Below are positions 1 to 64,000 of a stretch of DNA of 64,000 nucleotides, piece after piece. The DNA is from Deferrisoma camini S3R1 (GTDB lineage: Bacteria > Desulfobacterota > Deferrisomatia > Deferrisomatales > Deferrisomataceae). Under the pieces are notes generated by a model. That model worked only from the letters and a program-made list of their open reading frames with translations, made no database searches and was not told the DNA's origin. The position numbers and the translations under genes are program-made. The stretch covers positions 2,009,014-2,073,013 of the forward strand of contig NZ_JAFN01000001.1 of the NCBI RefSeq assembly GCF_000526155.1, read 5' to 3'. Each line of letters opens with the position of its first letter. Position 1 is the stretch's first letter.

Positions 1-6
1 GAGGTT

Positions 7-96
7 TTCAAGCCTTCTAGCCTCTTAGCTTTCCAGCCTTCAAGCGGGCCGAAGGCCCCAGACCGACGACCGTTGACCGTAGACCGACGACCGAAG
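7..96. repeat. Composite octamer plus heptamer tandem repeat
   Basis: Degenerate 8-bp units of the form AGCCTTCT/AGCTTTCC run from 7 to about 46. They are followed by the short palindromic segment GGGCCGAAGGCCCC and then by 7-bp units GACCGAC, GACCGTT, GACCGTA, GACCGAC, GACCGAA. The linker GAAGTTACTGGGAAGG leads directly into the ribosome-binding site of the next gene. The same order of parts recurs at 3548, 27820 and 32027. Confidence 0.85.
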
Positions 97-118
97 TTAC
101 TGGGAAGGAGATGAGGGG

Positions 119-787
119 ATGAACAGCCGGGAAGTCCAGCGGTTCCCCCCAGGGTTCGTGTGGCAGCACGGGCTGCTCATCGTCACCTTCACTCTGCTCG
201 CGGTGACCGGCATGCCCCTCAAGTGGCACTGGTGGGGGGTGATCCGGGTCATGGGAGGGTACGAGGTGGTCCGGTGGATCCACCGGTTCCTCGGAGCCGT
301 GATGCTGGCCCAGGGTGTGGTCCACGTGGTCCATGCGGCGGTCCGCCAGGTGCGGGTGGGCCACCCCGGCGGCCTGTGGCCGAGCCTTCGGGACGTGCAC
401 GATCTCCTCCACGACGTCCGGTTCCTGCTGGGCCGGGAGCCCGAGCGGGCCCGCTACCCCCGGTACTCGTACATCAACAAGTTCGACTACTGGGGTGCGT
501 TCTGGGGGGTGGCGATCATGGCCGGGTCGGGCCTGGTGCTGTGGTTCCCCCGATCCTTCTCGGACACCGTCATCCACATGAGCCACATCGCCCACACCGA
601 CGAGGCCCTGCTGGCGGTGATCGCCATCTTCATCTGGCACCTGTACCACGTGCACACCTCCCACGGGCGGCCCCGCCTCAACCGGGTGTGGCTCACCGGC
701 CGCATCCCGCTGGAGGATCTCAAGAGCGAGCACCCCGAGGAGTACGAGCAGCTCGTCCGAAACAGCCGCCTCGGGGAGCCCGGCTGA
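119..787 (+). CDS. Cytochrome b561-type membrane subunit (formate dehydrogenase gamma/Ni-Fe hydrogenase b-type-like)
   Basis: The 222-residue protein is predicted to be a dihaem-type membrane cytochrome b that passes electrons between a periplasmic or membrane oxidoreductase and the quinone pool. Four hydrophobic segments are visible near residues 15-33, 55-75, 120-140 and 155-175. Candidate haem ligands are His in WQHGLL, WIHRF, VVHVVHA and the C-terminal FIWHLYHVHTSHG cluster, as in FdnI/HybB-like families. The start is supported by GGGAAGGAGATGAGGGG just upstream. The polyferredoxin and TorD-like genes follow, so the catalytic molybdoenzyme is probably encoded left of the window (inference). 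It could also serve another respiratory complex, since the subfamily is not fixed by sequence alone. Confidence 0.85.
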   Translation: MNSREVQRFPPGFVWQHGLLIVTFTLLAVTGMPLKWHWWGVIRVMGGYEVVRWIHRFLGAVMLAQGVVHVVHAAVRQVRVGHPGGLWPSLRDVHDLLHDVRFLLGREPERARYPRYSYINKFDYWGAFWGVAIMAGSGLVLWFPRSFSDTVIHMSHIAHTDEALLAVIAIFIWHLYHVHTSHGRPRLNRVWLTGRIPLEDLKSEHPEEYEQLVRNSRLGEPG

Positions 788-833
788 CCCATGCCAGCTT
801 TCCTCGTCCCATGCGGGCCGAAGCCCCCCACCA

Positions 834-869
834 GACCGGCGACCGTAGACCGATGACCGGAGACCGAAG
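834..869. repeat. Heptamer repeat overlapping a gene start
   Basis: Units GACCGTA, GACCGAT, GACCGGA, GACCGAA follow a degraded GGGCCGAAGCCCC segment. The most likely start codon of the next gene (ATG at 853) lies inside a unit, so the repeat contributes the first codons of a protein. Confidence 0.7.
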
Positions 870-2721
870 CTACGCGGAAGCCTGGGTGTGCTCCTGCAAC
901 GGGCGGATCCCCCTGCCCCGATCCCAGGATCTGGGTAGCGGGGTGCGCCTACGAACCTTCCGAGCCCTGTGCCTCCAGGACCCCGCGCCGGCGCCCGAAG
1001 GGCCGGTGTTCCTCGGATGCTTCCGGGGCACGGCGGACCTCGTGGCCCGGTGGGAGGACGAGGGCAGGCCCCCGGGGTCGGTGGTGGCGTGGGACCTGGA
1101 CGGGCTGCTCGACGCCGCCGCACCCGCCCGAGCCGTGGCTGCGGCGGCCGAGGCCGGTGCGGCCCTGGCTGCCGCGGGCCGGCCCCCGACCCGGGTGGAC
1201 CTGCCCCCCGGCCCCCGGGTGGCGGTCATGGGCCCGGGCAGCGGGGCCCTGGCCCGGGCCCTGGAGCCCCACGCGGCGGTGGTCTGGATCGATCCGGAGG
1301 CCCCCCCGGGCCCTCCCCTGCGCGGGTATCCGGCACGGCCCGGGGGGGTGGAAGGCCGGCTCGGAGCCTTCCGGGTGGTCCCCCATCGGGGGCCACCCGT
1401 GGACCCTTGGACCTGCGTGGGATGCGGGGAATGCGCCCGCGCATGCCCCACAGGGGCCCTGGAGCCGGGGCTTCGATTCCAAGCGGACCGGTGCGATGGC
1501 TGCGGCCGGTGCGAGGAGGCGTGCGCCTCGGTCGGGGCCCTGGACCTGCGGTCTGCGCCCGGGGTTCCCGCCGATCAGGTGGTGTGGGTGGGCGGCGCCG
1601 GCCCTTCCCGGCCCGGGCTGCACCTGCCCCCGGATCCTTCCCGGGCGGGGGAAGCCGTGGCGGAGGTGCTTGGGCTCGTCCGTGGGGCGGAGGCGTGGGA
1701 CCCGCTGATCCTCACGGAGCGGCCGTGCGCCCACGCGGCCTCCGGGCTCCGGGGCTGTGACCTGTGCCTGAGGGCCTGTCCGACCGGCGCCTTGCAGGAG
1801 GGGGGCGCCCGGATCCGGCGGGACCCTCTCGCTTGCTCCGGCTGCGGAGCCTGCTTGGCCGCCTGCCCCACGGGCTCGCTGGACTCGCGGCCCCACGACC
1901 GGGATGCCCTCGCCCGGGCGCTGGAACGCCTGGGCCGGGCCGGTGTTCCGACCACCCTTCGCTGTCCCGGGGCTCACAGGCCGGGCCGGCGGGGGGGCGT
2001 GGGGATCCCGTTGGAGCACCTGTACGGAGTCGACGCGTGGGCCCTGGCAGGGGCGGTCCTCGCCGGCGCCCCCTGGGTGGCGGTGGAGCCGTGCCCGAGC
2101 TGCGGGCCGTGGGTGGGGGGAGAGCTGGACCAGGCCCGGCGGGTGCTCTTTCCCCCGGCCCTCTCCGGCCGGGTCCTGGGCCCGGGCGATCCCGCGCCTG
2201 CCGACTCTACGGCGACGGCTCCCGCCCTGCCCCCTGCCCCCCCGGGGCCGGAGGATCCGCTGGACCGGAGGGCCCGAGTGCTGACCGCCGTCCTGGTCGG
2301 TCCCGTGACCGGGCCGCCCCTGGAGGGGCCGTTCGGCCGGCCCACGGCCCGGGCCGGGTGCACCGGCTGCGGGGCCTGTGCCGGCGTATGCCCCACGGGG
2401 GCCCTGACCGCCGACCCGGACACGCCGGTGGTTCGGGTGCGGGAGGTGCGGTGCGTGGGCTGTGGGCTGTGTGCGCAGGCCTGTCCCGAAGGGGTGGTGG
2501 AGATCGCGCACCACCTGGCATGGGAGGGCTCGGCGCTCCAGCCCCGCGTGTTCGCCCGGGCCGAGGCCCACGCCTGCCCGGCGTGCGGACGGGTGTTCGC
2601 CACCCGCCAGGCCCTCGAAGCCGTGCGGGGCCGCCTCCAGGGCCGGGTGGCGTTCGAGCCCACCCTGCTGGAGTTGTGTCCCGACTGCCGGGTGGTCCGA
2701 GCGGTGGGCCCGGCCCGGTAG
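853..2721 (+). CDS. Polyferredoxin-like protein with six [4Fe-4S] motifs
   Basis: The 622-residue protein is probably a cytoplasmic electron-transfer module. It has six CX2CX2CX3C-type cluster motifs: CVGCGECARACP (about residue 188), CDGCGRCEEAC, a variant with a distant first Cys ending GCDLCLRACP (about 302), CSGCGACLAACP, CTGCGACAGVCP (about 503) and CVGCGLCAQACP (about 535). It ends in a CPACG...CPDC zinc-ribbon-like pair and starts with a CSCN motif. Between clusters, a segment resembles the nucleotide-binding part of heterodisulfide-reductase/MvhD-like proteins (weak). ATG 853 was chosen because translation becomes protein-like here; ATG 811 and GTG 886 are alternatives. It lies between cytochrome b and a TorD-like chaperone, which suggests electron delivery to or from a formate dehydrogenase-like enzyme. 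The exact partner is unknown. Confidence 0.8.
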   Translation: MTGDRSYAEAWVCSCNGRIPLPRSQDLGSGVRLRTFRALCLQDPAPAPEGPVFLGCFRGTADLVARWEDEGRPPGSVVAWDLDGLLDAAAPARAVAAAAEAGAALAAAGRPPTRVDLPPGPRVAVMGPGSGALARALEPHAAVVWIDPEAPPGPPLRGYPARPGGVEGRLGAFRVVPHRGPPVDPWTCVGCGECARACPTGALEPGLRFQADRCDGCGRCEEACASVGALDLRSAPGVPADQVVWVGGAGPSRPGLHLPPDPSRAGEAVAEVLGLVRGAEAWDPLILTERPCAHAASGLRGCDLCLRACPTGALQEGGARIRRDPLACSGCGACLAACPTGSLDSRPHDRDALARALERLGRAGVPTTLRCPGAHRPGRRGGVGIPLEHLYGVDAWALAGAVLAGAPWVAVEPCPSCGPWVGGELDQARRVLFPPALSGRVLGPGDPAPADSTATAPALPPAPPGPEDPLDRRARVLTAVLVGPVTGPPLEGPFGRPTARAGCTGCGACAGVCPTGALTADPDTPVVRVREVRCVGCGLCAQACPEGVVEIAHHLAWEGSALQPRVFARAEAHACPACGRVFATRQALEAVRGRLQGRVAFEPTLLELCPDCRVVRAVGPAR

Positions 2722-2734
2722 GAACCGGCGAATG

Positions 2735-2941
2735 TAGCGTTTCCGAAATCTCGTGGTTTTCCCAGGTGGGGCTGGGGGCCCCTCCTTCGCTGAACGGCCT
2801 CGCAGGGACCGCCTCGGCGCGGTCCGCTGCGGCGCGTGAGAGCACGCGCCGCGGCCGCTCCCCTGGCGCCGGGCGGCCCAGGCTGCTCGGCCGTCGCGCT
2901 TCGTCGGAGCCCCCAGCCCCACCGCCGCAATCCGCATACGT
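2735..2941 (+). repeat. Foldback element, arm 5 with core X
   Basis: The left arm CGTTTCCGAAATCTCGTGG (2738 onward) and the right segment (2882-2941, with GCTGCTCGGCCGTCGCGCTT) enclose a GC-rich core. GTGGGGCTGGGGGC at 2766-2779 is repeated inverted at 2911-2924, so the core sits on a strong stem. The core (about 2784-2880) is homologous, in reverse orientation, to the core at 5400-5470. A core-less copy lies at 46089-46172. Confidence 0.8.
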
Positions 2942-2978
2942 TTTTGCGAGACGGTACACGAGGAACCGGAGGAGGACC

Positions 2979-3542
2979 GTGACCAACCCAGGGTTTGGAG
3001 ATTTCGCCTGCTGGCTCCTGACCCCGCCGTCCCCAGAGGATCTGGAGGCCTTGGCCCGAAAGGAAGCGGGAAACGGGGCAGAGGGGTTGGAGGAGTATGC
3101 GCGGGAGCGGGGCCCCGAGCGAGGCGCCCGGGACGCGGGCGAGGCCCTGTGGAGGCTATTGGAGACCCCCTTCGAGCCCCGGCTCGTCCCCTATGCGAGC
3201 GTCTACCGGGACGGAGCGAGGTTCGGCCCCTCGCTGGTGGCGTTCCGGGGGTTCCTCAGGCGTTGGGACCTGGTGCCGGATCGAGGGCGATTCCGGGACC
3301 TGGAGGACCACGCCGGCTTCCAGTTGGACTGCTTGGCATACCTCGGGGGGCGACCCGACGGCCACCAGGCCTACCGGGAGTGCTTGGAAGAACATGTGCT
3401 CCCCTGGATGCCCCGGTTCCTGGACGACCTGGCCCGGGAGGACGAGCGGCTCCCCTACGGCGGGTTCTACGGCTCCCTGGCCCGGGCCGCCCGGAGCTTG
3501 CTCGAAGCCGAGGCCGTCCGACTGGGGCTGGCCGCCCCATGA
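2979..3542 (+). CDS. TorD/DmsD-family molybdoenzyme chaperone-like protein
   Basis: This 187-residue cytoplasmic protein has the pattern of TorD-like chaperones: an all-helical protein, PYASVYRDG near residue 70, a central E-D-H segment (LEDHAGFQLDCLAYL) and a C-terminal EEHVLPWMPRFLDDL stretch. The family binds twin-arginine signal peptides and helps insert molybdopterin into oxidoreductases. The start is GTG at 2979, preceded by GGAGGA at 2969-2974. The first ATG in frame lies far upstream in non-coding-like sequence. Its position after cytochrome b and polyferredoxin genes supports a formate dehydrogenase-type maturation role (inference). Confidence 0.8.
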   Translation: MTNPGFGDFACWLLTPPSPEDLEALARKEAGNGAEGLEEYARERGPERGARDAGEALWRLLETPFEPRLVPYASVYRDGARFGPSLVAFRGFLRRWDLVPDRGRFRDLEDHAGFQLDCLAYLGGRPDGHQAYRECLEEHVLPWMPRFLDDLAREDERLPYGGFYGSLARAARSLLEAEAVRLGLAAP

Positions 3543-3547
3543 GCCTC

Positions 3548-3612
3548 GGGCCGAAGGCCCCAGACCGACGACCGTTGACCGCACACCGTCGACCGAAGTC
3601 ACCGGGAGGCTG
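3548..3612. repeat. Composite heptamer repeat after the TorD-like gene
   Basis: GGGCCGAAGGCCCC is followed by GACCGAC, GACCGTT, GACCGCA, CACCGTC, GACCGAA and GTCACCGGGAGGCTGG. This is the same arrangement as at 48-112. It sits between convergent genes. Confidence 0.85.
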
Positions 3613-3633
3613 GACGCTGGGCCAGGGGTCTCC

Positions 3634-5178
<1,545 letters not shown>

Positions 5179-5293
5179 GGTCCTCCCTCGCAGGGTGCTA
5201 CGGGAGTGTACTTCACAAAAACACAAAAAACAATATTGTCTCACCAAGGCCGGGGGGCACCCCCTTTCTCCCGCCAACTCGGGGAGCGCACGC

Positions 5294-5309
5294 CGGCACG
5301 AATCCTGCT
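5294..5309 (+). promoter_or_regulatory. Sigma-54 promoter of glnA
   Basis: CGGCACGAATCCTGCT matches the -24/-12 consensus TGGCACG-N4-TTGCW with the required GG-N10-GC spacing. A perfect 10-bp palindrome ACAATATTGT at 5230-5239 lies about 55 bp upstream and is a possible activator site. The predicted transcript would begin near 5320 and cross the foldback element at 5332-5554 before reaching glnA. Confidence 0.75.
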
Positions 5310-5331
5310 AAGATTGCGCGGATCGATTCTC

Positions 5332-5554
5332 ATACCAAGTCGCATTCGAAGCCAGCGATTTGGGGGCCGTTGGCCCGGTGCGCTACGGCCGAGCCGTTCA
5401 GGCCGCTCGGCGCAGGGGAGCGCCCGCGGCGCGGGCTCTCACGCGCCGCAACGGACCGAGCCGTAGCGGCTTCGGCAAGGCCGTCTTTTCCGGCGGAGGA
5501 CCAACGGCCCCCGAATCGCCCCTCTATCAGCTCATCTTGATCGCAAATTGGTAT
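5332..5554. repeat. Foldback element, arm 1 with core X, in the glnA leader
   Basis: The terminal inverted repeats are ATACCAAGTCGCATTCGAA (5332-5350) and the complement ATACCAATTTGCGATCAA (5537-5554). Inside them a second inverted pair, GCGATTTGGGGGCCGTTGG and its partner near 5508-5525, encloses a core rich in GCGCC/GGCGC. That core matches the one at 2784-2880 in opposite orientation. The element separates the sigma-54 promoter from the glnA start codon. Confidence 0.85.
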
Positions 5555-5603
5555 CAATCCCAACGGGGCGCGAGCCCCCAGCCCACGCAGGAGGTGTTGC
5601 AGC

Positions 5604-7016
5604 ATGGATCCGAAAGCCGTCATGGAGTTTGCCCGAGAGAACGAGTGCGTGTTCGTGGACATCAAGTTCCTCGACTTCGTGGGGCTGTGGCAGCACTTCA
5701 CGCTGCCCATCCAGGCCTTCGACGAGTCGGCCTTTGACGAGGGTCTGGGATTCGACGGGTCGAGCATCCGGGGGTGGCAGCCGATCAACGCCTCGGACAT
5801 GTTGGTGATCCCCGACCCGAGCACGGCCCGGATCGACCCGTTCCCCCGGGACCGGACCCTCTCGCTCATCGGGAACATCGTGGACCCGGTGACCAAGGAG
5901 CCCTACAGCCGCGACCCCCGCTACATCGCCCAGAAGGCCGAGGCGTATTTGAAGAGCACCGGCATCGGCGACACGGCCTACTTCGGACCCGAGGCCGAGT
6001 TCTTCATCTTCGACGACGTGCGGTTCGACCAAACCCGCAACAGCGCCTTCTACTTCGTGGACTCGGTGGAGGGCCGGTGGAACACCGGCCGGGACGAGCA
6101 GCCCAACCTGGCCTACAAGCCTCGGTACAAGGAGGGGTACTTCCCGGTTCCGCCCACCGACGCCCTGAACGACCTGCGCAACGAAATGGTGCTCGAGCTG
6201 CTGCGCCTCGGGATCGAGGTGGAGCTCCAGCACCACGAGGTGGCCACCGGCGGCCAGGGCGAGATCGACATCAAGTACGCCCCGCTGGTTCAGCAGGGTG
6301 ACAACCTGCAGTGGTTCAAGTACGTGCTGAAAAACGTGGCCCGCCGCAACGGCAAGACCCTGACCTTCATGCCGAAGCCCCTGTTCGAGGACAACGGCAC
6401 CGGCATGCACACCCACCAGTCCATCTGGAAGGACGGACAGAACCTGTTCGCCGGCGACAAGTACGCGGGCCTGAGCCAGGTGGGGCTGTGGTACATCGGC
6501 GGGATCCTCAAGCACGCCCGGGCCCTGTGCGCCATCTGCAACCCCTCCACCAACTCGTACCGCCGGCTGGTGCCCGGGTTCGAGGCGCCCGTGAACCTGG
6601 CCTACTCCAGCCGGAACCGGTCGGCTGCGGTGCGGATCCCCATGTACTCCACCAGCCCCAAGGCCAAGCGGATCGAGTTCCGAACGCCCGACCCGTCCTG
6701 CAACGGGTACCTGGCCTTCGCCGCCATGCTGATGGCCGGGCTGGACGGCATCGAGAACAAGATCGACCCGGGCGAGCCGCTGGACAAGGACATCTACGGC
6801 CTGTCGCCCGAGGAGCTGGCCAACGTTCCCACGGCCCCCAGCTCCCTGGAGGAGGCCCTGAACGCCTTGGAGGAGGACCACGAGTTCCTGCTCAAGGGCG
6901 ACGTGTTCACCGAGGACGCGATCCAGATGTGGCTCGAGTACAAGCGGGAGAACGAGGTGGATCCCATCCGGATGCGGCCCACCCCCTGGGAGTTCGCCCT
7001 GTACTTCGACTGCTGA
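5604..7016 (+). CDS. glnA: Glutamine synthetase type I
   Basis: The 470-residue enzyme condenses glutamate and ammonium with ATP hydrolysis in the cytoplasm and forms dodecamers. Length and motifs are those of class I-beta GlnA: GSSI near residue 53, PEAEFFIFD near 131, the ATP loop around [16 protein letters not shown] and the glutamate-binding flap near NRSAAVRIP. The adenylylation tyrosine is Tyr398 in [17 protein letters not shown] lies 10 bp before the ATG. It is preceded by a sigma-54 promoter and a divergent NifA-like activator and followed by a strong terminator, so it is probably monocistronic and nitrogen-regulated. It works with the glutamate synthase genes at 32.5-37.6 kb. Confidence 0.98.
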
Positions 7017-7041
7017 TCGCCTCCGCAGTTCGATGCGGACC

Positions 7042-7069
7042 AAGGGCCCCTTCGCGGGGCCCTTTTTTG
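7042..7069 (+). terminator. Rho-independent terminator of glnA
   Basis: The stem AAGGGCCCC/GGGGCCCTT with loop TTCGC is followed by a run of six T. It starts 26 bp after the glnA stop codon. Confidence 0.92.
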
Positions 7070-7182
7070 TGTATTGTACGGCTCCTCGGCTCTCCAGCAG
7101 ACCCCATGCCCCCCGAGACCGTGAGGTGGCGCCAAAGAGGCGGGGCCATGTCTGGAACACTCTGGAATCAAGTAGGTTTTCA

Positions 7183-7218
7183 TGCGTCCTAGCGTCCTAG
7201 CCTCCCAGCGTCCTAGCG
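7183..7218. repeat. Octamer tandem repeat
   Basis: Units GTCCTAGC, GTCCTAGC, CTCCCAGC, GTCCTAGC are followed by GGAAGTTACTTGGAAGG, the linker seen in the composite repeats. The gap 7017-7490 otherwise contains only the glnA terminator, a half element and a minus-strand hairpin. Confidence 0.85.
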
Positions 7219-7291
7219 GAAGTTACTTGGAAGGGGCAAACCGCACACCCGGGCTTCCTGTCGGCTGAATTCTGGATTCTGTCCACTGAGA

Positions 7292-7368
7292 CGGCCGCGC
7301 CCGGCGCTCCGGCAGACCCCTTGCCCAGCCGGTTCAGGGGTCCTGTAGCTTTGAACGCAACTTGGTAT
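7292..7368. repeat. Half of an arm-1 foldback element
   Basis: Only one side is present: GCCGCGCCCGGCGCTCCGG and CCCCTTGCCCAG (core A end) followed by the arm CTTTGAACGCAACTTGGTAT (7349-7368). No matching left arm is visible before 7292. Confidence 0.75.
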
Positions 7369-7418
7369 TAGGAGGCGGCGCCCGCCCGGCCAGCGGGCCG
7401 AAGGCCCCGGAAAAGGAA

Positions 7419-7450
7419 CGCCCCGCCGGGACACGGGGCCCGGCGGGGCG
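7419..7450 (-). terminator. Hairpin after the multihaem cytochrome gene
   Basis: CGCCCCGCCGGG (7419-7430) and CCCGGCGGGGCG (7439-7450) form a 12-bp perfect stem with an 8-nt loop, 40 bp past the cytochrome stop codon. The downstream tract TTCCTTTTCC is only moderately T-rich. Confidence 0.6.
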
Positions 7451-7490
7451 CAAAGGATACGGCGGAACGCGAACGAGCCGTCCGCCTCGA

Positions 7491-9725
7491 TCAGAAGTAA
7501 GCCTCCCTCGGGAGCGTACGAATGGTGCTGTAGGCCTGCAGGGTCTTCTGGGCGCGCACCAGCAGGTTCTTCACCCGCCCCAGGAGCTCCTCGGAGAACG
7601 CCAGGTTGTGGATCGGGTTGCCCCGCTCGAAGAGCTTCAGGTTCTTCTCGGCGTTGTTCACGAGGTCCTGGGCGTCGTAGGTGTACTTGCCCTCGCGCAT
7701 GGCGCCCAGAATCTTCCGCTGGGTGTCCTGGAGCATGGTGCGCAGTGACTTGACCTCCTCCCGGAGCTGGTCGGCCTTCTTCTTCCACTCGTCCACCATG
7801 GCCCCGTAGGACTCGTCGCCGTCGTGGCACTCCACGCATGCGGCCTTGATCCCGTCCAGGGTGGTGGGTTCCCCCTCGACCACCTGCACGTGGCAGTCGC
7901 TGCACTCGACGGCGTCGGCCATGGGGTTCTTCTCGCCGCGCACGTCGCAGCTCTTCTCGTCGCAGGCGTTCTGGCCGTTATAGAGGTTGTGGTTCTCGAC
8001 GTGGCAGTCGCTGCACTCCACCGCGCCCTGGCCCTCGCCGTGGTGACAGTCGTTGCAGTTGCTGAGCCGGGTCTGGCCGTGGTTCTCCCGCGGTGAGTGG
8101 CACTCCAGGCAGTCGAGTCCCTCGTCCTCCACGTGGATGTCGTGGGGGAACGACACGTTGCCGAACGGCACCGGCTTCGTCTCGATGCACTCCACGCACG
8201 AGTGACACAGCTGGGTGCAGCCGGTGGGAGGAGAGACCGGCTGGGCCACGTACCCCGGCTCGGCAGCGGCCTTCGCCTTCTCGGCGCGCTCCTGCACGTC
8301 GGCCAGCACCTTCAGGGCGTAGTCCATGTTGTGCAGGCCCCGGCCCTGGCGCACGAACGCCAGGTTTCGCTCCGCGCCCTCGAGCAGGGCGGTCATCTGT
8401 CCCTTCACATCGGCCGAAGCCTTGCGCACCGCACCCCGGGCGTCGAGGAGGGCCTTCTCCGCCTTGTCCATCTCGCCGGTGAGGAGCTTTTTCCAGTGCT
8501 TGGCCATATCGTCGTACCCGCTGCCGTGGCAATCGACGCAGGACTGGATCACCGCCTCGTAGTTCATCCGAAGGGTCGAGGCGATGCCGGTCGGCGTCTT
8601 CTTCACCGCCACGTGACAGCTGCCGCAGTCGGCGTGGGCCAGGTACATGGGGTTGGGGGTCTGCGGCACGCCCTCGGCCCCCTTGCCCATGTACAGGTTC
8701 CGGGTGGCCTCGTGCTGGTCGAGGGTGTGACACTTCAGGCAGTCGGTGTCGTAATGATAGCCCTTCGTCCTGGGCCGCAGGGCGGCCTGGGCCATCTTTT
8801 TCAGCGCCTTGGGGGTCTCGTCGCCGGGCCGCACGATGTGGTGCTCGATCGCCGAGTGGCACCGGAGGCACTCCACCTTGTACTTGGTCACGTGGTTCCG
8901 GTGGATCTCCTCGCTGGCATACTCCCCGAACAGGATCCGGGGCTCCGAGTGGCACTGCACGCAGGTGTTGTCCTTGAGGTGTCCGTCCCCGAACACCACG
9001 TCGAAGTGGCACTGCTGGCACGCCACGCCGTGGTCCAGGTACTTCTGGTGCACGAACGGCATGTTCTCGTTGGCGTTGATGAACACCTTGGCCCGCAGCT
9101 GGGCATGGCAGAGCTGGCAGTCACTCAGCTCAGGGTTCTCGTCGCGGTTCATGAAGTGGCACACGAAGCAGGTGCTCTCGGTCACGGTCAGATGCTCGCC
9201 CTGCACGATCTGGGAGTGGCAGGTCACGCACCGCAGCTTCTTGCCCCGCCGCAGCTCGCCGAGGTGGCTGCCGTGGCTGAACCTCACGCCCTTGAAGGTG
9301 ATGGTCTTCTCACCCAGGTCCGCCCGGTTGTGGCACCCCTCGCGCAGGCAGCTGGCGTCGCTGATCTGGGTGTGGGGCCGGGTGGGCTCGGTGCCGGTCA
9401 GCTTCATCCACAGGTGCATCTGGGCCTTCCACTTGCCCCGAAGCTCGTTGAACACCCCCGGCTCGAAGTGGCACTCGATACACAGCACGTCCCGATGGCT
9501 CGACTCGGCCCACGACTCGATATAGGGCTGCATGTTATGGCACATGGAGCAGAACTTGGGGGAGGCGGTGGCCTTGAGCATCACGAACAGGCCGGCCACG
9601 GCCACCACGGCCACCACCCCGAGGAACACGAGCATGCCCTTCCAGTGCCGCCGCACCCCCACGACGAGCACCCGCCCGAGGTCGCGAATAAAATCGACCA
9701 TAAGAGAGAACAGTTCCCGAATCAT
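7491..9725 (-). CDS. NapC/NirT-type multihaem cytochrome c (at least 16 haems)
   Basis: The 744-residue protein has a cytoplasmic N-terminus, one transmembrane anchor (about residues 32-52) and a periplasmic haem region. It has 16 CXXCH sites, starting with CSMCH and CIECH as in NapC/NirT quinol oxidases. It also has CLREGCH (CX4CH), CTQLCH (CX3CH) and a CX4CD remnant, so up to 18 haems are possible. Two homologous modules each follow a CXXCH with a long charged helical hairpin (after CVDCH near 400 and after the last CVECH near 637), and both contain an HN motif. It probably takes electrons from menaquinol into periplasmic or extracellular electron transfer (inference). The start ATG has GGAGGGAGG upstream. 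Confidence 0.88.
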   Translation of the reverse strand: MIRELFSLMVDFIRDLGRVLVVGVRRHWKGMLVFLGVVAVVAVAGLFVMLKATASPKFCSMCHNMQPYIESWAESSHRDVLCIECHFEPGVFNELRGKWKAQMHLWMKLTGTEPTRPHTQISDASCLREGCHNRADLGEKTITFKGVRFSHGSHLGELRRGKKLRCVTCHSQIVQGEHLTVTESTCFVCHFMNRDENPELSDCQLCHAQLRAKVFINANENMPFVHQKYLDHGVACQQCHFDVVFGDGHLKDNTCVQCHSEPRILFGEYASEEIHRNHVTKYKVECLRCHSAIEHHIVRPGDETPKALKKMAQAALRPRTKGYHYDTDCLKCHTLDQHEATRNLYMGKGAEGVPQTPNPMYLAHADCGSCHVAVKKTPTGIASTLRMNYEAVIQSCVDCHGSGYDDMAKHWKKLLTGEMDKAEKALLDARGAVRKASADVKGQMTALLEGAERNLAFVRQGRGLHNMDYALKVLADVQERAEKAKAAAEPGYVAQPVSPPTGCTQLCHSCVECIETKPVPFGNVSFPHDIHVEDEGLDCLECHSPRENHGQTRLSNCNDCHHGEGQGAVECSDCHVENHNLYNGQNACDEKSCDVRGEKNPMADAVECSDCHVQVVEGEPTTLDGIKAACVECHDGDESYGAMVDEWKKKADQLREEVKSLRTMLQDTQRKILGAMREGKYTYDAQDLVNNAEKNLKLFERGNPIHNLAFSEELLGRVKNLLVRAQKTLQAYSTIRTLPREAYF

Positions 9726-9863
9726 GGCCTCGTACCTCCCTCCTCAACGCGCAACAAACTGAAACATCTTGAAACACATGCAACAATCAGAGCCTCGTTT
9801 CCTGAATCGGTGCCTGTCTGTACCACGAATGCGCTGCCGCGCGCAAGGGTGGCCTCTTGTGCT

Positions 9864-9903
9864 CAATTCCGACTTCAACAGTCTTGTTCATTGAGTCGGA
9901 TTG
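9864..9903. promoter_or_regulatory. Inverted repeat between divergent cytochrome genes
   Basis: CAATTCCGACTTCAA (9864-9878) is repeated inverted as TTGAGTCGGATTG (9891-9903), with one unpaired base in each half of the longer arm. It lies in the 273-bp divergent region between two c-type cytochrome genes. It could be a shared regulator site or a transcript hairpin; no other gene is visible there. Confidence 0.4.
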
Positions 9904-9998
9904 TGTATTGAAACAGCAAGAAATCAGCTCCTCCTAGGAACCGGCCCTGGTATCTGGTACGGTACGGCCACGCATCAGCCGAGGAAAAGGAGGAACCC

Positions 9999-11339
9999 GT
10001 GCGACGAGTCCTGGCGACCCTTCTCGTGCTCCTAGCCGTTGCCGCGACGTCCGCGCGGGCGGCCCGCCCCGCGCTCATCCTGCTGTACACGGCCGACGAG
10101 CGAGGAGAGGTCCTTCCCTGCGGGTGAAAGAAGAACCCGCGGGGCGGTCTGGCCAAGCGAGCAACCTATGTGGAGGCGGCGCGCACCCAGGGGCCGGTCC
10201 TCCTGGTGAACGCCGGGAACTGCCTGTTCAAACGGGAGCGGATCCCGGCCCGGAAGGTCCCCGAGGCCCGGGAGATCGCCCGGCTCATGGTGGATGCCTA
10301 CAACGAGATGGGGCTGGCGGCGATGGGGGTGGGGGCCTACGACCTGTCGTTGGGCGTGGACTTCCTGCTGGAGCTGGGCCGGCGAGCCCGTTTCCCCCTT
10401 CTGTGCGCCAACCTCACGGACCCCCACGGCACCCCCTACTTCCCCGCGTACCGCGTCGTGGAGGCGGGGGGCTTGCGCGTCGCCCTGGTGGGCCTGATCG
10501 ACGATCGCCTCAAGCGCGGCCACATCCCCGGGGGCCGCAAGGTGGTCGTGGCGCCCCCGCTGGAAACAGCAGCTCGGGTGATTCCCCGCGTGGCCGAGGA
10601 AGGGCCCGATCTGGTCGTGGTGCTGACCGACATGACCGAGCGGCGGCTACGGCTGCTGGCCCGGAGAGGGCTGCCCGTGGATCTGGTGGTGGGCACGTCC
10701 CGACGCAATCAACTGTCGGTGCCGTTCCGTCTGAAGGGAACCCTGATCGTCGCGCTGGATCGCAGGGGCAAGACCCTGGGTCGGGTGGACGTGATCCCGA
10801 AGAAGGGCGGAGGGTACGAGCTTCGGAACAGCTTCGTCCCCCTGCTCCAGAAGAGATACCCGGATCATCCGCGGGTGGGGTCGATGGTTCGAGAGGTGCT
10901 GACCCGGATCCGGTCCCTGCAGGCCCAGGCCATCCCTGAGGAGGCGGAAAGGGGAGAAGAGGGGTGCGGCCAGGACTACGTGGGCGCCGAGACCTGCCGT
11001 CGGTGCCACGGCAGGCGCTACGCCCACTGGAAGCGCACCCCCCATGCCCGGGCCTACGAGACGCTTCGGGCCAAGGGAAAGGAACTCGACACCGACTGCC
11101 TGGCCTGCCACACGGTGGCGTTCGAGTGCAGCAATGGCAAACCCGACCGCCGGAGCATGGAGCAGTTCCCCGGCGTCCAGTGCGAGTCGTGCCACGGCCC
11201 CGGTTCGGCGCACGCCGCGTCCGAGGGCCGCACCCCGGTGGAGCCGGGCCTCGTCTGCGCCAAGTGCCACACCCGAGATCGGAGCGACACCGAGCGGATC
11301 GAGGATCGTGCCTCAGAAGCCTGCGCGGAGACCGACTGA
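9999..11339 (+). CDS. Probable selenoprotein: UshA/metallophosphatase-like domain fused to tetrahaem cytochrome c554-like domain
   Basis: The gene reads 447 codons from GTG 9999 (AAAAGGAGG upstream), with one in-frame TGA at 10125-10127 (codon 43). A signal peptide (about residues 1-21) is followed by LLYTADERGEVLPCG-U-KKNPRGG. This matches the N-terminal block of 5'-nucleotidase/metallophosphatase-like proteins that usually read PCGC in this position (family knowledge). Homology continues uninterrupted after the TGA, and a SECIS-like hairpin lies at the correct distance. The usual metal-binding DXH is not conserved (TADERG), so the domain may not be a phosphatase. The C-terminal part (about 320-440) has four CXXCH sites (CRRCH, CLACH, CESCH, CAKCH) as in cytochrome c554. 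The product should be periplasmic. Function is unknown; a redox role of Cys-Gly-Sec is an inference. Confidence 0.85.
10125..10159 (+). promoter_or_regulatory. UGA plus bacterial SECIS-like hairpin
   Basis: TGA at 10125-10127 is followed by exactly 18 nt and then GGTCTG (10146-10151), the same spacing and loop core (GGUCU) as E. coli fdhF. The stem is formed by 10143-10145 with 10152-10154 and 10138-10140 with 10157-10159. These are separated by a GG/AA internal loop that could form tandem G-A pairs. The lower stem is short, so folding needs testing. Confidence 0.75.
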
Positions 11340-11604
11340 TACCAAGTTGCCATCCATTCGGATACGTATCCGGGGGCGGGGCAAGGGACCTGCCTCCGAC
11401 CGGGCGCGAAGCCAGGCATTGAGATTCGCCGCGCAGGCACGGGGCGGGGGAGCTGGCTTCATGGCAACCCGTTGGAATCCGCACCCTTTCGCAGTCCAGA
11501 CGCCGGAGGCGCTGCGCGGCGAGCCAAGGGGCCGCGCCCGGCTCTCCGGCAGGCCCCTTGCCCCTCTGAGCAGGGGGCCGATAGATTTGAATACAACTTG
11601 GTAC
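11339..11604. repeat. Foldback element, arm 1 with core A (inverted)
   Basis: ATACCAAGTTGCCATCC starts on the last base of the preceding TGA stop codon. The far end is GAATACAACTTGGTAC. The core runs GGGGCAAGGGACCTGCC...GGCAGGCCCCTTGCCCC with GCTGCGCGGCGAG near the middle. It fills the whole gap between two convergent genes. Confidence 0.88.
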
Positions 11605-11622
11605 GAGGCCGGCGCGTCCGGC

Positions 11623-12150
11623 TCAGGCGCCCCGTTTCTCCGCGATCCACCGCCCCATCGAGGCCACCGTATCGGGCCAGGCGGACGAGATCCGGTTCTC
11701 GACGAACTCGCGGTACAGGGCGTCGAGCACGTCCCAGATCTCCCGCACCAACCCGGCCCGCACCAGGGCGGTTCCGTGCCACCCCTCGTCGGGGTCGCCC
11801 TCCACGGATGGCACCTTTCCAGCGGCCAGGTCCAGGGTGTCGCCCTTCAGGGTGAACTCGTACTCCCGGTCGTTCACCGCCAGACCGAGCCGCACCTCCT
11901 GGACCTTCTTCCCAACGGCCAGGGCCGCGGCCGCCTCGGCCGAGCGGGCCACCTCGCCGTTGCGGAGGATGTTCTCCTTGCTGTCGGTCTCGAGGCTTCC
12001 CAGGGTGAGGCGCTCCTCGATCCACAGGGTGGCCGTGCCCATCCCCGGCACCGGCACCTCGCCCCCGTGTTCCTCGATCCGGTACCACAGCCAGGTCAGG
12101 AACTCATGGCCCCAAAAGGCCTTCTCCTCCAGGGTCTTGAGCACGTCCAT
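11623..12150 (-). CDS. Hypothetical protein paired with RdgC-like gene
   Basis: The 175-residue soluble acidic protein has no family I can name. It begins MDVLKTLEEKAFWGHEF and has a WLWYRIEEHGG motif, a mixed alpha/beta pattern and no signal peptide. Its ATG overlaps the stop codon of the upstream RdgC-like gene (TGATG), so the two are almost certainly translationally coupled and functionally linked. A companion of RdgC in nucleoid or recombination functions is plausible but not shown. Confidence 0.75.
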   Translation of the reverse strand: MDVLKTLEEKAFWGHEFLTWLWYRIEEHGGEVPVPGMGTATLWIEERLTLGSLETDSKENILRNGEVARSAEAAAALAVGKKVQEVRLGLAVNDREYEFTLKGDTLDLAAGKVPSVEGDPDEGWHGTALVRAGLVREIWDVLDALYREFVENRISSAWPDTVASMGRWIAEKRGA

Positions 12151-12773
12151 CACGATCCTCCACCCGGCGCGAACCAGGCAGGGGCCACCCGGTCCAGTAC
12201 CTCGGCGCGATCCTCGCCCAGGACCTCCAGGGCCAGGGAGTAGGGGAACAGGGGTCGCAGCCGCAGTCCAAAGGTGCGCTCGAACAGGGTGCGGAACGTC
12301 TCGTTCGCCTTCTCGGCCGTGCTCCAGAACCACGCCTCCCGGCGGTCCAGGTCCCAAACCATGTCGGTCCCCTGCACCGATGGGATCACCCGCTCCAGGA
12401 GCTCCTTGCGCACGAGGGCGGCGATCTCGTCCCGCTCGGCCCGGGTCAGGTCCTCGCGGCCCGCCTTCAGCCGCCACTCGGCCTCGCGGCGGCGGCACTG
12501 GAGCTTGAAGTACTTCGAGGGGATTCGTTTGGTGTCGACCCGCAGGGTGAGGCAGATCGTGTTCCCCACGAGCCACCGGTCCAGGGGCAGCCCCGGCTCG
12601 AACCAGTCGTCCACCCCCACCCAGCCCGCCACCTGCTCGCGCTCGTCGTCGGGCGCGAAGTCCTGGAAGGCGTGGGTCTGGATCGCCTCTTCGTACCGGT
12701 CCCGGAAGTCCGGGGGCACGTCCCCCATCACCCGATAGCGCCGCATGCGGATCCCGCCTGACAACAGCCCCAT
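12150..12773 (-). CDS. rdgC: RdgC-like putative recombination-associated protein
   Basis: The 207-residue protein resembles the shorter RdgC-type proteins of delta-proteobacteria. It has an N-terminal RRYRVMGDVP, a VGNTICLTLRVDTKRIPS strand pair and a C-terminal EAWFWSTAEKANETF region as in the family's conserved core. E. coli RdgC is a DNA-binding ring protein that modulates RecA; the short form may differ. AGGAGGCG precedes ATG 12773, and a good sigma-70 promoter lies 37 bp further upstream. The downstream gene overlaps by one base. Confidence 0.7.
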   Translation of the reverse strand: MGLLSGGIRMRRYRVMGDVPPDFRDRYEEAIQTHAFQDFAPDDEREQVAGWVGVDDWFEPGLPLDRWLVGNTICLTLRVDTKRIPSKYFKLQCRRREAEWRLKAGREDLTRAERDEIAALVRKELLERVIPSVQGTDMVWDLDRREAWFWSTAEKANETFRTLFERTFGLRLRPLFPYSLALEVLGEDRAEVLDRVAPAWFAPGGGS

Positions 12774-12809
12774 CACGCCTCCTTTTCCTCGAATGCACCA
12801 GGGCCGACG

Positions 12810-12838
12810 CTTATACGCGCCGGCCCTTCGGGTGTCAA
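12810..12838 (-). promoter_or_regulatory. Sigma-70 promoter of the rdgC-like pair
   Basis: On the minus strand TTGACA (12833-12838) and TATAAG (12810-12815) are separated by 17 bp. GGGCCG and CGGCCC flank the -10 region as an inverted repeat that could act as an operator. Confidence 0.75.
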
Positions 12839-12969
12839 CGCGCGAGCGGAGACCGGAGCATGCGACAGGGGCCCCGGGAGGGGTCGGAACGCTGCATCCG
12901 GATCGCCGCCGGGGAGGCCGATGCCCGGGCGGTCCCCGCGCCCCCGCCGGCCGGGGCGCGATCACCCCG

Positions 12970-13431
12970 TCAGGGGGAGGAGCTCCCCGGCGAAGGGGTG
13001 GATCGCTCTTCCCAGAGTTCCGCACTCGCCCACAGTGTCCGGTCCTCGGCCCCGGGACGGGGGGCGTCCACTCCACCCTCCCGCGGGGAGTTCCACACCA
13101 CGTTGACCAGGCGGACCACCCGGCCCTCCGGGGCTCCGTTCACCTCCCCGAACAGATGCCCGGCCTCCCCCTGGCGCAGGCAAAACGACCCGCCCGTTCC
13201 CGGCCGGCCGTTCCACCGAACCGCGGTCCTCGCCCAAGCCGCCTCGTCCCGCACCGTGGCCACCCACGTGCCGGGGGCGGCCCCTCCCTCCACCCTTCCC
13301 AAGAAGACTCCCGGATCGATCCGTATCCTGATCTTCGCCAGCATCCCCGCCTTCGTGCCCGCCCAGGCCGTGCCGACCAGCGCCAGCACCGAGAGCGTTC
13401 CTGCCAAGACCACCGCTCGTGCTCGTCCCAT
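12970..13431 (-). CDS. Small exported protein of unknown function
   Basis: The 153-residue protein starts with a signal peptide (residues 1-24, ending near GTAWA) preceded by GGAGGGCGAG. The mature part has a strand-rich pattern with GTWVATVRDEAAW and GEVNGAPEGRVV segments, one cysteine and a proline/serine-rich tail. No family is recognised. It stands alone: the genes on either side are separated by repeats or promoter sequence. Confidence 0.6.
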   Translation of the reverse strand: MGRARAVVLAGTLSVLALVGTAWAGTKAGMLAKIRIRIDPGVFLGRVEGGAAPGTWVATVRDEAAWARTAVRWNGRPGTGGSFCLRQGEAGHLFGEVNGAPEGRVVRLVNVVWNSPREGGVDAPRPGAEDRTLWASAELWEERSTPSPGSSSP

Positions 13432-13529
13432 CTCGCCCTCCAAACAGGAAGAGGTAACAGATTTCCACAAGGATACTCATCGGCACGAGCGCACCCGTAC
13501 TGAAGGCCGCGCCCCCCAACCCTGACCGG

Positions 13530-13599
13530 CGAGAGCCCGGCCGGAGGCAGGTCCTTTGCCCCGCCCTCTGAGGTGACGCGCCTATTTTGTCGTGGGGTT
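13530..13599. repeat. Half of an arm-2 foldback element
   Basis: Core end CCCGGCCGGAGGCAGG, TTTGCCCCGCC, then GAGGTGACGCGCCTATTTTG and TCGTGGGGTT, a slightly decayed arm 2. No left half precedes it. It abuts the arm-3 element at 13601. Confidence 0.8.
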
Positions 13600-13600
13600 C

Positions 13601-13875
13601 ATACTAATACCAACGGAACTATTGTCAGATCCACGGCGTTCACAAGGGAACCAGCGGGTGGGGGGCTGGTGGAGAGCCGGGCGCGGCCCCTTACGTCGCC
13701 GCGCCCTCACCCGGCTTGGATCGCTTTGGAAGTTCAGGAACTTCCGCCACCGGCGCCCCGGCCTACCGGGCTGACAACGGCATGCGAAGGCGCGGCGAAA
13801 AGGGTGCCGCACTCGCGCCCGGCCGGAGCCAGTCCCCCACCCGCGTCCGGCAATACCTTCGTAGGCCTTAGTAAT
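13601..13875. repeat. Foldback element, arm 3 with core D
   Basis: The left end is ATACTAATACCAACGGAAC and TATTGTCAG. The right end, read on the other strand, is ATTACTAAGGCCTACGAAGG and TATTGCCGG. The core starts with GGTGGAGAGCCGGGCGCGG and ends with the inverted GCGCCCGGCCGGAGCC. A closely related copy is at 37908-38182. Confidence 0.85.
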
Positions 13876-13876
13876 G

Positions 13877-13912
13877 GGAGACCCGATCCGGCGAGCCCCG
13901 GATCGGGTCTCC
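13877..13912 (-). terminator. Strong hairpin downstream of the subtilase gene
   Basis: GGAGACCCGATCCGG (13877-13891) pairs perfectly with 13898-13912 around a 6-nt loop, 34 bp past the stop codon of the minus-strand operon. There is no T-run, so termination activity is uncertain. Confidence 0.5.
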
Positions 13913-13945
13913 ACCCCCCTGCGCGGGGCGAGACAGGGATCGGTC

Positions 13946-16900
13946 TCAGGGAGTTACCGGCACGAACCGCACGGCGTCGGCCGAAGCCTGGCCGTTCTCG
14001 CCCGACACCTCCACGTATCCGGACTCACCCGCGTCGAACCGCCACCGGCCGAGGTGCTGCCATACCCCTCCGCCGGTGCGCTGGTCCACCGTGGTCTCCC
14101 AAACCCCATCGGCGTACCCCACGCGCACCGGCACCCGAGCCGAGCGTCCGGCCGAGGAGGTCCACCACAGGTACACGTCGTACTCGCCCGCTGCCGGGAG
14201 AAACGGGCTCCATCGGTACCGGTCGGTCCCGTATCCCGGACAGTAGAGGCTGTCGCCGTCATGGCCGCCGGGTGCGGACGAGAGCCTCCACACCCCGCTT
14301 TGGGTGGTCCCCGGATCCCCGTCGTCCAGGACCACGGCCTCCCCTCCCGGCGGGGGAGGCTCCGGGGGCGGAGGTTCCGGCGGCGGGGGCTGCGGCGGGG
14401 GAATGCTCAGGTCGCCCACGCGGACGAAGAGAACGGCGTCGGCCGAGGCCTGGCCGTTCTCGCCCGTGATCTTCACGTAGCCCCCGGTACCCTGGAAGAA
14501 GTCCCACTCTCCGATCAGGTTCCACTGCCCGCCCTTCTGGGTCTGGTCCACGGTGGTCTGGTACTGCCCGGCGGCGTGGCCCACGAGCACGGGGACCCGA
14601 GTGGAGCGTCCCGCCCCTTCGGTCCACCACATTAGGACCTGGTACCGCCCGTCCTCCGGCAGGTTCGGCGTCCACCGGTAGGTGTCGCCGGGTCTGCCGG
14701 AGCAGTAGAGGCTGTCCACCCCGTAGGGCTGGGGCGCGTGGGACACGAACCAGTAACCGGTGCTTTCCGTGCCCGGATCGCCGTTGTCCACCACGACCGA
14801 CACCGTCGGCGTGGGCTCGGGCTCCGGTGGAGGGGGCTCGGGGGGCGGGGGCTCCGGCGGAGGCGCTCCCCCGGCCGACACGAATCGGACCGCGTCGGCC
14901 GAAGCCTGGCCGTTCTTGCCCGAGATCTCCACGTATCCCGAGCTGCCGGCGTCGAAGGTCCACCGGCCGAGCAGGTTCCACGTGGATCCGTTCGTGGTCT
15001 GGTCCACCTCGAGCTCGGAGGTCCCGCCGGCATGGGACACGAGCACGGGGACCCGGGAGCTGCGGCCGCCGCTGGCCGTCCACCAGAGATACACGTCGTA
15101 GCTGCCCGCGGTGGGCAGGTCCGGGGCCCAGCGATACCAGTCCGTGGGGTAACCCACGCAGTACAGGCTGTCGCCGCCGTACCCTCCCGCGATCGAGCTT
15201 TGCCTCCATAGCCCGCCCGAGGTCGTTCCGGGGTCCCCGTCGTCCAGCACCACCTCCACGGGCGGACCGGGAGGCGTGGCCGAGCTCACCGTGACCACCA
15301 CCTGGGCCGTGCCCACGGCCCCGTCTGGATCCGTCACCTCGTAGGAGAACCGATCCTCCCCCACGAACCCCGGATCCGGTGTGTACCGAACGGTGGACGC
15401 GGACATCACCTCTGCCACGCCGCTCGAGGGCGAGCCCACCGAGGCCACGGACAGGGCATCCCCATCCGGGTCGGTGTCGTTGGCCGTGACCACGATCGCC
15501 ACGGCCTGGCCCTCCACGGTGGACGCCGTGTCGTCCTGCGGCCTGGGCGCATCGTTCACGGGAAGCACGTTCACCGTGACCCGGGCCTGGGCCGCGCCCC
15601 CGTGCCCGTCGTCCACTGTGTAGACGAACCCGTCCTCCCCCCAGTAGTCGGGAGCGGGGGTGTAGAGCACCCGGTCCCCTCGAACCTCGGCCGTGCCGTG
15701 CAGCGGTGCGTCCACCGATACCAGGCTCAAGGCGTCCCCGTCGGGATCGGTGTCGTTGGCCAGCACGTCCACCTCGACCGGTGTGTCCTCGGCGGTCTCG
15801 GCCGCATCGTCCAGGGGCTCCGGCGGATTGTTCGCCGGGCCCTCCACGGCCACGAAACGCACGGCATCGGCCGAGGCCTGCCCGTTGTCGCCCGACACCT
15901 CCACGTACCCGATCATCCCGGCCGGGAACGTCCACGTTCCCAGGTAGTTCCACCGGCTTCCGTTCTGGGTCTGATCGACCTCCCCCTGCCAGATTCCCCC
16001 GGCGTGCCGGACCCTCACGGGCACCCGAGTGCTCCGGCCCCGGCTGGCGACCCACCACAGGTACACTTCGTATTCCCCGGACGCCGGAAGCGAGGGCGTC
16101 CATCGGTACACGTCGCCGTCGTACCCGGAGGTGTACAGGCTGTCTCCCTCGTAGCCCCCCGCCACCGACGACGGGGACCAGACCCCCTGGGACCAGGTCC
16201 CTGCATCCCCGTCGTCGATCACGATTCCTCCTTCGGGAGGAGGCTCCGGCGGGGGCTCGGGAGGCGGCGGGGGCGGCGGCGGAGTGCCCCCGGCCGCGGC
16301 CACCGCGGCCCCCACGTCCACCAGGCCGTACCCGTAGTAGGCGTCCCACCCGGCGATCCCCTTATCGGTTGCGGTCGCCACGAGGACCGACTCCACCTCG
16401 TCCGCCGAGGAGACCCCCAGGGCCTTCAGCAGCGCTGCCGCCGCGGACACGTGGGGGGCCGCCATGCTGGTGCCGCTCCACGACTGATACGTGAAATATC
16501 CGGGGTTGCGCATGTACAGGGTCTGCTGGACGATGCCCTCTCCCACCCCGCCCCCCGGCGCCACGAGGTCGAGCGTGGGGCCGTAGTTGCTGTAGGGCGC
16601 CCGAAGCCCGTTGCTGCCCACCGCCCCCACCGAGATGCACACGTCGTTGTACCTTGCCGGGTACCCCACCGGCCCGGCGTCGTTCCCCACCGCGGCCACG
16701 ACCACCACGTCCCGTCCCCACGCGTATCGCAGGGCGTCATAGAGGGCGGAGGACGGCTCGTCGCCGGTGATGCTCAGGTTGATCACCTGTGCCCCGTGGT
16801 CCACGGCCCAGTAGATGGCCCTCACGACGTCGCTGTACAGCCCCGTGCCGTCCGCGCCGAGGGCCTTCAGGGGCATCACGGCCGAGCGGAACGCGATGCC

Positions 16901-17500
16901 GCTCACCCCCTCGCCGTTGTCGGTGGTCTCGGCGATGGTCCCTGCCACGTGGGTCCCGTGGCCGTTGTCATCGTTCGGGTGGGCGTCGTCGTTGACGAAG
17001 TCGTAGCCCGGCACGAACACGGTTCCCGAGAAGTCGGGCGCCTTCCGGTACACCCCGTAGTCCTCGTAGGCCACGCCCGTGTCCACCACCGCCACCACCA
17101 CCGACGCGTCGCCGCCCCGGATCACGTCCCACGCATCGTCCACGCCGATGAGGCGGAAGTTCCACTGCTTCGACCACAAGGGGTCGTTGGGCACCCACAC
17201 CGCCCGGATCCAGTGGTCCGGCTCCACGTACTCCACCTGGGGCAGCCGGGACAGCTGCTCCAGAACCTTCTGGGCCGGCAGCCCCGGGGGCGCCTGGACC
17301 GTCCGGAACCTCCCGTGACCGAAGGCGGGGCCGAACCGGTACCCCCGGCCTGCGGCCTGGGCCAGGGAAGAGGTGGCCACCAGTCCCGACCGGGTCTTCA
17401 CGATGAACCGTCCCGGGGGGCCCTTTGGAGCCGCCAGGGCCTCCGCACCGACCATCAACAAAGCCACTGCCGCAATGCTGCACCAACCGAGCCTTCCCAT
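13946..17500 (-). CDS. Secreted subtilisin-family (S8) protease with four golvesin-like and two cadherin-like domains
   Basis: The 1184-residue protein has a signal peptide (about 1-24), a propeptide-like segment and a subtilase domain. Catalytic residues are Asp140 (VVDTG), His181 (NGHGTHVAG) and Ser345 (SGTSMAAP). A PPPEP-rich linker follows, then a golvesin-like module at about 425-560, two tandem NDTDPDGDALS-type cadherin/VCBS-like domains (565-750), and three more golvesin-like modules near 747-878, 900-1030 and 1053-1184, separated by PPPEP linkers. Each module contains D-DGDPGT, YRW-P-LP, YDVYLWW and NGQASADAVRF patterns. RBS GGGAGGACAGTC precedes the ATG. It is the last gene after the usher-like gene (42 bp gap) and may process or decorate the surface fibre (inference). 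Confidence 0.92.
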   Translation of the reverse strand: MGRLGWCSIAAVALLMVGAEALAAPKGPPGRFIVKTRSGLVATSSLAQAAGRGYRFGPAFGHGRFRTVQAPPGLPAQKVLEQLSRLPQVEYVEPDHWIRAVWVPNDPLWSKQWNFRLIGVDDAWDVIRGGDASVVVAVVDTGVAYEDYGVYRKAPDFSGTVFVPGYDFVNDDAHPNDDNGHGTHVAGTIAETTDNGEGVSGIAFRSAVMPLKALGADGTGLYSDVVRAIYWAVDHGAQVINLSITGDEPSSALYDALRYAWGRDVVVVAAVGNDAGPVGYPARYNDVCISVGAVGSNGLRAPYSNYGPTLDLVAPGGGVGEGIVQQTLYMRNPGYFTYQSWSGTSMAAPHVSAAAALLKALGVSSADEVESVLVATATDKGIAGWDAYYGYGLVDVGAAVAAAGGTPPPPPPPPEPPPEPPPEGGIVIDDGDAGTWSQGVWSPSSVAGGYEGDSLYTSGYDGDVYRWTPSLPASGEYEVYLWWVASRGRSTRVPVRVRHAGGIWQGEVDQTQNGSRWNYLGTWTFPAGMIGYVEVSGDNGQASADAVRFVAVEGPANNPPEPLDDAAETAEDTPVEVDVLANDTDPDGDALSLVSVDAPLHGTAEVRGDRVLYTPAPDYWGEDGFVYTVDDGHGGAAQARVTVNVLPVNDAPRPQDDTASTVEGQAVAIVVTANDTDPDGDALSVASVGSPSSGVAEVMSASTVRYTPDPGFVGEDRFSYEVTDPDGAVGTAQVVVTVSSATPPGPPVEVVLDDGDPGTTSGGLWRQSSIAGGYGGDSLYCVGYPTDWYRWAPDLPTAGSYDVYLWWTASGGRSSRVPVLVSHAGGTSELEVDQTTNGSTWNLLGRWTFDAGSSGYVEISGKNGQASADAVRFVSAGGAPPPEPPPPEPPPPEPEPTPTVSVVVDNGDPGTESTGYWFVSHAPQPYGVDSLYCSGRPGDTYRWTPNLPEDGRYQVLMWWTEGAGRSTRVPVLVGHAAGQYQTTVDQTQKGGQWNLIGEWDFFQGTGGYVKITGENGQASADAVLFVRVGDLSIPPPQPPPPEPPPPEPPPPGGEAVVLDDGDPGTTQSGVWRLSSAPGGHDGDSLYCPGYGTDRYRWSPFLPAAGEYDVYLWWTSSAGRSARVPVRVGYADGVWETTVDQRTGGGVWQHLGRWRFDAGESGYVEVSGENGQASADAVRFVPVTP

Positions 17501-17542
17501 GACTGTCCTCCCGCGGTCGCCGAGCGACCGTCCCCCTTGGAA

Positions 17543-20500
17543 CTATCCCTCACCCTCGTCGGTTTTCCCCCCCTGCACCACCAGAAAGTCCACCCGCGTC
17601 TCCTCGGGAAAGTCCTCGCCGGACACGACCCGCACCCGCTGGGGCGGGGTTCGCACCGCCCAGCCGGGGGGCACCGAGTCCTCCTCCACCCTCACCCAGT
17701 ACCCTCCGGGGAGGACCTCCCCGATGTAGAACGTGCCGTCCGAGGCCGTGAGGGAGCGGCCGACCCTGACCCCCTCCTCGTCGAACAACCCGACCCACAC
17801 CCCGGGCATCGGACGCCTCCCTTCCGGGGTGTCCACCTCCACCTTGCCCACCACCGCGCCCGCGATCGCCACCCCGAGGTCCACCGGGGTCACCGCTCCC
17901 CGCGCCCACTCCACCTCCCGCACGGCATTGGTCGGGGTGTACAGGGCGTCCAGGGCGCGCACGTCCAGCACCACCCGGCCCTTCTCCCGCAGGCGCCCCC
18001 GCGGAAACACGAACCCACCGTCGGTGCCGGTGCGGGCGGCCAGCCGCCCCATCTTCACCTGGACCCCGGGCACGCCCGGCTCATCGGGCTGGCGCAGGCC
18101 GTCCCCGTTGCGGTCCAGGAACACCTTGCCCAGCACGCACCCGGCGTCCGGGCTGATTCGCCTGCCCGTGAGCCACATGGCCTCGGCGCCGCGGAACCCG
18201 AACAGCTCCAACACGTTGAACGAGCCCACCAGGCTCCACCGGTCCCGCCGGTACACGGCCGACAGGGACACGCGGCGGGAGGTGGATCGGGTCGGGTACA
18301 GGCTCAACCGCCCCCGCCACACGAGCGTCTCCACCAGGGACGACGCGTCCGGGTCCCAGTCCTTGCCCAACTCGCTCTGGAAGTCCCACCGCAGCTTCCC
18401 CCGCCCGCTGAGGGAGATTCCGAACTGGCTCTGCTTCCGGGTCTGGAAGTTCCAGTGGCTCGCGTACACGCCGCCCCCCTCCCAGAGGTTCCACCGGATC
18501 TGCCCCCCGTTGTACGGGTCGCGGTAGAAGGGGAGCTCCAACAGGCGGATGTCGTCCACCAGATCGGAATGACGGGCCACGTTCAGGCGATCCCCCAGGT
18601 ACGTCCGCCACGAGAGATCCACGTTCGCAAACGGCCAGGCGTCGATCTCGGCGGAGTAGAGGCTCAGGTTATCCCCGCCGTCCCAGAGCTGCTGGACGTA
18701 ATCGGCCGCCAGGCTGAGCCGGGTCCGGGGCAACAGCCTCCCCAGGGTGAGCTCGACCCGCTCTATGTTCTCCCGCAGCGTCTCGTCCCGGGCTCCGTCC
18801 AGGTTGTTTCGCACGGTGCCCGCCCCCCCGTAGAGGCGGTACCCCGGCAGGGGCGCCCACGCCAGGCTCGTCCACGCCCCGAGGCGGTCGCGGGTCACCA
18901 CCGACCAGCCGTCGAAGAACTCGGAACCCAGCCGAAACCCATCCCCTCGCCAGCGCCACGCCCCCTTTCGGACGTCCCCGGTCACCCGCACCGCCCAGTC
19001 CGGATCCCGCCGGCCCTCCAGGGGAGCCGACCAAGCGAGGTCGGTGCGGAATCGGCTCGTGCCCCCGGGGGTCCAGGTGACCCCCACCCCGGCGTGGACG
19101 CTCTCCGCCGGGGCGGGCAGGAACGTCTCTCCCAGCACCTCCCCCCTTTCGCCCCGGAACTCCGGCCGCAGGAACCGGGCCTGGTAGGCGCCGATCAGGT
19201 CCATCCGGACCGTCTCACCCAGGCCGTACCCGAGGCTCCCCCCGGCGAACACGCCGTGGTTCTCCCAGCGGTCCTTTCGGCGGAACGTGCCGATGCCCCC
19301 CAGAAAAGACACCTCCCCCGGTGCCAGGCGTCCTGCCTCGCCCCACACGGTGCGCAACCGCTCCCGGCGGATCCCGGTGGGCTCGGTGATCACCAAGCGG
19401 ATCTCGTTGGCGCGGCCCGGGATCAGGGTGATCCCCTCGAACCGGAAGAACCCCATCCCCTGGCGGTCGCGCAACGGATCCCGTACACGCAGCGACGCCA
19501 CGAACCGATCGTTGAGGTACAGGTCCACCTGGCTGTCCAAGGGGGCCTCGTCCTCCACCGTGATCTCCGTGGTCCGCCCCGGGGCCCCGACGCCCGTCCC
19601 CCACCGCACGCCGGTCATGGGCGCAGACGGGAACACCAGCTCGCCCAGGGACAGCTCCGCGTCCCCCACCGACAGCCGGTGGCGGTCGCCGGAGCGCTGC
19701 CACCACATCCGCTCCACGAGGAACCTCGGGTCGTCCAGGGTCCGGTCGCTCCACCACAGCCATCCGCGCTCGCTCAGATCGAACCGGAACGCCCCCTCCG
19801 CGGCCCTGCCCCAGATCCGCTGTCTGGGCCGGTAGATCCATACGTCCCGTTCCTCCAGGTCCTCCCTGGCGGCGTACCGGCCCGTGAACGAGAGCTCCAC
19901 GAACTGGACGCCGTTCTCGGGGGGCCGGGCCGGGCCGAACTTCTCGGGGAGATTGGGCGGGACCTCCTGAATGTTGCGCCATTCGATCCGCTTGGACCGC
20001 AGCTTCTGGAGGTACCACTCCGGATACACCGGGGTCTGCACGGTCAGGGTCAGGGTCGGCTCGTCCCACCGGATCTCGTACCCGAAGGCTTCGCGCAGCA
20101 ACCCCTCGGGCACGTACACCTCGACCCGGTGGGTGAACGGCGACCACCGGCGGATCATCGTGGTCTTCGACGTCTCATCCCCGAAGGTCACCGTTTGATC
20201 CGTCACCGACAGCCGCACCCTCCGCCGGTCCCGGGGAAAGAAGGAGACCGTCTCCGGCCCCCCGACGCCGGCCGCGACCTCCGTGTCCTCGCCCACCGCA
20301 TCCAGGAACCGAAGCAGGGGCCACAGCCTCCCCAGGGACGGGACCACCAGCACGTCGAAGTCTTCCACCTCGAGGATCCGCATGCCCCTGGGACCGACGA
20401 GCCGCAGGGCCACGATCCACTCCTCGGCCGCGCTCACGGGGGGCTCCCGGGTCGCGGGAAGGACGTCCTCGGGCCGGACCGTCAGGTCGTCCGAGGGGGT

Positions 20501-20722
20501 GGGGGCTCCCGCCCTGGCGAGACGGAGGGGCGGGCGGGGGGCGAGCGTCCGGCCCCCCGCCCGCGCGGCCGGCGGGACCAGCGCCGGTGCCGGCGGCGGA
20601 TCCGGCACCCCGCCTCGGACCGGCGGCAGCACCAAGGCCCTCGGTCCCGCGGGGACCGCGGCCATTGCCGCGGCCGCCCACCAGGCCGCCACCCCCAGCA
20701 CGCTCAACCCCGTCCAGCGCAC
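17543..20722 (-). CDS. Outer-membrane usher-like beta-barrel with C-terminal SdrD-type repeats
   Basis: The 1059-residue protein has an N-terminal signal segment, a proline-rich region and a beta-domain (about 115-250). A plug-like segment at about 400-460 reads VDLYLNDRFVASLRV...GMGFFRFEG...GRANEIRLVI, as in fimbrial ushers (P-x-V-x-Y-N-G pattern). A long aromatic beta-barrel region (460-850) follows. The C-terminus has two carboxypeptidase-regulatory/SdrD-B-like domains: FLDRNGDGLRQPDEPG near 866 and a second at about 955-1045. GTG start with GAGGGGAG immediately upstream, 7 bp past the chaperone stop codon. Context (chaperone and exported subunit upstream) supports a chaperone-usher role. 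Sequence similarity to classical FimD is weak, so this is a contextual call. Confidence 0.7.
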   Translation of the reverse strand: MRWTGLSVLGVAAWWAAAAMAAVPAGPRALVLPPVRGGVPDPPPAPALVPPAARAGGRTLAPRPPLRLARAGAPTPSDDLTVRPEDVLPATREPPVSAAEEWIVALRLVGPRGMRILEVEDFDVLVVPSLGRLWPLLRFLDAVGEDTEVAAGVGGPETVSFFPRDRRRVRLSVTDQTVTFGDETSKTTMIRRWSPFTHRVEVYVPEGLLREAFGYEIRWDEPTLTLTVQTPVYPEWYLQKLRSKRIEWRNIQEVPPNLPEKFGPARPPENGVQFVELSFTGRYAAREDLEERDVWIYRPRQRIWGRAAEGAFRFDLSERGWLWWSDRTLDDPRFLVERMWWQRSGDRHRLSVGDAELSLGELVFPSAPMTGVRWGTGVGAPGRTTEITVEDEAPLDSQVDLYLNDRFVASLRVRDPLRDRQGMGFFRFEGITLIPGRANEIRLVITEPTGIRRERLRTVWGEAGRLAPGEVSFLGGIGTFRRKDRWENHGVFAGGSLGYGLGETVRMDLIGAYQARFLRPEFRGERGEVLGETFLPAPAESVHAGVGVTWTPGGTSRFRTDLAWSAPLEGRRDPDWAVRVTGDVRKGAWRWRGDGFRLGSEFFDGWSVVTRDRLGAWTSLAWAPLPGYRLYGGAGTVRNNLDGARDETLRENIERVELTLGRLLPRTRLSLAADYVQQLWDGGDNLSLYSAEIDAWPFANVDLSWRTYLGDRLNVARHSDLVDDIRLLELPFYRDPYNGGQIRWNLWEGGGVYASHWNFQTRKQSQFGISLSGRGKLRWDFQSELGKDWDPDASSLVETLVWRGRLSLYPTRSTSRRVSLSAVYRRDRWSLVGSFNVLELFGFRGAEAMWLTGRRISPDAGCVLGKVFLDRNGDGLRQPDEPGVPGVQVKMGRLAARTGTDGGFVFPRGRLREKGRVVLDVRALDALYTPTNAVREVEWARGAVTPVDLGVAIAGAVVGKVEVDTPEGRRPMPGVWVGLFDEEGVRVGRSLTASDGTFYIGEVLPGGYWVRVEEDSVPPGWAVRTPPQRVRVVSGEDFPEETRVDFLVVQGGKTDEGEG

Positions 20723-20729
20723 GCTCCCC

Positions 20730-21548
20730 TCACGAACCCCACCGAACCGGGAACACCGAATGCACGGGCTTTTCGAGCTGGCGGAGCTCCAGCTCCAGCT
20801 CCAGCTTGTACGAGCCCGGGGCGGGCGGCGGATCAGGCCGGATGCCCACGAGGCGGGCCCCCGCCCGCAGGATCATGACCTCGGGCACGGGGCCGGCGGC
20901 CACCTCCGCGCCGTCCTCCCGGACCAAGCGGTAGCTCCCCCGCACGTCCACCCGGGTCTCCCCCCGATTCTCCAACCGGATCACGATCCCCGGGCCCTTG
21001 GGCGTTGCCACCGCCTTCGCGTCCGCCACCTCCAGATCGACCCGGGGCGATCCCTTCTTGGCGAAGATCGGAACCAGGGCCGAGTTCAGCACGTGGATGC
21101 TCAGGTTCTTCCCTTTTCCGTCCGAGAAGCGGTACACGGAGCTCTGGAGGGGTTCGAACTCGATCCCCCCCCAGTACTGCCCCTGTTCGAGGGTGGAGGG
21201 CACGAGGATCGTGTACCGCACCACCCGGCTCGCATTGGGGGGCAGCTCGAACTCGGCCGGGTTGAACCGGATCCAGGGGGCCAGGGACCACTCGTCCGGC
21301 TCCACCAGCTGCAGCCCCCCGGCCTCCGAGAGCCGGAAGTGCACCGCCCGGGCCCGGTACCGCTCGGTCTTCTCCCCCACGTTCGTCAGGGTGAACGCGC
21401 CCCGGGGGCGTCCCCCGTCCAGGTCCACCCGCAGCAGTGCCGGGCTGATGACCAGCCTGGCCTGGGCCGTCGGCATCCCAACCGTCAGGTTCCCCACGAT
21501 CCCCATCACCGCGGCCAGGAGCAGAAGCTTTCGCGTGGAGCTCGTCAT
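20730..21548 (-). CDS. PapD-like periplasmic pilus chaperone
   Basis: The 272-residue protein has a signal peptide (about 1-30) and two Ig-like beta domains. The first contains the chaperone pattern LVISPALLRVDL-(n)-FTLTNVGEKTERYRARAV and WIRFNPAEFELPPN-ASRVVRYTI, in which the conserved basic residue near the C-terminal strand follows the P-pilus chaperone order. The second domain includes IRLENRGETRVDVRG. It should cap exported subunits in the periplasm and deliver them to the usher-like protein encoded next. RBS AAGGAGG, ATG 21548. Confidence 0.75.
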   Translation of the reverse strand: MTSSTRKLLLLAAVMGIVGNLTVGMPTAQARLVISPALLRVDLDGGRPRGAFTLTNVGEKTERYRARAVHFRLSEAGGLQLVEPDEWSLAPWIRFNPAEFELPPNASRVVRYTILVPSTLEQGQYWGGIEFEPLQSSVYRFSDGKGKNLSIHVLNSALVPIFAKKGSPRVDLEVADAKAVATPKGPGIVIRLENRGETRVDVRGSYRLVREDGAEVAAGPVPEVMILRAGARLVGIRPDPPPAPGSYKLELELELRQLEKPVHSVFPVRWGS

Positions 21549-21678
21549 GGGCAGCCTCCTTGGAGCAAAACGGTTCCAGCCGGGGAGACCCGGCCGGAGA
21601 AGGGGGGATGCTTTGCTGGTGCGGGCGGGCAATGTGACGAGAAACCCCGGAGACTAGGTTGCCGCCGGGGCCACGGGA

Positions 21679-22293
21679 TCAGGGATCGTTATAGGTCCAG
21701 GCGATCAGCTTCACCCAACCGCTGTAGTCGCCCTTGGGCAACTCGTTGTCCTCGTTGACCCAGGTGAAGGTCAGCACCAGATCGTGACTGAACGTGCCGT
21801 TGTTTCCACTCTCGAAAATGCTGGTCTCGGTGCAGAACCAGGGCCAGGTGCGCCCATCGGGCGTGACCGGAATCTCGGAGCATTCCCCGTTGTCCGGTCC
21901 TCCCGACCACGCCAGACCCCAGTCGTAGCCCGGCGACGGATTCCCGCTCACCCCGTTCTCGTCGGGCAGGATGTCCACCATGACGTCCGATCCGAGATCG
22001 ATCGGGATCTCGTACGGGCTCATCGGGTCGTCCGCCTTGTAGAGCGGCGTGCCCATGGCCTGCAGGGTCACCCACTGGGTGTTGGCGTGCACGGTGAACG
22101 CCACGTCCACCGGGATCTCCCCGGCCTGGAACGACTGCTGGGTCACCTGCACCCCACCGGAGACCGCGATGTTCGGGTCGATGTGCACTTGCACCTTCTT
22201 TATGGCCTGGGACGTCTGGTCGGCAAAGGCCAACCCCGACGCCAGCACCAGTCCGGCGGCCGCGGCCAGTGCCGCGCTCCAGAATCTCCTCAT
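21679..22293 (-). CDS. Exported structural subunit-like protein (putative fibre subunit)
   Basis: The 204-residue protein has a signal peptide ending near ASGLAFA and an all-beta mature part beginning KKVQVHIDPNIAVSGGV. Two cysteines lie in CSEIPV and WFCTET, a likely disulfide. AGGAGGTGA precedes the ATG. It is the first gene after a sigma-54 promoter and is followed by chaperone and usher-like genes, which makes a secreted fibre or coat subunit likely (inference from position). No pilin family motif is recognised directly. Confidence 0.65.
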   Translation of the reverse strand: MRRFWSAALAAAAGLVLASGLAFADQTSQAIKKVQVHIDPNIAVSGGVQVTQQSFQAGEIPVDVAFTVHANTQWVTLQAMGTPLYKADDPMSPYEIPIDLGSDVMVDILPDENGVSGNPSPGYDWGLAWSGGPDNGECSEIPVTPDGRTWPWFCTETSIFESGNNGTFSHDLVLTFTWVNEDNELPKGDYSGWVKLIAWTYNDP

Positions 22294-22397
22294 GTGTCAC
22301 CTCCTCTTTTCGTGTTCCCCTTGGGCCGCCCGCCCGCACCAGCGAAGCATCCCACCGAAGAAATCTCTCCCCAATCCCAACCTTACGCAAAACTCTA

Positions 22398-22413
22398 AGC
22401 AAAACCCGTACCA
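22398..22413 (-). promoter_or_regulatory. Sigma-54 promoter of the chaperone-usher-like operon
   Basis: On the minus strand the sequence TGGTACGGGTTTTGCT has GG-N10-GC spacing and matches TGGYAY-N5-TTGCT. Transcription would start near 22386, leaving a leader of about 93 nt before the subunit gene. Confidence 0.75.
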
Positions 22414-22497
22414 AACACTCCTTCCATCCACTTTTGCCGCAACATGAGGCCTGGCCTCCCGCTATGCCCATTCCCGGACGCAAGACCTTCATTTCCA

Positions 22498-22515
22498 GGG
22501 AAAAGTTTTTCCACT
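22498..22515. promoter_or_regulatory. Putative enhancer box shared by two divergent sigma-54 promoters
   Basis: Minus-strand AGTGGAAAAACTTTTCCC contains the palindrome GGAAAA-AC-TTTTCC. It lies about 85 bp from the minus-strand promoter and 80 bp from the plus-strand promoter. An 18-bp relative (16/18 identical) sits at 58642-58659, about 78 bp upstream of the PEP-CTERM promoter. Confidence 0.7.
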
Positions 22516-22594
22516 TTTTGCCCTAACGTTTGCCCACCCGGTCGCTCCACCCCTCCCGGTGCCACCCAGGCCTGACAAAGGCCTGCCCCCACCA

Positions 22595-22610
22595 TGGCTC
22601 GATTCTTGCT
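22595..22610 (+). promoter_or_regulatory. Sigma-54 promoter of the Wzz-like/kinase-like pair
   Basis: TGGCTCGATTCTTGCT differs from the consensus TGGCACG-N4-TTGCT at one position and has GG-N10-GC spacing. The start site would be near 22622, which favours translation from ATG 22651 rather than ATG 22594. The gap 22294-22650 holds the two divergent promoters and the shared enhancer box, and no gene. Confidence 0.78.
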
Positions 22611-22650
22611 TGAGATCCGCATCGACACACCTTTGGAGGACACTTTGCCG

Positions 22651-23709
22651 ATGCTTCCTTCGAGACTTCGCCGGTTCCCCTGGGCCGTGGCGTTCTCCGG
22701 TCTGGCGGTGTGGGTCGGATCGGTGGCGAGGCAGGCGACCGTGTCGCCTCCGAGAGCCGAGGCCGTTGTGAGGCTGGGCCCCCAACAAGCCCCCCCCTCC
22801 CTCTCGGACCCGGCGATCCGAGCCGTGCAGGCCCCACGAAGAGGCCTGTGGACCCTCGTGGCCACCGGCCCGACAGGGGCCGACGCGGTGGAACGGCTCC
22901 GCGCAGAGCTGGAGCGGCTCCAGGCGGAGGTCGCCCCCCCACCGGAACCCGAGGGGAGCGACCCGACCCGGGCAGACCCGAGGAAGGCGCTGGAGTGGCT
23001 GAAGGAGGAACTGAGAAGGGTGCTGGGGGGGACCGGCGCCCCGGCGTCGGGGAAGCCGAGGGTTCAGCCGGGCGACCGATCGGTCCGCGACATCGCGGCC
23101 CTGGACGAGAGGCTCCGGAAGGCCCTGCCCCCCGGCCACCCCTGGCTGAGGCGGGTGCAGGAGACCCTCGGGTCTCTTCGGAGGCTCGAACCCGACCGCC
23201 GGGGGCTGCTGCGGCTCGAGGAGAGGCTCCCGCCGTCCCATCCGGAGGCCCGGCGCCTGCGCAGGGAGCTCGCCTCCCTCCCCCCCGTCACGCCGCCTTT
23301 GCAGAGCCCTGCCGCGGGCCCTCCGCCGGTCGCGATCCGAAAGGCACTCGAGAAGCTCCTTGCCGAGATCGACACCCAGCTAAAGGGCCCGGAGCCCGGG
23401 GGGGCCGAGGCGAAGCCGCGCCGGCCCGCCCTTCGGGTTGTGTCGGGGCCCGAGCCCCTGGGAGGAGAGTCCCCCCTGCCGGCCGGCGCGGTGCCGGCCG
23501 CGGCCGCCCTCGTGTTCGTCACGGTCCTCTTCGCCCCGGCGGGCCGGGGCCGGGTCCGGGACCCCTCCGACGTGCCCCCGGGGCCCTGGGGAGAACAGAT
23601 CTTCTCCCTGCCCCTTCTCCCGACCCGGGCCGGGGCCATGTCTGCGGTGGGAAGGTGGGTGTTGGCGGGGCTGCCCTGGGTCCTCGCGGGTTTTTCCACC
23701 CTGGCATGA
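22651..23709 (+). CDS. Wzz/GumC-like membrane protein (putative chain-length or polysaccharide co-polymerase)
   Basis: The 352-residue protein has an N-terminal membrane segment (about residues 10-27), a long charged helical periplasmic region rich in LRAELERLQ and ERLRKAL-type heptads, and a second hydrophobic segment (about 288-302). A third may follow at the C-terminus. This architecture and its position directly before a BY-kinase-like gene resemble Wzz/GumC partners in capsule export. Sequence identity to a named family is not evident. ATG 22651 follows GGAGGA at 12 bp. It is driven by a sigma-54 promoter. Confidence 0.6.
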   Translation: MLPSRLRRFPWAVAFSGLAVWVGSVARQATVSPPRAEAVVRLGPQQAPPSLSDPAIRAVQAPRRGLWTLVATGPTGADAVERLRAELERLQAEVAPPPEPEGSDPTRADPRKALEWLKEELRRVLGGTGAPASGKPRVQPGDRSVRDIAALDERLRKALPPGHPWLRRVQETLGSLRRLEPDRRGLLRLEERLPPSHPEARRLRRELASLPPVTPPLQSPAAGPPPVAIRKALEKLLAEIDTQLKGPEPGGAEAKPRRPALRVVSGPEPLGGESPLPAGAVPAAAALVFVTVLFAPAGRGRVRDPSDVPPGPWGEQIFSLPLLPTRAGAMSAVGRWVLAGLPWVLAGFSTLA

Positions 23710-23780
23710 CCCCCGCCACCTGGAGGGGGGTGTCGGCCCTGGCGACGGGCCGGTGGTCACCACGAAAGTCGAGGTGAACC

Positions 23781-24557
23781 GTGTCCAAGATCCTGGAGGC
23801 GTTGGAGAAGGCCGCCAAGGAGCATCCCCGGCTGGGCCGGGGCAGTGTGCTACCGTTTCCGGCCGCGTTCACCCGGCCTCACCTGTCGCCGCGGGAACTA
23901 CGGCGGCACGGCTGGTTTTCGGCGTTGCCCCACTCGACCCGCCGGGTGGAACCCGTCCGTGCGATCGCCCGCCGGATCGCCGGCGCTGCGGCGTTCCCGT
24001 TTCGGGCCGTGGTGACCGGGGTCGGCCCCCGGTGTGGAACCACGACGGTCTCCCTGAACCTCGGGGCCGAGCTCGCCCGGATCGCGTCCGGGGAGGTGGT
24101 CTGGCTGGGTGGAGCCCCTGGATCTCCCTGGCTGGCGGACCTCCTTCACCCGTGGGCCAACCGGGGCCTGTCGGACATCCTGTATCGAGGGGCCCCCCTG
24201 TGCGAGGTGAGGATCTCCGGTCCGGTCCCGAACCTCTTTCTCGTGCCCGGGAACGCGAGGAAGGGATGCCCCGAGCCGGTGGAGCCCCCCCTGCTGGCAG
24301 AGGCCCTGGAGAGGATCTCCGCCGGACTGGCCGGTTCCGCGCTGGTGATCGACGCGCCCCCCTTGGAGACCTGCCCTTCGGTGGTCACCGAGGCGGACGC
24401 CGTGGTGCTGGTCGTGAGACCCGGAACGCCTTCCAAGCACCTCGAGACCGCAGCGGAGCTGCTGGACCGGGTCCCGGTGTCGGCCGTGCTCGTCAACCAC
24501 CTTCCCCTGACGGCCGCCCTGCGGACCGGACGAGCTCCAGCAAGGTGGGGCCGTTGA
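23781..24557 (+). CDS. BY-kinase/ParA-like ATPase with altered Walker A
   Basis: The 258-residue protein begins MSKILEALEKAAKEHP, typical of CpsD/CapB-type tyrosine autokinases linked to exopolysaccharide. It has Walker A' LVIDAPP near 194 and the switch-like VVLVVRPG. The P-loop reads GVGPRCGTTTVSLNLG (about residue 77) instead of the usual G-x-GKT/S, so the catalytic lysine is missing. No tyrosine cluster is present at the C-terminus. It may be a non-catalytic partner or structural ATPase. GTG start after GAGGTGAACC. Its last 65 bp overlap the convergent TPR gene. Confidence 0.7.
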   Translation: MSKILEALEKAAKEHPRLGRGSVLPFPAAFTRPHLSPRELRRHGWFSALPHSTRRVEPVRAIARRIAGAAAFPFRAVVTGVGPRCGTTTVSLNLGAELARIASGEVVWLGGAPGSPWLADLLHPWANRGLSDILYRGAPLCEVRISGPVPNLFLVPGNARKGCPEPVEPPLLAEALERISAGLAGSALVIDAPPLETCPSVVTEADAVVLVVRPGTPSKHLETAAELLDRVPVSAVLVNHLPLTAALRTGRAPARWGR

Positions 24558-26193
24558 CCTCTCCGGTGGGAACGAGCCCCCGCTCCCGCTGAAGCCGGCG
24601 GAGGGCCCGCCGGGTCCGCTCTCCCAGGACCCCGTCGACCGGCCCCGGCTCCTCCCCCGCCCGGCGCAGCCACTCCTGGATCCGCCGCACCCCTGCCGGG
24701 GACCCCGCGAGGAAGGCCGCGGCCTCCTCCAGATCGGCGAGCACGGCAGGCCAGCCCGGGTCGAGCCGGAGAGCCCGGTCCCAAGCCCCCAGGGCCTCCT
24801 GGTACGCTCCCAGGCGCCACAGCGCCCGGGCCCGCGTGCGCAGGGCCGCCGGGAACTGCGGCTCCATCCGCAGGGCTTGGTCCTCGTCCTCCACCGCGCC
24901 CTGGGGGTCCCCCGCGTGGAGCCTCGCCAGGGCCCGATTGTGGAAGGCCGCCGCCGAGGGATGCTGCGCCACGAGGCGATCGAGCACCTTCACCGCCTCG
25001 GAGGGCCGCCCCCCCTCGTCCAGAGCCATCCCGAGCTCCAGGAGGAGATCCGGGTCCTCGGGATGGAGGCGCAACGCTTCGGAGAGCACCCGCGCCGCCT
25101 CGACGAAGCGCTCTTGAGCGGACAGGGCGCGGCCCAGGACGAGGGCGAGCCGTCGGTTCCCTGGGGAGCGGGCCAACCCGGCCGAGGCCGCCTCCTCGGC
25201 CTCGGCCACCCGCCCCATCTCCCAGGCCGAAACGGCCAACGCCTCCCACGCCTGCACCATGGTCGGATCGGCCCGAACCGTCCGGCGATACGCCTCGAGG
25301 GCCTCCTCCCGCTTGCCCTGGGCCCACAGCGCCGAGCCCAGGTTGAACCGGGCCTCGGCAAAGCCCGGATCGAGCGAGAGCGCCCGGGCGAGCACCCGTT
25401 CCGCGTCCCGGGGCCTGCCCAGCAGGTTCAGCACCCCTCCGAGGTTGTTCAGCACCGCGGGGTCGCTCGGGTTGTTCCGGACCGCCTCCTGGTAGACGGC
25501 CCGAGCCTCCTCCAACTTCCCTTCCTGATACAGGCGAAAGGCCCTCTCCTCCGCGGACTGCTCGACGGCCGGCCGGACCGGCTCCGGCTCGGGTGGGGGC
25601 TCTGCCGGCGGGGCCGGCTTCCGTGCCGCCCCGCCTTGCGGGGGCGGCTCTTTGGGGGGCTCCTCGGGCGGCCGGGGCGACCGGGCACGGGGCAGGGACA
25701 CCGTGACCTCCCCGGCGGCCCCTCCCCGCAGGATGCCGACCACGGCCGTGCCGCCGCCGAGAACGCCGCTCCATTCGGCCAGGTCCTCCGCCCCCCCCAC
25801 GGGCACCCCGTTCACCGAAAGGATCACGTCCCCCCACCTCAACCCCGCGCGCTCCGCCGGGGTGCCGGCAAGGACCCGGGTCACCACGCAGCCCCGGGGC
25901 GGGTCCAGCCCCAGGGTACGGGCCAGGATCGGGGTGACCTCCTGGACCTCGACGCCCAACCAGGGCACCCGGCGAACGACCGGGGCCGGCACGGGCGTCG
26001 CGGGCGCAGGGCGTCTCGGGCCGGCACACCCGAGGGCCAGCACCGCAACCACGGCCACGGCGCCGGCCAGGCGCCACGGGCGACTCGGGGCCCGCTGTCC
26101 GCTCCCCCCGGCCGACGGGCCGACGGCGCAGCGCCCCGGCCCCGCAGAGATCTTCCGGAGGTCCGGCTTCCCGTGGTACCGTGTGCCCGCCAT
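24493..26193 (-). CDS. PDZ-TPR-peptidoglycan-binding lipoprotein
   Basis: The 566-residue protein has a basic N-region and a hydrophobic segment ending LALGC (about residue 57, probable lipobox). A PDZ domain (about 70-150) contains GCVVTRVLAGTPAERAGL and GDVILSVNG. A proline-rich linker follows, then about eight TPR units (175-470, e.g. NNLGGVLNLLGRP) and a PG_binding_1 domain (about 505-560) with PVDGVLGERTRRALRRLQ. It is likely anchored in the periplasm at the cell wall and acts as a scaffold for protein assemblies. ATG 26193 has GGGAG 7 bp upstream. It is convergent with, and overlaps by 65 bp, the kinase-like gene. Confidence 0.85.
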   Translation of the reverse strand: MAGTRYHGKPDLRKISAGPGRCAVGPSAGGSGQRAPSRPWRLAGAVAVVAVLALGCAGPRRPAPATPVPAPVVRRVPWLGVEVQEVTPILARTLGLDPPRGCVVTRVLAGTPAERAGLRWGDVILSVNGVPVGGAEDLAEWSGVLGGGTAVVGILRGGAAGEVTVSLPRARSPRPPEEPPKEPPPQGGAARKPAPPAEPPPEPEPVRPAVEQSAEERAFRLYQEGKLEEARAVYQEAVRNNPSDPAVLNNLGGVLNLLGRPRDAERVLARALSLDPGFAEARFNLGSALWAQGKREEALEAYRRTVRADPTMVQAWEALAVSAWEMGRVAEAEEAASAGLARSPGNRRLALVLGRALSAQERFVEAARVLSEALRLHPEDPDLLLELGMALDEGGRPSEAVKVLDRLVAQHPSAAAFHNRALARLHAGDPQGAVEDEDQALRMEPQFPAALRTRARALWRLGAYQEALGAWDRALRLDPGWPAVLADLEEAAAFLAGSPAGVRRIQEWLRRAGEEPGPVDGVLGERTRRALRRLQRERGLVPTGEVNGPTLLELVRSAGRPSGEGG

Positions 26194-26352
26194 GGAACCA
26201 CTCCCGTCGTTTTTCCCCAAGCCCCCTGTCGTCGGGGCCTCCGACGCCGCCTCGCCAGACCCGGGGCCCACGCTCCCCGGCCACGTGCTCTCCCGGAACG
26301 GGAGCCGCACGGAGGCGGCCCGGCCGGGCCCCAGCCCGTCGGGAGGACCGGA

Positions 26353-27477
26353 TTGAGCCCGGCCGCGGCGATGGGTGCGCTCTCGCAGCGGATCCCCGCG
26401 CTTCACGCCTGGTACCGGGCCAACGCCCGGGACCTGCCGTGGCGCCGTCGCGGGGACGCGTACGCGGTGTGGGTCTCGGAGATCATGCTCCAGCAGACCC
26501 GGGTGACCGCGGTGATTCCCTACTACGAGCGCTGGATGCTCGAGCTGCCCACCCTCCGGGCCCTGGCCCGAGCCGAGGATCAAACCGTGCTCCGGCTGTG
26601 GGAGGGGCTCGGCTACTACTCCCGGGCCCGGAACCTCCTCCGGGCGGCCCGGATCGTGGTGGAGCGGCACGGCGGCCGGATCCCAGACGATCCCAGGGAG
26701 TTCCAGGCCCTGCCCGGCGTGGGGCCGTACACGGCGGCCGCGGTCATGAGCATCGCGTTCGGCCGGGACCTGCCCGTGGTGGACGGGAACGTGCGCAGGG
26801 TGCTGGCCCGTCTCACCGCCCTGCCGGAGGACCCCCGTTCGGGCGAGGGGCGCCGCCGGATCGATCGGCTGGCCCAGGACCTGCTGCCGCCGGGCCGGGC
26901 CGGCGTGCACAACCAGGCCCTGATGGAACTGGGCGCCCTGGTGTGCACCCCCCGCAGCCCGTCTTGCGCAGCCTGCCCGCTCCGGGAGCCGTGCCTGGGC
27001 CGGGCCACCCCGGAAGCATACCCGGTGCGCCCCCCTCGGAAAAGGCGGCCCCACCACCGGGTGGCCGTGGGCATCGTCCGGCGCCCCGACGGCCGGGTGC
27101 TGATCGACCGGAGGCCCTACGGGGGGCTGCTGGGCGGGCTGTGGGAGTTTCCGGGCGGCAAGATCGAGCCCGGCGAGACCCCGGCCCGGGCTGCCGTGCG
27201 GGAGCTCCGGGAGGAGCTGGGGGTGCGGGCCGAACCGGTGGCCGAGCTGCCGCCGGTGGAGCACGCGTACTCCCACTTCACGGTCACCCTCCATCCCCTG
27301 CTGTGCAACTTCGTCGAGATGGACCCCGCGGCCGGCGAGGGGCGGGAGTGGAAGTGGGTTCCCCCCGGGGAGATTCCCCACCACCCCATGCCCCGGGCCA
27401 ACCGCAAGATCCTGGAGCTGCTGACCCACCGCTGGAAGGAGGAACCCCCATGCCCGACACCTTCCCCCGGATCGTGA
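26353..27477 (+). CDS. mutY: A/G-specific adenine DNA glycosylase
   Basis: The 374-residue enzyme removes adenine mispaired with 8-oxoguanine. It has the HhH-GPD fold with LPGVGPYTAAAV and the catalytic Asp in VVDGNVRRVLARL, then a [4Fe-4S] site CX6CX2CX5C (CTPRSPSCAACPLREPC). A C-terminal NUDIX-like recognition domain (GGLWEFPGGKIEPGE) is of full family length. TTG 26353 was chosen because GGGAGGACC lies 6 bp before it; ATG 26371 is the alternative. The following cupin gene starts inside its last 28 bp. Confidence 0.96.
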   Translation: MSPAAAMGALSQRIPALHAWYRANARDLPWRRRGDAYAVWVSEIMLQQTRVTAVIPYYERWMLELPTLRALARAEDQTVLRLWEGLGYYSRARNLLRAARIVVERHGGRIPDDPREFQALPGVGPYTAAAVMSIAFGRDLPVVDGNVRRVLARLTALPEDPRSGEGRRRIDRLAQDLLPPGRAGVHNQALMELGALVCTPRSPSCAACPLREPCLGRATPEAYPVRPPRKRRPHHRVAVGIVRRPDGRVLIDRRPYGGLLGGLWEFPGGKIEPGETPARAAVRELREELGVRAEPVAELPPVEHAYSHFTVTLHPLLCNFVEMDPAAGEGREWKWVPPGEIPHHPMPRANRKILELLTHRWKEEPPCPTPSPGS

Positions 27478-27785
27478 CCGAGCTTCCGCAGGTGGACCTC
27501 CCCCTCGAAGGGGCGGCCGGGTGGCTCCTGCAGGGGCCCACCCGCCAGGCCGTGTTCTTCCGGCTGAACCCCGGGTTCGAGATTCCGGAGCATTCCCACG
27601 GCGCCCAGTGGGGGATCGTGATCCAGGGCGAGATCGAGCTGACCATCGCCGGTGAGGCGCGAACCTACCGCAAGGGCGACACCTACGAGATCGGCGCGGG
27701 GGTGCCCCACTCGGCGCGCACCCGCGACGGCGCCCTGGTGCTCGACCTGTTCGAGGACCCGGCCCGCTACCGGCCCCGGGGGTAG
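27450..27785 (+). CDS. Small cupin-domain protein
   Basis: The 111-residue single-cupin protein has the metal-binding motif 1 PEHSHGAQWGIVIQGE (His residues near 49 and 51, Glu later) and motif 2 GAGVPHSAR. AAGGAGG lies upstream within mutY, and the 28-bp overlap implies coupling. Substrate is not predictable; such proteins often bind small molecules or act as isomerases or oxygenases. Confidence 0.85.
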   Translation: MPDTFPRIVTELPQVDLPLEGAAGWLLQGPTRQAVFFRLNPGFEIPEHSHGAQWGIVIQGEIELTIAGEARTYRKGDTYEIGAGVPHSARTRDGALVLDLFEDPARYRPRG

Positions 27786-27819
27786 GGGGGGCTTCGGCCG
27801 CAGGAAGGCGGGAAAGCCA

Positions 27820-27862
27820 AAGGCCCCAGACCAACGACCAACGACCAATAGCCAACGTCCGG
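27820..27862. repeat. Heptamer repeat (GACCAAC type)
   Basis: AAAGGCCCC is followed by AGACCAAC, GACCAAC, GACCAAT and AGCCAACGTCCGG, leading to the RBS of the next gene. The array is shorter and more diverged than that at 61-96. Confidence 0.75.
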
Positions 27863-27883
27863 TCCTGAAAAAGGAGGGAAACG

Positions 27884-28240
27884 ATGAAACGTTGGACCGC
27901 CGCCCTGGCCCTTGCCGTCGTGCTCGCCGCCCCCCTGGCCGCCCGGGCCGAGCTCAAGGGCGAGGTGATCTTCCGCGACACGTTCTACGGCACCCTGACC
28001 GGCGCCATCATCGGCGGGGCGCTCACCGTGTTCACCGACGAGCCCCAGGACCACCTGGAGTACATCGGGTACGGCGCCGCGGCCGGGGCCATCGCCGGCG
28101 CCCTGTTCGGGGTGTACGAGTCCACCGCCGTGGCCGAGATCCGCGACGGCAACCTCTACCTGGCCCTGCCCACGGTGCGCACGGTGCCCGAGCCCGGCGG
28201 GGTGCGGGTGAGCGCCGACCTGCTGCGGGTGGACTTCTAG
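27884..28240 (+). CDS. Small exported glycine-zipper-type protein
   Basis: The 118-residue protein has a signal peptide (1-22, ending AARAE) and a glycine-zipper-like stretch GTLTGAIIGGALTVF followed by GYGAAAGAIAGALFG, which suggests association with a membrane. AAAAAGGAGG precedes the ATG. The stop codon is directly followed by a half foldback element. Function unknown. Confidence 0.75.
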   Translation: MKRWTAALALAVVLAAPLAARAELKGEVIFRDTFYGTLTGAIIGGALTVFTDEPQDHLEYIGYGAAAGAIAGALFGVYESTAVAEIRDGNLYLALPTVRTVPEPGGVRVSADLLRVDF

Positions 28241-28313
28241 CTCGGCTCCGAGCCCGGTCGGAGGCAGGTCCCTTGCCCTGCCTCCGGAAAACCGAGCCTA
28301 TTGGGTTGTCGGG
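28241..28313. repeat. Half foldback element with decayed arm 2
   Basis: Core end GCCCGGTCGGAGGCAGGTCC and CTTGCCCTGCC are followed by CCGAGCCTATTGGGTTGTCG, a variant of arm 2. It begins at the base after the preceding stop codon and runs up to the next gene's start region. Confidence 0.7.
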
Positions 28314-28321
28314 GTGACGAG

Positions 28322-29581
28322 ATGGGCGGAGGGTTCGTGGCGATTCGAAGCGCCCTGGGGCTTGTTGTCCTGTGCGCCCTGGCTTGGGGCCTGGGCGAGA
28401 ACCGACGGGCCGTTCGGTGGCGCACGGTGGCCGTGGGCGTGGGCCTCCAGGTGGCCATCGCCCTCGTGCTGCTCAAGCTGCCGCCGTCCAAGGGGCTGTT
28501 CCTGGCCCTGAACCGGGCCATGGACGCCCTCCAGGAGGCCACCCGGGCGGGCACCTCGTTCGTGTTCGGGTACCTGGGGGGAGCCCCCCTGCCGTTTCAG
28601 GAGGTCTCCGCCGGCGGGAGCTTCGTGCTGGCGTTCCAGGCCCTGCCCATCGTCCTGGTCATGAGCGCCCTGTCCGCGGTGCTGTTCCACTGGCGGGTGG
28701 TGCCCTGGGTGGTGAGGGGGTTCTCGTGGCTCCTCGAGCGCACCCTGGGAGTCGGCGGCGCGGTGGGGCTGTCGGCCGCGGCCAACGTGTTCGTGGGCAT
28801 GGTGGAGGCCCCCCTTCTGGTGCGCCCCTACCTGGAACGCATGGGCCGGGGGGAGCTGTTCATGGTGATGACCGCCGGCATGGCCACCATCGCCGGCACC
28901 GTGCTGGCCCTCTACGCCTCGATCCTCGGGCCGGTCCTGCCCGACGCCATCGGCCACATCCTCACCGCCTCCCTGATCAGCGCCCCGGCCGCGGTGGTGG
29001 CCGCCCACCTGATGGTGCCGGAGACCGGCGAGCCCACCGGCGGCGGGCTCGCCCCCCCGGACGACTACGCCTCCACCATGGACGCCGTGACCAAGGGCAC
29101 GTTGGCGGGCCTGGGGCTCCTCCTGAACATCGTGGCCATGCTGGTGGTGCTGGTGGCCCTGGTGAGCCTGGTGAACCAGGCCCTGGGCCTGCTTCCGCCC
29201 GTGGGAGGGGAACCCATCACCATGGAGAGGATCCTGGGCTTCGTGCTGGCGCCGGTCATGTGGCTCATCGGCATCCCCTGGTCCGAGGCGGTCACTGCTG
29301 GGAGCCTCATGGGCACCAAGACCGTGCTCAACGAGTTCCTGGCCTACCTCCGGCTGGCCCAGCTGCCGGCCGAGGCCCTCTCGGACCGGGGCCGGCTGAT
29401 CGTGACCTACGCCCTGTGCGGGTTCGCCAACTTCGGCAGCCTGGGCATCCTGATCGGGGGGATGGGGGCCCTGGTCCCCTCCCGGCGGGACGAGATCGTG
29501 GCCCTGGGGCTGCGCTCCATCGTGTCGGGCACCCTGGCCACCCTCATGACCGGGGCGGTGGTGGGGATGCTAACGGCGTAA
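28322..29581 (+). CDS. nupC: Concentrative nucleoside transporter (CNT/NupC family)
   Basis: The 419-residue inner-membrane protein has eight to ten hydrophobic segments. CNT signatures are GGSFVLAFQALPIVL, SAAANVFVGMVEAPLLVRPYL (EAP region near residue 165) and the C-terminal MGTKTVLNEFLAYL and YALCGFANFGSLGI motifs that line the nucleoside/Na+ site. It imports nucleosides using an ion gradient. ATG 28322 was chosen as the start of the hydrophobic N-terminus; no clear RBS is visible because the half element precedes it. The TAA stop shares its last base with an arm-1 element. Confidence 0.93.
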   Translation: MGGGFVAIRSALGLVVLCALAWGLGENRRAVRWRTVAVGVGLQVAIALVLLKLPPSKGLFLALNRAMDALQEATRAGTSFVFGYLGGAPLPFQEVSAGGSFVLAFQALPIVLVMSALSAVLFHWRVVPWVVRGFSWLLERTLGVGGAVGLSAAANVFVGMVEAPLLVRPYLERMGRGELFMVMTAGMATIAGTVLALYASILGPVLPDAIGHILTASLISAPAAVVAAHLMVPETGEPTGGGLAPPDDYASTMDAVTKGTLAGLGLLLNIVAMLVVLVALVSLVNQALGLLPPVGGEPITMERILGFVLAPVMWLIGIPWSEAVTAGSLMGTKTVLNEFLAYLRLAQLPAEALSDRGRLIVTYALCGFANFGSLGILIGGMGALVPSRRDEIVALGLRSIVSGTLATLMTGAVVGMLTA

Positions 29582-29845
29582 TACCAAGTTGCGTTCAAAG
29601 CCATTGGCCCCCTGAGCAGAGGGGCAGGGGACCTGCCGGAGAGCCGGGTGCGGCTCCTTCGCTCGCCGCGCAGCGCCTCCGGCGTTCGAACCACGAAATG
29701 GCTCTCATTCTCCGGAGTTGGAATGAAACCAACTCCCCCGTCCCGTGCCTGCGCGGCGGATCTCAATGCCCGGTTTCGCGCCCGGCCGGAGGCAGGTCCC
29801 TTGCCCCGCCCCACAAGGGCTCTCGGTTTGAACGCAACTCGGTAT
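29581..29845. repeat. Foldback element, arm 1 with core A
   Basis: ATACCAAGTTGCGTTCAAA (29581-29599) and its near-perfect inverted copy GTTTGAACGCAACTCGGTAT (29826-29845) enclose core A. The first base is the last base of the nupC TAA codon. It fills most of the 358-bp gap before the transketolase gene. Confidence 0.9.
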
Positions 29846-29939
29846 GAGGCGAAAACTCTCCTGGACTCCCCGACCCACCTGGGGCACAATGCCCGGCCTT
29901 TCCGGGGGGAGACCAAACCCACACGCGGAGTTCACCCCC

Positions 29940-31961
29940 ATGAGCGAGCCCCACATCGACGCGCTGAGCATCAACACCCTCCGGTTCCTGGCCGTGGACG
30001 CCGTGGAGAAGGCCCGGTCGGGCCACCCCGGCATGCCCATGGGCGCGGCCCCCATGGCCTACGCCCTGTGGACCCGCCTCCTCCGGTTCGACCCCCAGGC
30101 ACCCCGGTGGCCCGACCGGGACCGGTTCGTACTGTCGGCCGGCCACGGGTCCATGCTCCTGTACGGGCTGCTGCACCTGGCCGGGTTCGGTCTGACCCTG
30201 GAGGATCTCAAGAGCTTCCGCCAGTGGGGCTCGAAGACCCCCGGCCACCCCGAGTTCGGGGAGACCCCGGGCGTGGAGACCACCACCGGCCCCCTGGGGC
30301 AGGGCATCTCGGCCGCGGTGGGCATGGCCATCGCCGAGCGGCACCTGGCCGCCCGGTACAACCGGCCCGGGTTCGAGGTGGTGGACCACTGGACCTACGT
30401 GATCGCGGGTGACGGCGACCTGATGGAGGGAGTGTCGGCCGAGGCGGCCAGCCTGGCCGGTCACCTGGGCCTGGGCAGGCTGGTGGTCCTGTACGACGAC
30501 AACCGGATCACCATCGAGGGGGGCACGGACCTGACCTTCTCTGAGGACGTGGAGGCGCGGTTCCGGGCCTACGGCTGGCAGACCCTGACCGTGGAGGACG
30601 GCAACGATCCCGACGCGGTGGAGGCGGCCCTGCGCCAGGCCCGGGCCGAGCCGGACCGGCCCTCCCTGATCCGGGTGCGCACCCACATCGGGTACGGCAG
30701 CCCCGGCAAGCAGGACTCGGCCGACGCCCACGGCGCCCCCCTGGGGCCCGACGAGGTCCGCCGCACCAAGGAGCGGCTGGGCTGGCCGGCGGAGCCCGAG
30801 TTCCACGTGCCCGACAGGGCCCGCGAGCCGTTCCGGCGCGCGGCGGAACGGGGCCGGGCCGAGCGGGAGCGCTGGGAGGCCCTGATGGCCCGGTACCGCG
30901 AGCAGCACCCGGACCTGGCCGCCGAGTTCGAGCGCCGGATGGCCGGCGAGCTGCCGGACGGGTGGGACCAGGCGGTTCCCACCTTCGACCCGGATGCCAA
31001 GGGCGTGGCCACCCGGGGGGCCGGGGGCAAGGTGCTCAACGCCCTGGCGGCCCGGGTTCCGGAGCTCATGGGCGGATCGGCGGATCTCGGGCCCAGCACC
31101 AAGACCCTGCTGAACGGCGAGGACGACTTCTCCCGGCACACCCCGGCCGGCCGAAACCTGCGGTTCGGGGTGCGGGAGCACGCCATGGCCGCCGTGCTGA
31201 ACGGCATGGCCAACCACGGGGGGTTCCGGCCGTTCGGCTCCACGTTCTTCGTGTTCTCCGACTACCTGCGGCCCTCGCTCCGGCTGGCGGCCCTGATGAA
31301 GCTGCCGGTGATCCACGTGTTCACCCACGACAGCATCTTCGTGGGGGAGGACGGCCCCACCCACCAGCCGGTGGAGCACCTGGCGAGCCTCAGGGCCATG
31401 CCGAACCTGGTGGTGCTCCGTCCGGCCGACGCCAACGAGACCGCCGAGGCCTGGCGGGTGGCCCTGGAGCGCACCGGCGGCCCCACGGCCCTGGTGCTGA
31501 CCCGCCAGAACGTGCCGGTCCTGGACCGCGGGGCCCTGGCTCCGGCCTCGGGCCTGCGCCGGGGGGGCTACGTGCTCAGGGAGGCCTCGGCCGGCCCCGA
31601 GGGAGTCCGCATGATCCTCGTCGCCACCGGCTCCGAGGTGCACCTGGCCCTGCAGGCCGCGGACCGGCTCGAGGCCGACGGCGTGCCCACCCGGGTGGTC
31701 AGCCTGCCCTCCTGGGAACTGTTCGAGGAGCAGGATCCGGCCTATCGGGACGAGGTGCTCCCCTCCGCGGTTCCGGCGCGGGTGGCGGTGGAGGCCGGAA
31801 GCCCGTTCGGGTGGGATCGGTACGCGGGCCCGGCCGGCGCGGTGGTGGCCATCGACCGGTTCGGCGCCAGCGCCCCGGCCGGCGTGCTGGCCGAGAGGTT
31901 CGGGTTCACCGTGGACAACGTGGTGTCCACGGCCCGGCGGGTGCTGGAGCGCGCGGGCTGA
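29940..31961 (+). CDS. tkt: Transketolase
   Basis: The 673-residue thiamine-diphosphate enzyme transfers two-carbon units in the non-oxidative pentose-phosphate pathway. Seen are [15 protein letters not shown] (residue 27 onward), the ThDP/metal motif [33 protein letters not shown], the pyrimidine-domain Glu in [11 protein letters not shown] and the GGSADLGPS segment. Length matches the family. A weak GGAG lies 11 bp before the ATG. It appears monocistronic, bounded by a foldback element and a terminator. Confidence 0.97.
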
Positions 31962-31985
31962 ATCCCGTCCGCGGCAAAGCGCACC

Positions 31986-32026
31986 AAGGCCCGAGCCGCC
32001 CATCGAGCGACCCGGGCCTTTTGTTT
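31986..32026 (+). terminator. Rho-independent terminator after tkt
   Basis: AAGGCCCG (31986-31993) pairs with CGGGCCTT (32013-32020) and is followed by TTGTTT. The 19-nt loop contains a weaker internal pairing. It starts 25 bp past the stop codon. Confidence 0.85.
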
Positions 32027-32098
32027 GCCTTCCAGCTTCCCAGTAACTTCGGTCGTTGGTCGTCAGTCGTTGGTCGTCGGTCGGAGGCCTTCGGCCCG
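32027..32098. repeat. Composite octamer-heptamer repeat, reverse orientation
   Basis: Octamers CTTCCAGC, TTCCCAGT are joined through AACTTCGGTC to heptamers GTTGGTC, GTCAGTC, GTTGGTC, GTCGGTC and end in GGAGGCCTTCGGCCC. It is the exact reverse of the order at 48-112, which shows that octamers, linker, heptamers and GGCCGAAGGCC belong to one composite unit. Confidence 0.85.
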
Positions 32099-32099
32099 C

Positions 32100-32369
32100 T
32101 AGGCGGCCGGGCCGCTTCCTCGAACCGCCGCCAAACGCTCGGTGGGGCAAGGGACCTGCCGGAGAGCCGGGCGCGGCCCCTAAGCTCGCCGCGCAGTGCC
32201 TCTGACGCTCGGATCGCGAAATAGTTTGGATTCCACCGAGTTGCCAGGAAACCAGCTCTTCGGTCCCGTGCCTGCGCGGCGAATCTCAATGCCCGGCTTC
32301 GCGCCCGGCCGGAGGCAGGTTCCTTGCCCCGCCCCCCGAGGTGGCGCGCCTATTTTGTCGCCGAGTCAA
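32100..32369. repeat. Foldback element, core A with right arm 2
   Basis: Core A (GGGGCAAGGGACCTGCCGG to the inverted GGCAGGTTCCTTGCCCC) is followed by GAGGTGGCGCGCCTATTTTG and TCGCCGAGTCAA. The left arm is degraded (GGCGGCCGGGCCGCTTCC). Confidence 0.85.
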
Positions 32370-32380
32370 ACTGCGACTGT

Positions 32381-32399
32381 CCCCCGGCATAGCCGGGGG
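32381..32399. other. Perfect short hairpin, possible IS200/IS605-type end remnant
   Basis: CCCCCGGC-ATA-GCCGGGGG is followed by CTTACCCATG. Hairpins of this form end some IS200/IS605 elements. No transposase or TnpB coding sequence is present, so this is at most a relic. Confidence 0.3.
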
Positions 32400-32434
32400 C
32401 TTACCCATGTTGGTTAATACCCTTCCCGTTGTAG

Positions 32435-32459
32435 GGCCCCGCAGGGGGCTGGAGGGGCC
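32435..32459 (-). terminator. Hairpin after the glutamate synthase operon
   Basis: GGCCCC (32435-32440) and GGGGCC (32454-32459) flank a G-rich loop 8 bp beyond the last stop codon. No T-run follows on the minus strand. Confidence 0.35.
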
Positions 32460-32467
32460 TTCCAGCC

Positions 32468-34807
32468 TCAGTACTCGTACAGCGTCCAGATCCCGCAGGG
32501 GCAGATGCCGGCGCAGAAGCCGCACCCGATGCACTTCTCGTCGTCCACCATGTACTCGTACCCGCCGCCCGGGGTCTCCCGTCGGGAGATGGCCCCCCAG
32601 TAGCAGGTGTTCTCGCACAGGTGGCAGTCCCGGCAGCTGGCGCACGACATGCACTTGGCGGCCTCGCCCTCGCAGGTGCGCGACAGGTCGTCCTGCCGGG
32701 CCCGGTCGTACCACTGGAACCGGATCCGCTCGTACGGGATCACCTCCTTGCGGTCGTCCTCGTACTCGGTCTTGGAGATCAGCGAGTGGATGTACCGGGC
32801 GGCCCGAAGGCCCGAGCCGATGGCGTTGGTGATGAGGCCCGGCTGGGTCACGTCGCCCACCGCGAACACCTTGGGATCGGTGGTGCGGCCCACCGGGTCC
32901 ACCCGCACGAACCCCCGCTCCCGGTCGATGGTCTCGGGCAGGAAATCGAGCTCCGGGGTCTCGCCGATCGAGATGAACACCGCGTCGGCCCGAAGCGAGG
33001 TGCCGTCCTTGAAGTAGATGCGCTTCTCCTCGGGGTCGTAGCGGTCGGTGAACTTGGGGTAGAGGATCTCCGCGCCCCGCTCCTTGGCCATCTTCTGTTC
33101 CTTGCCGAAGGACGCGGGCTTCTGGATGTCCACCGCGGTCACGGTCTTGGCCCCGCAGTTGAAGGCCTCCACGCAGATGTCCATGCCCACGTTTCCGGCG
33201 CCGATCACCACCACGTCCATGCCCGTGAGGTCCCGGGGGTTGCGGGCGTTGATCTCCTTGAGGAACACGATGCCCGGGATCACGTGCTCGTAGCCCGGGA
33301 ACGGGATCACCCGGGGCGAGTGGCAGCCGGTGGCCAACAGCACCACGTCGTGGGTCTGGTGGATCCCCTGGTACTTGGCCGAGTCCACCTCCACGCCGGT
33401 GTGCACCTCGATGCCCGTGGCGCGGAACCGTTCGATCTCCTTGGCCAGGATCTCCCGGGGCAGCCGGTCCTCGGGGATGCAGTAGTAGATCTTCCCGCCG
33501 AGCTCCTCCTCCCGCTCGTACAGGCTGACCTGGTAGCCCCGGAGCCGCAGCTGCCACGCCGCGCTCATGCCGGCCGGGCCGCCGCCGATCACCGCGATCC
33601 GCTCGGACCGCTTCGCCTCGATCCTGGGCGCCGGCCGGTCCAGGCTCAGCCTCCCCAGGAAGCTCACGTCCACCGGATCCGACAGGTACTGCTGGCGCGA
33701 GCAGTTGTCCATGCACAGGTTGGGGCACACGTACCCGCACACCGTGCCGGGGAACGGCGAGTACCGGAGCACCAGGTCCAAGGCCTCCGTCTCGTGGCCC
33801 TCCCGCAGGAGCCGGGTACGCTCGTGGGTGGGGATGCCGGTGGGGCAGTACCCCGCGCACGGCGGCGCGTACTTGTCGTTCTCCCACACCGGCCGCTGGC
33901 GACGCAGCTCGCCCGTGACCGTGAACGGGATGATGGTGCGCTCGTCGGTGATGTAGTCGGCGAAGATCCCGCCCTCGCCCACCCCCTTGAACCATACGTT
34001 CCGCCGGAACTCGGCCATGCTCCGCCGCTTCGACCGGGCCCGCTCGGCCCGCTCGTCCGGGGTCAGGGCCACGATCTTGCGCCACTCCTCCGGGCTGCGG
34101 GTCAGGGACTCGTAGAACCCCATCCGGTCTACGGCCCGGAGGAACGGCTTCATGTGCTTCTTGAGCCAGGCCCAGTCCGCGTCGGTGAGCTCGGTGATCC
34201 GGACGTCGTCCTCGCTGACCCCCTCGGTGGGCCCGCGGAAGTAGATGGTGCCGCCCACCATGCCCACGCACGGCCGGTACCCCAGCACGTTGTCGGGGTT
34301 CCGGGGGTTCACCCCGCACACCACCGCGATGCCCCCCGCCTTGAACTCGGCGAACGAGTCGCCCACGTCCCGGAAGTACCACGACTGGATCGGGTCGAAC
34401 CGGGGGTTGTACTTGGTGAGGGTGTCGCACCGGGCCCCCCCGCCGCCCTGGACGTACAGCACCCCCTGGGCCCCTGCGTTGTGGGCGCCGTTGGCCACGT
34501 CGCCGAGCACCGTGATCTTGGCCCCGCAGTTGATCCAGCCCACGTCGTCCGAGCAGGACCCCTCGACCACGATCTCGGTGCCGAACATGCCCATGGCCCC
34601 CAGCCGCTGGCCCGGCGCGCCCACCACCTTGATCTTAACGGTGTCGCCCGTGGGCCAGATGCGGCCGCCGATGCCGTGCTGGCCGTCGGCCACCACCTTG
34701 AGCCGGCGCTTGCCGGAGCGCACCAGTTGCTGGATGCGCTCGTCGAGCTCCTTGGAAGGCACCCTCTTTCCGTTCAACCGTCCTTTGACTTCCACCGCTG
34801 CAGGCAT
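32468..34807 (-). CDS. Glutamate synthase subunit: GXGXG domain fused to GltD-like FAD/Fe-S oxidoreductase
   Basis: The 779-residue protein joins two parts that are usually separate. The N-terminus (about 1-250) is the GXGXG/alpha-C domain of glutamate synthase, with repeating GAxGxxG turns (GINCGAKITVLGD). Residues from about 310 form the GltD-like part: a cysteine-rich N-terminal Fe-S region (CAGYCPTGIP, CGYVCPNLCMDNC), FAD motif IAVIGGGPAGMSAA, NAD(P) motif VVVIGAGNVGMD and GDVTQPGLITNAIGSG. A C-terminal Fe-S region has CMSCASCRDCHLCENTC and CIGCGFCAGICPCG. It should pass reducing equivalents to the FMN subunit encoded just upstream (10-bp gap). The electron donor, NAD(P)H or ferredoxin, is undetermined. 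Confidence 0.9.
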   Translation of the reverse strand: MPAAVEVKGRLNGKRVPSKELDERIQQLVRSGKRRLKVVADGQHGIGGRIWPTGDTVKIKVVGAPGQRLGAMGMFGTEIVVEGSCSDDVGWINCGAKITVLGDVANGAHNAGAQGVLYVQGGGGARCDTLTKYNPRFDPIQSWYFRDVGDSFAEFKAGGIAVVCGVNPRNPDNVLGYRPCVGMVGGTIYFRGPTEGVSEDDVRITELTDADWAWLKKHMKPFLRAVDRMGFYESLTRSPEEWRKIVALTPDERAERARSKRRSMAEFRRNVWFKGVGEGGIFADYITDERTIIPFTVTGELRRQRPVWENDKYAPPCAGYCPTGIPTHERTRLLREGHETEALDLVLRYSPFPGTVCGYVCPNLCMDNCSRQQYLSDPVDVSFLGRLSLDRPAPRIEAKRSERIAVIGGGPAGMSAAWQLRLRGYQVSLYEREEELGGKIYYCIPEDRLPREILAKEIERFRATGIEVHTGVEVDSAKYQGIHQTHDVVLLATGCHSPRVIPFPGYEHVIPGIVFLKEINARNPRDLTGMDVVVIGAGNVGMDICVEAFNCGAKTVTAVDIQKPASFGKEQKMAKERGAEILYPKFTDRYDPEEKRIYFKDGTSLRADAVFISIGETPELDFLPETIDRERGFVRVDPVGRTTDPKVFAVGDVTQPGLITNAIGSGLRAARYIHSLISKTEYEDDRKEVIPYERIRFQWYDRARQDDLSRTCEGEAAKCMSCASCRDCHLCENTCYWGAISRRETPGGGYEYMVDDEKCIGCGFCAGICPCGIWTLYEY

Positions 34808-34817
34808 GGTTCGTCCC

Positions 34818-36473
34818 CTAACAGGCGTAGGCGATCTGGAGCCGGTCGGCCACGGCCTTGTCGGCCACGCTCAACCCGTCGGACATGCCGATCGGCAGCT
34901 CCGTGGACCGGCCCATGGGCGCGAAGATCTTCTTGAGTTCCTTGTCGGCGGCCACGAACACGTCCACCACCCGCTCGGCCACCTTGTCGGGGTCGAGCCG
35001 GCGGTAGAGCTTCGGGTCCTGGGTGGTGATGCCCCGGGGGCACTTTCCGGTGTTGCAGATGTTGCACCGGTTGCGCTCGTCGCCCAGGCACCCGGCCGCG
35101 GCCTGCATGATGTACTTGCCGCAGTCGGCGCCCGAGGCCCCCAGCATGATCAGCGCGGCCGCGTTGGCCGCCAGGTTGCCGCTCTTGCCCACCCCGCCGG
35201 CCGCGAACAGGGGCAGCTCGTTCTGCTTGCCGATCTTCACCAGGTTCAGGTAGCACTCCCGGAGGTTCGAGGCGATGGGGTGCCCCATCTTGTCCAGGCT
35301 CACGGTGTAGGCCGCGCCGGTTCCCCCGTCCTCGCCGTCGATGGTCAGGGCGGCGGCGAACGGGTTGCGGGCCAGGTTGTTCAGCACGGCCAGGGCGGTC
35401 TTGGTGCCCGAGATCTTGGGGTACACCGGCACCCGGAACCCGAACAGCATCGACATGGAGGTGATCATCTTCGCCACCGCCTCCTCGATGGAGTACTTGG
35501 TCTGGTGGGTCGGCGGCGAGGCCAGGTCCACGTACTCGGGCACGCCCCGGATCCGGGCGATGTGCTTGAGCACCTTGGCGGCCATGAGCAGACCCCCGTC
35601 GCCGGGCTTGGCGCCCTGGCCGTACTTGATCTCGATGGCCGCCGGGTCGCACTGCATCTCGGGCACGGCGTGGATGATCTCGTCCCACCCGAAGTAGCCC
35701 GAGGCGATCTGCAGGATGAAGTACTTGAGGAACGGGCTCTTCAGGAGCCGGGGCGGCATGCCGCCCTCCCCGGTGCACATCACCACCGGGATCTTCTCGA
35801 CCTCGTTCAGGTACGCCACCCCCATGGCCAGCCCCTCCCACATGTGGGGCGACAGGGCCCCCACCGACATGCCCCCGATCCGGATCGGGAAGATCTCGCG
35901 CACCGGCGGGATGAACGGGGTGCCGTCTTTCACCAGGCTGTCGCCCTCCACCCGCAGGGGAAGCTGCTCGGGCGGCAGGTTCCGGCCCAGGTAGGTGCGC
36001 ACCCGGAACTCGTGCCGTCCGGCGTCCAGGGCCGGGTCGGTGAGCATGGAGATCCGGGTGAACTTGAGCTGGTCCAGGGTGGACACGCCCGGGTCGTTGC
36101 GCCGGCCGCCCCGCTTGTAGGGCTCGCCGCCCTGGTTGATGTGCCAGTTGAACTTGTTGGCCGGGTTGAACTCGGGCCGGATCGCGTCGTTGGGGCACAC
36201 CAGCCGGCAGGTGGCGCAGCCGATGCACCGGCGTCGGATGTCCGTGACCTGGCGCACCCCCGACACCACCTTGCGCACCGTGGTGGGCAGGGGGATCGGG
36301 CCGGTGGACTCCACCAGGCGCTTCTCGAACACCCCCGGTTCGATGGCCCGCACGGGGCACACCGCTGTGCACCGGCCGCACCGGGTGCACCGGGGGTCCT
36401 CCCAGCGGACGATGTAGGGGAGGTCGTTCAGGCTAAGCTGATGGTTGTGGTCGAGCCGTCCAACTGATTCCAT
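34818..36473 (-). CDS. Glutamate synthase FMN/Fe-S (central) domain protein with N-terminal ferredoxin
   Basis: The 551-residue protein carries two N-terminal [4Fe-4S] motifs (CTRCGRCTAVCP and CIGCATCRLVCP) and then the FMN-binding glutamate synthase domain. That domain includes IGGMSVGALSPHMWEGLA, EIKYGQGAKPGDGG, ALTIDGEDGGTGAA and the Fe-S cysteine cluster CNICNTGKCPRGITTQ. It converts 2-oxoglutarate plus ammonia to glutamate. This is the archaeal/GlxD-type arrangement. GAGGAGATCGAG precedes ATG 36473, and the start lies 46 bp inside the preceding glutaminase gene. Confidence 0.94.
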   Translation of the reverse strand: MESVGRLDHNHQLSLNDLPYIVRWEDPRCTRCGRCTAVCPVRAIEPGVFEKRLVESTGPIPLPTTVRKVVSGVRQVTDIRRRCIGCATCRLVCPNDAIRPEFNPANKFNWHINQGGEPYKRGGRRNDPGVSTLDQLKFTRISMLTDPALDAGRHEFRVRTYLGRNLPPEQLPLRVEGDSLVKDGTPFIPPVREIFPIRIGGMSVGALSPHMWEGLAMGVAYLNEVEKIPVVMCTGEGGMPPRLLKSPFLKYFILQIASGYFGWDEIIHAVPEMQCDPAAIEIKYGQGAKPGDGGLLMAAKVLKHIARIRGVPEYVDLASPPTHQTKYSIEEAVAKMITSMSMLFGFRVPVYPKISGTKTALAVLNNLARNPFAAALTIDGEDGGTGAAYTVSLDKMGHPIASNLRECYLNLVKIGKQNELPLFAAGGVGKSGNLAANAAALIMLGASGADCGKYIMQAAAGCLGDERNRCNICNTGKCPRGITTQDPKLYRRLDPDKVAERVVDVFVAADKELKKIFAPMGRSTELPIGMSDGLSVADKAVADRLQIAYAC

Positions 36474-37570
36474 ATCTCGATCTCCTCTGCGCCGGGGCGC
36501 ACCGCAACGAAGTCGTACTTCATCGGGAACACGTCCTTCTCGGTGTCCCGGTCCGGCACGGCCGCGGTCAGGCCACACACCTCGGACATGAGCCCCACCC
36601 GGCCCTTCACCCCGCCCACCACGCCGGGGCGAAGCTTCTTGGCATCCTGCACCATGAACACCGTGCCGTCCCGGTCGCACCCGATCACGCAGTTGGGGCC
36701 GTCGATGGTGAGCATGCGCAGGCTCCGCTTCATCAGCCGCAGGGCGTCGGCATCGGGCCTGCCCTCCATCTCCTCGTCCTTGAGGGGGGTGATCACGTCC
36801 TTGTAGTAGGGCAGGGGGTAGCCCAGCCGGTAGCGCATGAAGTGGAGGATGTGGGCGAACACCTCACTGTCGGAGTTGTACCCCACGTACCCCGGCTCGC
36901 CCCGGCTGGTCAGGTACTCCCGGATCGGCACGAAGGCCGTGTTCTCGCCGTTGGTCATGGTGAACACCCCCTGGATGAAGAAGGGGTGGCAGGCGTAGAG
37001 GTTGATGGCGTAGTTGGTGTTCTGGCGACCCTGGGCGAACACCACCCTGGCCGGGATCGGCTTCTTGTCCAGGCCGAAGAACTCCCCCACCTCCAGGGGG
37101 TCGCCCACGGCCTTCAGGGTGACCACGTCGGGCCAGAAGCTGAACACCCGGATCGACCCGCCGTCCCGCTCGCCCATGGCCCGGATTTCGAGGCGGGTGC
37201 GGAGCAGGAACTCGGCCTTCTCCTCGAACGGCTTGTCGCGGATGTGGTCCGGGTACTCGAACGCCTTCACGATGTAGCGATCGTGGCGCTCCACCGTGGG
37301 CCCGGGGTTGGGCGACAGCTCCGGCTCCCACATGTGCTTGGTGCGGAACCCCCTGGACACCATGAACTGGTCCAGGTCGTAGAACCCCTTCTCCGTGGTG
37401 ATGGCCGACAGGACCGGGAACTCCTTGAGGTCCTCGAACTCCCCCCCCAGGTCCCGGAGGATGAGCCCCAGGCCCGAGCCATCGTGGCCCTCCTTCATGG
37501 TCTCGAGGGCGAGGATGTTCTCCATGGGGGAGAAGTACTCGTTGGAGATGATCGCGGCTAACCGGCACAT
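36428..37570 (-). CDS. Glutamate synthase glutaminase (class II amidotransferase) subunit
   Basis: The 380-residue protein begins MCRLAAIIS, with the N-terminal nucleophile Cys2 exposed after Met removal, as in class II glutamine amidotransferases of the GlxB/GltB N-terminal type. Further motifs are HDGSGLGLI, TNGENTAFVPIREYL and GYNSDSEVFAH. It releases ammonia from glutamine for the FMN subunit. AAGGAGAGC precedes the ATG. It is the first gene of the three-gene operon and has its own promoter. The three-way split differs from the single large GltB of most bacteria. Confidence 0.93.
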   Translation of the reverse strand: MCRLAAIISNEYFSPMENILALETMKEGHDGSGLGLILRDLGGEFEDLKEFPVLSAITTEKGFYDLDQFMVSRGFRTKHMWEPELSPNPGPTVERHDRYIVKAFEYPDHIRDKPFEEKAEFLLRTRLEIRAMGERDGGSIRVFSFWPDVVTLKAVGDPLEVGEFFGLDKKPIPARVVFAQGRQNTNYAINLYACHPFFIQGVFTMTNGENTAFVPIREYLTSRGEPGYVGYNSDSEVFAHILHFMRYRLGYPLPYYKDVITPLKDEEMEGRPDADALRLMKRSLRMLTIDGPNCVIGCDRDGTVFMVQDAKKLRPGVVGGVKGRVGLMSEVCGLTAAVPDRDTEKDVFPMKYDFVAVRPGAEEIEIWNQLDGSTTTISLA

Positions 37571-37606
37571 GAATCGCTCTCCTTGGTGCCCCGGCCCCGG
37601 GGCGGG

Positions 37607-37706
37607 CTGCCTACTTTTCGGACACACCGATCAAATTCCGGACGGACTTTGTACCCCCTGGAACATGCCGGGTCAAGCGTTCTGTCTGCCTATTTTTTGG
37701 GCACAC
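37607..37706. promoter_or_regulatory. Pair of 21-bp direct repeats around the glutamate synthase promoter
   Basis: CTGCCTACTTTTCGGACACAC (37607-37627) and 37686-37706, which differs at three of 21 positions, lie 79 bp apart centre to centre, one on each side of the sigma-70 promoter at 37648-37676. This placement suggests paired operator sites. Confidence 0.55.
37648..37676 (-). promoter_or_regulatory. Sigma-70 promoter of the glutamate synthase operon
   Basis: On the minus strand TTGACC (37671-37676) and TACAAA (37648-37653) are spaced by 17 bp, about 80 bp before the first start codon. The long gap 37571-38246 otherwise holds repeats only. Confidence 0.65.
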
Positions 37707-37727
37707 GCGGGGCTTTGTCCCGTTGGA

Positions 37728-37770
37728 AGGCTGGAAGGCTGGAAGGCTAGGAGGCTAGGAGGCTGGAAGC
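37728..37770. repeat. Octamer tandem repeat
   Basis: Units GCTGGAAG, GCTGGAAG, GCTAGGAG, GCTAGGAG, GCTGGAAG in clean 8-bp period. Confidence 0.9.
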
Positions 37771-37906
37771 GGCGGATATGCAGGCGCTATCGCTCCCCGG
37801 TGGGAGGGGCAAGGGACCTGCCGGAGAGCCGGGCGCAGCCGGATCAACTGAACCCCTTGCCCCGGTCTCCGAGGTGACGCGCCCATTTTGTCGCCAGGTT
37901 GAGGCG
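37769..37906. repeat. Short foldback element, arm 2 with internally deleted core
   Basis: GCGGCGGATATGCAGGCGCT, CAAGGGACCTGCCGGAGAGC, then a jump to CCCCTTGCCCCGG and GAGGTGACGCGCCCATTTTG, TCGCCAGGTT. About 130 bp of core is missing compared with other copies. Confidence 0.8.
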
Positions 37907-37907
37907 G

Positions 37908-38182
37908 TTACTAATTCCGACGAAAGTATTGCCAGGCCCGTGCCCCCTTCCCCTTGGGGAGTACGGGGTGGGGGTCTGGTGGAGCGCCGGGCGCGGCCCC
38001 TTAGCTCGCCGCGCCCCCGAACGTCCGGATCTCCACCGGCTTCCGGGGGTTCCGCTGTCGTCGCCTGGACCGACGGGCTGGCAACGGCATGAGACGGCGC
38101 GGCGATCGGATGCCGCACTCGCGCCCGGCCGGAACCAGGCCCCCACCCCGTACCCTGGCAATACATTTGAAGGTCTTAATAA
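37908..38182. repeat. Foldback element, arm 3 with core D
   Basis: TTACTAATTCCGACGAAAG and TATTGCCAGG at the left are mirrored by CCTGGCAATACATTTGAAGG and TCTTAATAA at the right. The core reads GGTGGAGCGCCGGGCGCGGC...GCGCCCGGCCGGAACCAGG. It directly adjoins the arm-2 element, as at 13.6 kb. Confidence 0.88.
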
Positions 38183-38246
38183 ACGGACGCGGTCCCCTCC
38201 CTGACCGGAGGGCATGGGGGCTTCTGGTGGGGTGCCGGGAGCGGGA

Positions 38247-38543
38247 TCAGTCTCCTCCGGCGCTCACCGAGACGAACCGGAGCCCCTCCTCCGATGCCCG
38301 CATCCCGTGGGCCTCGCCCTCGGGCACGAACACCAGGGTCCCCGCCCCCACCGGGTGCTCGGCCTCGGGGGTCAGGAACCACCCCGATCCCTCGGTCACC
38401 ACCCACACGTGGTCGCCCGCGTGCACGTGGGGCCGGATCTGGTCGCCGGGGTCGAGCCTCCACACCGTGACCCGGCTGTGGGCCCCCGAGGCCACGGGGT
38501 TCTTGCGTTCGGTCGTGTGCTCCGAGATCCGGGTGATCTTCAT
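38247..38543 (-). CDS. Small cupin protein
   Basis: The 98-residue protein begins [16 protein letters not shown] and has the cupin motifs [14 protein letters not shown] (histidines near 39 and 41) and [17 protein letters not shown]. It is the last gene of the his cluster, 11 bp downstream of hisE. Its substrate is unknown; co-location with hisE suggests only shared transcription. Confidence 0.85.
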
Positions 38544-38554
38544 CGGGCGTCTCC

Positions 38555-38896
38555 TCAGCCCTTTCGGGCCGCCTTCTCGGCGAGGCCCGAGGTGCCGAAC
38601 CGCCGGGCCAGCTCCTCCGCCACCCTCTGGGGGTCGATGCCCCGATGCCCCAAAAGAACGAGGCAGTGGAACACCAGGTCCGCCAGCTCGTACACCAGGG
38701 CGTCGTCGTCCCCGGACTTGCCGGCCAACAGGACCTCGACCGCCTCCTCTCCCACCTTCTGGAGGATCTTGTCCTCCCCCTTCCCGAGCAGCCGACACAC
38801 GTACGAGTCGGCGCGGGGGTTGGCCTTGCGGTCCAGAATGACCTCGTACACGCGTCGCAGGATGTCGGCGGTCGGAGGCTGGGGATTCCTGGTCAT
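38555..38896 (-). CDS. hisE: Phosphoribosyl-ATP pyrophosphohydrolase
   Basis: The 113-residue MazG-fold enzyme performs step two of histidine synthesis, cleaving pyrophosphate from phosphoribosyl-ATP. Seen are [25 protein letters not shown] (metal-binding EEAVE) and [14 protein letters not shown]. The start overlaps the hisF stop codon (ATGA). No separate hisI is present in the window. Confidence 0.95.
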
Positions 38897-39681
38897 GACT
38901 CGGCCCCTTGGTCCTCGAGCCGCACCGGCACCCCCCGCTCGGCCAGGTACCGCTTGACCTCGCCCACCGTGAGCTCTCGAAAGTGGAAGATGCTGGCCGC
39001 GAGCGCCGCGTCGGCCCGGCCGGCCGTGAGGGCCTCGTACATGTGGTGGGCGTTGCCCGCGCCGCCCGACGCGATCACCGGGATCTCCACCGCCTCGGCC
39101 ACGGCCCGGGTCAGGGCGATGTCGAACCCGTCCTTGGTGCCGTCGCAGTCCATGCTGGTCAGCAGGATCTCGCCGGCACCCAGGGCCTCGACCCGGCGGG
39201 CCCACTCCACCGCGTCCAGGCCGGTGGGACGGCGCCCTCCGTGGGTGTACACCTCCCAGCCCTCTTCCGGCCCCTCGCCCCGGCGCTTCGCGTCGATGGC
39301 CACCACGATGCACTGGGACCCGAACCGCTGGCTGGCCTCGGCCACCAACTCCGGTCGCTGCACCGCCGCGGTGTTGATGGAGACCTTGTCGGCCCCCGCC
39401 AAGAGCAGCCGCCGCACGTCGTCCACCGCGCGCACCCCGCCGCCCACCGTGACCGGCATGAACACCCGCTCGGCCGTGGCCCGCACCACGTCGATGATGA
39501 TGTCCCGCTCGTCGCTCGAGGCGGTGATGTCGAGAAAGGTGAGCTCGTCCGCGCCCTGGGCGTCGTAGAGCTCGGCCACCTCCACCGGGTCGCCGGCGTC
39601 GCGAAGGTTCACGAAGTTCGTGCCCTTCACGACCCGGCCGGCGTTCACGTCAAGGCAAGGGATGATCCGTTTCGCGAGCAT
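38893..39681 (-). CDS. hisF: Imidazole glycerol phosphate synthase cyclase subunit
   Basis: The 262-residue TIM-barrel protein begins [20 protein letters not shown], with catalytic Asp11 in CLDV and a second Asp in [13 protein letters not shown]. Phosphate loops are GGGVRAVDD and [10 protein letters not shown]. It uses ammonia from HisH to form imidazole glycerol phosphate and AICAR. hisH lies two genes away across two repeat-filled gaps, which is unusual for subunits of one complex. Confidence 0.97.
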
Positions 39682-39689
39682 GGGTTCTC

Positions 39690-39717
39690 GGCTGGAAGGC
39701 TAGAAGGCTAGAAAGCC
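39690..39717. repeat. Octamer tandem repeat upstream of hisF
   Basis: GGCTGGAA, GGCTAGAA, GGCTAGAA, AGCC in 8-bp period, 9 bp before the hisF start codon on the minus strand. Confidence 0.85.
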
Positions 39718-39725
39718 ATCATTAT

Positions 39726-39975
39726 CAAGCCGACGGACAAACAGGCGCTAGAGCCTCTGTTCGGGGGGCAAGGGACCTGCCGTAGAGCCCTTAGCTCGCC
39801 GCGCAGCGCCTCTGGCGCTCGGAACACGAAGTGGTTCGGATTCCACCAAGTTGCCACGAAACCAGCTCTTCAGTCCCGTGCCTGCGCGGCGAATCGCATG
39901 CCCGGCTTCGCGCCCGGCCGGAGGCAGATCCCTTGTCCAGCGGCCTTGCAAGCGCGGCTGTTCCGCCGCCGAAAC
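39726..39975. repeat. Foldback element, arm 2 with shortened core A, between hisA and hisF
   Basis: AAGCCGACGGACAAACAGGC and GGGGCAAGGGACCTGCCG start the element. The core lacks the GGGCGCGGC piece, and the far end is CCGGAGGCAGATCCCTTG followed by a degraded arm. It splits what is a continuous operon in related genomes. Confidence 0.8.
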
Positions 39976-40016
39976 GATGAGCCGCTGGGAGGCCTGGGCA
40001 CCCAAGCCCCGTGCGT

Positions 40017-40760
40017 TCATCTCGGGTCTCCCGTTGGGCCTTGGGCCACGGCGATGGCCTCGGCCAGGTCCAGGGTGCCCTCGTACAGGGCCCGGCCGGT
40101 GATGACCCCCACCACCCCGTGGGCCTCCAGGGGAATCAACCGCTCAATGTCCCGCAGGGTCGACACCCCGCCCGAGGCGATCACGGGCCGGCCGGCGGCC
40201 CGGGCAAACGCGGCCGTGGCCTCCAGGTTCACCCCGGTCTGCATGCCGTCGCGCTCGATGTCGGTGAAGATGAACCCGGCCGCCCCTCGGCCCGCCAAGT
40301 CCCGGGCCAGGTCCTCGGCCGCCACGTCCGTGACGTCGGCCCACCCCCGCACGGCCACCCGGCCGGCCCGGGCGTCGATGCCCACCAGCACCCGCTCCGG
40401 ATGGGCCTCGGCCAGGCGGGCCACCAGGTCCGGGTCCTCGAGGGCGGCCGTACCCAGGATCACGTAGTCCACCCCCTCGGCGAACAGGGCCTCGGCCGTG
40501 GCCCGGTCCCGGATGCCGCCCCCCAGCTCGATCGGCACGTCCACGGCCCGACGGATCGCCCGGATCGCCTCCCGGTTCTCGGGCCTTCCCGCGAACGCGC
40601 CGTCCAGGTCCACCACGTGGATGCGGCGCGCGCCCGCCTCGGCCCACCGCCGGGCCACGGCGGCCGGGTCGTCGCCGTACACCGTGGCCTCGTCCATGCG
40701 GCCCTGCCGCAGCCGCACGCACCGGCCGCCCTTCAGATCGATCGCCGGAATCACGAGCAT
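40017..40760 (-). CDS. hisA: ProFAR isomerase
   Basis: The 247-residue TIM-barrel enzyme isomerises ProFAR to PRFAR. It begins MLVIPAIDLKGGRCVRL (catalytic Asp8), has HVVDLDGAFAG, IELGGGIRD and the second catalytic region FTDIERDGMQTGVN, and ASGGVSTLRDIERL. AAGGGAAAC precedes ATG 40760. Repeats separate it from hisH upstream and hisF downstream. Confidence 0.96.
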   Translation of the reverse strand: MLVIPAIDLKGGRCVRLRQGRMDEATVYGDDPAAVARRWAEAGARRIHVVDLDGAFAGRPENREAIRAIRRAVDVPIELGGGIRDRATAEALFAEGVDYVILGTAALEDPDLVARLAEAHPERVLVGIDARAGRVAVRGWADVTDVAAEDLARDLAGRGAAGFIFTDIERDGMQTGVNLEATAAFARAAGRPVIASGGVSTLRDIERLIPLEAHGVVGVITGRALYEGTLDLAEAIAVAQGPTGDPR

Positions 40761-40783
40761 TTTTGTTTCCCTTCGGGAAACGC

Positions 40784-40817
40784 TGGGAGGCTGGGAAGCT
40801 GGAAGGCTGGAAGGCCT
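40784..40817. repeat. Octamer tandem repeat upstream of hisA
   Basis: GCTGGGAG, GCTGGGAA, GCTGGAAG, GCTGGAAG in 8-bp period. Confidence 0.88.
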
Positions 40818-40840
40818 TTGCTTGAGCCCCCTCACCCCGG

Positions 40841-40863
40841 CCCTCTCCCCCGGGGGGAGAGGG
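40841..40863. repeat. REP-like hairpin CCCTCTCCCCC/GGGGGGAGAGGG
   Basis: A near-perfect 11-bp inverted repeat with almost no loop, preceded by CCCCTCACCCCGG. This sequence type is widespread as an intergenic repeat in many bacteria. It is unrelated to the foldback family next to it. Confidence 0.7.
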
Positions 40864-40904
40864 AGGCGGTCCCAACGTTTTATGAATCTGGCGAGAAGCC
40901 CCCG

Positions 40905-41165
40905 CCCCCCTGCTCGGCGTGGCAAGGGGCCTGGTGGAGCGCCGGGCGTGGCTCCTACAGTCGCTGCATCCGGCACTCAGCCGATGCTCCCCTCGGCTAT
41001 GGATTTTCAGAAGGCGCTCCCAGGGCTCGCCCCATCACCGTTCATGGGGCACCGGGCTGAGTGCCGGATGCAGCGTAAGCCGGATGCCGCACTCACGCAC
41101 GGCCGGAACCAGGCCCCTTGCCACGCCCTCCGGGGAACAGCCCCCTATTTGCCCGCCGAGTCGAC
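40905..41165. repeat. Foldback element, core B with right arm 2, between hisH and hisA
   Basis: GGCAAGGGGCCTGGTGGAGC, then the internal perfect inverted repeat TGCATCCGGCACTCAGCC/GGCTGAGTGCCGGATGCA, and the end GCACGGCCGGAACCAGGCCC. The right arm CCTATTTGCCCGCCGAGTC runs into hisH and supplies its last codons and stop. Confidence 0.85.
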
Positions 41166-41789
41166 AACGTTCTCCCAGAACCCCCGGAGCAGCGCCAGCC
41201 CCACCCGCTGGCTCTTCTCGGGGTGAAACTGGCACGCGAACAGGTTCCCCCGGGCGACGGCCGAGGCGAACTCCACCCCGTACTCCGTGGTGGTCACCAC
41301 CACGTCCGGGTCCTCGGGCACCGGGTAGTAGGAGTGCACGAAGTACACGTGGGCCCCGTCGGCCACCCCGGCCAGCACCGGGGTCTCGCGCACCTTGCGC
41401 AGGCGGTTCCAGCCCATGTGGGGCACCTTGCGCCGCTCCGAGGCCCCGGGATCGGGGTGGGGGAACCGAACCACCCGGCCGCGCAGGACTCCCAGCCCCG
41501 GCACCGGCCCGTTCTCCTCGCTCTCGTCGAACAGGAGCTGGTAGCCCACGCAGATCCCCAGGAACGGCGCGCCCTGCAGGATCCGGTCACGCACCACCTG
41601 GGCCAGCCCGAACGCCTCGAGCTTGCGGAGGCACTCCCCGAACTCCCCCTGGCCCGGCAGCACCACCGCGGCCGCGTCCCGCACCCGGGCGGGGTCGCGG
41701 CTCACCACGGCCGGCGCGCCCACGTGGGCCAGGGCCTTCTCCACGCTCCGGAGGTTTCCGGAGTCGTAGTCGATGACCACCACCTCCAC
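41145..41789 (-). CDS. hisH: Imidazole glycerol phosphate synthase glutaminase subunit
   Basis: The 214-residue class I amidotransferase supplies ammonia to HisF. The triad is visible: Cys in LGICVGYQLLF, His and Glu in CQFHPEKSQ. It starts at ATG 41789, 3 bp after hisB. The C-terminus (NVVDSAGK, then TAG) is encoded by the arm of a foldback element, so the native end may have been replaced. Confidence 0.96.
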   Translation of the reverse strand: MEVVVIDYDSGNLRSVEKALAHVGAPAVVSRDPARVRDAAAVVLPGQGEFGECLRKLEAFGLAQVVRDRILQGAPFLGICVGYQLLFDESEENGPVPGLGVLRGRVVRFPHPDPGASERRKVPHMGWNRLRKVRETPVLAGVADGAHVYFVHSYYPVPEDPDVVVTTTEYGVEFASAVARGNLFACQFHPEKSQRVGLALLRGFWENVVDSAGK

Positions 41790-41792
41790 GGC

Positions 41793-42380
41793 TTACAGGC
41801 TCCCCTTGGTCGAGGCCACCCCGGCCCGCCGGGGGTCTGCCGCGGCGGCCCGGCGCAGGGCCCGGCCGAACGCCTTGAACACGGCCTCGATCTTGTGGTG
41901 GCTGTTCCGGCCCGCCAGCACCCGCACGTGCAGGGTGATGCCGGCGTTGCGCACCAGGGCCTCGAAGAACTCCCGGAACAGCTCCGTGTCGAGGTCGCCC
42001 ACCTTGCCCGGGGGGACGGCGTCGTCGTAGCTCAGGTGGGCCCGGCCGGAGAGGTCCAGGGCCACGTGGGCCAGGGCCTCGTCCATGGGCACCGTGGCCT
42101 CGCCGAACCGCTCCAGGCCGGCCCGGTCCCCCAGGGCCTCGGCCAGGGCCCGGCCCAGGCAGATACCCACGTCCTCCACGGTGTGATGGGCGTCCACGTG
42201 GAGGTCGCCCTCGGCCTCCACCGTGAGGTCCACCAGGCCGTGCACGGCCACGTGGGTCAGCATGTGGTCCAGGAACCCCACGCCGGTGGCGATCCGGTTC
42301 GCTCCGGTGCCGTCCAGGTCCAGGGTGAGCCGAACCGAGGTCTCTGCCGTCTTCCGCTCGATCTGGGCGCGTCGGGCCAT
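41793..42380 (-). CDS. hisB: Imidazoleglycerol-phosphate dehydratase
   Basis: The 195-residue monofunctional enzyme dehydrates imidazole glycerol phosphate. Manganese-binding motifs are GFLDHMLTHVAVHG, DAHHTVEDVG and GRNSHHKIEAVFKAFGRAL. There is no phosphatase domain, so histidinol-phosphatase must be encoded elsewhere. Upstream is a repeat-filled gap to hisD. Confidence 0.97.
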   Translation of the reverse strand: MARRAQIERKTAETSVRLTLDLDGTGANRIATGVGFLDHMLTHVAVHGLVDLTVEAEGDLHVDAHHTVEDVGICLGRALAEALGDRAGLERFGEATVPMDEALAHVALDLSGRAHLSYDDAVPPGKVGDLDTELFREFFEALVRNAGITLHVRVLAGRNSHHKIEAVFKAFGRALRRAAAADPRRAGVASTKGSL

Positions 42381-42398
42381 CGGGGTCTCCGCTGACTG

Positions 42399-42434
42399 CC
42401 GTGAATCGTGAATCGTAAATCGTAAATCGTTGAT
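42399..42434. repeat. Heptamer repeat (TGAATCG type)
   Basis: Units GTGAATC, GTGAATC, GTAAATC, GTAAATC, GTTGATC in exact 7-bp period. The unit sequence differs from the GACCGAC class, but the period is the same. Confidence 0.85.
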
Positions 42435-42489
42435 CACTGGGACGAGAAGCCACTGACGGGAATCTGCCGCCCCCCCAGGACCGACCAAC

Positions 42490-42565
42490 GACCTTCCAGC
42501 CTCCCAGCCTCCCAGCTTTCTAGCTTTCTAGCTTGCTAGCCTTCCAGCCTTCCCGCTTTCCCACC
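42490..42565. repeat. Octamer tandem repeat reaching into hisD
   Basis: Nine degenerate units (CTTCCAGC, CTCCCAGC, CTCCCAGC, TTTCTAGC, TTTCTAGC, TTGCTAGC, CTTCCAGC and so on). The last part is translated as the C-terminus of hisD. Confidence 0.88.
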
Positions 42566-43845
42566 CTCTTCTCCACCGCCCGGGCGTGGGCCTCGAGCCC
42601 CTCCAGGCGCGCGATCCGCATGACCGGGGCGGCCAGGCGGGCGAGCGCGGCCGGCGAGAACGACAGCACGCTCGAGCGCTTCACGAAGTCTTCCACCCCC
42701 AGGGGGGAGAAGAACCGGGCCGTGCCGGCGGTGGGCAGCACGTGGTTGGGTCCGGCCAGGTAGTCGCCCAGGCTCTCGGGCGTGTGGTGTCCCAGGAACA
42801 CGGCCCCGGCGTGCCGGATCCGGCCCAGCAGGTCCCAGGGCCGCTCCACCGCCAACTCCAGGTGCTCGGGGGCCACCCGGTTGGCCACCTCGCACGCCGC
42901 CTCCAGCGAGGGTACCACGAGAAGGGCTCCCCGGTCCTCCCAGCTCTTCCGGGCAGTCTCCGCCCGGGGCAGCCGGGCCAACTGGGTCTCCACCTCCCGG
43001 GCCACGGCCCGGGCGAACCCCTCGTCCGTGGCCACCAGGGCGGCCGTGGCCCAAGGGTCGTGCTCGGCCTGGCTCAAGAGGTCGGCCGCGATCCAGGCCG
43101 GCTCCCCCGACCCGTCGCTCACCACCAGGATCTCGCTGGGCCCGGCCACCATGTCGATGTCCACCCGACCGTACACCAGCCGCTTGGCCGTGGCCACGTA
43201 GATGTTGCCCGGCCCCACCACCTTGTCCACCCGGGGCACCGTGGCCGTGCCGAACGCCAGGCCCCCCACGGCCTGGGCGCCCCCGATCCGGTACACCTCC
43301 CTCACCCCGGCGAGCCAGGCCGCGGCCAGCACGTGGGGGTTCACCCGCCCGCCCGGGGTCGGGGTGACCATCACGACCCGTCCCACCCCGGCCACCCGGG
43401 CCGGCACGGCGTTCATGAACACGCTCGAGGGGTAGGCGGCCGTGCCGCCCGGCACGTACACCCCCACCGCGTCGAGCGGGGTGACCCGCTGGCCCAGAAC
43501 CACGCCGTCCTCGTCGCAGAACCACGAGGCAGGGCGTTGGCGCTCGTGGAACGCCCGGATCCGCTCCTCGGCCAGGGCGAGCGCCTCGCGGTCCTCGGCC
43601 GGCAGCCCGTGCCACGCGGCCTCCAGCTCGGCCTCGGGGATCCGAAGGTCCCCGGGCGCCAGCTCGAGGCCGTCGAACCGCGCCGTGTACCGGCACAGGG
43701 CCTGGTCCCCCTCCCGGGCCACCGCCTCCAGGATCTCCCGGACGGCGGACTCCACGCCGGCCACGGCCTCGCCGGCGCCCCGGCTCACCAGCCGCTCGAG
43801 GATCCGATCCCCCTCGGGGGTACCCCAGCGCGCGATCGGCTTCAT
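42520..43845 (-). CDS. hisD: Histidinol dehydrogenase
   Basis: The 441-residue NAD-dependent zinc enzyme oxidises histidinol to histidine. Motifs are VYVPGGTAAYPSSVFMN, KVVGPGNIYVATAKRLVYG, DMVAGPSEILV, the zinc/catalytic LLSQAEHDPWA and APEHLELAVE, and NHVLPTAGTARFFSPLGVEDFVKR. The final 13 residues (GKREGWKASKLES) are encoded by the octamer array, an extension beyond the usual family end. ATG 43845 overlaps hisG by four bases. Confidence 0.97.
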   Translation of the reverse strand: MKPIARWGTPEGDRILERLVSRGAGEAVAGVESAVREILEAVAREGDQALCRYTARFDGLELAPGDLRIPEAELEAAWHGLPAEDREALALAEERIRAFHERQRPASWFCDEDGVVLGQRVTPLDAVGVYVPGGTAAYPSSVFMNAVPARVAGVGRVVMVTPTPGGRVNPHVLAAAWLAGVREVYRIGGAQAVGGLAFGTATVPRVDKVVGPGNIYVATAKRLVYGRVDIDMVAGPSEILVVSDGSGEPAWIAADLLSQAEHDPWATAALVATDEGFARAVAREVETQLARLPRAETARKSWEDRGALLVVPSLEAACEVANRVAPEHLELAVERPWDLLGRIRHAGAVFLGHHTPESLGDYLAGPNHVLPTAGTARFFSPLGVEDFVKRSSVLSFSPAALARLAAPVMRIARLEGLEAHARAVEKRVGKREGWKASKLES

Positions 43846-44486
43846 GACGCCTCCCCTCGTCTCCGAAACGTGCGAATCAGGTCCGAGATCTCGGCGGTCC
43901 GGGTCTTCATGGACGCCCGGTTCACAATCAGCCGGCAGGTGGACTCGAGAATGGTCTCCACCTCCACCAATCCGTTGCGCCGGAGCGTCTCGCCGGTGCT
44001 CACCAGGTCCACGATGGCGTCGGACAGCCCCACCAAAGGGGCCAGCTCGATGGAGCCGTACAGCTTGATCACCTCCACCTGCACCCCCTTGCGCCGGAAG
44101 TGGGCCTCGGCGAGCCGCGGGTACTTGGTGGCGATCCGCAGGTGCGAGCGGCCCGGCGCCGGCACCCGGTCGGCCGGGGCGGCCACGGCCAGCCGGCAGT
44201 ACCCGAACCCCAGGTCCAGGGGCTCGTACACCTGGGGCTCCTGCTCCAGCAGCACGTCCCGGCCCACGATGCCCAGGTCGGCCGCGCCGTGCTCCACGTA
44301 GGTGGGCACGTCCTGGCCCCGGACCACCAGGAACCGGTACGGCGGCGCGTCGAACCGAAGCAGCCGCGAGTCCCCGCGGGCCACCGAGGCCGGCACCCCG
44401 CAGGCCTCGAGGAACGCGGTGGCGTCGTCCAGCACCCTCCCCTTGGGAAGGGCGAAGGTCAACGGCGCCGAGGTCTGGCTCTCCAT
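43842..44486 (-). CDS. hisG: ATP phosphoribosyltransferase, short form
   Basis: The 214-residue catalytic subunit makes the first step of histidine synthesis. It has LTFALPKGRVLDD, the central DLGIVGRDVL and the PRPP loop VDLVSTGETLRRNGL. It lacks the C-terminal regulatory domain. Short HisG requires HisZ as partner (family knowledge), and no hisZ is in this window. It heads the his gene series after an element-filled gap behind murA. Confidence 0.96.
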   Translation of the reverse strand: MESQTSAPLTFALPKGRVLDDATAFLEACGVPASVARGDSRLLRFDAPPYRFLVVRGQDVPTYVEHGAADLGIVGRDVLLEQEPQVYEPLDLGFGYCRLAVAAPADRVPAPGRSHLRIATKYPRLAEAHFRRKGVQVEVIKLYGSIELAPLVGLSDAIVDLVSTGETLRRNGLVEVETILESTCRLIVNRASMKTRTAEISDLIRTFRRRGEAS

Positions 44487-44498
44487 GGAACCTCCTTA

Positions 44499-44766
44499 TC
44501 AACCAGGCGGCCAAATGGTCGCTTCCGCTGCCTCGACCGGGGGCAAGGGACCTGCCGGAGAGCCGGGCGCGGCTCCTTAGCTCGCCGCGCAGCGCCTCCG
44601 GCGTTCGGACCTCGAAATGGTGCGCACTCCACCGAGTTGGAAAGAAACCAACTCCCCTGTCCCGTGCCGGCACGGCGAATCTCAACGCCCGGCTTCGCGC
44701 CCGGCCGGAGGCAGGTCCCTTGCCCCGCCCTCCGGAAGAAGCGAGGCTGCTTTGTCGCCGGGTTAA
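44499..44766. repeat. Foldback element, arm 2 with core A, between murA and hisG
   Basis: The left arm is degraded (CAACCAGGCGGCCAAATGG). Core A is complete. The right arm GCTTTGTCGCCGGGTTAA overlaps the murA TAA codon (complement of TTA at 44763-44765). Confidence 0.88.
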
Positions 44767-46019
44767 CGCTCCCGTATCCGCCGGATCCGGGCGCCCAGGC
44801 CGGCCAGCTTCTCCTCCAGCCGCTCGTATCCGCGGTCCAGGTGGTACACCCGCGAGACCACCGTGGTGCCGTCGGCCACCAGGCCCGCCAGGACCAGGGC
44901 CGCGCTGGCCCGCAGGTCGGTGGCCATGACCCGGGCGCCCGACAGCCGCCGCACCCCCCGGACCACGGCGCTGCCCCCCTCCACCCGGATGTCCGCGCCC
45001 ATGCGGTTGAGCTCGGGCACGTGCATGAACCGGTTCTCGAACACGGTCTCGGTGATCACGCTCAGGCCCCGGCCCACCGCCATCAGGGCCATGAACTGGG
45101 CCTGCATGTCGGTGGGGAACCCGGGGTAGGGCCCGGTGCGCACGTCCACGCTGCGGGCCCGGCCGTCACCGCGGACCCGCAGGCCGTCCTTCACGGGATC
45201 CACCCGGGCTCCGGCCTGCTTGAGCTTCGCCACCAGCGCGTCCAGGTGGTCGGCCCGGGCCCCCCGCACCGTGACCTCGCCCCCGCACAGGGCGCCCGCC
45301 ACCAGGAACGTGCCGGCCTCGATCCGGTCGGGGACCGGCAGGTGATCCATGGGGCCCAACTCGCCCACCCCGTCGATCTCGATCACCGAGGAGCCGGCGC
45401 CCCGCACCCGACCGCCCATGGCGTTGAGGCAACGGGCCAGGTCCTCCACCTCGGGCTCCCGGGCCGCGTTCTCGATCACGGTGCGGCCCTCGGCCAGGGC
45501 GGCGGCCATCATCAGGTTCTCGGTGCCGGTCACGGTGGGCAGGTCCAGCACGATCCGGGCCCCCCGAAGCCGCCGGGCCGTGACCTCCACGTATCCGTGC
45601 TCGAGCACGACCCGGGCCCCCATGGCCTCCAGCCCCTTCAGGTGCATGTCGATCGGCCTAGCGCCGATGGCGCAGCCGCCGGGCAGGCTCACCCGGGCCC
45701 GGCCGAACCGGGCCACCAGGGGTCCGAGCACCAGCACCGAGGCCCGCATGGTCTTCACCAGCTCGTAGGGGGCCTCCCGGCCGGGCACCCGGGCGGCGTC
45801 GACCCACAGCCCCCCGTCGCCGAACTCCACCCCCGCCCCCAGGTGCTCCAGGAGCCGGGCCAGGGTGCGCACATCGCTCAGGCGGGGCACCCGCCGGAGC
45901 CGGCTCCGGCCCGGGGCCAGGAGCGCCGCGGCCATGAGCGGCAGCACCGCGTTCTTGGCCGGGCTCACCTCCACCGTGCCCGTCAGCCTGGCCCCGCCCT
46001 CGATCTCGATCGCGTCCAT
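44763..46019 (-). CDS. murA: UDP-N-acetylglucosamine 1-carboxyvinyltransferase
   Basis: The 418-residue enzyme adds enolpyruvate to UDP-GlcNAc in the first committed step of peptidoglycan synthesis. Seen are [16 protein letters not shown], the active-site loop [16 protein letters not shown] with Cys (the fosfomycin target), [15 protein letters not shown] and [13 protein letters not shown]. The start lacks a clear RBS. The leader CGACTCAACCC is shared with livH. The stop codon lies in a foldback arm. Confidence 0.97.
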
Positions 46020-46023
46020 GGGT

Positions 46024-46088
46024 TGAGTCGCTCGGAAGCTCGGAAGCTCGAAAGCTTGAAAGCTTGAAAGCTAGAAGGCTAGAAAGCA
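46024..46088. repeat. Octamer repeat between prmC and murA
   Basis: GCTCGGAA, GCTCGGAA, GCTCGAAA, GCTTGAAA, GCTTGAAA, GCTAGAAG, GCTAGAAA: seven units with a gradient of sequence change from one end to the other. Confidence 0.92.
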
Positions 46089-46172
46089 TATGGCGACGGT
46101 GGGGCTGGGGGCTCCGACGAAGCGCGACGGCCGAGCAGCCCGGGAAAACCACGAAATTTCCGAAACACGACA
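46089..46172 (-). repeat. Arm-5 element without core
   Basis: GGCGACGGTGGGGCTGGGGG and CTCCGACGAAGCGCGACGGC are followed by CGAGCAGCCCGGGAAAACCA and CGAAATTTCCGAAACACG. This is the reverse complement of the two flanks of the element at 2735-2941 joined together, with the core absent. Confidence 0.8.
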
Positions 46173-46173
46173 C

Positions 46174-46238
46174 TAGGGCCCGCCGGAACCAGGCCCCATG
46201 CACAACCCCAAAGGAACGAGCCTATCTTGTCGCCTTTA
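46174..46238. repeat. Half foldback element with arm 2
   Basis: CCGGAACCAGGCCCCATGC and ACGAGCCTATCTTGTCGCC. The arm end coincides with the prmC stop codon (complement TAA then AGGCGACAAGATAGG). Confidence 0.75.
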
Positions 46239-47078
46239 CAGCAGAGCCACGGCCACCCGGGGGATGCCGGCCAGGTCGTCTCGGATCTCCACCTGGGAGA
46301 ACCCCGCCTCCTCCAGGATCGCGGCGACAGCGCGTTCCTGCCCCCTGCCGAACTCCAGGACCAACCGGCCGCCGGGCGCGAGGAACCCGGCCGCCGCGGC
46401 CGCGATGCGCCGGATCACGGCGAGGCCGTCGGGGCCGCCGTCCAGGGCGCCGCGGGGCTCGAACCGGTTCACCTCGGGCTCCAGGGTCTCCAGCTCTGCC
46501 GTGGGCACGTACGGCGGGTTCGACACGATCCGGTCGAACCGCTCGCCGCCCACCGGCCCGAACAGGTCCCCCTGCCGGAGCTCCAGCCGGTCGGCTACCC
46601 CCAGGGATCCGGCGTTCTCCCGGGCCACCTCGAGGGCCTCGGCCGAGGCGTCCACCCCGACCCCGGTCCACCCCGGCCGCTCCCGCAGAAACGCGACCAC
46701 CACGCACCCCGACCCGGTGCCGAGGTCCAGGACCCGGCCGGTGTCGGCCGTCCCCTCCAGGGCCGCCTCCACCAGGAGCTCGGTCTCGGGCCGGGGCACC
46801 AGCACGCCGGGCGCCACCCGGAACCGCAGGGACCAGAACTCCCTCTCCCCGGTGATGTAGGCCACCGGCTCCCGCCGGGCCCGGCGGCGCACCGCCTCCC
46901 GGTACGCGGCCACCTCGGCCTCCTCCAGGGGCTTGTCGAACTCGGTGTACAGACGGATCCGGGGCACCCCCAGCACGTGGGCCAGCAGCACCTCGGCGTC
47001 CAGTCGGGGGTTGGCCACTCCCCGGCCGGCCAGGTACTCGGCGGTCAGCCGCACCAGCTCGAGGGGGGTTCGGGTCAC
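46236..47078 (-). CDS. prmC: Release factor N5-glutamine methyltransferase
   Basis: The 280-residue SAM-dependent enzyme methylates the GGQ glutamine of release factors. It has the N-terminal helical domain, motif [16 protein letters not shown] (about residue 116) and the substrate motif [10 protein letters not shown] (about 187). Its ATG overlaps the end of prfA (ATGA), the gene for its substrate. Confidence 0.96.
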
Positions 47079-48151
47079 TGGGTCTCGTGGGCGAGGCTCT
47101 TGGCCTGGGCGTGGGCCTGGAGGGCGTCGATCACCGGGTCCAGGCCGCCCTCCAGCACCTCCTGGAGCCGGTACAGGGTCAGGTTGATCCGGTGGTCGGT
47201 CACCCGGCCCTGGGGAAAGTTGTAGGTGCGGATCCGCTCGCTCCGGTCTCCGCTTCCCACCTGGGCCTTCCGGGCCTGGCTCCGGGCCTGGTCGGCCTCC
47301 TGCTTGGCCCGCTCGAACAGCCGGGCCTGCAGGATCTTCATGGCCCGGGCCCGGTTCTTGTGCTGGGACTTCTCGTCCTGGCAGGCCACGGTGATGCCCG
47401 TGGGCAGGTGGGTGATCCTCACGGCCGACTCGGTGCGGTTCACGTGCTGCCCGCCGGCCCCGCTCGCGCGGAACACCTCGATCCTGAGGTCCTCGGGCAG
47501 CACGTCCACGTCCACGTCGTCGGCTTCGGGCAGCACCGCCACGGTCACGGCCGAGGTGTGGATGCGCCCCCCCGACTCGGTCACCGGCACCCGCTGCACC
47601 CGGTGCACCCCGCTCTCGAACTTGAGCCGGCTGTAGGCGTTGCGGCCCTCGATCAGGGCGATCACCTCCTTGAACCCGCCGATCCCGGTGGGGTTGGAGC
47701 TCAGCACCTCCACCTTCCAGCCCCGCTCCTCGGCGTACCGGGCGTACATCCGGAACAGCTCGGCCGCGAACAGGGCCGCCTCCTCCCCGCCCGTGCCGGC
47801 CCGGATCTCCAGAATCACGTTCTTGCGGTCCAGGGGATCCTTGGGCGTCAGGAGCTCCCGGAGCCGAGCCTCCACCCGGGACAACCCGGCCCGGGCCTCC
47901 TCCAGGTCCTCGGCGGCCAGGTCGCCCAGCTCCGGGTCGTCCAGGAGCGAGCGGGCCTCCTCCTCGCGGGCCTTCAGATCCCGGTACTCCCGGTAGGTCT
48001 CCACCACCTCCCGGAGCTCGGCGTGCTCCTGGGCCAGCTTCCGGTACCGGTCCGGGTCCGACAGCACCGCAGGGTCTGAGAGCTCCCGGTTGAGCCCCTC
48101 GTACCGGGCCTCCACCCCCTGGAGCCGCTCCAGCCAGGCCTCAGCCCCCAT
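47075..48151 (-). CDS. prfA: Peptide chain release factor 1
   Basis: The 358-residue factor terminates translation at UAA and UAG. The codon-recognition tripeptide PVT ([15 protein letters not shown]) and the catalytic GGQ ([14 protein letters not shown]) are both present, and length is as in RF1. It overlaps thyX upstream by 11 bp and prmC downstream by 4 bp. Confidence 0.98.
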
Positions 48152-48854
48152 GCGCCCCCTCCAGCAACGGCGCCAGCTCGGCGCGCACCTCGGCCGCCTG
48201 GCCGCAGGAGTACTCCCCCTCGGGGCACGGACCCCGCAGGCACCCCGGCCCCGCACCCCGGAACAGCCGGGGCGCCACCGGCACCACGGCCCGCAGCATC
48301 TCCCGGACCAGGTCCCGGATCTCCCACTGTGCCCGGCGGCACAGCCGCAGGGCGAACACGTGCCGGAGTTCCCGGGCGTTCATGGTGACCACCAGCTTGG
48401 TCTCGCAGGCGTTGGGCAGCAGGTACCGCGCGTCCTCGGCCGGCACCCCGGCCTCCACCAGCTCCCGGTACAGCGCCCACACCCCTTCCACCGCCTGGCG
48501 GAACCGGGCCTCGCGCTCCGGGTCGTCCGCCACCGTGGGTGGCACCACCACCCGGGGCTCGTCCAGCCGCACGTACCTCTGGCTCTGCTGGGAGTAGCTG
48601 GCCAGCCGGTGCCGCACCAGCTGGTGGGAGCAGGCCCGGCTGACGCCCTCGACCCCGAAGGTGAACGAGGCGTGCTCCAGGGCCGAGAAGTGGCCCATGG
48701 ACACCAGCTTGTCGAGCAGGCTCCCCACCTCGTCGGGGCCCAGGTCGCGAGCCAGCCCCTCGACCCCTCGGGCCGAGTAGCACAGCCGGGCGGCCAGGGC
48801 CACCGTCCGCTCCGGGTCGGGGGTGTGGCTCAGAAGCCGGACCGCAGCGGCCAC
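48141..48854 (-). CDS. thyX: Flavin-dependent thymidylate synthase
   Basis: The 237-residue FAD enzyme makes dTMP from dUMP. The signature [14 protein letters not shown] (RHRxxS) is intact, with HASFTF upstream and the dUMP-binding [33 protein letters not shown] start at 48854. A cysteine-rich C-terminal tail ([14 protein letters not shown]) is longer than in many ThyX. It lies between rpmE and prfA, so it is co-transcribed with translation genes. Confidence 0.94.
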
Positions 48855-48860
48855 GATCGC

Positions 48861-49079
48861 CTACTCTTCTTCCTTCTTCTTGTCGAGCCCGTACTTTCGC
48901 AGGAACCGCTCCACCCGACCCGCCGTGTCCACCACCTTCTCCTTGCCCGTGAAGAACGGGTGGCACTGGGAGCAGATCTCGGTGTGGATCTCGGGCTTGG
49001 TGGACCGGGTCTCGAAGGTGGCCCCGCACGAGCAGGTGACCACGGCCTTGTCGTAGTTGGGATGGATGCCTTCCTTCAT
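48861..49079 (-). CDS. rpmE: Ribosomal protein L31 (zinc-binding form)
   Basis: The 72-residue protein begins [20 protein letters not shown]. Four zinc ligands are present, in CSCG (Cys16, Cys18) and CSQC (Cys36, Cys39), with HPFFTGKEK after them. A lysine/glutamate-rich tail ends the protein. It heads the transcription unit running into thyX-prfA-prmC and probably on to murA and his. Confidence 0.97.
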
Positions 49080-49122
49080 GACGCGCACCTCGCTGGGTTG
49101 GGATTGACCTCGGAAACCCGCG

Positions 49123-49152
49123 ACGATACCACCCGCGCGTGGCAAAGGGCAA
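49123..49152 (-). promoter_or_regulatory. Candidate sigma-70 promoter of the rpmE-prfA unit
   Basis: Minus-strand TTGCCC (49147-49152) and TATCGT (49123-49128) are spaced by 18 bp, 44 bp before the rpmE start codon. Match quality is moderate. Confidence 0.5.
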
Positions 49153-49158
49153 CCCCGC

Positions 49159-49188
49159 TTGACACTTTGGAGGACCGCCCCCTATACT
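49159..49188 (+). promoter_or_regulatory. Sigma-70 promoter of tRNA-Leu
   Basis: TTGACA (49159-49164) and TATACT (49183-49188) with an 18-bp spacer; the -10 box ends 14 bp before the tRNA. Confidence 0.85.
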
Positions 49189-49202
49189 CCGGGCCCACAC
49201 CG

Positions 49203-49290
49203 GCCGGAGTGGTGAAACTGGTAGACGCGCCGGACTCAAAATCCGGTGGGCTTCGCGCCCGTGGGGGTTCGAGTCCCCCCTCCGGCACCA
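49203..49290 (+). tRNA. tRNA-Leu (anticodon CAA)
   Basis: The 88-nt cloverleaf has acceptor GCCGGAG/CTCCGGC, anticodon stem CCGGA/TCCGG with loop CTCAAAA (anticodon CAA, codon UUG), a long class II variable arm (GGGCTTCGCGCCC), TTCGAGT in the T-loop and encoded CCA. Confidence 0.97.
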
Positions 49291-49382
49291 AACGGAAGCG
49301 GAAGCGGGTTGCGCCGAAAGCAACCCGCTTTGCCGTTCGGGCTCCCGCCGAAAGGCCTGCCTTGACCCCATCGCGCTCCCCC

Positions 49383-50498
49383 ATGTTCCGGTACCTGGCG
49401 GTGCTCACCGTGGCGTCCATGGTGGGCCTCCAGGGCTGGCGCACCCTGTTCAACAACTTCGCCGTGGAGGTGGCCGGGCTCGACGGCGGGCACGTGGGGG
49501 TGATCCAGTCCGTCCGGGAGATCCCCGGCTTCCTCACGTTCCTGGTGGTGTACGCTCTCCTGGTGGTCCGCGAGCACCGGCTGGCGGCCCTGTCCATCGT
49601 ACTTCTGGGTCTGGGGGTGGGAATCACCGGGTTCCTGCCGTCCTACGGCGGGCTGGTGGCCACCACCCTGCTGATGAGCCTGGGGTTCCACTACTACGAG
49701 ACCGCGAACCAGTCCCTGACCCTCCAGTACTTCGACCGGGAGACCTCGCCCCTGGTGTTCGGCCGGCTCCGGGCCGTGGCCGCGGCCTCGAACATCGCGG
49801 TGGGCGCAGCCATCTTCGTGCTGGCCCCGTTCCTGGGATACCGGGAGCTCTACCTGGCGGTGGGCGGGCTGGTGCTCCTGGCGGGGGCGTGGGCCCTGAC
49901 CCGGGATCCCTCCCGGAGGGACCTGCCCCTCCAGCGCAAGGGCATGGTCCTGCGACGGCGGTACCTGCTGTACTACGTGCTCACGTTCCTGGCGGGGGCC
50001 CGTCGCCAGATCTTCGTGGCCTTCTCGGTGTTCCTGCTCGTGAAGGTGTTCCGGTACACGGTGCGCGAGATCACCGTGCTGTTCCTGCTGAACAACGCGG
50101 TCAACTACTTCGTGAGCCCCTGGATCGGGCGGGCCATCGTGCGGTTCGGGGAGCGGCGGGTGCTGTCCGTGGAGTACGGCCTGCTGGTCTTCATCTTCCT
50201 GGGGTACGCGTTCACCGGCTCCCGGTGGGTGGCTGCCGGGCTGTACGTGATCGACCACATCCTGTTCAACTTCTCCATCGCCATCCGCACGTACTTCCAG
50301 AAGATCGGGGACCCGGAGGACGCGGCCCCCACCATGGCCGTGGGGTTCGCCATCAACCACGTGGCGGCCGTGGTGCTCCCGGCCGTGGGGGGCGCCCTGT
50401 GGATGATCGACTACCGGGTGCCGTTCCTGGCGGGGGCGGCGCTCAGCCTGGTGTCCGTGGCCGCGGTGCAGCGGATCCGGGTGCCCGCGAGGGCGTGA
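49383..50498 (+). CDS. Major facilitator superfamily transporter, substrate unknown
   Basis: The 371-residue membrane protein has about 11 to 12 hydrophobic segments. It starts MFRYLAVLTVASMVGLQGWRT and has MFS-like loop residues (FGRLRAVAAASN, GRAIVRFGERR). The region around SLGFHYYETANQSLTLQYFDRE is distinctive but not tied to a known substrate. It follows tRNA-Leu by about 90 bp without an obvious RBS at ATG 49383. Its last 56 bp overlap the convergent PHP gene. Confidence 0.8.
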   Translation: MFRYLAVLTVASMVGLQGWRTLFNNFAVEVAGLDGGHVGVIQSVREIPGFLTFLVVYALLVVREHRLAALSIVLLGLGVGITGFLPSYGGLVATTLLMSLGFHYYETANQSLTLQYFDRETSPLVFGRLRAVAAASNIAVGAAIFVLAPFLGYRELYLAVGGLVLLAGAWALTRDPSRRDLPLQRKGMVLRRRYLLYYVLTFLAGARRQIFVAFSVFLLVKVFRYTVREITVLFLLNNAVNYFVSPWIGRAIVRFGERRVLSVEYGLLVFIFLGYAFTGSRWVAAGLYVIDHILFNFSIAIRTYFQKIGDPEDAAPTMAVGFAINHVAAVVLPAVGGALWMIDYRVPFLAGAALSLVSVAAVQRIRVPARA

Positions 50499-51090
50499 CC
50501 GGGCGCAGATCGGGGCGGAACCCTCCCCTGCGGAGCGCCGCGATCAGGTCGGCCCGGGACCGGACGGGGGCGTCGAACCGGGTGGCCACCCGCCCCAGCT
50601 CGGCGAGACGGTGGGCGTCGCTCCCGGCGGTCACGCCCACACCGTGGGCGCGCTCCCAGGCGCGGACCCGGGCGTCGTCCCCCGGCCGGTTCCGGCCGTT
50701 CCTCCCTTCCACCACCCGGCACAGGCCCCGGCGCACCAGGGCTTCGGGCACCTCGCGGCCCGGCCGGAACGGGTGGGCCGCCACCGCCACGCCCCCGGCC
50801 CGATCCACGAGCCGCAGCAAGGCCTCGGCCGTCAGGCCGGGTCGGAGCTCCTCGAACGGCCCGAAGATCAGGAAGTCCCCCTGGTCCGTGGAGTACTCCA
50901 TTCCCACCACCACGCACAGGCCGTCGGGCTGCACCCCCTCCGTTACCGACCGGGCCGCGGCCATGGTATGGTGATCGGTGATGCACACCCCGTCGAGGCC
51001 CAGGCCGCGGGCGTGGGCCAGGAGCTCGGCCACGGTGAGCCGGCTGCAGGGCGAGAGGTCCGTATGCACGTGGAGATCGAACCGGAGCAT
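50443..51090 (-). CDS. PHP-domain metal-dependent phosphoesterase
   Basis: The 215-residue protein has the PHP motifs in order: DLHVHTDLSPCS (motif 1), GVCITDHHTMAAA (motif 2), VAVAAHPFRPG (motif 3) and TAGSDAHRLAELG (motif 4). Together these coordinate a trinuclear metal site. Such enzymes hydrolyse phosphate esters such as histidinol phosphate or short nucleotides. A histidinol-phosphatase role is conceivable because the his cluster nearby lacks one, but the sequence is closer to generic PHP proteins. Confidence 0.88.
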   Translation of the reverse strand: MLRFDLHVHTDLSPCSRLTVAELLAHARGLGLDGVCITDHHTMAAARSVTEGVQPDGLCVVVGMEYSTDQGDFLIFGPFEELRPGLTAEALLRLVDRAGGVAVAAHPFRPGREVPEALVRRGLCRVVEGRNGRNRPGDDARVRAWERAHGVGVTAGSDAHRLAELGRVATRFDAPVRSRADLIAALRRGGFRPDLRPVTPSRAPGSAAPRPRTPG

Positions 51091-51196
51091 GGCCCCATGA
51101 TGCACGCCCGCCGAGCCGCCCACAAAGCGGTTCTACCGATGGGATTCCCCCCGGGCATCGGCCGCCCCGATGGGATCCGGCCGGAGGGGTGACGCC

Positions 51197-52501
51197 GTGC
51201 CCCGCCGCTGCATCCTGGTGATCCTGGACGGCCTGGGGGATCGGTCCGTGGCCGGCCTGGGCCACCGCACCCCCCTCCAGGCCGCCCGAACCCCCCACCT
51301 GGACCACCTGGCCGCCGAGGGCGCCGCAGGGCTCCTCCACGCGGCCCGGCCCGGAATCGCCCTGCCCAGCGAGGAGGCCCACTTCGCCCTGTTCGGATAC
51401 CGGCGGGAGGAGTTCCCGGGCCGGGGCGCACTGGAGGCGCTGGGGGCCGGTCTTCGCCTCGCCCCCGGCGAGGTGGCGGTCCTGGGGCGTCTGGACCACG
51501 TGGTCGAGCAGGATGGGCTCCTGCGGCTGGGCCCGGTCCGGCCCCGGGCCGACCAGGAGGAGGCGCGGGCCCTGGCGGAGGCCCTCGGTCCCGTGGAGGC
51601 CGAAGGGCTGCGGGTGTCGTTCCACCCCACCGGCGGGGTGCATGGGATCGTGCGGATCCAGGGGGGCGGGGCACCGTTCTTCACCGACTCGGACCCCCTG
51701 GCCCGGGGGGAGCCGATCCTCCGGGTCCGACCCTGGGCGCGGCCGCCCGAGCCGGAGCCGGCACGGCGGGCCGCCGGGGCGCTCCAGGCCTTTCTCGAGG
51801 CGGCCCGCGAGGCCCTGCGGGGCCATCCCGTGAACCGCGAACGGGCCGGGCGCGGCGCCCCGCCCCTAAACGCCCTGGTGACCCACCGGCCCGGCCGACT
51901 GGGCCGGGCGGAGCCGTTCCGGTGGCGCTGGGGGCTGCGGGGCCTGTCGGTGGGCTCGGGGCTCGTGTACCGGGGCTTGGCGTCGTACCTGGGGCTCGAC
52001 TTCCTGGAGGATCCCGACACCCACGACCCCGGCGAGGACCTGGCCCGCCGGCTCCGCCTGGCCCTCCGGGCCGGCCACGAGTTCGTGCACGTGCACACCA
52101 AGGCCCCGGACCAGGCCGCCCACACGAAGGACCCCGGGGCCAAGGTCCGGGTGATCGAGGCCCTGGACCGGGCCCTGGGCCCCCTGCTCGGGGAGCTCAC
52201 GTCCTCGGAGACTCTCCTGGTGGTCACCTCGGACCACTCCACGCCCAGCACCGGGCCGCTGATCCACTCGGGCGAGCCCGTGCCGATCGTGATGCACGGC
52301 GAGGGAGTGCGGCGCGACGCGGTGACCCGGTTCGACGAGGTCTCCTGCGCGGCCGGGGTGCTCGGCGCGGTGGCGGCCCGGGACCTGCTGCCCATGGTCC
52401 TGGACCTCCTGGACCGGGCGAAGCTCCGGGGGCTGATGGACGCCCCCGAGGACCAGCCCTACTGGCCGGGGGAGCGGGAGCCCTGGAGGCCGGAGCGATG
52501 A
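51197..52501 (+). CDS. ApgM-type 2,3-bisphosphoglycerate-independent phosphoglycerate mutase-like protein
   Basis: The 434-residue protein of the alkaline-phosphatase superfamily begins CILVILDGLGDRS (metal-binding Asp) and has ALPSEEAHFALFGY where the catalytic Ser loop is expected. Further metal ligands are in HVHTKAPDQAAHTKD and TSDHSTPS. This fits archaeal-type phosphoglycerate mutases, but the Ser loop is diverged, so a related phosphotransfer or hydrolytic role is possible. GTG 51197 follows GGAGGGGTGACGCC. The next gene overlaps by four bases. Confidence 0.8.
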   Translation: MPRRCILVILDGLGDRSVAGLGHRTPLQAARTPHLDHLAAEGAAGLLHAARPGIALPSEEAHFALFGYRREEFPGRGALEALGAGLRLAPGEVAVLGRLDHVVEQDGLLRLGPVRPRADQEEARALAEALGPVEAEGLRVSFHPTGGVHGIVRIQGGGAPFFTDSDPLARGEPILRVRPWARPPEPEPARRAAGALQAFLEAAREALRGHPVNRERAGRGAPPLNALVTHRPGRLGRAEPFRWRWGLRGLSVGSGLVYRGLASYLGLDFLEDPDTHDPGEDLARRLRLALRAGHEFVHVHTKAPDQAAHTKDPGAKVRVIEALDRALGPLLGELTSSETLLVVTSDHSTPSTGPLIHSGEPVPIVMHGEGVRRDAVTRFDEVSCAAGVLGAVAARDLLPMVLDLLDRAKLRGLMDAPEDQPYWPGEREPWRPER

Positions 52502-53091
52502 CGGTCGGCGTGGTGCACGGACGGTTCCAGGGATTCCACAACGACCACCTGGCGTACCTGCGGGCGGCCCGGGCCCGGTGCGACCACCTGGTCGTGGGCA
52601 TCACGAACCCCGACCCCTGGTCCACCCGGCACGACCCGGCCGACCCCGCCCGGAGCCGCCCCGAGGCGAACCCGCTCACCTACTTCGAGCGGTACCGGGT
52701 GGTGCAGGCCGTGCTCCTGGACGAGGGCGCACCGCCGGGGTCGTTCTCGGTCGTGCCGTTTCCCGTGAACTTTCCGGAGCGGTGGGCCTGGTACGCACCC
52801 CTGGACGCGGTGTTCTTCCTGACCATCTACGACGAGTGGGGCGAACGGAAGCTGAGGATGTTCCGGGAGCGGGGGCTCCGCACCGAGGTGCTCTGGCGCC
52901 GAAGCCCCGACCAGAAGACGGTGTCGGCCACCCAGGTGCGCGAGGCCCTGCGCCGGGGGCTCCCTTGGGAGCACTGGGTGCCCCCTGCCGCGGCCCGAAC
53001 GATGAGGGAGCTGGGCATCCCCGAGCGGCTGCGGCGGGGCGCGGCAGGCTCCGGGCAAGGGGGCCCCGGAACGGGCGGACCTGCCGCTTGA
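52498..53091 (+). CDS. NMN adenylyltransferase-like nucleotidyltransferase
   Basis: The 197-residue protein of the HIGH-motif nucleotidyltransferase fold begins VGVVHGRFQGFHNDHLAYL, like archaeal NadM (GRFQPFHxGH), although the motif reads FHNDH here. The second signature is the late SATQVREALRRG (ISSTxIR-like). It probably attaches AMP to a nucleotide such as NMN. ATG overlaps the upstream stop codon (ATGA). The last 20 residues are low-complexity Gly/Ala and may be an extension. Confidence 0.78.
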   Translation: MTVGVVHGRFQGFHNDHLAYLRAARARCDHLVVGITNPDPWSTRHDPADPARSRPEANPLTYFERYRVVQAVLLDEGAPPGSFSVVPFPVNFPERWAWYAPLDAVFFLTIYDEWGERKLRMFRERGLRTEVLWRRSPDQKTVSATQVREALRRGLPWEHWVPPAAARTMRELGIPERLRRGAAGSGQGGPGTGGPAA

Positions 53092-53111
53092 GGACGAGGG
53101 GCGGGGCGCTC

Positions 53112-53397
53112 ATTCCAAGTTGCGCTCAAACAGAGGTCCCTCCGGGGGTCGGGGCAAGGGGCCTGGTGGAGCGCCGGGCGTGGCTCCTACAGTCGCTGCA
53201 TCCGGGACTCAGCCGACGCTTGCCTCGCGACGAGCCCCAAAATGCCTTGTCAACGTTAGCTTTTCCAACGTCCAAGGAGCACCAGGGCTGAGTGCCGGAT
53301 GCAGCGTACGTCGGATGCTGCACTCACGCACGGCCGGAACCAGGCCCCTTGCCCCGCCGGATCAGGGGTCCGATCACCTTGAACGCAATATTGGTAT
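53112..53397. repeat. Foldback element, arm 1 with core B
   Basis: ATTCCAAGTTGCGCTCAAA at the left and CTTGAACGCAATATTGGTAT at the right enclose GGGGCAAGGGGCCTGGTGGA, the stem TGCATCCGGGACTCAGCC/GGCTGAGTGCCGGATGCA and GGCCGGAACCAGGCCCCTTG. The last base is the third base of the livF stop codon on the minus strand. Confidence 0.9.
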
Positions 53398-54098
53398 CAC
53401 ACGGCCAGGTAGCGCTCCTGGATGTCGCGGTTGGCCAGCAGCTCGGCCCGCGTGCCGGAGAACACCACCCGGCCCTTCTCGATCACGTAGCCCCGGTCCG
53501 ACACCCCCAGGGCGAACCGGGCGTTCTGCTCGGCCAGGAGGATCGGCACCTCCCCCTTGAGCGCCGCGATCACCCCACCCAGCTCCTCCACGATCACCGG
53601 AGCCAGCCCCTCGCAGGGCTCGTCGAGCAGCAGGACCCGGGGGTTCCCCACCAGGGCCCGGGCGATGGCCAGGATCTGCTGCTCGCCTCCGCTCAGGTCG
53701 CCGCCCCGACGCCTGCGAAGCCTGCGCAGCAGGGGGAACGTGTCGAACACCCGGCCGAAGGTCCACGGCTCCTGGCCCTGCCGGGGGGGCAGCACGGCCA
53801 CCTCCAGGTTCTCCTCCACGGTCAGATCGGCGAAGATCCGGCGGTCCTCCGGCACGTACCCGAGTCCCCTGCGCACGTTCTCGTGCACCGGCCGGCCCGC
53901 GATGTCCTCGCCGTCGAACACCACCCGGCCTCGGGCGGGGGGCACGTACCCCACGATGCTCTTCATGGTGGTGGTCTTGCCGGCCCCGTTCCGGCCCAGC
54001 AGGCACACGATCTCGCCCGGGGCCAACCCCAGGTCCACCCCCTGGAGCACGTGGCTGTCGCCGTAGTAGGCGTGGACGCCGCTCACCTCAAGGATCAA
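53397..54098 (-). CDS. livF: Branched-chain amino-acid ABC transporter ATP-binding protein LivF
   Basis: The 233-residue ATPase has Walker A LLGRNGAGKTTTMKS, signature GDLSGGEQQ and Walker B VLLLDEPCEGLAP. It starts at TTG 54098, overlapping the livG stop codon region, with GGAGGG upstream. It is the last gene of livH-livM-livG-livF and ends in the arm of a foldback element (TGATACCAA). Confidence 0.94.
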   Translation of the reverse strand: MILEVSGVHAYYGDSHVLQGVDLGLAPGEIVCLLGRNGAGKTTTMKSIVGYVPPARGRVVFDGEDIAGRPVHENVRRGLGYVPEDRRIFADLTVEENLEVAVLPPRQGQEPWTFGRVFDTFPLLRRLRRRRGGDLSGGEQQILAIARALVGNPRVLLLDEPCEGLAPVIVEELGGVIAALKGEVPILLAEQNARFALGVSDRGYVIEKGRVVFSGTRAELLANRDIQERYLAV

Positions 54099-54852
54099 GG
54101 GACCCTCCCAGGTAGGCCTCGCGCACCCGGGGATCGCCCCGGATCTCGTCGGGGGAGCCCTGGGCCAGAACGCGGCCCTGGTGGAGCACATAGATGTGGT
54201 CGGCCACCGAGAACACCACCTTCATGTCGTGCTCCGTCAGGAAGAACGTGATCCCCGACCGGGCCGCGAGCTCCCGGATCAACCCGATCATCCGGTCGGT
54301 CTCCTCCGGGGTCATGCCGGCCGTGGGCTCGTCGAGGAGCACCAGCTTGGGGTCCAGGGCCATCACCAGGGCGATCTCGATCCGACGCTTGTCCCCGTAG
54401 GGGAGCTCCGAGGCCCGCCGGCCCACCTGGTCGGCCAGCCCCAGGCGCTCCAGGATCTCCTCGGCCCGCTCCACCAGGGCCGGGTCCCGGTGGTGGGCAC
54501 GCCAGAACCGCATGCCCCTCCCGGCCCGCAGGGTCAGGGGGACCAGCACGTTCTCCAGCACGGTGAGCCCCGGAAAGATGTTGGTGATCTGGAACGAGCG
54601 CAGCAGCCCCAACCGCGCCACCCGATGGGCCGGCAGCCCGGTGATGTCGCGGCCGTCGAACACCACCTTGCCGCCCGTGGGCACGTACCGTCCCGACACG
54701 CAGTTGTAGAAGGTGGTCTTGCCCGCGCCGTTGGGCCCGATGAGGGCGGTGAGCCGGCCCGGCATCACCCGAACGGACACGTCCGTGAGCACCCGGAACC
54801 GCCCGAACCGGTGGGACAGCCCGCGCACGTCCAGGAGGGGCCGGCTATTCAC
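54088..54852 (-). CDS. livG: Branched-chain amino-acid ABC transporter ATP-binding protein LivG
   Basis: The 254-residue ATPase has Walker A LIGPNGAGKTTFYNC, the LivG-typical long helical insert, a signature-region variant ELPYGDKRRIEIA and Walker B LVLLDEPTAGMTPEE. It starts at GTG 54852 and overlaps livM by 8 bp and livF by 11 bp. Confidence 0.95.
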   Translation of the reverse strand: MNSRPLLDVRGLSHRFGRFRVLTDVSVRVMPGRLTALIGPNGAGKTTFYNCVSGRYVPTGGKVVFDGRDITGLPAHRVARLGLLRSFQITNIFPGLTVLENVLVPLTLRAGRGMRFWRAHHRDPALVERAEEILERLGLADQVGRRASELPYGDKRRIEIALVMALDPKLVLLDEPTAGMTPEETDRMIGLIRELAARSGITFFLTEHDMKVVFSVADHIYVLHQGRVLAQGSPDEIRGDPRVREAYLGGSLDP

Positions 54853-55801
54853 GGTCCCCCCTTCCCGGCCTGCTCACCCACCGCACCAGGGTGCCCAGGA
54901 TGCCCTCGGGAAAGTACAGGACCACCGGGATCAGCACCGCGCCCAGCACGATCATCCAGCTGTCGGTCACGCTGGTCACGGCCTGCTCCAGCGCGAAGAA
55001 CGCGGCCGCTCCGAACGCGGGCCCCAGGAACACCGTGCTGCCGCCGAGCACCGCCATCAGCACCGGCCGGGCCGAGTAGGCCCAGTGCATCACGTCGGGA
55101 GTGGCCATCTGGTTGAACAGGCAGAACAACACCCCTGCCGCCCCCGACAGGGTCCCGGACACCACGAACGCGGCCAAGCGGTACCGGGCCACCGACGCTC
55201 CCACGAAGGCGAGCCGCTCCCGGTTCTCCCGGCTGGCCCGCAGGACGAGGCCGAACGACGAGCGGTGCACCCTCCACAGCACGCCCACCCCGCCCGCCAC
55301 CACCGCCAACGTGAACCAGTACATGACCCGGGGATCGAACAGGCTGAGCCCCAGCACCGGCAGGGTCGGCAGGGCGAACCCGGAGAGCCCGTCGCTCCCG
55401 CCCGTGACCTCCCGCCAGTTGTGGGCCACCGTGAACAGCATCATCCCGAACCCCAGGGTGAGCATGGCGAAGAAGATCTCGTCCCGCCGCACGCACAGGT
55501 ACCCGATGACCAGGGACACCAGGGCCGCGCCGCCCACGCCCGCCGCGAACGCGAGCCCCAGGGAGGGGGGGCCGTGCAGGAGCACCAAGGCCGCGCCGTA
55601 GGCCCCCACCCCGAACAGGGAGGCCTGACCGAACGACAGGAGCCCCGCCCCCCCGAACAGGAGGTTGAAGCTCATGGCCAGCAGCCCCATGATCAGAACC
55701 TCGGTCAGGATGAACACCCAGTACATGGGCACCACCAGCGGACACAGGGCCAGGCCGACCAACAGCCCGATCCCCAGCCAGGCTCTCGAGCCACCGCCCA
55801 T
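54845..55801 (-). CDS. livM: Branched-chain amino-acid ABC transporter permease LivM
   Basis: The 318-residue inner-membrane permease has about nine hydrophobic segments and the family block LLFGGAGLLSFGQASLFGVG. Its C-terminal part includes GGSTVFLGPAFGAAAFFALE. It starts at ATG 55801, 1 bp after livH ends. It forms the translocation channel with LivH. Confidence 0.94.
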   Translation of the reverse strand: MGGGSRAWLGIGLLVGLALCPLVVPMYWVFILTEVLIMGLLAMSFNLLFGGAGLLSFGQASLFGVGAYGAALVLLHGPPSLGLAFAAGVGGAALVSLVIGYLCVRRDEIFFAMLTLGFGMMLFTVAHNWREVTGGSDGLSGFALPTLPVLGLSLFDPRVMYWFTLAVVAGGVGVLWRVHRSSFGLVLRASRENRERLAFVGASVARYRLAAFVVSGTLSGAAGVLFCLFNQMATPDVMHWAYSARPVLMAVLGGSTVFLGPAFGAAAFFALEQAVTSVTDSWMIVLGAVLIPVVLYFPEGILGTLVRWVSRPGRGDRE

Positions 55802-55802
55802 G

Positions 55803-56663
55803 TCAGGCCTCCTGCCCGAACAGGCCCCGGGGCCGCACCAGGAGCACGGCGGCCAGTACCAGGTACGGCAGGGCCATCTGGGCCCGGCCGGCGAACAGGG
55901 TTCCGAACGACTCGAACAGGCCCAGGACCAGGGCGCCCACGAACGCCCCGGGGAAGCTCCCGAGCCCACCCACCACCACCACGATGAAGCTCTCGATGAT
56001 GATCCTCTCCCCCATGGCGGGCCCCACGCTCTGGTGGGGGGCGGCCAGTGCCCCGCCCAGGGCGGCGAGCCAGGTGCCGAAGGTGAACACGGCCGTGAAC
56101 AGGGCCGGCACCCGGATGCCCACGCCCTCGGCCATCTCTCGGTCCATGGCCGCGGCCCGGATCACCTTGCCCCACCGGGTGAGACGAAAGAACGCCCAAA
56201 GCCCGAGCCCCACGGCCGGGCCCACGGCCACGAGGAACAGCCGGTACACCGGGTACGAGCCACCGAACATCGGCACCACCCCCGCCAACACGGCCGGGGG
56301 ATCCACCACGTGGTAGCGGGAGCCCCAGATCAGGCGGACCCCATCGTCCAGGACCAGCAGGATGGCGAAGGTGAGCAGCAGCTGGAAGCTCAGGTCCCGC
56401 GCGTACACCCGCCGGAGCAGGCACCGCTCCACCACCGCCCCCACCCCGGCGGCGACCACCGGCCCCACCAGCAGGCCCAGCCAGAACGACGGGAACCAGG
56501 CCATGGCCTGCATGCACAGGTAGGCCCCGAGCATGAAGAACGATCCGTGGGCAAAGTTGAGCACACCCAGAACCCCGAACACCGTGGTGAGCCCCACGGA
56601 GATCAGGAACAGCAGCATGCCCCAGCTCAGGCCGTTCAGGAGGTTGACCCAGATCGCGTCCAT
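55803..56663 (-). CDS. livH: Branched-chain amino-acid ABC transporter permease LivH
   Basis: The 286-residue permease begins MDAIWVNLLNGLSWGML and has GVLNFAHGSFFMLGAYL and the C-terminal GGLGSFPGAFVGALVLGL typical of LivH. No Shine-Dalgarno is visible. The leader and first codons (CGACTCAAACCATGGACGCG) match those of murA almost exactly. An arm-4 element begins 20 bp upstream of the start codon. Confidence 0.95.
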   Translation of the reverse strand: MDAIWVNLLNGLSWGMLLFLISVGLTTVFGVLGVLNFAHGSFFMLGAYLCMQAMAWFPSFWLGLLVGPVVAAGVGAVVERCLLRRVYARDLSFQLLLTFAILLVLDDGVRLIWGSRYHVVDPPAVLAGVVPMFGGSYPVYRLFLVAVGPAVGLGLWAFFRLTRWGKVIRAAAMDREMAEGVGIRVPALFTAVFTFGTWLAALGGALAAPHQSVGPAMGERIIIESFIVVVVGGLGSFPGAFVGALVLGLFESFGTLFAGRAQMALPYLVLAAVLLVRPRGLFGQEA

Positions 56664-56682
56664 GGTTTGAGTCGCTCGGAAG

Positions 56683-56867
56683 CTAGCCCGCATTATTCAT
56701 GAAGCCTTCTGCTGCAACCGCCGATTGCACGCCATCTCGGGGCGTGCTCGCGCCTCGGGGCTCGACGTACCGTCCAGTACGCCTGCGCCCCTCGGCGCTC
56801 GTGCTTGCCCCGATCTGACGCACACTCGACGGTTTCGCGACGAACGCTCATGAATAATGCGGGCTAG
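56683..56867. repeat. Arm-4 element, complete (185 bp)
   Basis: CTAGCCCGCATTATTCATGA (56683-56702) and TCATGAATAATGCGGGCTAG (56848-56867) are perfect 20-bp inverted repeats. Between them lies CAACCGCCGATTGCACGCCA...GATCTGACGCACACTCGACG with a central GGGGCTCGACGTACCGTCC. A second copy, reversed and interrupted, is at 59659-60098. Confidence 0.93.
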
Positions 56868-56868
56868 G

Positions 56869-56898
56869 GGGCCGTTCGTCGTTGGTCGTTCGTCGTCA
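56869..56898. repeat. Heptamer repeat remnant
   Basis: GTTCGTC, GTTGGTC, GTTCGTC, GTC in 7-bp period between two foldback elements. Confidence 0.75.
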
Positions 56899-57182
56899 TC
56901 AACCCGGCGGATAAACAGGCGCTATCGCTCCCTGCTCGCAGGGGCGTGGGGCCTGCTGGAGCGCCGGGCGTGGCTCCTACAGTCGCTGCACCCGGCACTC
57001 AGCCTACGCTTGGTGCTCTTCCGGCCTCGGGGACTCCGAAAATGCCCGCACTTCAACCGCGTTTCAGCCTATGGGGCTGAGTGCCGGGTGCAGCGTAAGC
57101 CGGATGCCGCACTCACGCACGGCCGGAAGCAGGCCCCAGGCCCCTGCGGCCACCTGCGCGCCCCTAGAGTCGCCGGGTCAAC
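56899..57182. repeat. Foldback element, arm 2 with core B
   Basis: TCAACCCGGCGGATAAACAG at the left; GAGTCGCCGGGTCAA at the right. Inside are TGCACCCGGCACTCAGCC and its inverted partner GGCTGAGTGCCGGGTGCA, and GGCCGGAAGCAGGCCC. The gap 56664-57204 is filled entirely by this element, the arm-4 element and the heptamers. Confidence 0.9.
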
Positions 57183-57204
57183 AAGAACTTACGCAGCACA
57201 ACAG

Positions 57205-58443
57205 TCAGCGTGCCAGGTTGCATCCGGTCTCGGCCACCGAGGGGGTCACCTGGTCGGCCGGGAACACCCGCACCGGGTTCAGGATGGGGATGGGGTAGGC
57301 CGGATCCCGGGCGGTGCGGCCCCACGTGGCCGGAGTCAGGGCCTGGTGGTCCTCCGGCCGCAGGGTGATCCGGCCCACCGGCAGCTCCACGCTCAGCCCC
57401 TCCAAAGCGCCCACCACGGCCTCCTTGTCGATGGACCCGGCCTTCTCGGCCGCGGCCTTGTAAGCGTACACCGCGCCGTAAGCGCCGTGGGCGTTGTACG
57501 ACGGGTACTGGCCGTACCGCTTGCGGTAGGCCTCGACGAAGGCCCGGTTCCGCGCCGAGTCGTTGGCCAGGAACCAGTACCGGGTGCCCACCCACACCCC
57601 CTCGGGCATCCGGTCCTTCAGGGCATAGAGCACCTCGGTGGCGCCCCCCAGGGACATGAGGACGTCGAACCGGCCGTCGAAGAACCCCAGGTCCCGGGCC
57701 TGTCGGACGAAGTCGATCAGGTTCCCGCCCCACAGGGAGATGAACACCCCCTCGGGCTTGGCCTTCATGATCTTGGTGATGTACGAGCTGAAGTCCGTGG
57801 TCTTGATGGGGGCGAACGCCACCTGGTCGTCGGGCAGGAAGGTCACGTCGGGCCGCAGCTCCTTGAGGTATTTCCGGAAGTACTCCCAGGACTGATACCC
57901 GAAGGCGTAGTCCGGTCCCACGGTGGCCCACACCTTGGCCTTGCTCTTCGCCGCCACCAGGGCCCCTGCCTTGCAGTTCTGGTTGATGTTCACCGACACC
58001 CGGAACGTGTACCGGTTGCACACGCTCCCGGTGACGTCGGGTGTGGCGGCGTGGGTGATGATCAGTGGGGTGCGCAGCTCCTTCATGGCGGGCACCACCG
58101 ACTTGGCCACCCCGCTCGAGTCGAGCCCGATCACGCAGTCCACCCCCTTCTGGTACACCAGCTTGCGGATCGCCCGGATCGCCACGTCGGGCTTACCGGT
58201 GGAGTCCTCGAAGTACCCCTCGACCTTGCGGCCGAGGATGCCACCGGCCCCGTTGATCTCGTCGATCGCCAGCTGGGCTCCCTGTTTGGCGAACTCGCCG
58301 TAGGTGGCGAACGGCCCCGACATGATGTAGACGAACCCCAGCTTGACCGGCTTCTCGGCCCGGGCCGCGGGCGCGAGCCACGGCAGGGCCAGTCCCACGG
58401 CGATCCAGACGACGACACGGCGCAACGATCGGTGCGTGCTCAT
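57205..58443 (-). CDS. livK: Branched-chain amino-acid ABC transporter substrate-binding protein (LivK-like)
   Basis: The 412-residue periplasmic protein has a signal peptide (about 1-29, ending APAARAE) followed by the type I periplasmic-binding fold of the Leu/Ile/Val family: KLGFVYIMSGPFATYGE, DEINGAGGILGRKVE and PLIITHAATPDVTG. AAAGGAGGTGGCC precedes the ATG. It is separated from livHMGF by 541 bp of repeats but has the same orientation. The ligand may be another amino acid or an aromatic/aliphatic acid, since the family is broad. Confidence 0.9.
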   Translation of the reverse strand: MSTHRSLRRVVVWIAVGLALPWLAPAARAEKPVKLGFVYIMSGPFATYGEFAKQGAQLAIDEINGAGGILGRKVEGYFEDSTGKPDVAIRAIRKLVYQKGVDCVIGLDSSGVAKSVVPAMKELRTPLIITHAATPDVTGSVCNRYTFRVSVNINQNCKAGALVAAKSKAKVWATVGPDYAFGYQSWEYFRKYLKELRPDVTFLPDDQVAFAPIKTTDFSSYITKIMKAKPEGVFISLWGGNLIDFVRQARDLGFFDGRFDVLMSLGGATEVLYALKDRMPEGVWVGTRYWFLANDSARNRAFVEAYRKRYGQYPSYNAHGAYGAVYAYKAAAEKAGSIDKEAVVGALEGLSVELPVGRITLRPEDHQALTPATWGRTARDPAYPIPILNPVRVFPADQVTPSVAETGCNLAR

Positions 58444-58509
58444 GGCCACCTCCTTTCCCAAGGGGCGATGGGGCCGGGCCACCCGGCCCCGGAACCAGCC
58501 GACCGATGG

Positions 58510-58537
58510 AGTATAGCTTCCAAACGCCGGTTGCCAA
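58510..58537 (-). promoter_or_regulatory. Sigma-70 promoter of livK
   Basis: Minus-strand TTGGCA (58532-58537) and TATACT (58510-58515) with a 16-bp spacer, 67 bp before the start codon. Confidence 0.7.
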
Positions 58538-58582
58538 GGGCGCCCCTTGATTCTTCCGACTCTTCGGCCCCACCCCGGCCGA

Positions 58583-58659
58583 GAGAAAACATTTTCCCAC
58601 ACCCCCTCCCCGCCGGGCGCCGGTGTCTTTTCACCGGAAATAGTGGAAAAACATTACCC
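58583..58659 (+). promoter_or_regulatory. Two enhancer-like boxes upstream of the PEP-CTERM gene
   Basis: GAGAAAACATTTTCCC (58583-58598) and AGTGGAAAAACATTACCC (58642-58659) are relatives of the box at 22498-22515. The proximal one ends 78 bp before the sigma-54 promoter. The gap 58444-58825 holds these boxes, the livK promoter and the sigma-54 promoter. Confidence 0.65.
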
Positions 58660-58736
58660 ACCCCCTCTCGTGCAGGCACCCGCATCTCCACAAAAAAACA
58701 GCTATAAAATCGCAAAGATACATCACAAACCTCCGT

Positions 58737-58752
58737 CGGCACGGCTCATGCA
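58737..58752 (+). promoter_or_regulatory. Sigma-54 promoter of the PEP-CTERM gene
   Basis: CGGCACGGCTCATGCA has GG-N10-GC spacing and a perfect GGCACG -24 block. The leader would be about 60 nt. Confidence 0.75.
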
Positions 58753-58825
58753 TTTCTCCAGACCAAATCTTCCCCTCTCGGCCCGGCCGGGTCACGACGA
58801 CCCGAGGTCCGCGGAAGGAGCCGCC

Positions 58826-59665
58826 ATGAGACGCCCCTCGCCCCTCTTCGCCCTGTCCGTTCTCCTCTGCATCGCCTCCGCCACGGCCCCGATCGAAAGC
58901 GCCTGGGGCCTGATGACCGTGGACGGGGACCTGTCCGACTGGGGGCTGAGTAACCCGGAGGAAGGGTTCTCAACCGCCGACGCGGTGGGGCATCCCGTCA
59001 CCGGCCACCGGGACGGGGTGTGGTACTGGGAGGAGCGGGGTGCCGTGGACGACTGGGGGTACGTGGGGCCCGGCTACGGGGGCTACGACTACGACATCCT
59101 GGGCCTGTACTTCACCTTCGACGCGGACAACCTGTACTTCGCTGCGGTCACGGGGATGCCGCCGGGAGGGACCGACGGCGGGAACTGGGACGGCACCTCG
59201 TGGGATACGGACCACCGCTACTACCTCGGGGACATCGCCTTCGGCTTGGGTGGCCTGAGGTGGGCGGTCGAGACGCGAGGCGGCGACAAAGGGGAGGTGT
59301 TCGAGGTCTCGGACTGGGAGGCGCCTTCCGCGTTCCCGCAAAGCGGCCCCGTGGGCGTGGCCGGGGGGACCCTGGCCCAGGGCGCCGGGCAGGGGTTCGC
59401 GTATCTGGCGTTAGGTGACTCCTACGAGGGGTACGGCACCCTGTACGCCCTGGAGGCTGCGGTGTCTCGGAGCGCGTTGGGCCTGGACGGAGCGTCGCTG
59501 GAGGGCATGCGGGTGCACCTCACCGAAACCTGCGGGAACGACGTGGCCGACATCCTGGTGACCCCGGAACCGGCCAGCCTGATCCTGTTGGGCACCGGGC
59601 TCCTCGGCTTGGCCGGGGCGGCCCGCCGCTCGGGAAGGAGGCGGGACGGCCAGGATCGTTCATGA
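58826..59665 (+). CDS. PEP-CTERM sorting-domain exported protein
   Basis: The 279-residue protein has a signal peptide (about 1-27) and a mature beta-rich domain beginning MTVDGDLSDWGLS, acidic and rich in Tyr/Gly/Asp. The C-terminal signal TPEPASLILLGTGLLGLAG plus ARRSGRRR is recognised by exosortase. It should be exported and processed at the outer surface, often with exopolysaccharide. GGAAGGAG precedes ATG 58826. The TGA stop (59663-59665) is inside an arm-4 element (TTCATGA), so the last residues come from the insertion junction. Confidence 0.93.
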   Translation: MRRPSPLFALSVLLCIASATAPIESAWGLMTVDGDLSDWGLSNPEEGFSTADAVGHPVTGHRDGVWYWEERGAVDDWGYVGPGYGGYDYDILGLYFTFDADNLYFAAVTGMPPGGTDGGNWDGTSWDTDHRYYLGDIAFGLGGLRWAVETRGGDKGEVFEVSDWEAPSAFPQSGPVGVAGGTLAQGAGQGFAYLALGDSYEGYGTLYALEAAVSRSALGLDGASLEGMRVHLTETCGNDVADILVTPEPASLILLGTGLLGLAGAARRSGRRRDGQDRS

Positions 59666-59818
59666 GCGTTCGTCGCGAAACCGCCGAGTGTGCGTCAGAT
59701 AGGGGCAAGCACGAGCGCACGAGGGGCGCAGGCGTACCGGACGGTACGTCGAGCCTGAGGCGCGAGAACGCCCCGAGATGGCGTGCAATCGGCGGTTGCA
59801 GCAGAAGGCTTCTCATGA
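59659..59818. repeat. Arm-4 element, reversed copy, interrupted by an arm-2 element
   Basis: TTCATGAGCGTTCGTCGCGA to CAGAAGGCTTCTCATGAT repeats 56683-56867 in reverse complement with few changes. The outer arm at its right end resumes at 60085-60098 (GAATGGGGGCTAG) after a 266-bp insertion. The left outer CTAGCCCGCATTA is missing where the element meets the PEP-CTERM coding end. Confidence 0.88.
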
Positions 59819-60084
59819 TTAACCCGGCGGATGAACAGGAGCTATCGCTCCCCGCTCGGAGGGGCAAGGGACCTGTCGGAGAGCCGGGCGCGGCCCCTTA
59901 GCTCGCCGCGCAGCGCCTCTGACGCTCGGACCGCGAAAGGGTCGGATTCCACCGAGTTGTCATGAAACCAGCTCTTCTGTCCCGTGCCTGCGCGGCGAAT
60001 CTCATGCCCGGCTTCGCGCCCGGCCGGAGGCAGGTTCCTTGCCCCGCCCTCCGAGGTGACGCGCCTATTTTGCCGCCGGGTTAA
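59819..60084. repeat. Foldback element, arm 2 with core A, inserted in an arm-4 element
   Basis: TTAACCCGGCGGATGAACAG at the left and TTTTGCCGCCGGGTTAA at the right, so both ends carry TTAA. Core A is complete. It splits the terminal repeat of the surrounding arm-4 element. Confidence 0.92.
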
Positions 60085-60093
60085 GAATGGGGG

Positions 60094-60753
60094 CTAGGGG
60101 CGTGATCGAGGCGCCTCGCCCCAGCACAGGTAGGCCCATCCTCCGTAGAGCTCCTCCATACGGACGTTTTCGAGGCATGCTGCCATGGCCTCCCAGGGCC
60201 GACGCTCGGCCGCCTCTACCGTGACCCCGAACCCGCGGGTCAGCCACACCCCGAGGCGAAACGTCCATTCCGGCCAGCCGGCGGCGCGCTTGAGGTCCAA
60301 CACCACGAGCCGCCGGCCCGGCTCCAAGGCTCGGGCCGCGTTGCGGATCACCCGCTCGTACCCCGGGATCAAGGTGATCGCCAGGGTGGAGAGCACCCCC
60401 TGGAGGGGGGACGGGAACCGGTACCTTTCGGCGTCGCACCGAACCAGATCCACGTTCCGCCACCCGTGCCGGCGCACCCGATGCCGAGCCCGCCCCAGCA
60501 TCCGGTCCGTCAGGTCCACCCCCACGACCCTGCCCGCCGGCCCCACGGCCCGCCGGAGTAGGGGAAGGTTCAGGCCCGTTCCGCACCCGATGTCCACCAC
60601 GGTGTCCCCCCGGCGCAGGCCCAGCGCCTCGACGGCCCGGCGCCGGTACGTGGGGAGCCGGAACCCGGCCAACACGTACAGGTTGGAGGTCAGGTCGTAG
60701 AGCGCGGCCCGGCGCCGGTAGATCTGCTGCACGTCTTCCTGGGAGAGCCCCAA
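60094..60753 (-). CDS. Class I SAM-dependent methyltransferase (UbiE/PmtA-like)
   Basis: The 219-residue protein has motif I TVVDIGCGTGLNLPLL (about residue 50), VVGVDLTDRMLGRARHR and the post-motif LSTLAITLIPGYERVI. It is similar in layout to quinone or phospholipid N-methyltransferases. Its substrate is unknown. It starts at TTG 60753 after GGGGGTT, 16 bp behind the acyl-CoA dehydrogenase gene. The TAG stop lies in the arm-4 remnant. Confidence 0.82.
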   Translation of the reverse strand: MGLSQEDVQQIYRRRAALYDLTSNLYVLAGFRLPTYRRRAVEALGLRRGDTVVDIGCGTGLNLPLLRRAVGPAGRVVGVDLTDRMLGRARHRVRRHGWRNVDLVRCDAERYRFPSPLQGVLSTLAITLIPGYERVIRNAARALEPGRRLVVLDLKRAAGWPEWTFRLGVWLTRGFGVTVEAAERRPWEAMAACLENVRMEELYGGWAYLCWGEAPRSRP

Positions 60754-60769
60754 GGGAACCCCCTTCGGT

Positions 60770-62014
60770 CTACTCGTACACCTTCTCCTCGGCCGCGTCC
60801 GCCTCGGCCGCGTCCGCCTCGGGATCCCGGGTCTGGCCCGCGGCCCGGTACCGCTGGTACTCCTTGTACCACTCGTTGGCGATGATCATGGCCATGACCT
60901 CGTTGGTCCCGGTCCAGATCGAGGCCAGCCGGATGTCCCGGGAGATCCGCTCCACCGGGAAGATGTTGGTGTAGCCGATGCCGCCCATCACCTGCATGGC
61001 GTGGTGCACCGCCTTCTGGCACGACTCGGTCACGAACTTCTTGGCCTCGGAGACCATGCGACGGACCCGCTTCGCCTCCACCCCGGCGTCCACCGCCTGG
61101 GCCGTCACCTGGATCATGGCCCGGGAGGCGTCGAGCAGGGTCACGGCCTCGGCCACCTGGAAGCTGACGCCCTGGAACTCGCAGATCCGCCGGCCGAAGG
61201 CCTTCCGGCGGGAGGTGTAGCCGGTGGCCACCTCCACGGCCGGCCGGGCCGCCCCGATGGTCATGGCCGCCGTGCCGAGGCGCTCGGGGATCATCATGGT
61301 GTTGAAGACCGCCACCCCCCGGTTCAGCTCGCCCAACAGGTTCTCTTTGGGCACCTTCACGTCCTTGAACACCACCCGGCTCGCCCCCCCGCCCCGGCAG
61401 CCCATGAGGCCGTAGAGGTAGGGGGTCTCCACCCCCGGGCCCCGGTCCACGATGAAGCACGAGATCCCCCGGTGGGGGTCTGCGTCGGGGTCGGTGCGGG
61501 CGTACACCAGGAAGAAGTCGGCCCGCTCGCCCCCCACGATGAACCGCTTCGCGCCGTTCAGCACGAAGTGATCCCCCTTGTCCTCGGCCACGGTGGTGGT
61601 GCCGAAGAAGTCCGACCCGCCCCGGGGCTCGGTGAGGCACTCGGCCGCGAACAGATCGCCCTTGAGCAGCGGCACCACGTACCTCTCCTTTTGCTCGTCG
61701 GTGCCGTGCTGGACGATGGCGTCGCACACCAGCTCGGCCCCCACCCCGAAGGTGCAGGCGAAGATGTAGCCCAGGGTGCCGATCTCCTCCATCACCATGC
61801 AGGTGGTCACCCAGTCCATGCCGCGCCCCCCCCACCGTTTGGGGTAGCGGCATCCCATCAGGTTCCGCCGACCCGCCTCCCGGAGGAACTCCTCGGGGAA
61901 CCGGATCACGTCCCGGTCCATGTCCAGGATCATCTGGCGGGGCACGCTCTTGACGAACTCGCGGACCTCGTCCCGGAGCTTGAGCTGCTCCTCGTTCAGC
62001 AGGTAGTCGAACAC
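60770..62014 (-). CDS. Acyl-CoA dehydrogenase
   Basis: The 414-residue FAD enzyme has family blocks AECLTEPRGGSDFFGTTT, LNGAKRFIVGGERADFF, GRRICEFQGVSFQVAEA and the C-terminal MQVMGGIGYTNIFPVERI-SRDIRLASIWTGTNE. It oxidises an acyl-CoA to the enoyl-CoA, with chain specificity unclear. GTG start 62014 after AAGGAGAGGGCC, 10 bp from the acyl-CoA synthetase gene. An acidic Ala/Glu-rich tail (EADAAEADAAEEKVYE) is atypical. Confidence 0.93.
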   Translation of the reverse strand: MFDYLLNEEQLKLRDEVREFVKSVPRQMILDMDRDVIRFPEEFLREAGRRNLMGCRYPKRWGGRGMDWVTTCMVMEEIGTLGYIFACTFGVGAELVCDAIVQHGTDEQKERYVVPLLKGDLFAAECLTEPRGGSDFFGTTTVAEDKGDHFVLNGAKRFIVGGERADFFLVYARTDPDADPHRGISCFIVDRGPGVETPYLYGLMGCRGGGASRVVFKDVKVPKENLLGELNRGVAVFNTMMIPERLGTAAMTIGAARPAVEVATGYTSRRKAFGRRICEFQGVSFQVAEAVTLLDASRAMIQVTAQAVDAGVEAKRVRRMVSEAKKFVTESCQKAVHHAMQVMGGIGYTNIFPVERISRDIRLASIWTGTNEVMAMIIANEWYKEYQRYRAAGQTRDPEADAAEADAAEEKVYE

Positions 62015-62024
62015 GGCCCTCTCC

Positions 62025-63533
62025 TTACGCGCTGTGCTCCTGCCGGAGCTTGTACTTCATGACCTTGCCGCTCGGGGTGTGGGGAAGCTCCTCCACGAAC
62101 CGGAACACCCTGGGGATCTTGTACCGGGCCAGCCTGGGGGCGAGGAACGCGGCCAGATCCTCCGCCTCCAAGGTCTCCCCGGCCACGGGCACCACGTAGG
62201 CCACCACCGTCTCCCCCCAGGCCGGATGGGGCACCCCGATCACGGCCGCCTCGCGTACTTTGTCGTGCTCGGCGATGGCGTCCTCCACCTCCTTGGAGTA
62301 CACGTTCTCGCCGCCGGTGACGATCATGTCCTTGAGGCGGTCCACGACATACAGGTACCCGTCGGCATCCATCCGGGCCACGTCGCCCGTGCGGTACCAC
62401 CCGTCCCGGAACGCGGCTCGGGTGGCCTCCGGGTCCTTGAGGTATCCGGCCATGACGCTGTCCGCCTTGAGCCAGATCTCGCCCGTCTCCCCTGGGCCGG
62501 CCTCCTCGGTCTCGGTCTTCATGAGCCGCAGGTCCGCTCCCGGAAGCCCCCGGCACCCGATGGACCCGGCCTTGTCCCGGTGGTCCTTGGGCCGGAGCAC
62601 GGTGCCGGTGGGACCGGTCTCGGTCATGCCGTAGACCTGGTAGAACCGGTCGCTCCGGTACCGGGTCGTGAGCTCCCGCACGGTCTCCGGTGCGATGGGG
62701 CCGCCGCCGTAGATCCAGGCCCGCATGGACGAGAGGTCGTAGCGGTCGAAGTCCGGGACCGTCTGGAGGGGCATCAGATAGGAGATCGGCGCCCCGAAGT
62801 ACACGGTGCACCGCTCCTGCTGGATGGTCTCGAGGAAGTGAAGGGGGTGGTACTCCCGCAGAAGCACGGTCGTGCCGCCCACGTAGGCCGTGCCGAAGAA
62901 CCAGTTGTTCAGGGGCGAGGAGTGCCAGATCGGCATGGCCATGAGCATCCGGTCGTCCTCGTCCAGGTGGACGGCCAGTGCCCCGGTGACGGCGGCCATG
63001 ACCACGCTTCGGTGGGTCAGCATGCATCCTTTGGGCCGGCCCGTGGTGCCGCTGGTGTACAGGATCTCGGCGAGGTCCTCGTCCGAGACCCGGACCGGGT
63101 GGTACGCCTCGGCTCCGTCGGCCCCGGTGTCGAACCGGTCGAACCCCTCGGCCGCCGAGTCCAGGGCCGCCTTTCCCACCGTGGCGGGGACCTGCCGGGC
63201 CACCGGCGCGAGGGTCCCGTCGAACAGAAACACCTTGGCCTCGCTGTGCTCCAGAATGTAAGCCACCTCCCCCGCCATGAGTTTGTGGTTCACCGGCACG
63301 ACCACGGCCCCGGCCTTGAGGGCCCCGAGCAGGGCGAACACGAAGTCCGGGGTGTTCTGGCTCATGATGGCCACGCGGTCTCCGGGGGAGATCCCCCATG
63401 CCTGGAACCGTGCGGCCACGGCCTCGGCCCTGCGCCTCAGCTCCTGGTACGTGTGGCTCTCCCCGCGGGCGCGGAGCGCCTCTTTGCGGGCCGATTGCCG
63501 GCTGTTCCGGTCTACGAGCTCAGCGAGGGTCAT
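62025..63533 (-). CDS. AMP-forming acyl-CoA synthetase
   Basis: The 502-residue ligase activates a carboxylic acid with ATP and CoA. Motifs are ILYTSGTTGRPKGCML (P-loop), YQVYGMTETGPTG (A5), GWYRTGDVARMDADGYLYVVDRLKDMI (A7/A8) and the catalytic Lys in PSGKVMKYKL. Its substrate is not deducible. It overlaps the MerR-like regulator gene by 14 bp. Confidence 0.94.
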   Translation of the reverse strand: MTLAELVDRNSRQSARKEALRARGESHTYQELRRRAEAVAARFQAWGISPGDRVAIMSQNTPDFVFALLGALKAGAVVVPVNHKLMAGEVAYILEHSEAKVFLFDGTLAPVARQVPATVGKAALDSAAEGFDRFDTGADGAEAYHPVRVSDEDLAEILYTSGTTGRPKGCMLTHRSVVMAAVTGALAVHLDEDDRMLMAMPIWHSSPLNNWFFGTAYVGGTTVLLREYHPLHFLETIQQERCTVYFGAPISYLMPLQTVPDFDRYDLSSMRAWIYGGGPIAPETVRELTTRYRSDRFYQVYGMTETGPTGTVLRPKDHRDKAGSIGCRGLPGADLRLMKTETEEAGPGETGEIWLKADSVMAGYLKDPEATRAAFRDGWYRTGDVARMDADGYLYVVDRLKDMIVTGGENVYSKEVEDAIAEHDKVREAAVIGVPHPAWGETVVAYVVPVAGETLEAEDLAAFLAPRLARYKIPRVFRFVEELPHTPSGKVMKYKLRQEHSA

Positions 63534-63945
63534 GGGACGCTCCTTCCTCCGAGAGGCGATCGAGGGTCTGCTCCAACGTCTCCATCGTGGCCCGGATGTC
63601 CTGCTCGAGCTCTGCCAGCTCCTTCTTCCGGCGTGCGATCTCCTCCAGTTTCGACCTTCCGTACGCCAGGCTTCGGCGGATCTGCTCGACCTCGGTCAGG
63701 TCCGTCTCGGGCATTCCGATCATCTCGGCGATCTCGTCCAGGGAGAACCCCAGCCGTTTGCCCCGAAGGATCAGCTTGAGGCGGCGCCGGTCCCCGCGGG
63801 TGTACACCCTCTGGTTACCCGCGCTGCGGCGGGGCGTCAGCAGGCCCCTCTCCTCGTAGTAGCGGATGGCTCGGGGGCTGATGTCGAACTCCGCGGCCAG
63901 CTCGGAGATGGAATAGGTCCGCTCCCCAGATCGTCCTCCGGACAC
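63520..63945 (-). CDS. MerR-family regulator (LiuR-like)
   Basis: The 141-residue protein has an N-terminal MerR winged helix (YSISELAAEFDISPRAIRYYEERGLL), wing residues GNQRVYTRGDRRRL, and a dimerisation coiled coil RSKLEEIARRKKELAELEQ. There are no metal-binding cysteines, so it is of the LiuR/acyl-CoA-responsive type that controls fatty-acid or branched-chain amino-acid degradation (family knowledge). GTG 63945 after GAGGAGGCG. A matching palindromic operator lies 30 bp upstream. Confidence 0.9.
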   Translation of the reverse strand: MSGGRSGERTYSISELAAEFDISPRAIRYYEERGLLTPRRSAGNQRVYTRGDRRRLKLILRGKRLGFSLDEIAEMIGMPETDLTEVEQIRRSLAYGRSKLEEIARRKKELAELEQDIRATMETLEQTLDRLSEEGASHDPR

Positions 63946-63974
63946 GGCTCGCCTCCTCGCCCCCAGAATTAACG

Positions 63975-63990
63975 TTTACGTCAACGTAAA
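63975..63990. promoter_or_regulatory. LiuR-type operator
   Basis: TTTACGTCAACGTAAA is a 16-bp palindrome with a 2-bp centre, matching the TTTACGT-ACGTAAA pattern of LiuR-like sites. It precedes the MerR-acyl-CoA synthetase-dehydrogenase operon, so autoregulation is likely. Confidence 0.75.
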
Positions 63991-64000
63991 GGATGGCTGG

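Follow-up and report, generated by a model that had tools for sequence, protein, structure and literature searches.

The gene at positions 9999-11339 (+) of the window, by which we mean the whole analysed stretch of 64,000 nucleotides from Deferrisoma camini S3R1, almost certainly encodes selenocysteine (Sec) at an in-frame UGA (10125), as judged by comparison with its relatives. The protein is an additional member of a selenoprotein family that was described in 2008. Two features of it look new: the metal site appears to be lost in its phosphatase-like part, and the gene adjoins genes for respiratory cytochromes. The overall best explanation, which we consider likely, is that the protein is a haem-wired periplasmic selenenylsulfide oxidoreductase.

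Reading frame and domain layout

The frame spans 447 codons including a terminal TGA, and its single internal stop is the TGA at 10125-10127 (codon 43), so that with Sec43 the product has 446 residues. It opens with a GTG at 9999 that lies a few bases behind a Shine-Dalgarno-like AAGGAGG in the sequence (9984-9995, +); two other genomes of the genus share both this start and the Shine-Dalgarno sequence. An RR pair, a hydrophobic core and the residues ARA suggest a putative signal peptide, MRRVLATLLVLLAVAATSARA, with an AXA-type cleavage site (9999-10061, +). Profile, alignment and fold comparison then place a 5'-nucleotidase/UshA-fold domain without the dinuclear-metal ligands at 10065-10930 (+). 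The motif Cys41-Gly42-Sec43 (TGC GGG TGA; 10119-10127, +) lies within this domain. The C-terminal part is a cytochrome c554-like tetrahaem domain (10959-11336, +), which matches PF13435 with 45.5 bits (gathering cut-off 20.8) and contains four conserved CXXCH motifs at codons 333, 367, 395 and 420.

This layout agrees with the preliminary description, which had reported a frame open except for one TGA, with a signal peptide before it, and a metallophosphatase-like domain fused to a tetrahaem cytochrome. We also reproduced its prediction for a naive gene caller: without readthrough, the open reading frame starts at GTG 10170 and encodes 389 amino acids, thus 57 codons are lost. Selection upstream of the TGA is purifying at codons 23-42 and weak in the signal peptide, in a stretch that is too short for these estimates to carry much weight.

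Selenocysteine at the in-frame UGA

The genome, a single contig of 4.24 Mb, carries a complete set of Sec genes, namely selA, selB, selC (tRNA-Sec, anticodon tca) and selD, the last of which itself contains an in-frame TGA as part of a TCGU motif. To compare the UGA position across the phylum, we searched 395 genomes with the DNA pattern PCG-TGN-...-GGLA, which permitted any TGN codon (TGC, TGT and TGG as well) after P-C-G. The pattern matched at 72 places and all 72 have TGA; a reversed-pattern control gave two matches in the same 395 genomes. A looser profile search also recovers relatives without TGA. Of those whose sequences we inspected, nearly all have a Cys motif, either CGC or CxxC, and several retain all four haems. 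The preliminary description had expected relatives to read PCGC as a rule; the proportions are the reverse, with Cys forms in the minority. Its expectation that Cys or Sec is conserved at this position is borne out by the alignment of homologues.

In a tree of 56 sequences, we count about seven interchanges between Sec and Cys, at least two of which are forced by well-supported branches. Such a pattern, as read from the sequences, is the usual behaviour of selenoprotein families. Three genomes of the genus and members of dozens of genera share the TGA of the window gene. A scan of genome contigs for close relatives recovered only two same-genus loci. Protein similarity that continues across the TGA in dozens of genomes is not due to chance, and a TGA in many independent genomes is not a sequencing error. 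The Sec machinery, the conservation of the TGA, the exchange with Cys and the codon constraint described below together support Sec at the UGA and the Cys-Gly-Sec motif, both of which had been proposed from the window alone.

Some relatives depart from the common form. One four-haem member (L141, on G119:C168) has Ser-Gly-Arg for Cys-Gly-Sec, with CGA at the TGA position, which reflects either a natural loss of the motif or a mistake in the draft sequence. The window genome itself contains a second UshA-like selenoprotein with a TGA and four haems (G000:C1:3593582-3594925; L062:6523-7983) that belongs to a separate clade. Furthermore, there are side branches with a spaced motif (L032, L034, L038, L040, L144, L146-L148 and L150-L152), which reads CPTU, CPSU or CHAU in Sec forms and CxxC in forms that have no TGA; most of them lack haems.

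SECIS element

We found a candidate bacterial SECIS hairpin inside the coding sequence, CGC-gg-GGC[GGUCUG]GCC-aa-GCG (10138-10159, +). Its loop sequence GGTCTG starts 18 nt after the TGA (10146), a spacing identical to that in Escherichia coli fdhF, for which the reference sequence that we used matches in 5,368 E. coli genomes. This supports the SECIS position that had been noticed before. The predicted fold contains the hairpin with the GGUCUG loop; its stability is no better than that of shuffled sequence in the window (z -0.15). Across members, the stability is likewise weak (mean z -0.5 compared to synonymous shuffles), and an Rfam search of 9900-10500 returned no SECIS match. As the folding energy is not significant alone, the case for the SECIS element rests on the constraint on the loop codons.

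This constraint is visible both against the rest of the gene and against relatives without Sec. Among 47 distinct Sec members, which are related sequences so that the counts are not independent, Gly50 is encoded by GGT in 45 (8.4 expected from the same genes), Ala52 by GCC in 46 (23 expected), Gly49 by GGC in 38 (18.5 expected) and Leu51 by CTN in all 47. In 14 members without the TGA, the same codons (GGC GGT CTN GCC) are relaxed: GGT is found in 4/14 and GCC in 1/14, and TTG occurs. The member with CGA for TGA reads GGA GGG CTC GCA in this region. Judged from these codons, the constraint follows the UGA.

Membership in a known selenoprotein family

The preliminary description had called the selenoprotein unrecognised. 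This claim fails because the protein passes the curated cut-off of NCBIfam NF041198, "UshA-like (seleno)protein" (325.6 bits, cut-off 275), and because the family has been catalogued in the literature. In 2008, a survey of ocean metagenomes counted 76 sequences of a CxU UshA-like selenoprotein (PMC2398784), and the COG0737 UshA-like CxU selenoprotein is also included in two reviews (PMC9312934, PMC13188914). The PCGU with in-frame TGA that characterizes NF041198 is present as PCG-TGA at 10116-10127. Its multihaem part (model positions ~350-515) is matched at G000:C1:2019834-2020304, and the protein has four CXXCH. The window protein shares the PCGU, the UshA-like N-terminus and the multihaem C-terminus with the PCGU form of the family, and we see nothing that distinguishes it. 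When we looked in the literature for functional work on NF041198, we found surveys only, and no function is assigned in the surveys searched.

Two further families can be compared. UshA-like (seleno)protein family 2 (NF049981) is related over the N-terminal 80 residues including the Sec loop (35.4 bits, below the cut-off of 140), but has the spacing CxxU compared to CxU in the window protein; the side branches with spaced motifs are possibly nearer to this family. ExtKL (NF040886) is another multihaem cytochrome family that is listed as a (seleno)protein, and its match involves the haem region only (14.3 bits, cut-off 250).

Loss of the metal ligands in the N-terminal domain

An AlphaFold2 model, calculated from 32 family members (mean pLDDT 86), assigns the N-terminal domain to the 5'-nucleotidase fold. 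It was compared with UshA (Z 33.0, 282 residues aligned, rmsd 2.7 A) and SoxB (Z 30). The Sec loop (residues 42-47) has a pLDDT below 50, and the predicted structure does not fix its position relative to the haems.

We located the metal-ligand positions by alignment to the Thermus 5'-nucleotidase and scored them in 32 members. The Asn and His of the GNHE motif and the His of the first D-x-H motif are each present in 0/32, whereas all 32 retain C41, G42, U43, His349, His405 and each of the four haem motifs; for U43 this is by choice, since the 32 sequences were picked as Sec members. The Asp of the first motif and a later His are variable, and the window protein has R35, N74, A113, Y114 and D211 at the ligand positions. 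The metal site has thus very probably been lost family-wide, as far as aligned residues can tell. With the ligands gone, the Cys-Gly-Sec motif is probably the working site, and the invariance of this motif and of the haem motifs suggests that Cys-Gly-Sec and haem have taken over the conserved chemistry from the metals.

E. coli UshA and the 5'-nucleotidases have the metallophosphatase fold in common with the N-terminal domain, whereas the window protein has lost their ligands, has no detected 5'-nucleotidase C-terminal domain and instead carries Cys-Gly-Sec and four haems. The thiosulfohydrolase SoxB has the same fold and is also periplasmic, but the window protein lacks its Mn site.

Haem domain and gene neighbourhood

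Cytochrome c554 contains four CXXCH, as does the C-terminal domain of the window protein; in contrast to cytochrome c554, this domain is fused to a selenoprotein domain, and we saw no context of hydroxylamine oxidation. Several relatives are without any haem domain, thus haem wiring is not required across the whole superfamily.

Next to the selenoprotein gene, we find a divergent gene for a 744-aa NapC/NirT-type cytochrome (7491-9725, -) with 16 CXXCH in the window copy; no NCBIfam model scores above its cut-off for this protein. In the window clade, 12 loci have a gene of this type (~744 aa) close to that of the selenoprotein, usually adjacent and divergent. In 8 of the 12 loci, a CbcL-like gene is also nearby. 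One of these (L045:1884-3716) combines nine CXXCH with a cytochrome b domain, for which the matches to PF01292 and TIGR01583 are both below cut-off. Nine CXXCH with an FdnI/HydC-like cytochrome b is the layout described for Geobacter CbcL (PMC6295460), and it is by this described layout that we liken the protein to CbcL. In the window genome, the CbcL-like gene is located elsewhere (75% identity). The window additionally contains a cytochrome b-like stretch (164-772, +) that is 31-35% identical to the CbcL-like b domain and, according to its translated open reading frame, a large subtilase-like protease whose C-terminal domains are repeated (13946-17500, -).

The cytochrome neighbourhood is confined to the window clade, whereas other members adjoin unrelated genes. 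The second clade, to which the second copy in the window genome belongs (G000:C1:3593582), has different neighbours on the glnE side. The conserved genes there encode GlnE, a response regulator, a LysM protein and an RfaE domain, and gave no functional lead.

Proposed function and alternative explanations

We propose the following mechanism. As the comparison with relatives shows, SelB almost certainly inserts Sec at UGA 10125 with the help of the SECIS hairpin inside the coding sequence, whose GGUCUG loop lies 18 nt downstream. After export to the periplasm, the protein would carry four c-type haems on its C-terminal domain. The N-terminal domain keeps the 5'-nucleotidase fold and very probably no longer binds two metals, so the protein would not be a phosphatase. 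Cys41 and Sec43 may form a reversible selenenylsulfide that trades electrons with the tetrahaem domain, and we consider such a redox role of the motif quite probable. In the window clade, electrons would most likely pass from the quinol pool via the 16-haem NapC/NirT-type cytochrome and the CbcL-like cytochrome b to the haems, a wiring to which we give an even chance. The Sec motif would then most likely reduce a substrate in the periplasm that is of a sulfur, selenium or disulfide type. Here, substrate and direction are guesses, and we hold the reductive direction and the substrate class only tentatively.

Other explanations start from the same observations. Sec might be real and the motif might bind a soft metal such as Hg, As or Cu, in a cytochrome for metal binding or detoxification. 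C-x-U pairs readily bind soft metals, and a thiol/selenol pair could hold a metal in the site vacated by the phosphatase ligands. Yet several lineages have Cys in place of Sec and retain the haem domain, as is seen in redox motifs, and the conserved neighbours include no metal-resistance gene family, so we regard metal binding as unlikely. A hydrolase of the SoxB/UshA kind would give Sec the role of a nucleophile or of a residue to which a sulfur carrier docks, with the cytochrome accepting electrons as in sulfur oxidation. SoxB is known to form a disulfide-linked complex with SoxYZ (4uwq), and the fold and a weak match to the SoxB model TIGR04486 (40.6 bits) point in this direction. However, this score falls far short of the cut-off of 550, and the metal ligands that hydrolysis needs are absent in 32/32 members, which makes a hydrolase improbable.

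A more basic objection is that the UGA could be a true stop, with a shorter protein made from GTG 10170 as a result of a pseudogene, a sequencing error or a recent truncation; the downstream frame of 389 amino acids does have a start codon. We consider this highly improbable, as the same TGA recurs across the genus and dozens of genera and the region before it keeps its sequence, start codon and Shine-Dalgarno, while the loop codons are constrained and the Sec machinery is complete. The recurrence, the upstream conservation and the codon constraint rule out a sequencing error or a pseudogene.

With considerable reservation, the family could be seen as periplasmic respiratory selenoenzymes. On this view, a metallophosphatase that lost its activity would have become a redox enzyme, where Cys-Gly-Sec replaces the metal site and is wired to the quinol pool by the tetrahaem domain, the 16-haem NapC/NirT-type cytochrome and the CbcL-like cytochrome b. 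Gene callers that are blind to UGA recoding would strip the signal peptide and the active site from members of this family. The loss of the metal site, the invariant Cys-Gly-Sec and four haems, and the conserved multihaem neighbours of a quinol-oxidising type make this family a candidate haem-wired selenoenzyme that can be tested.
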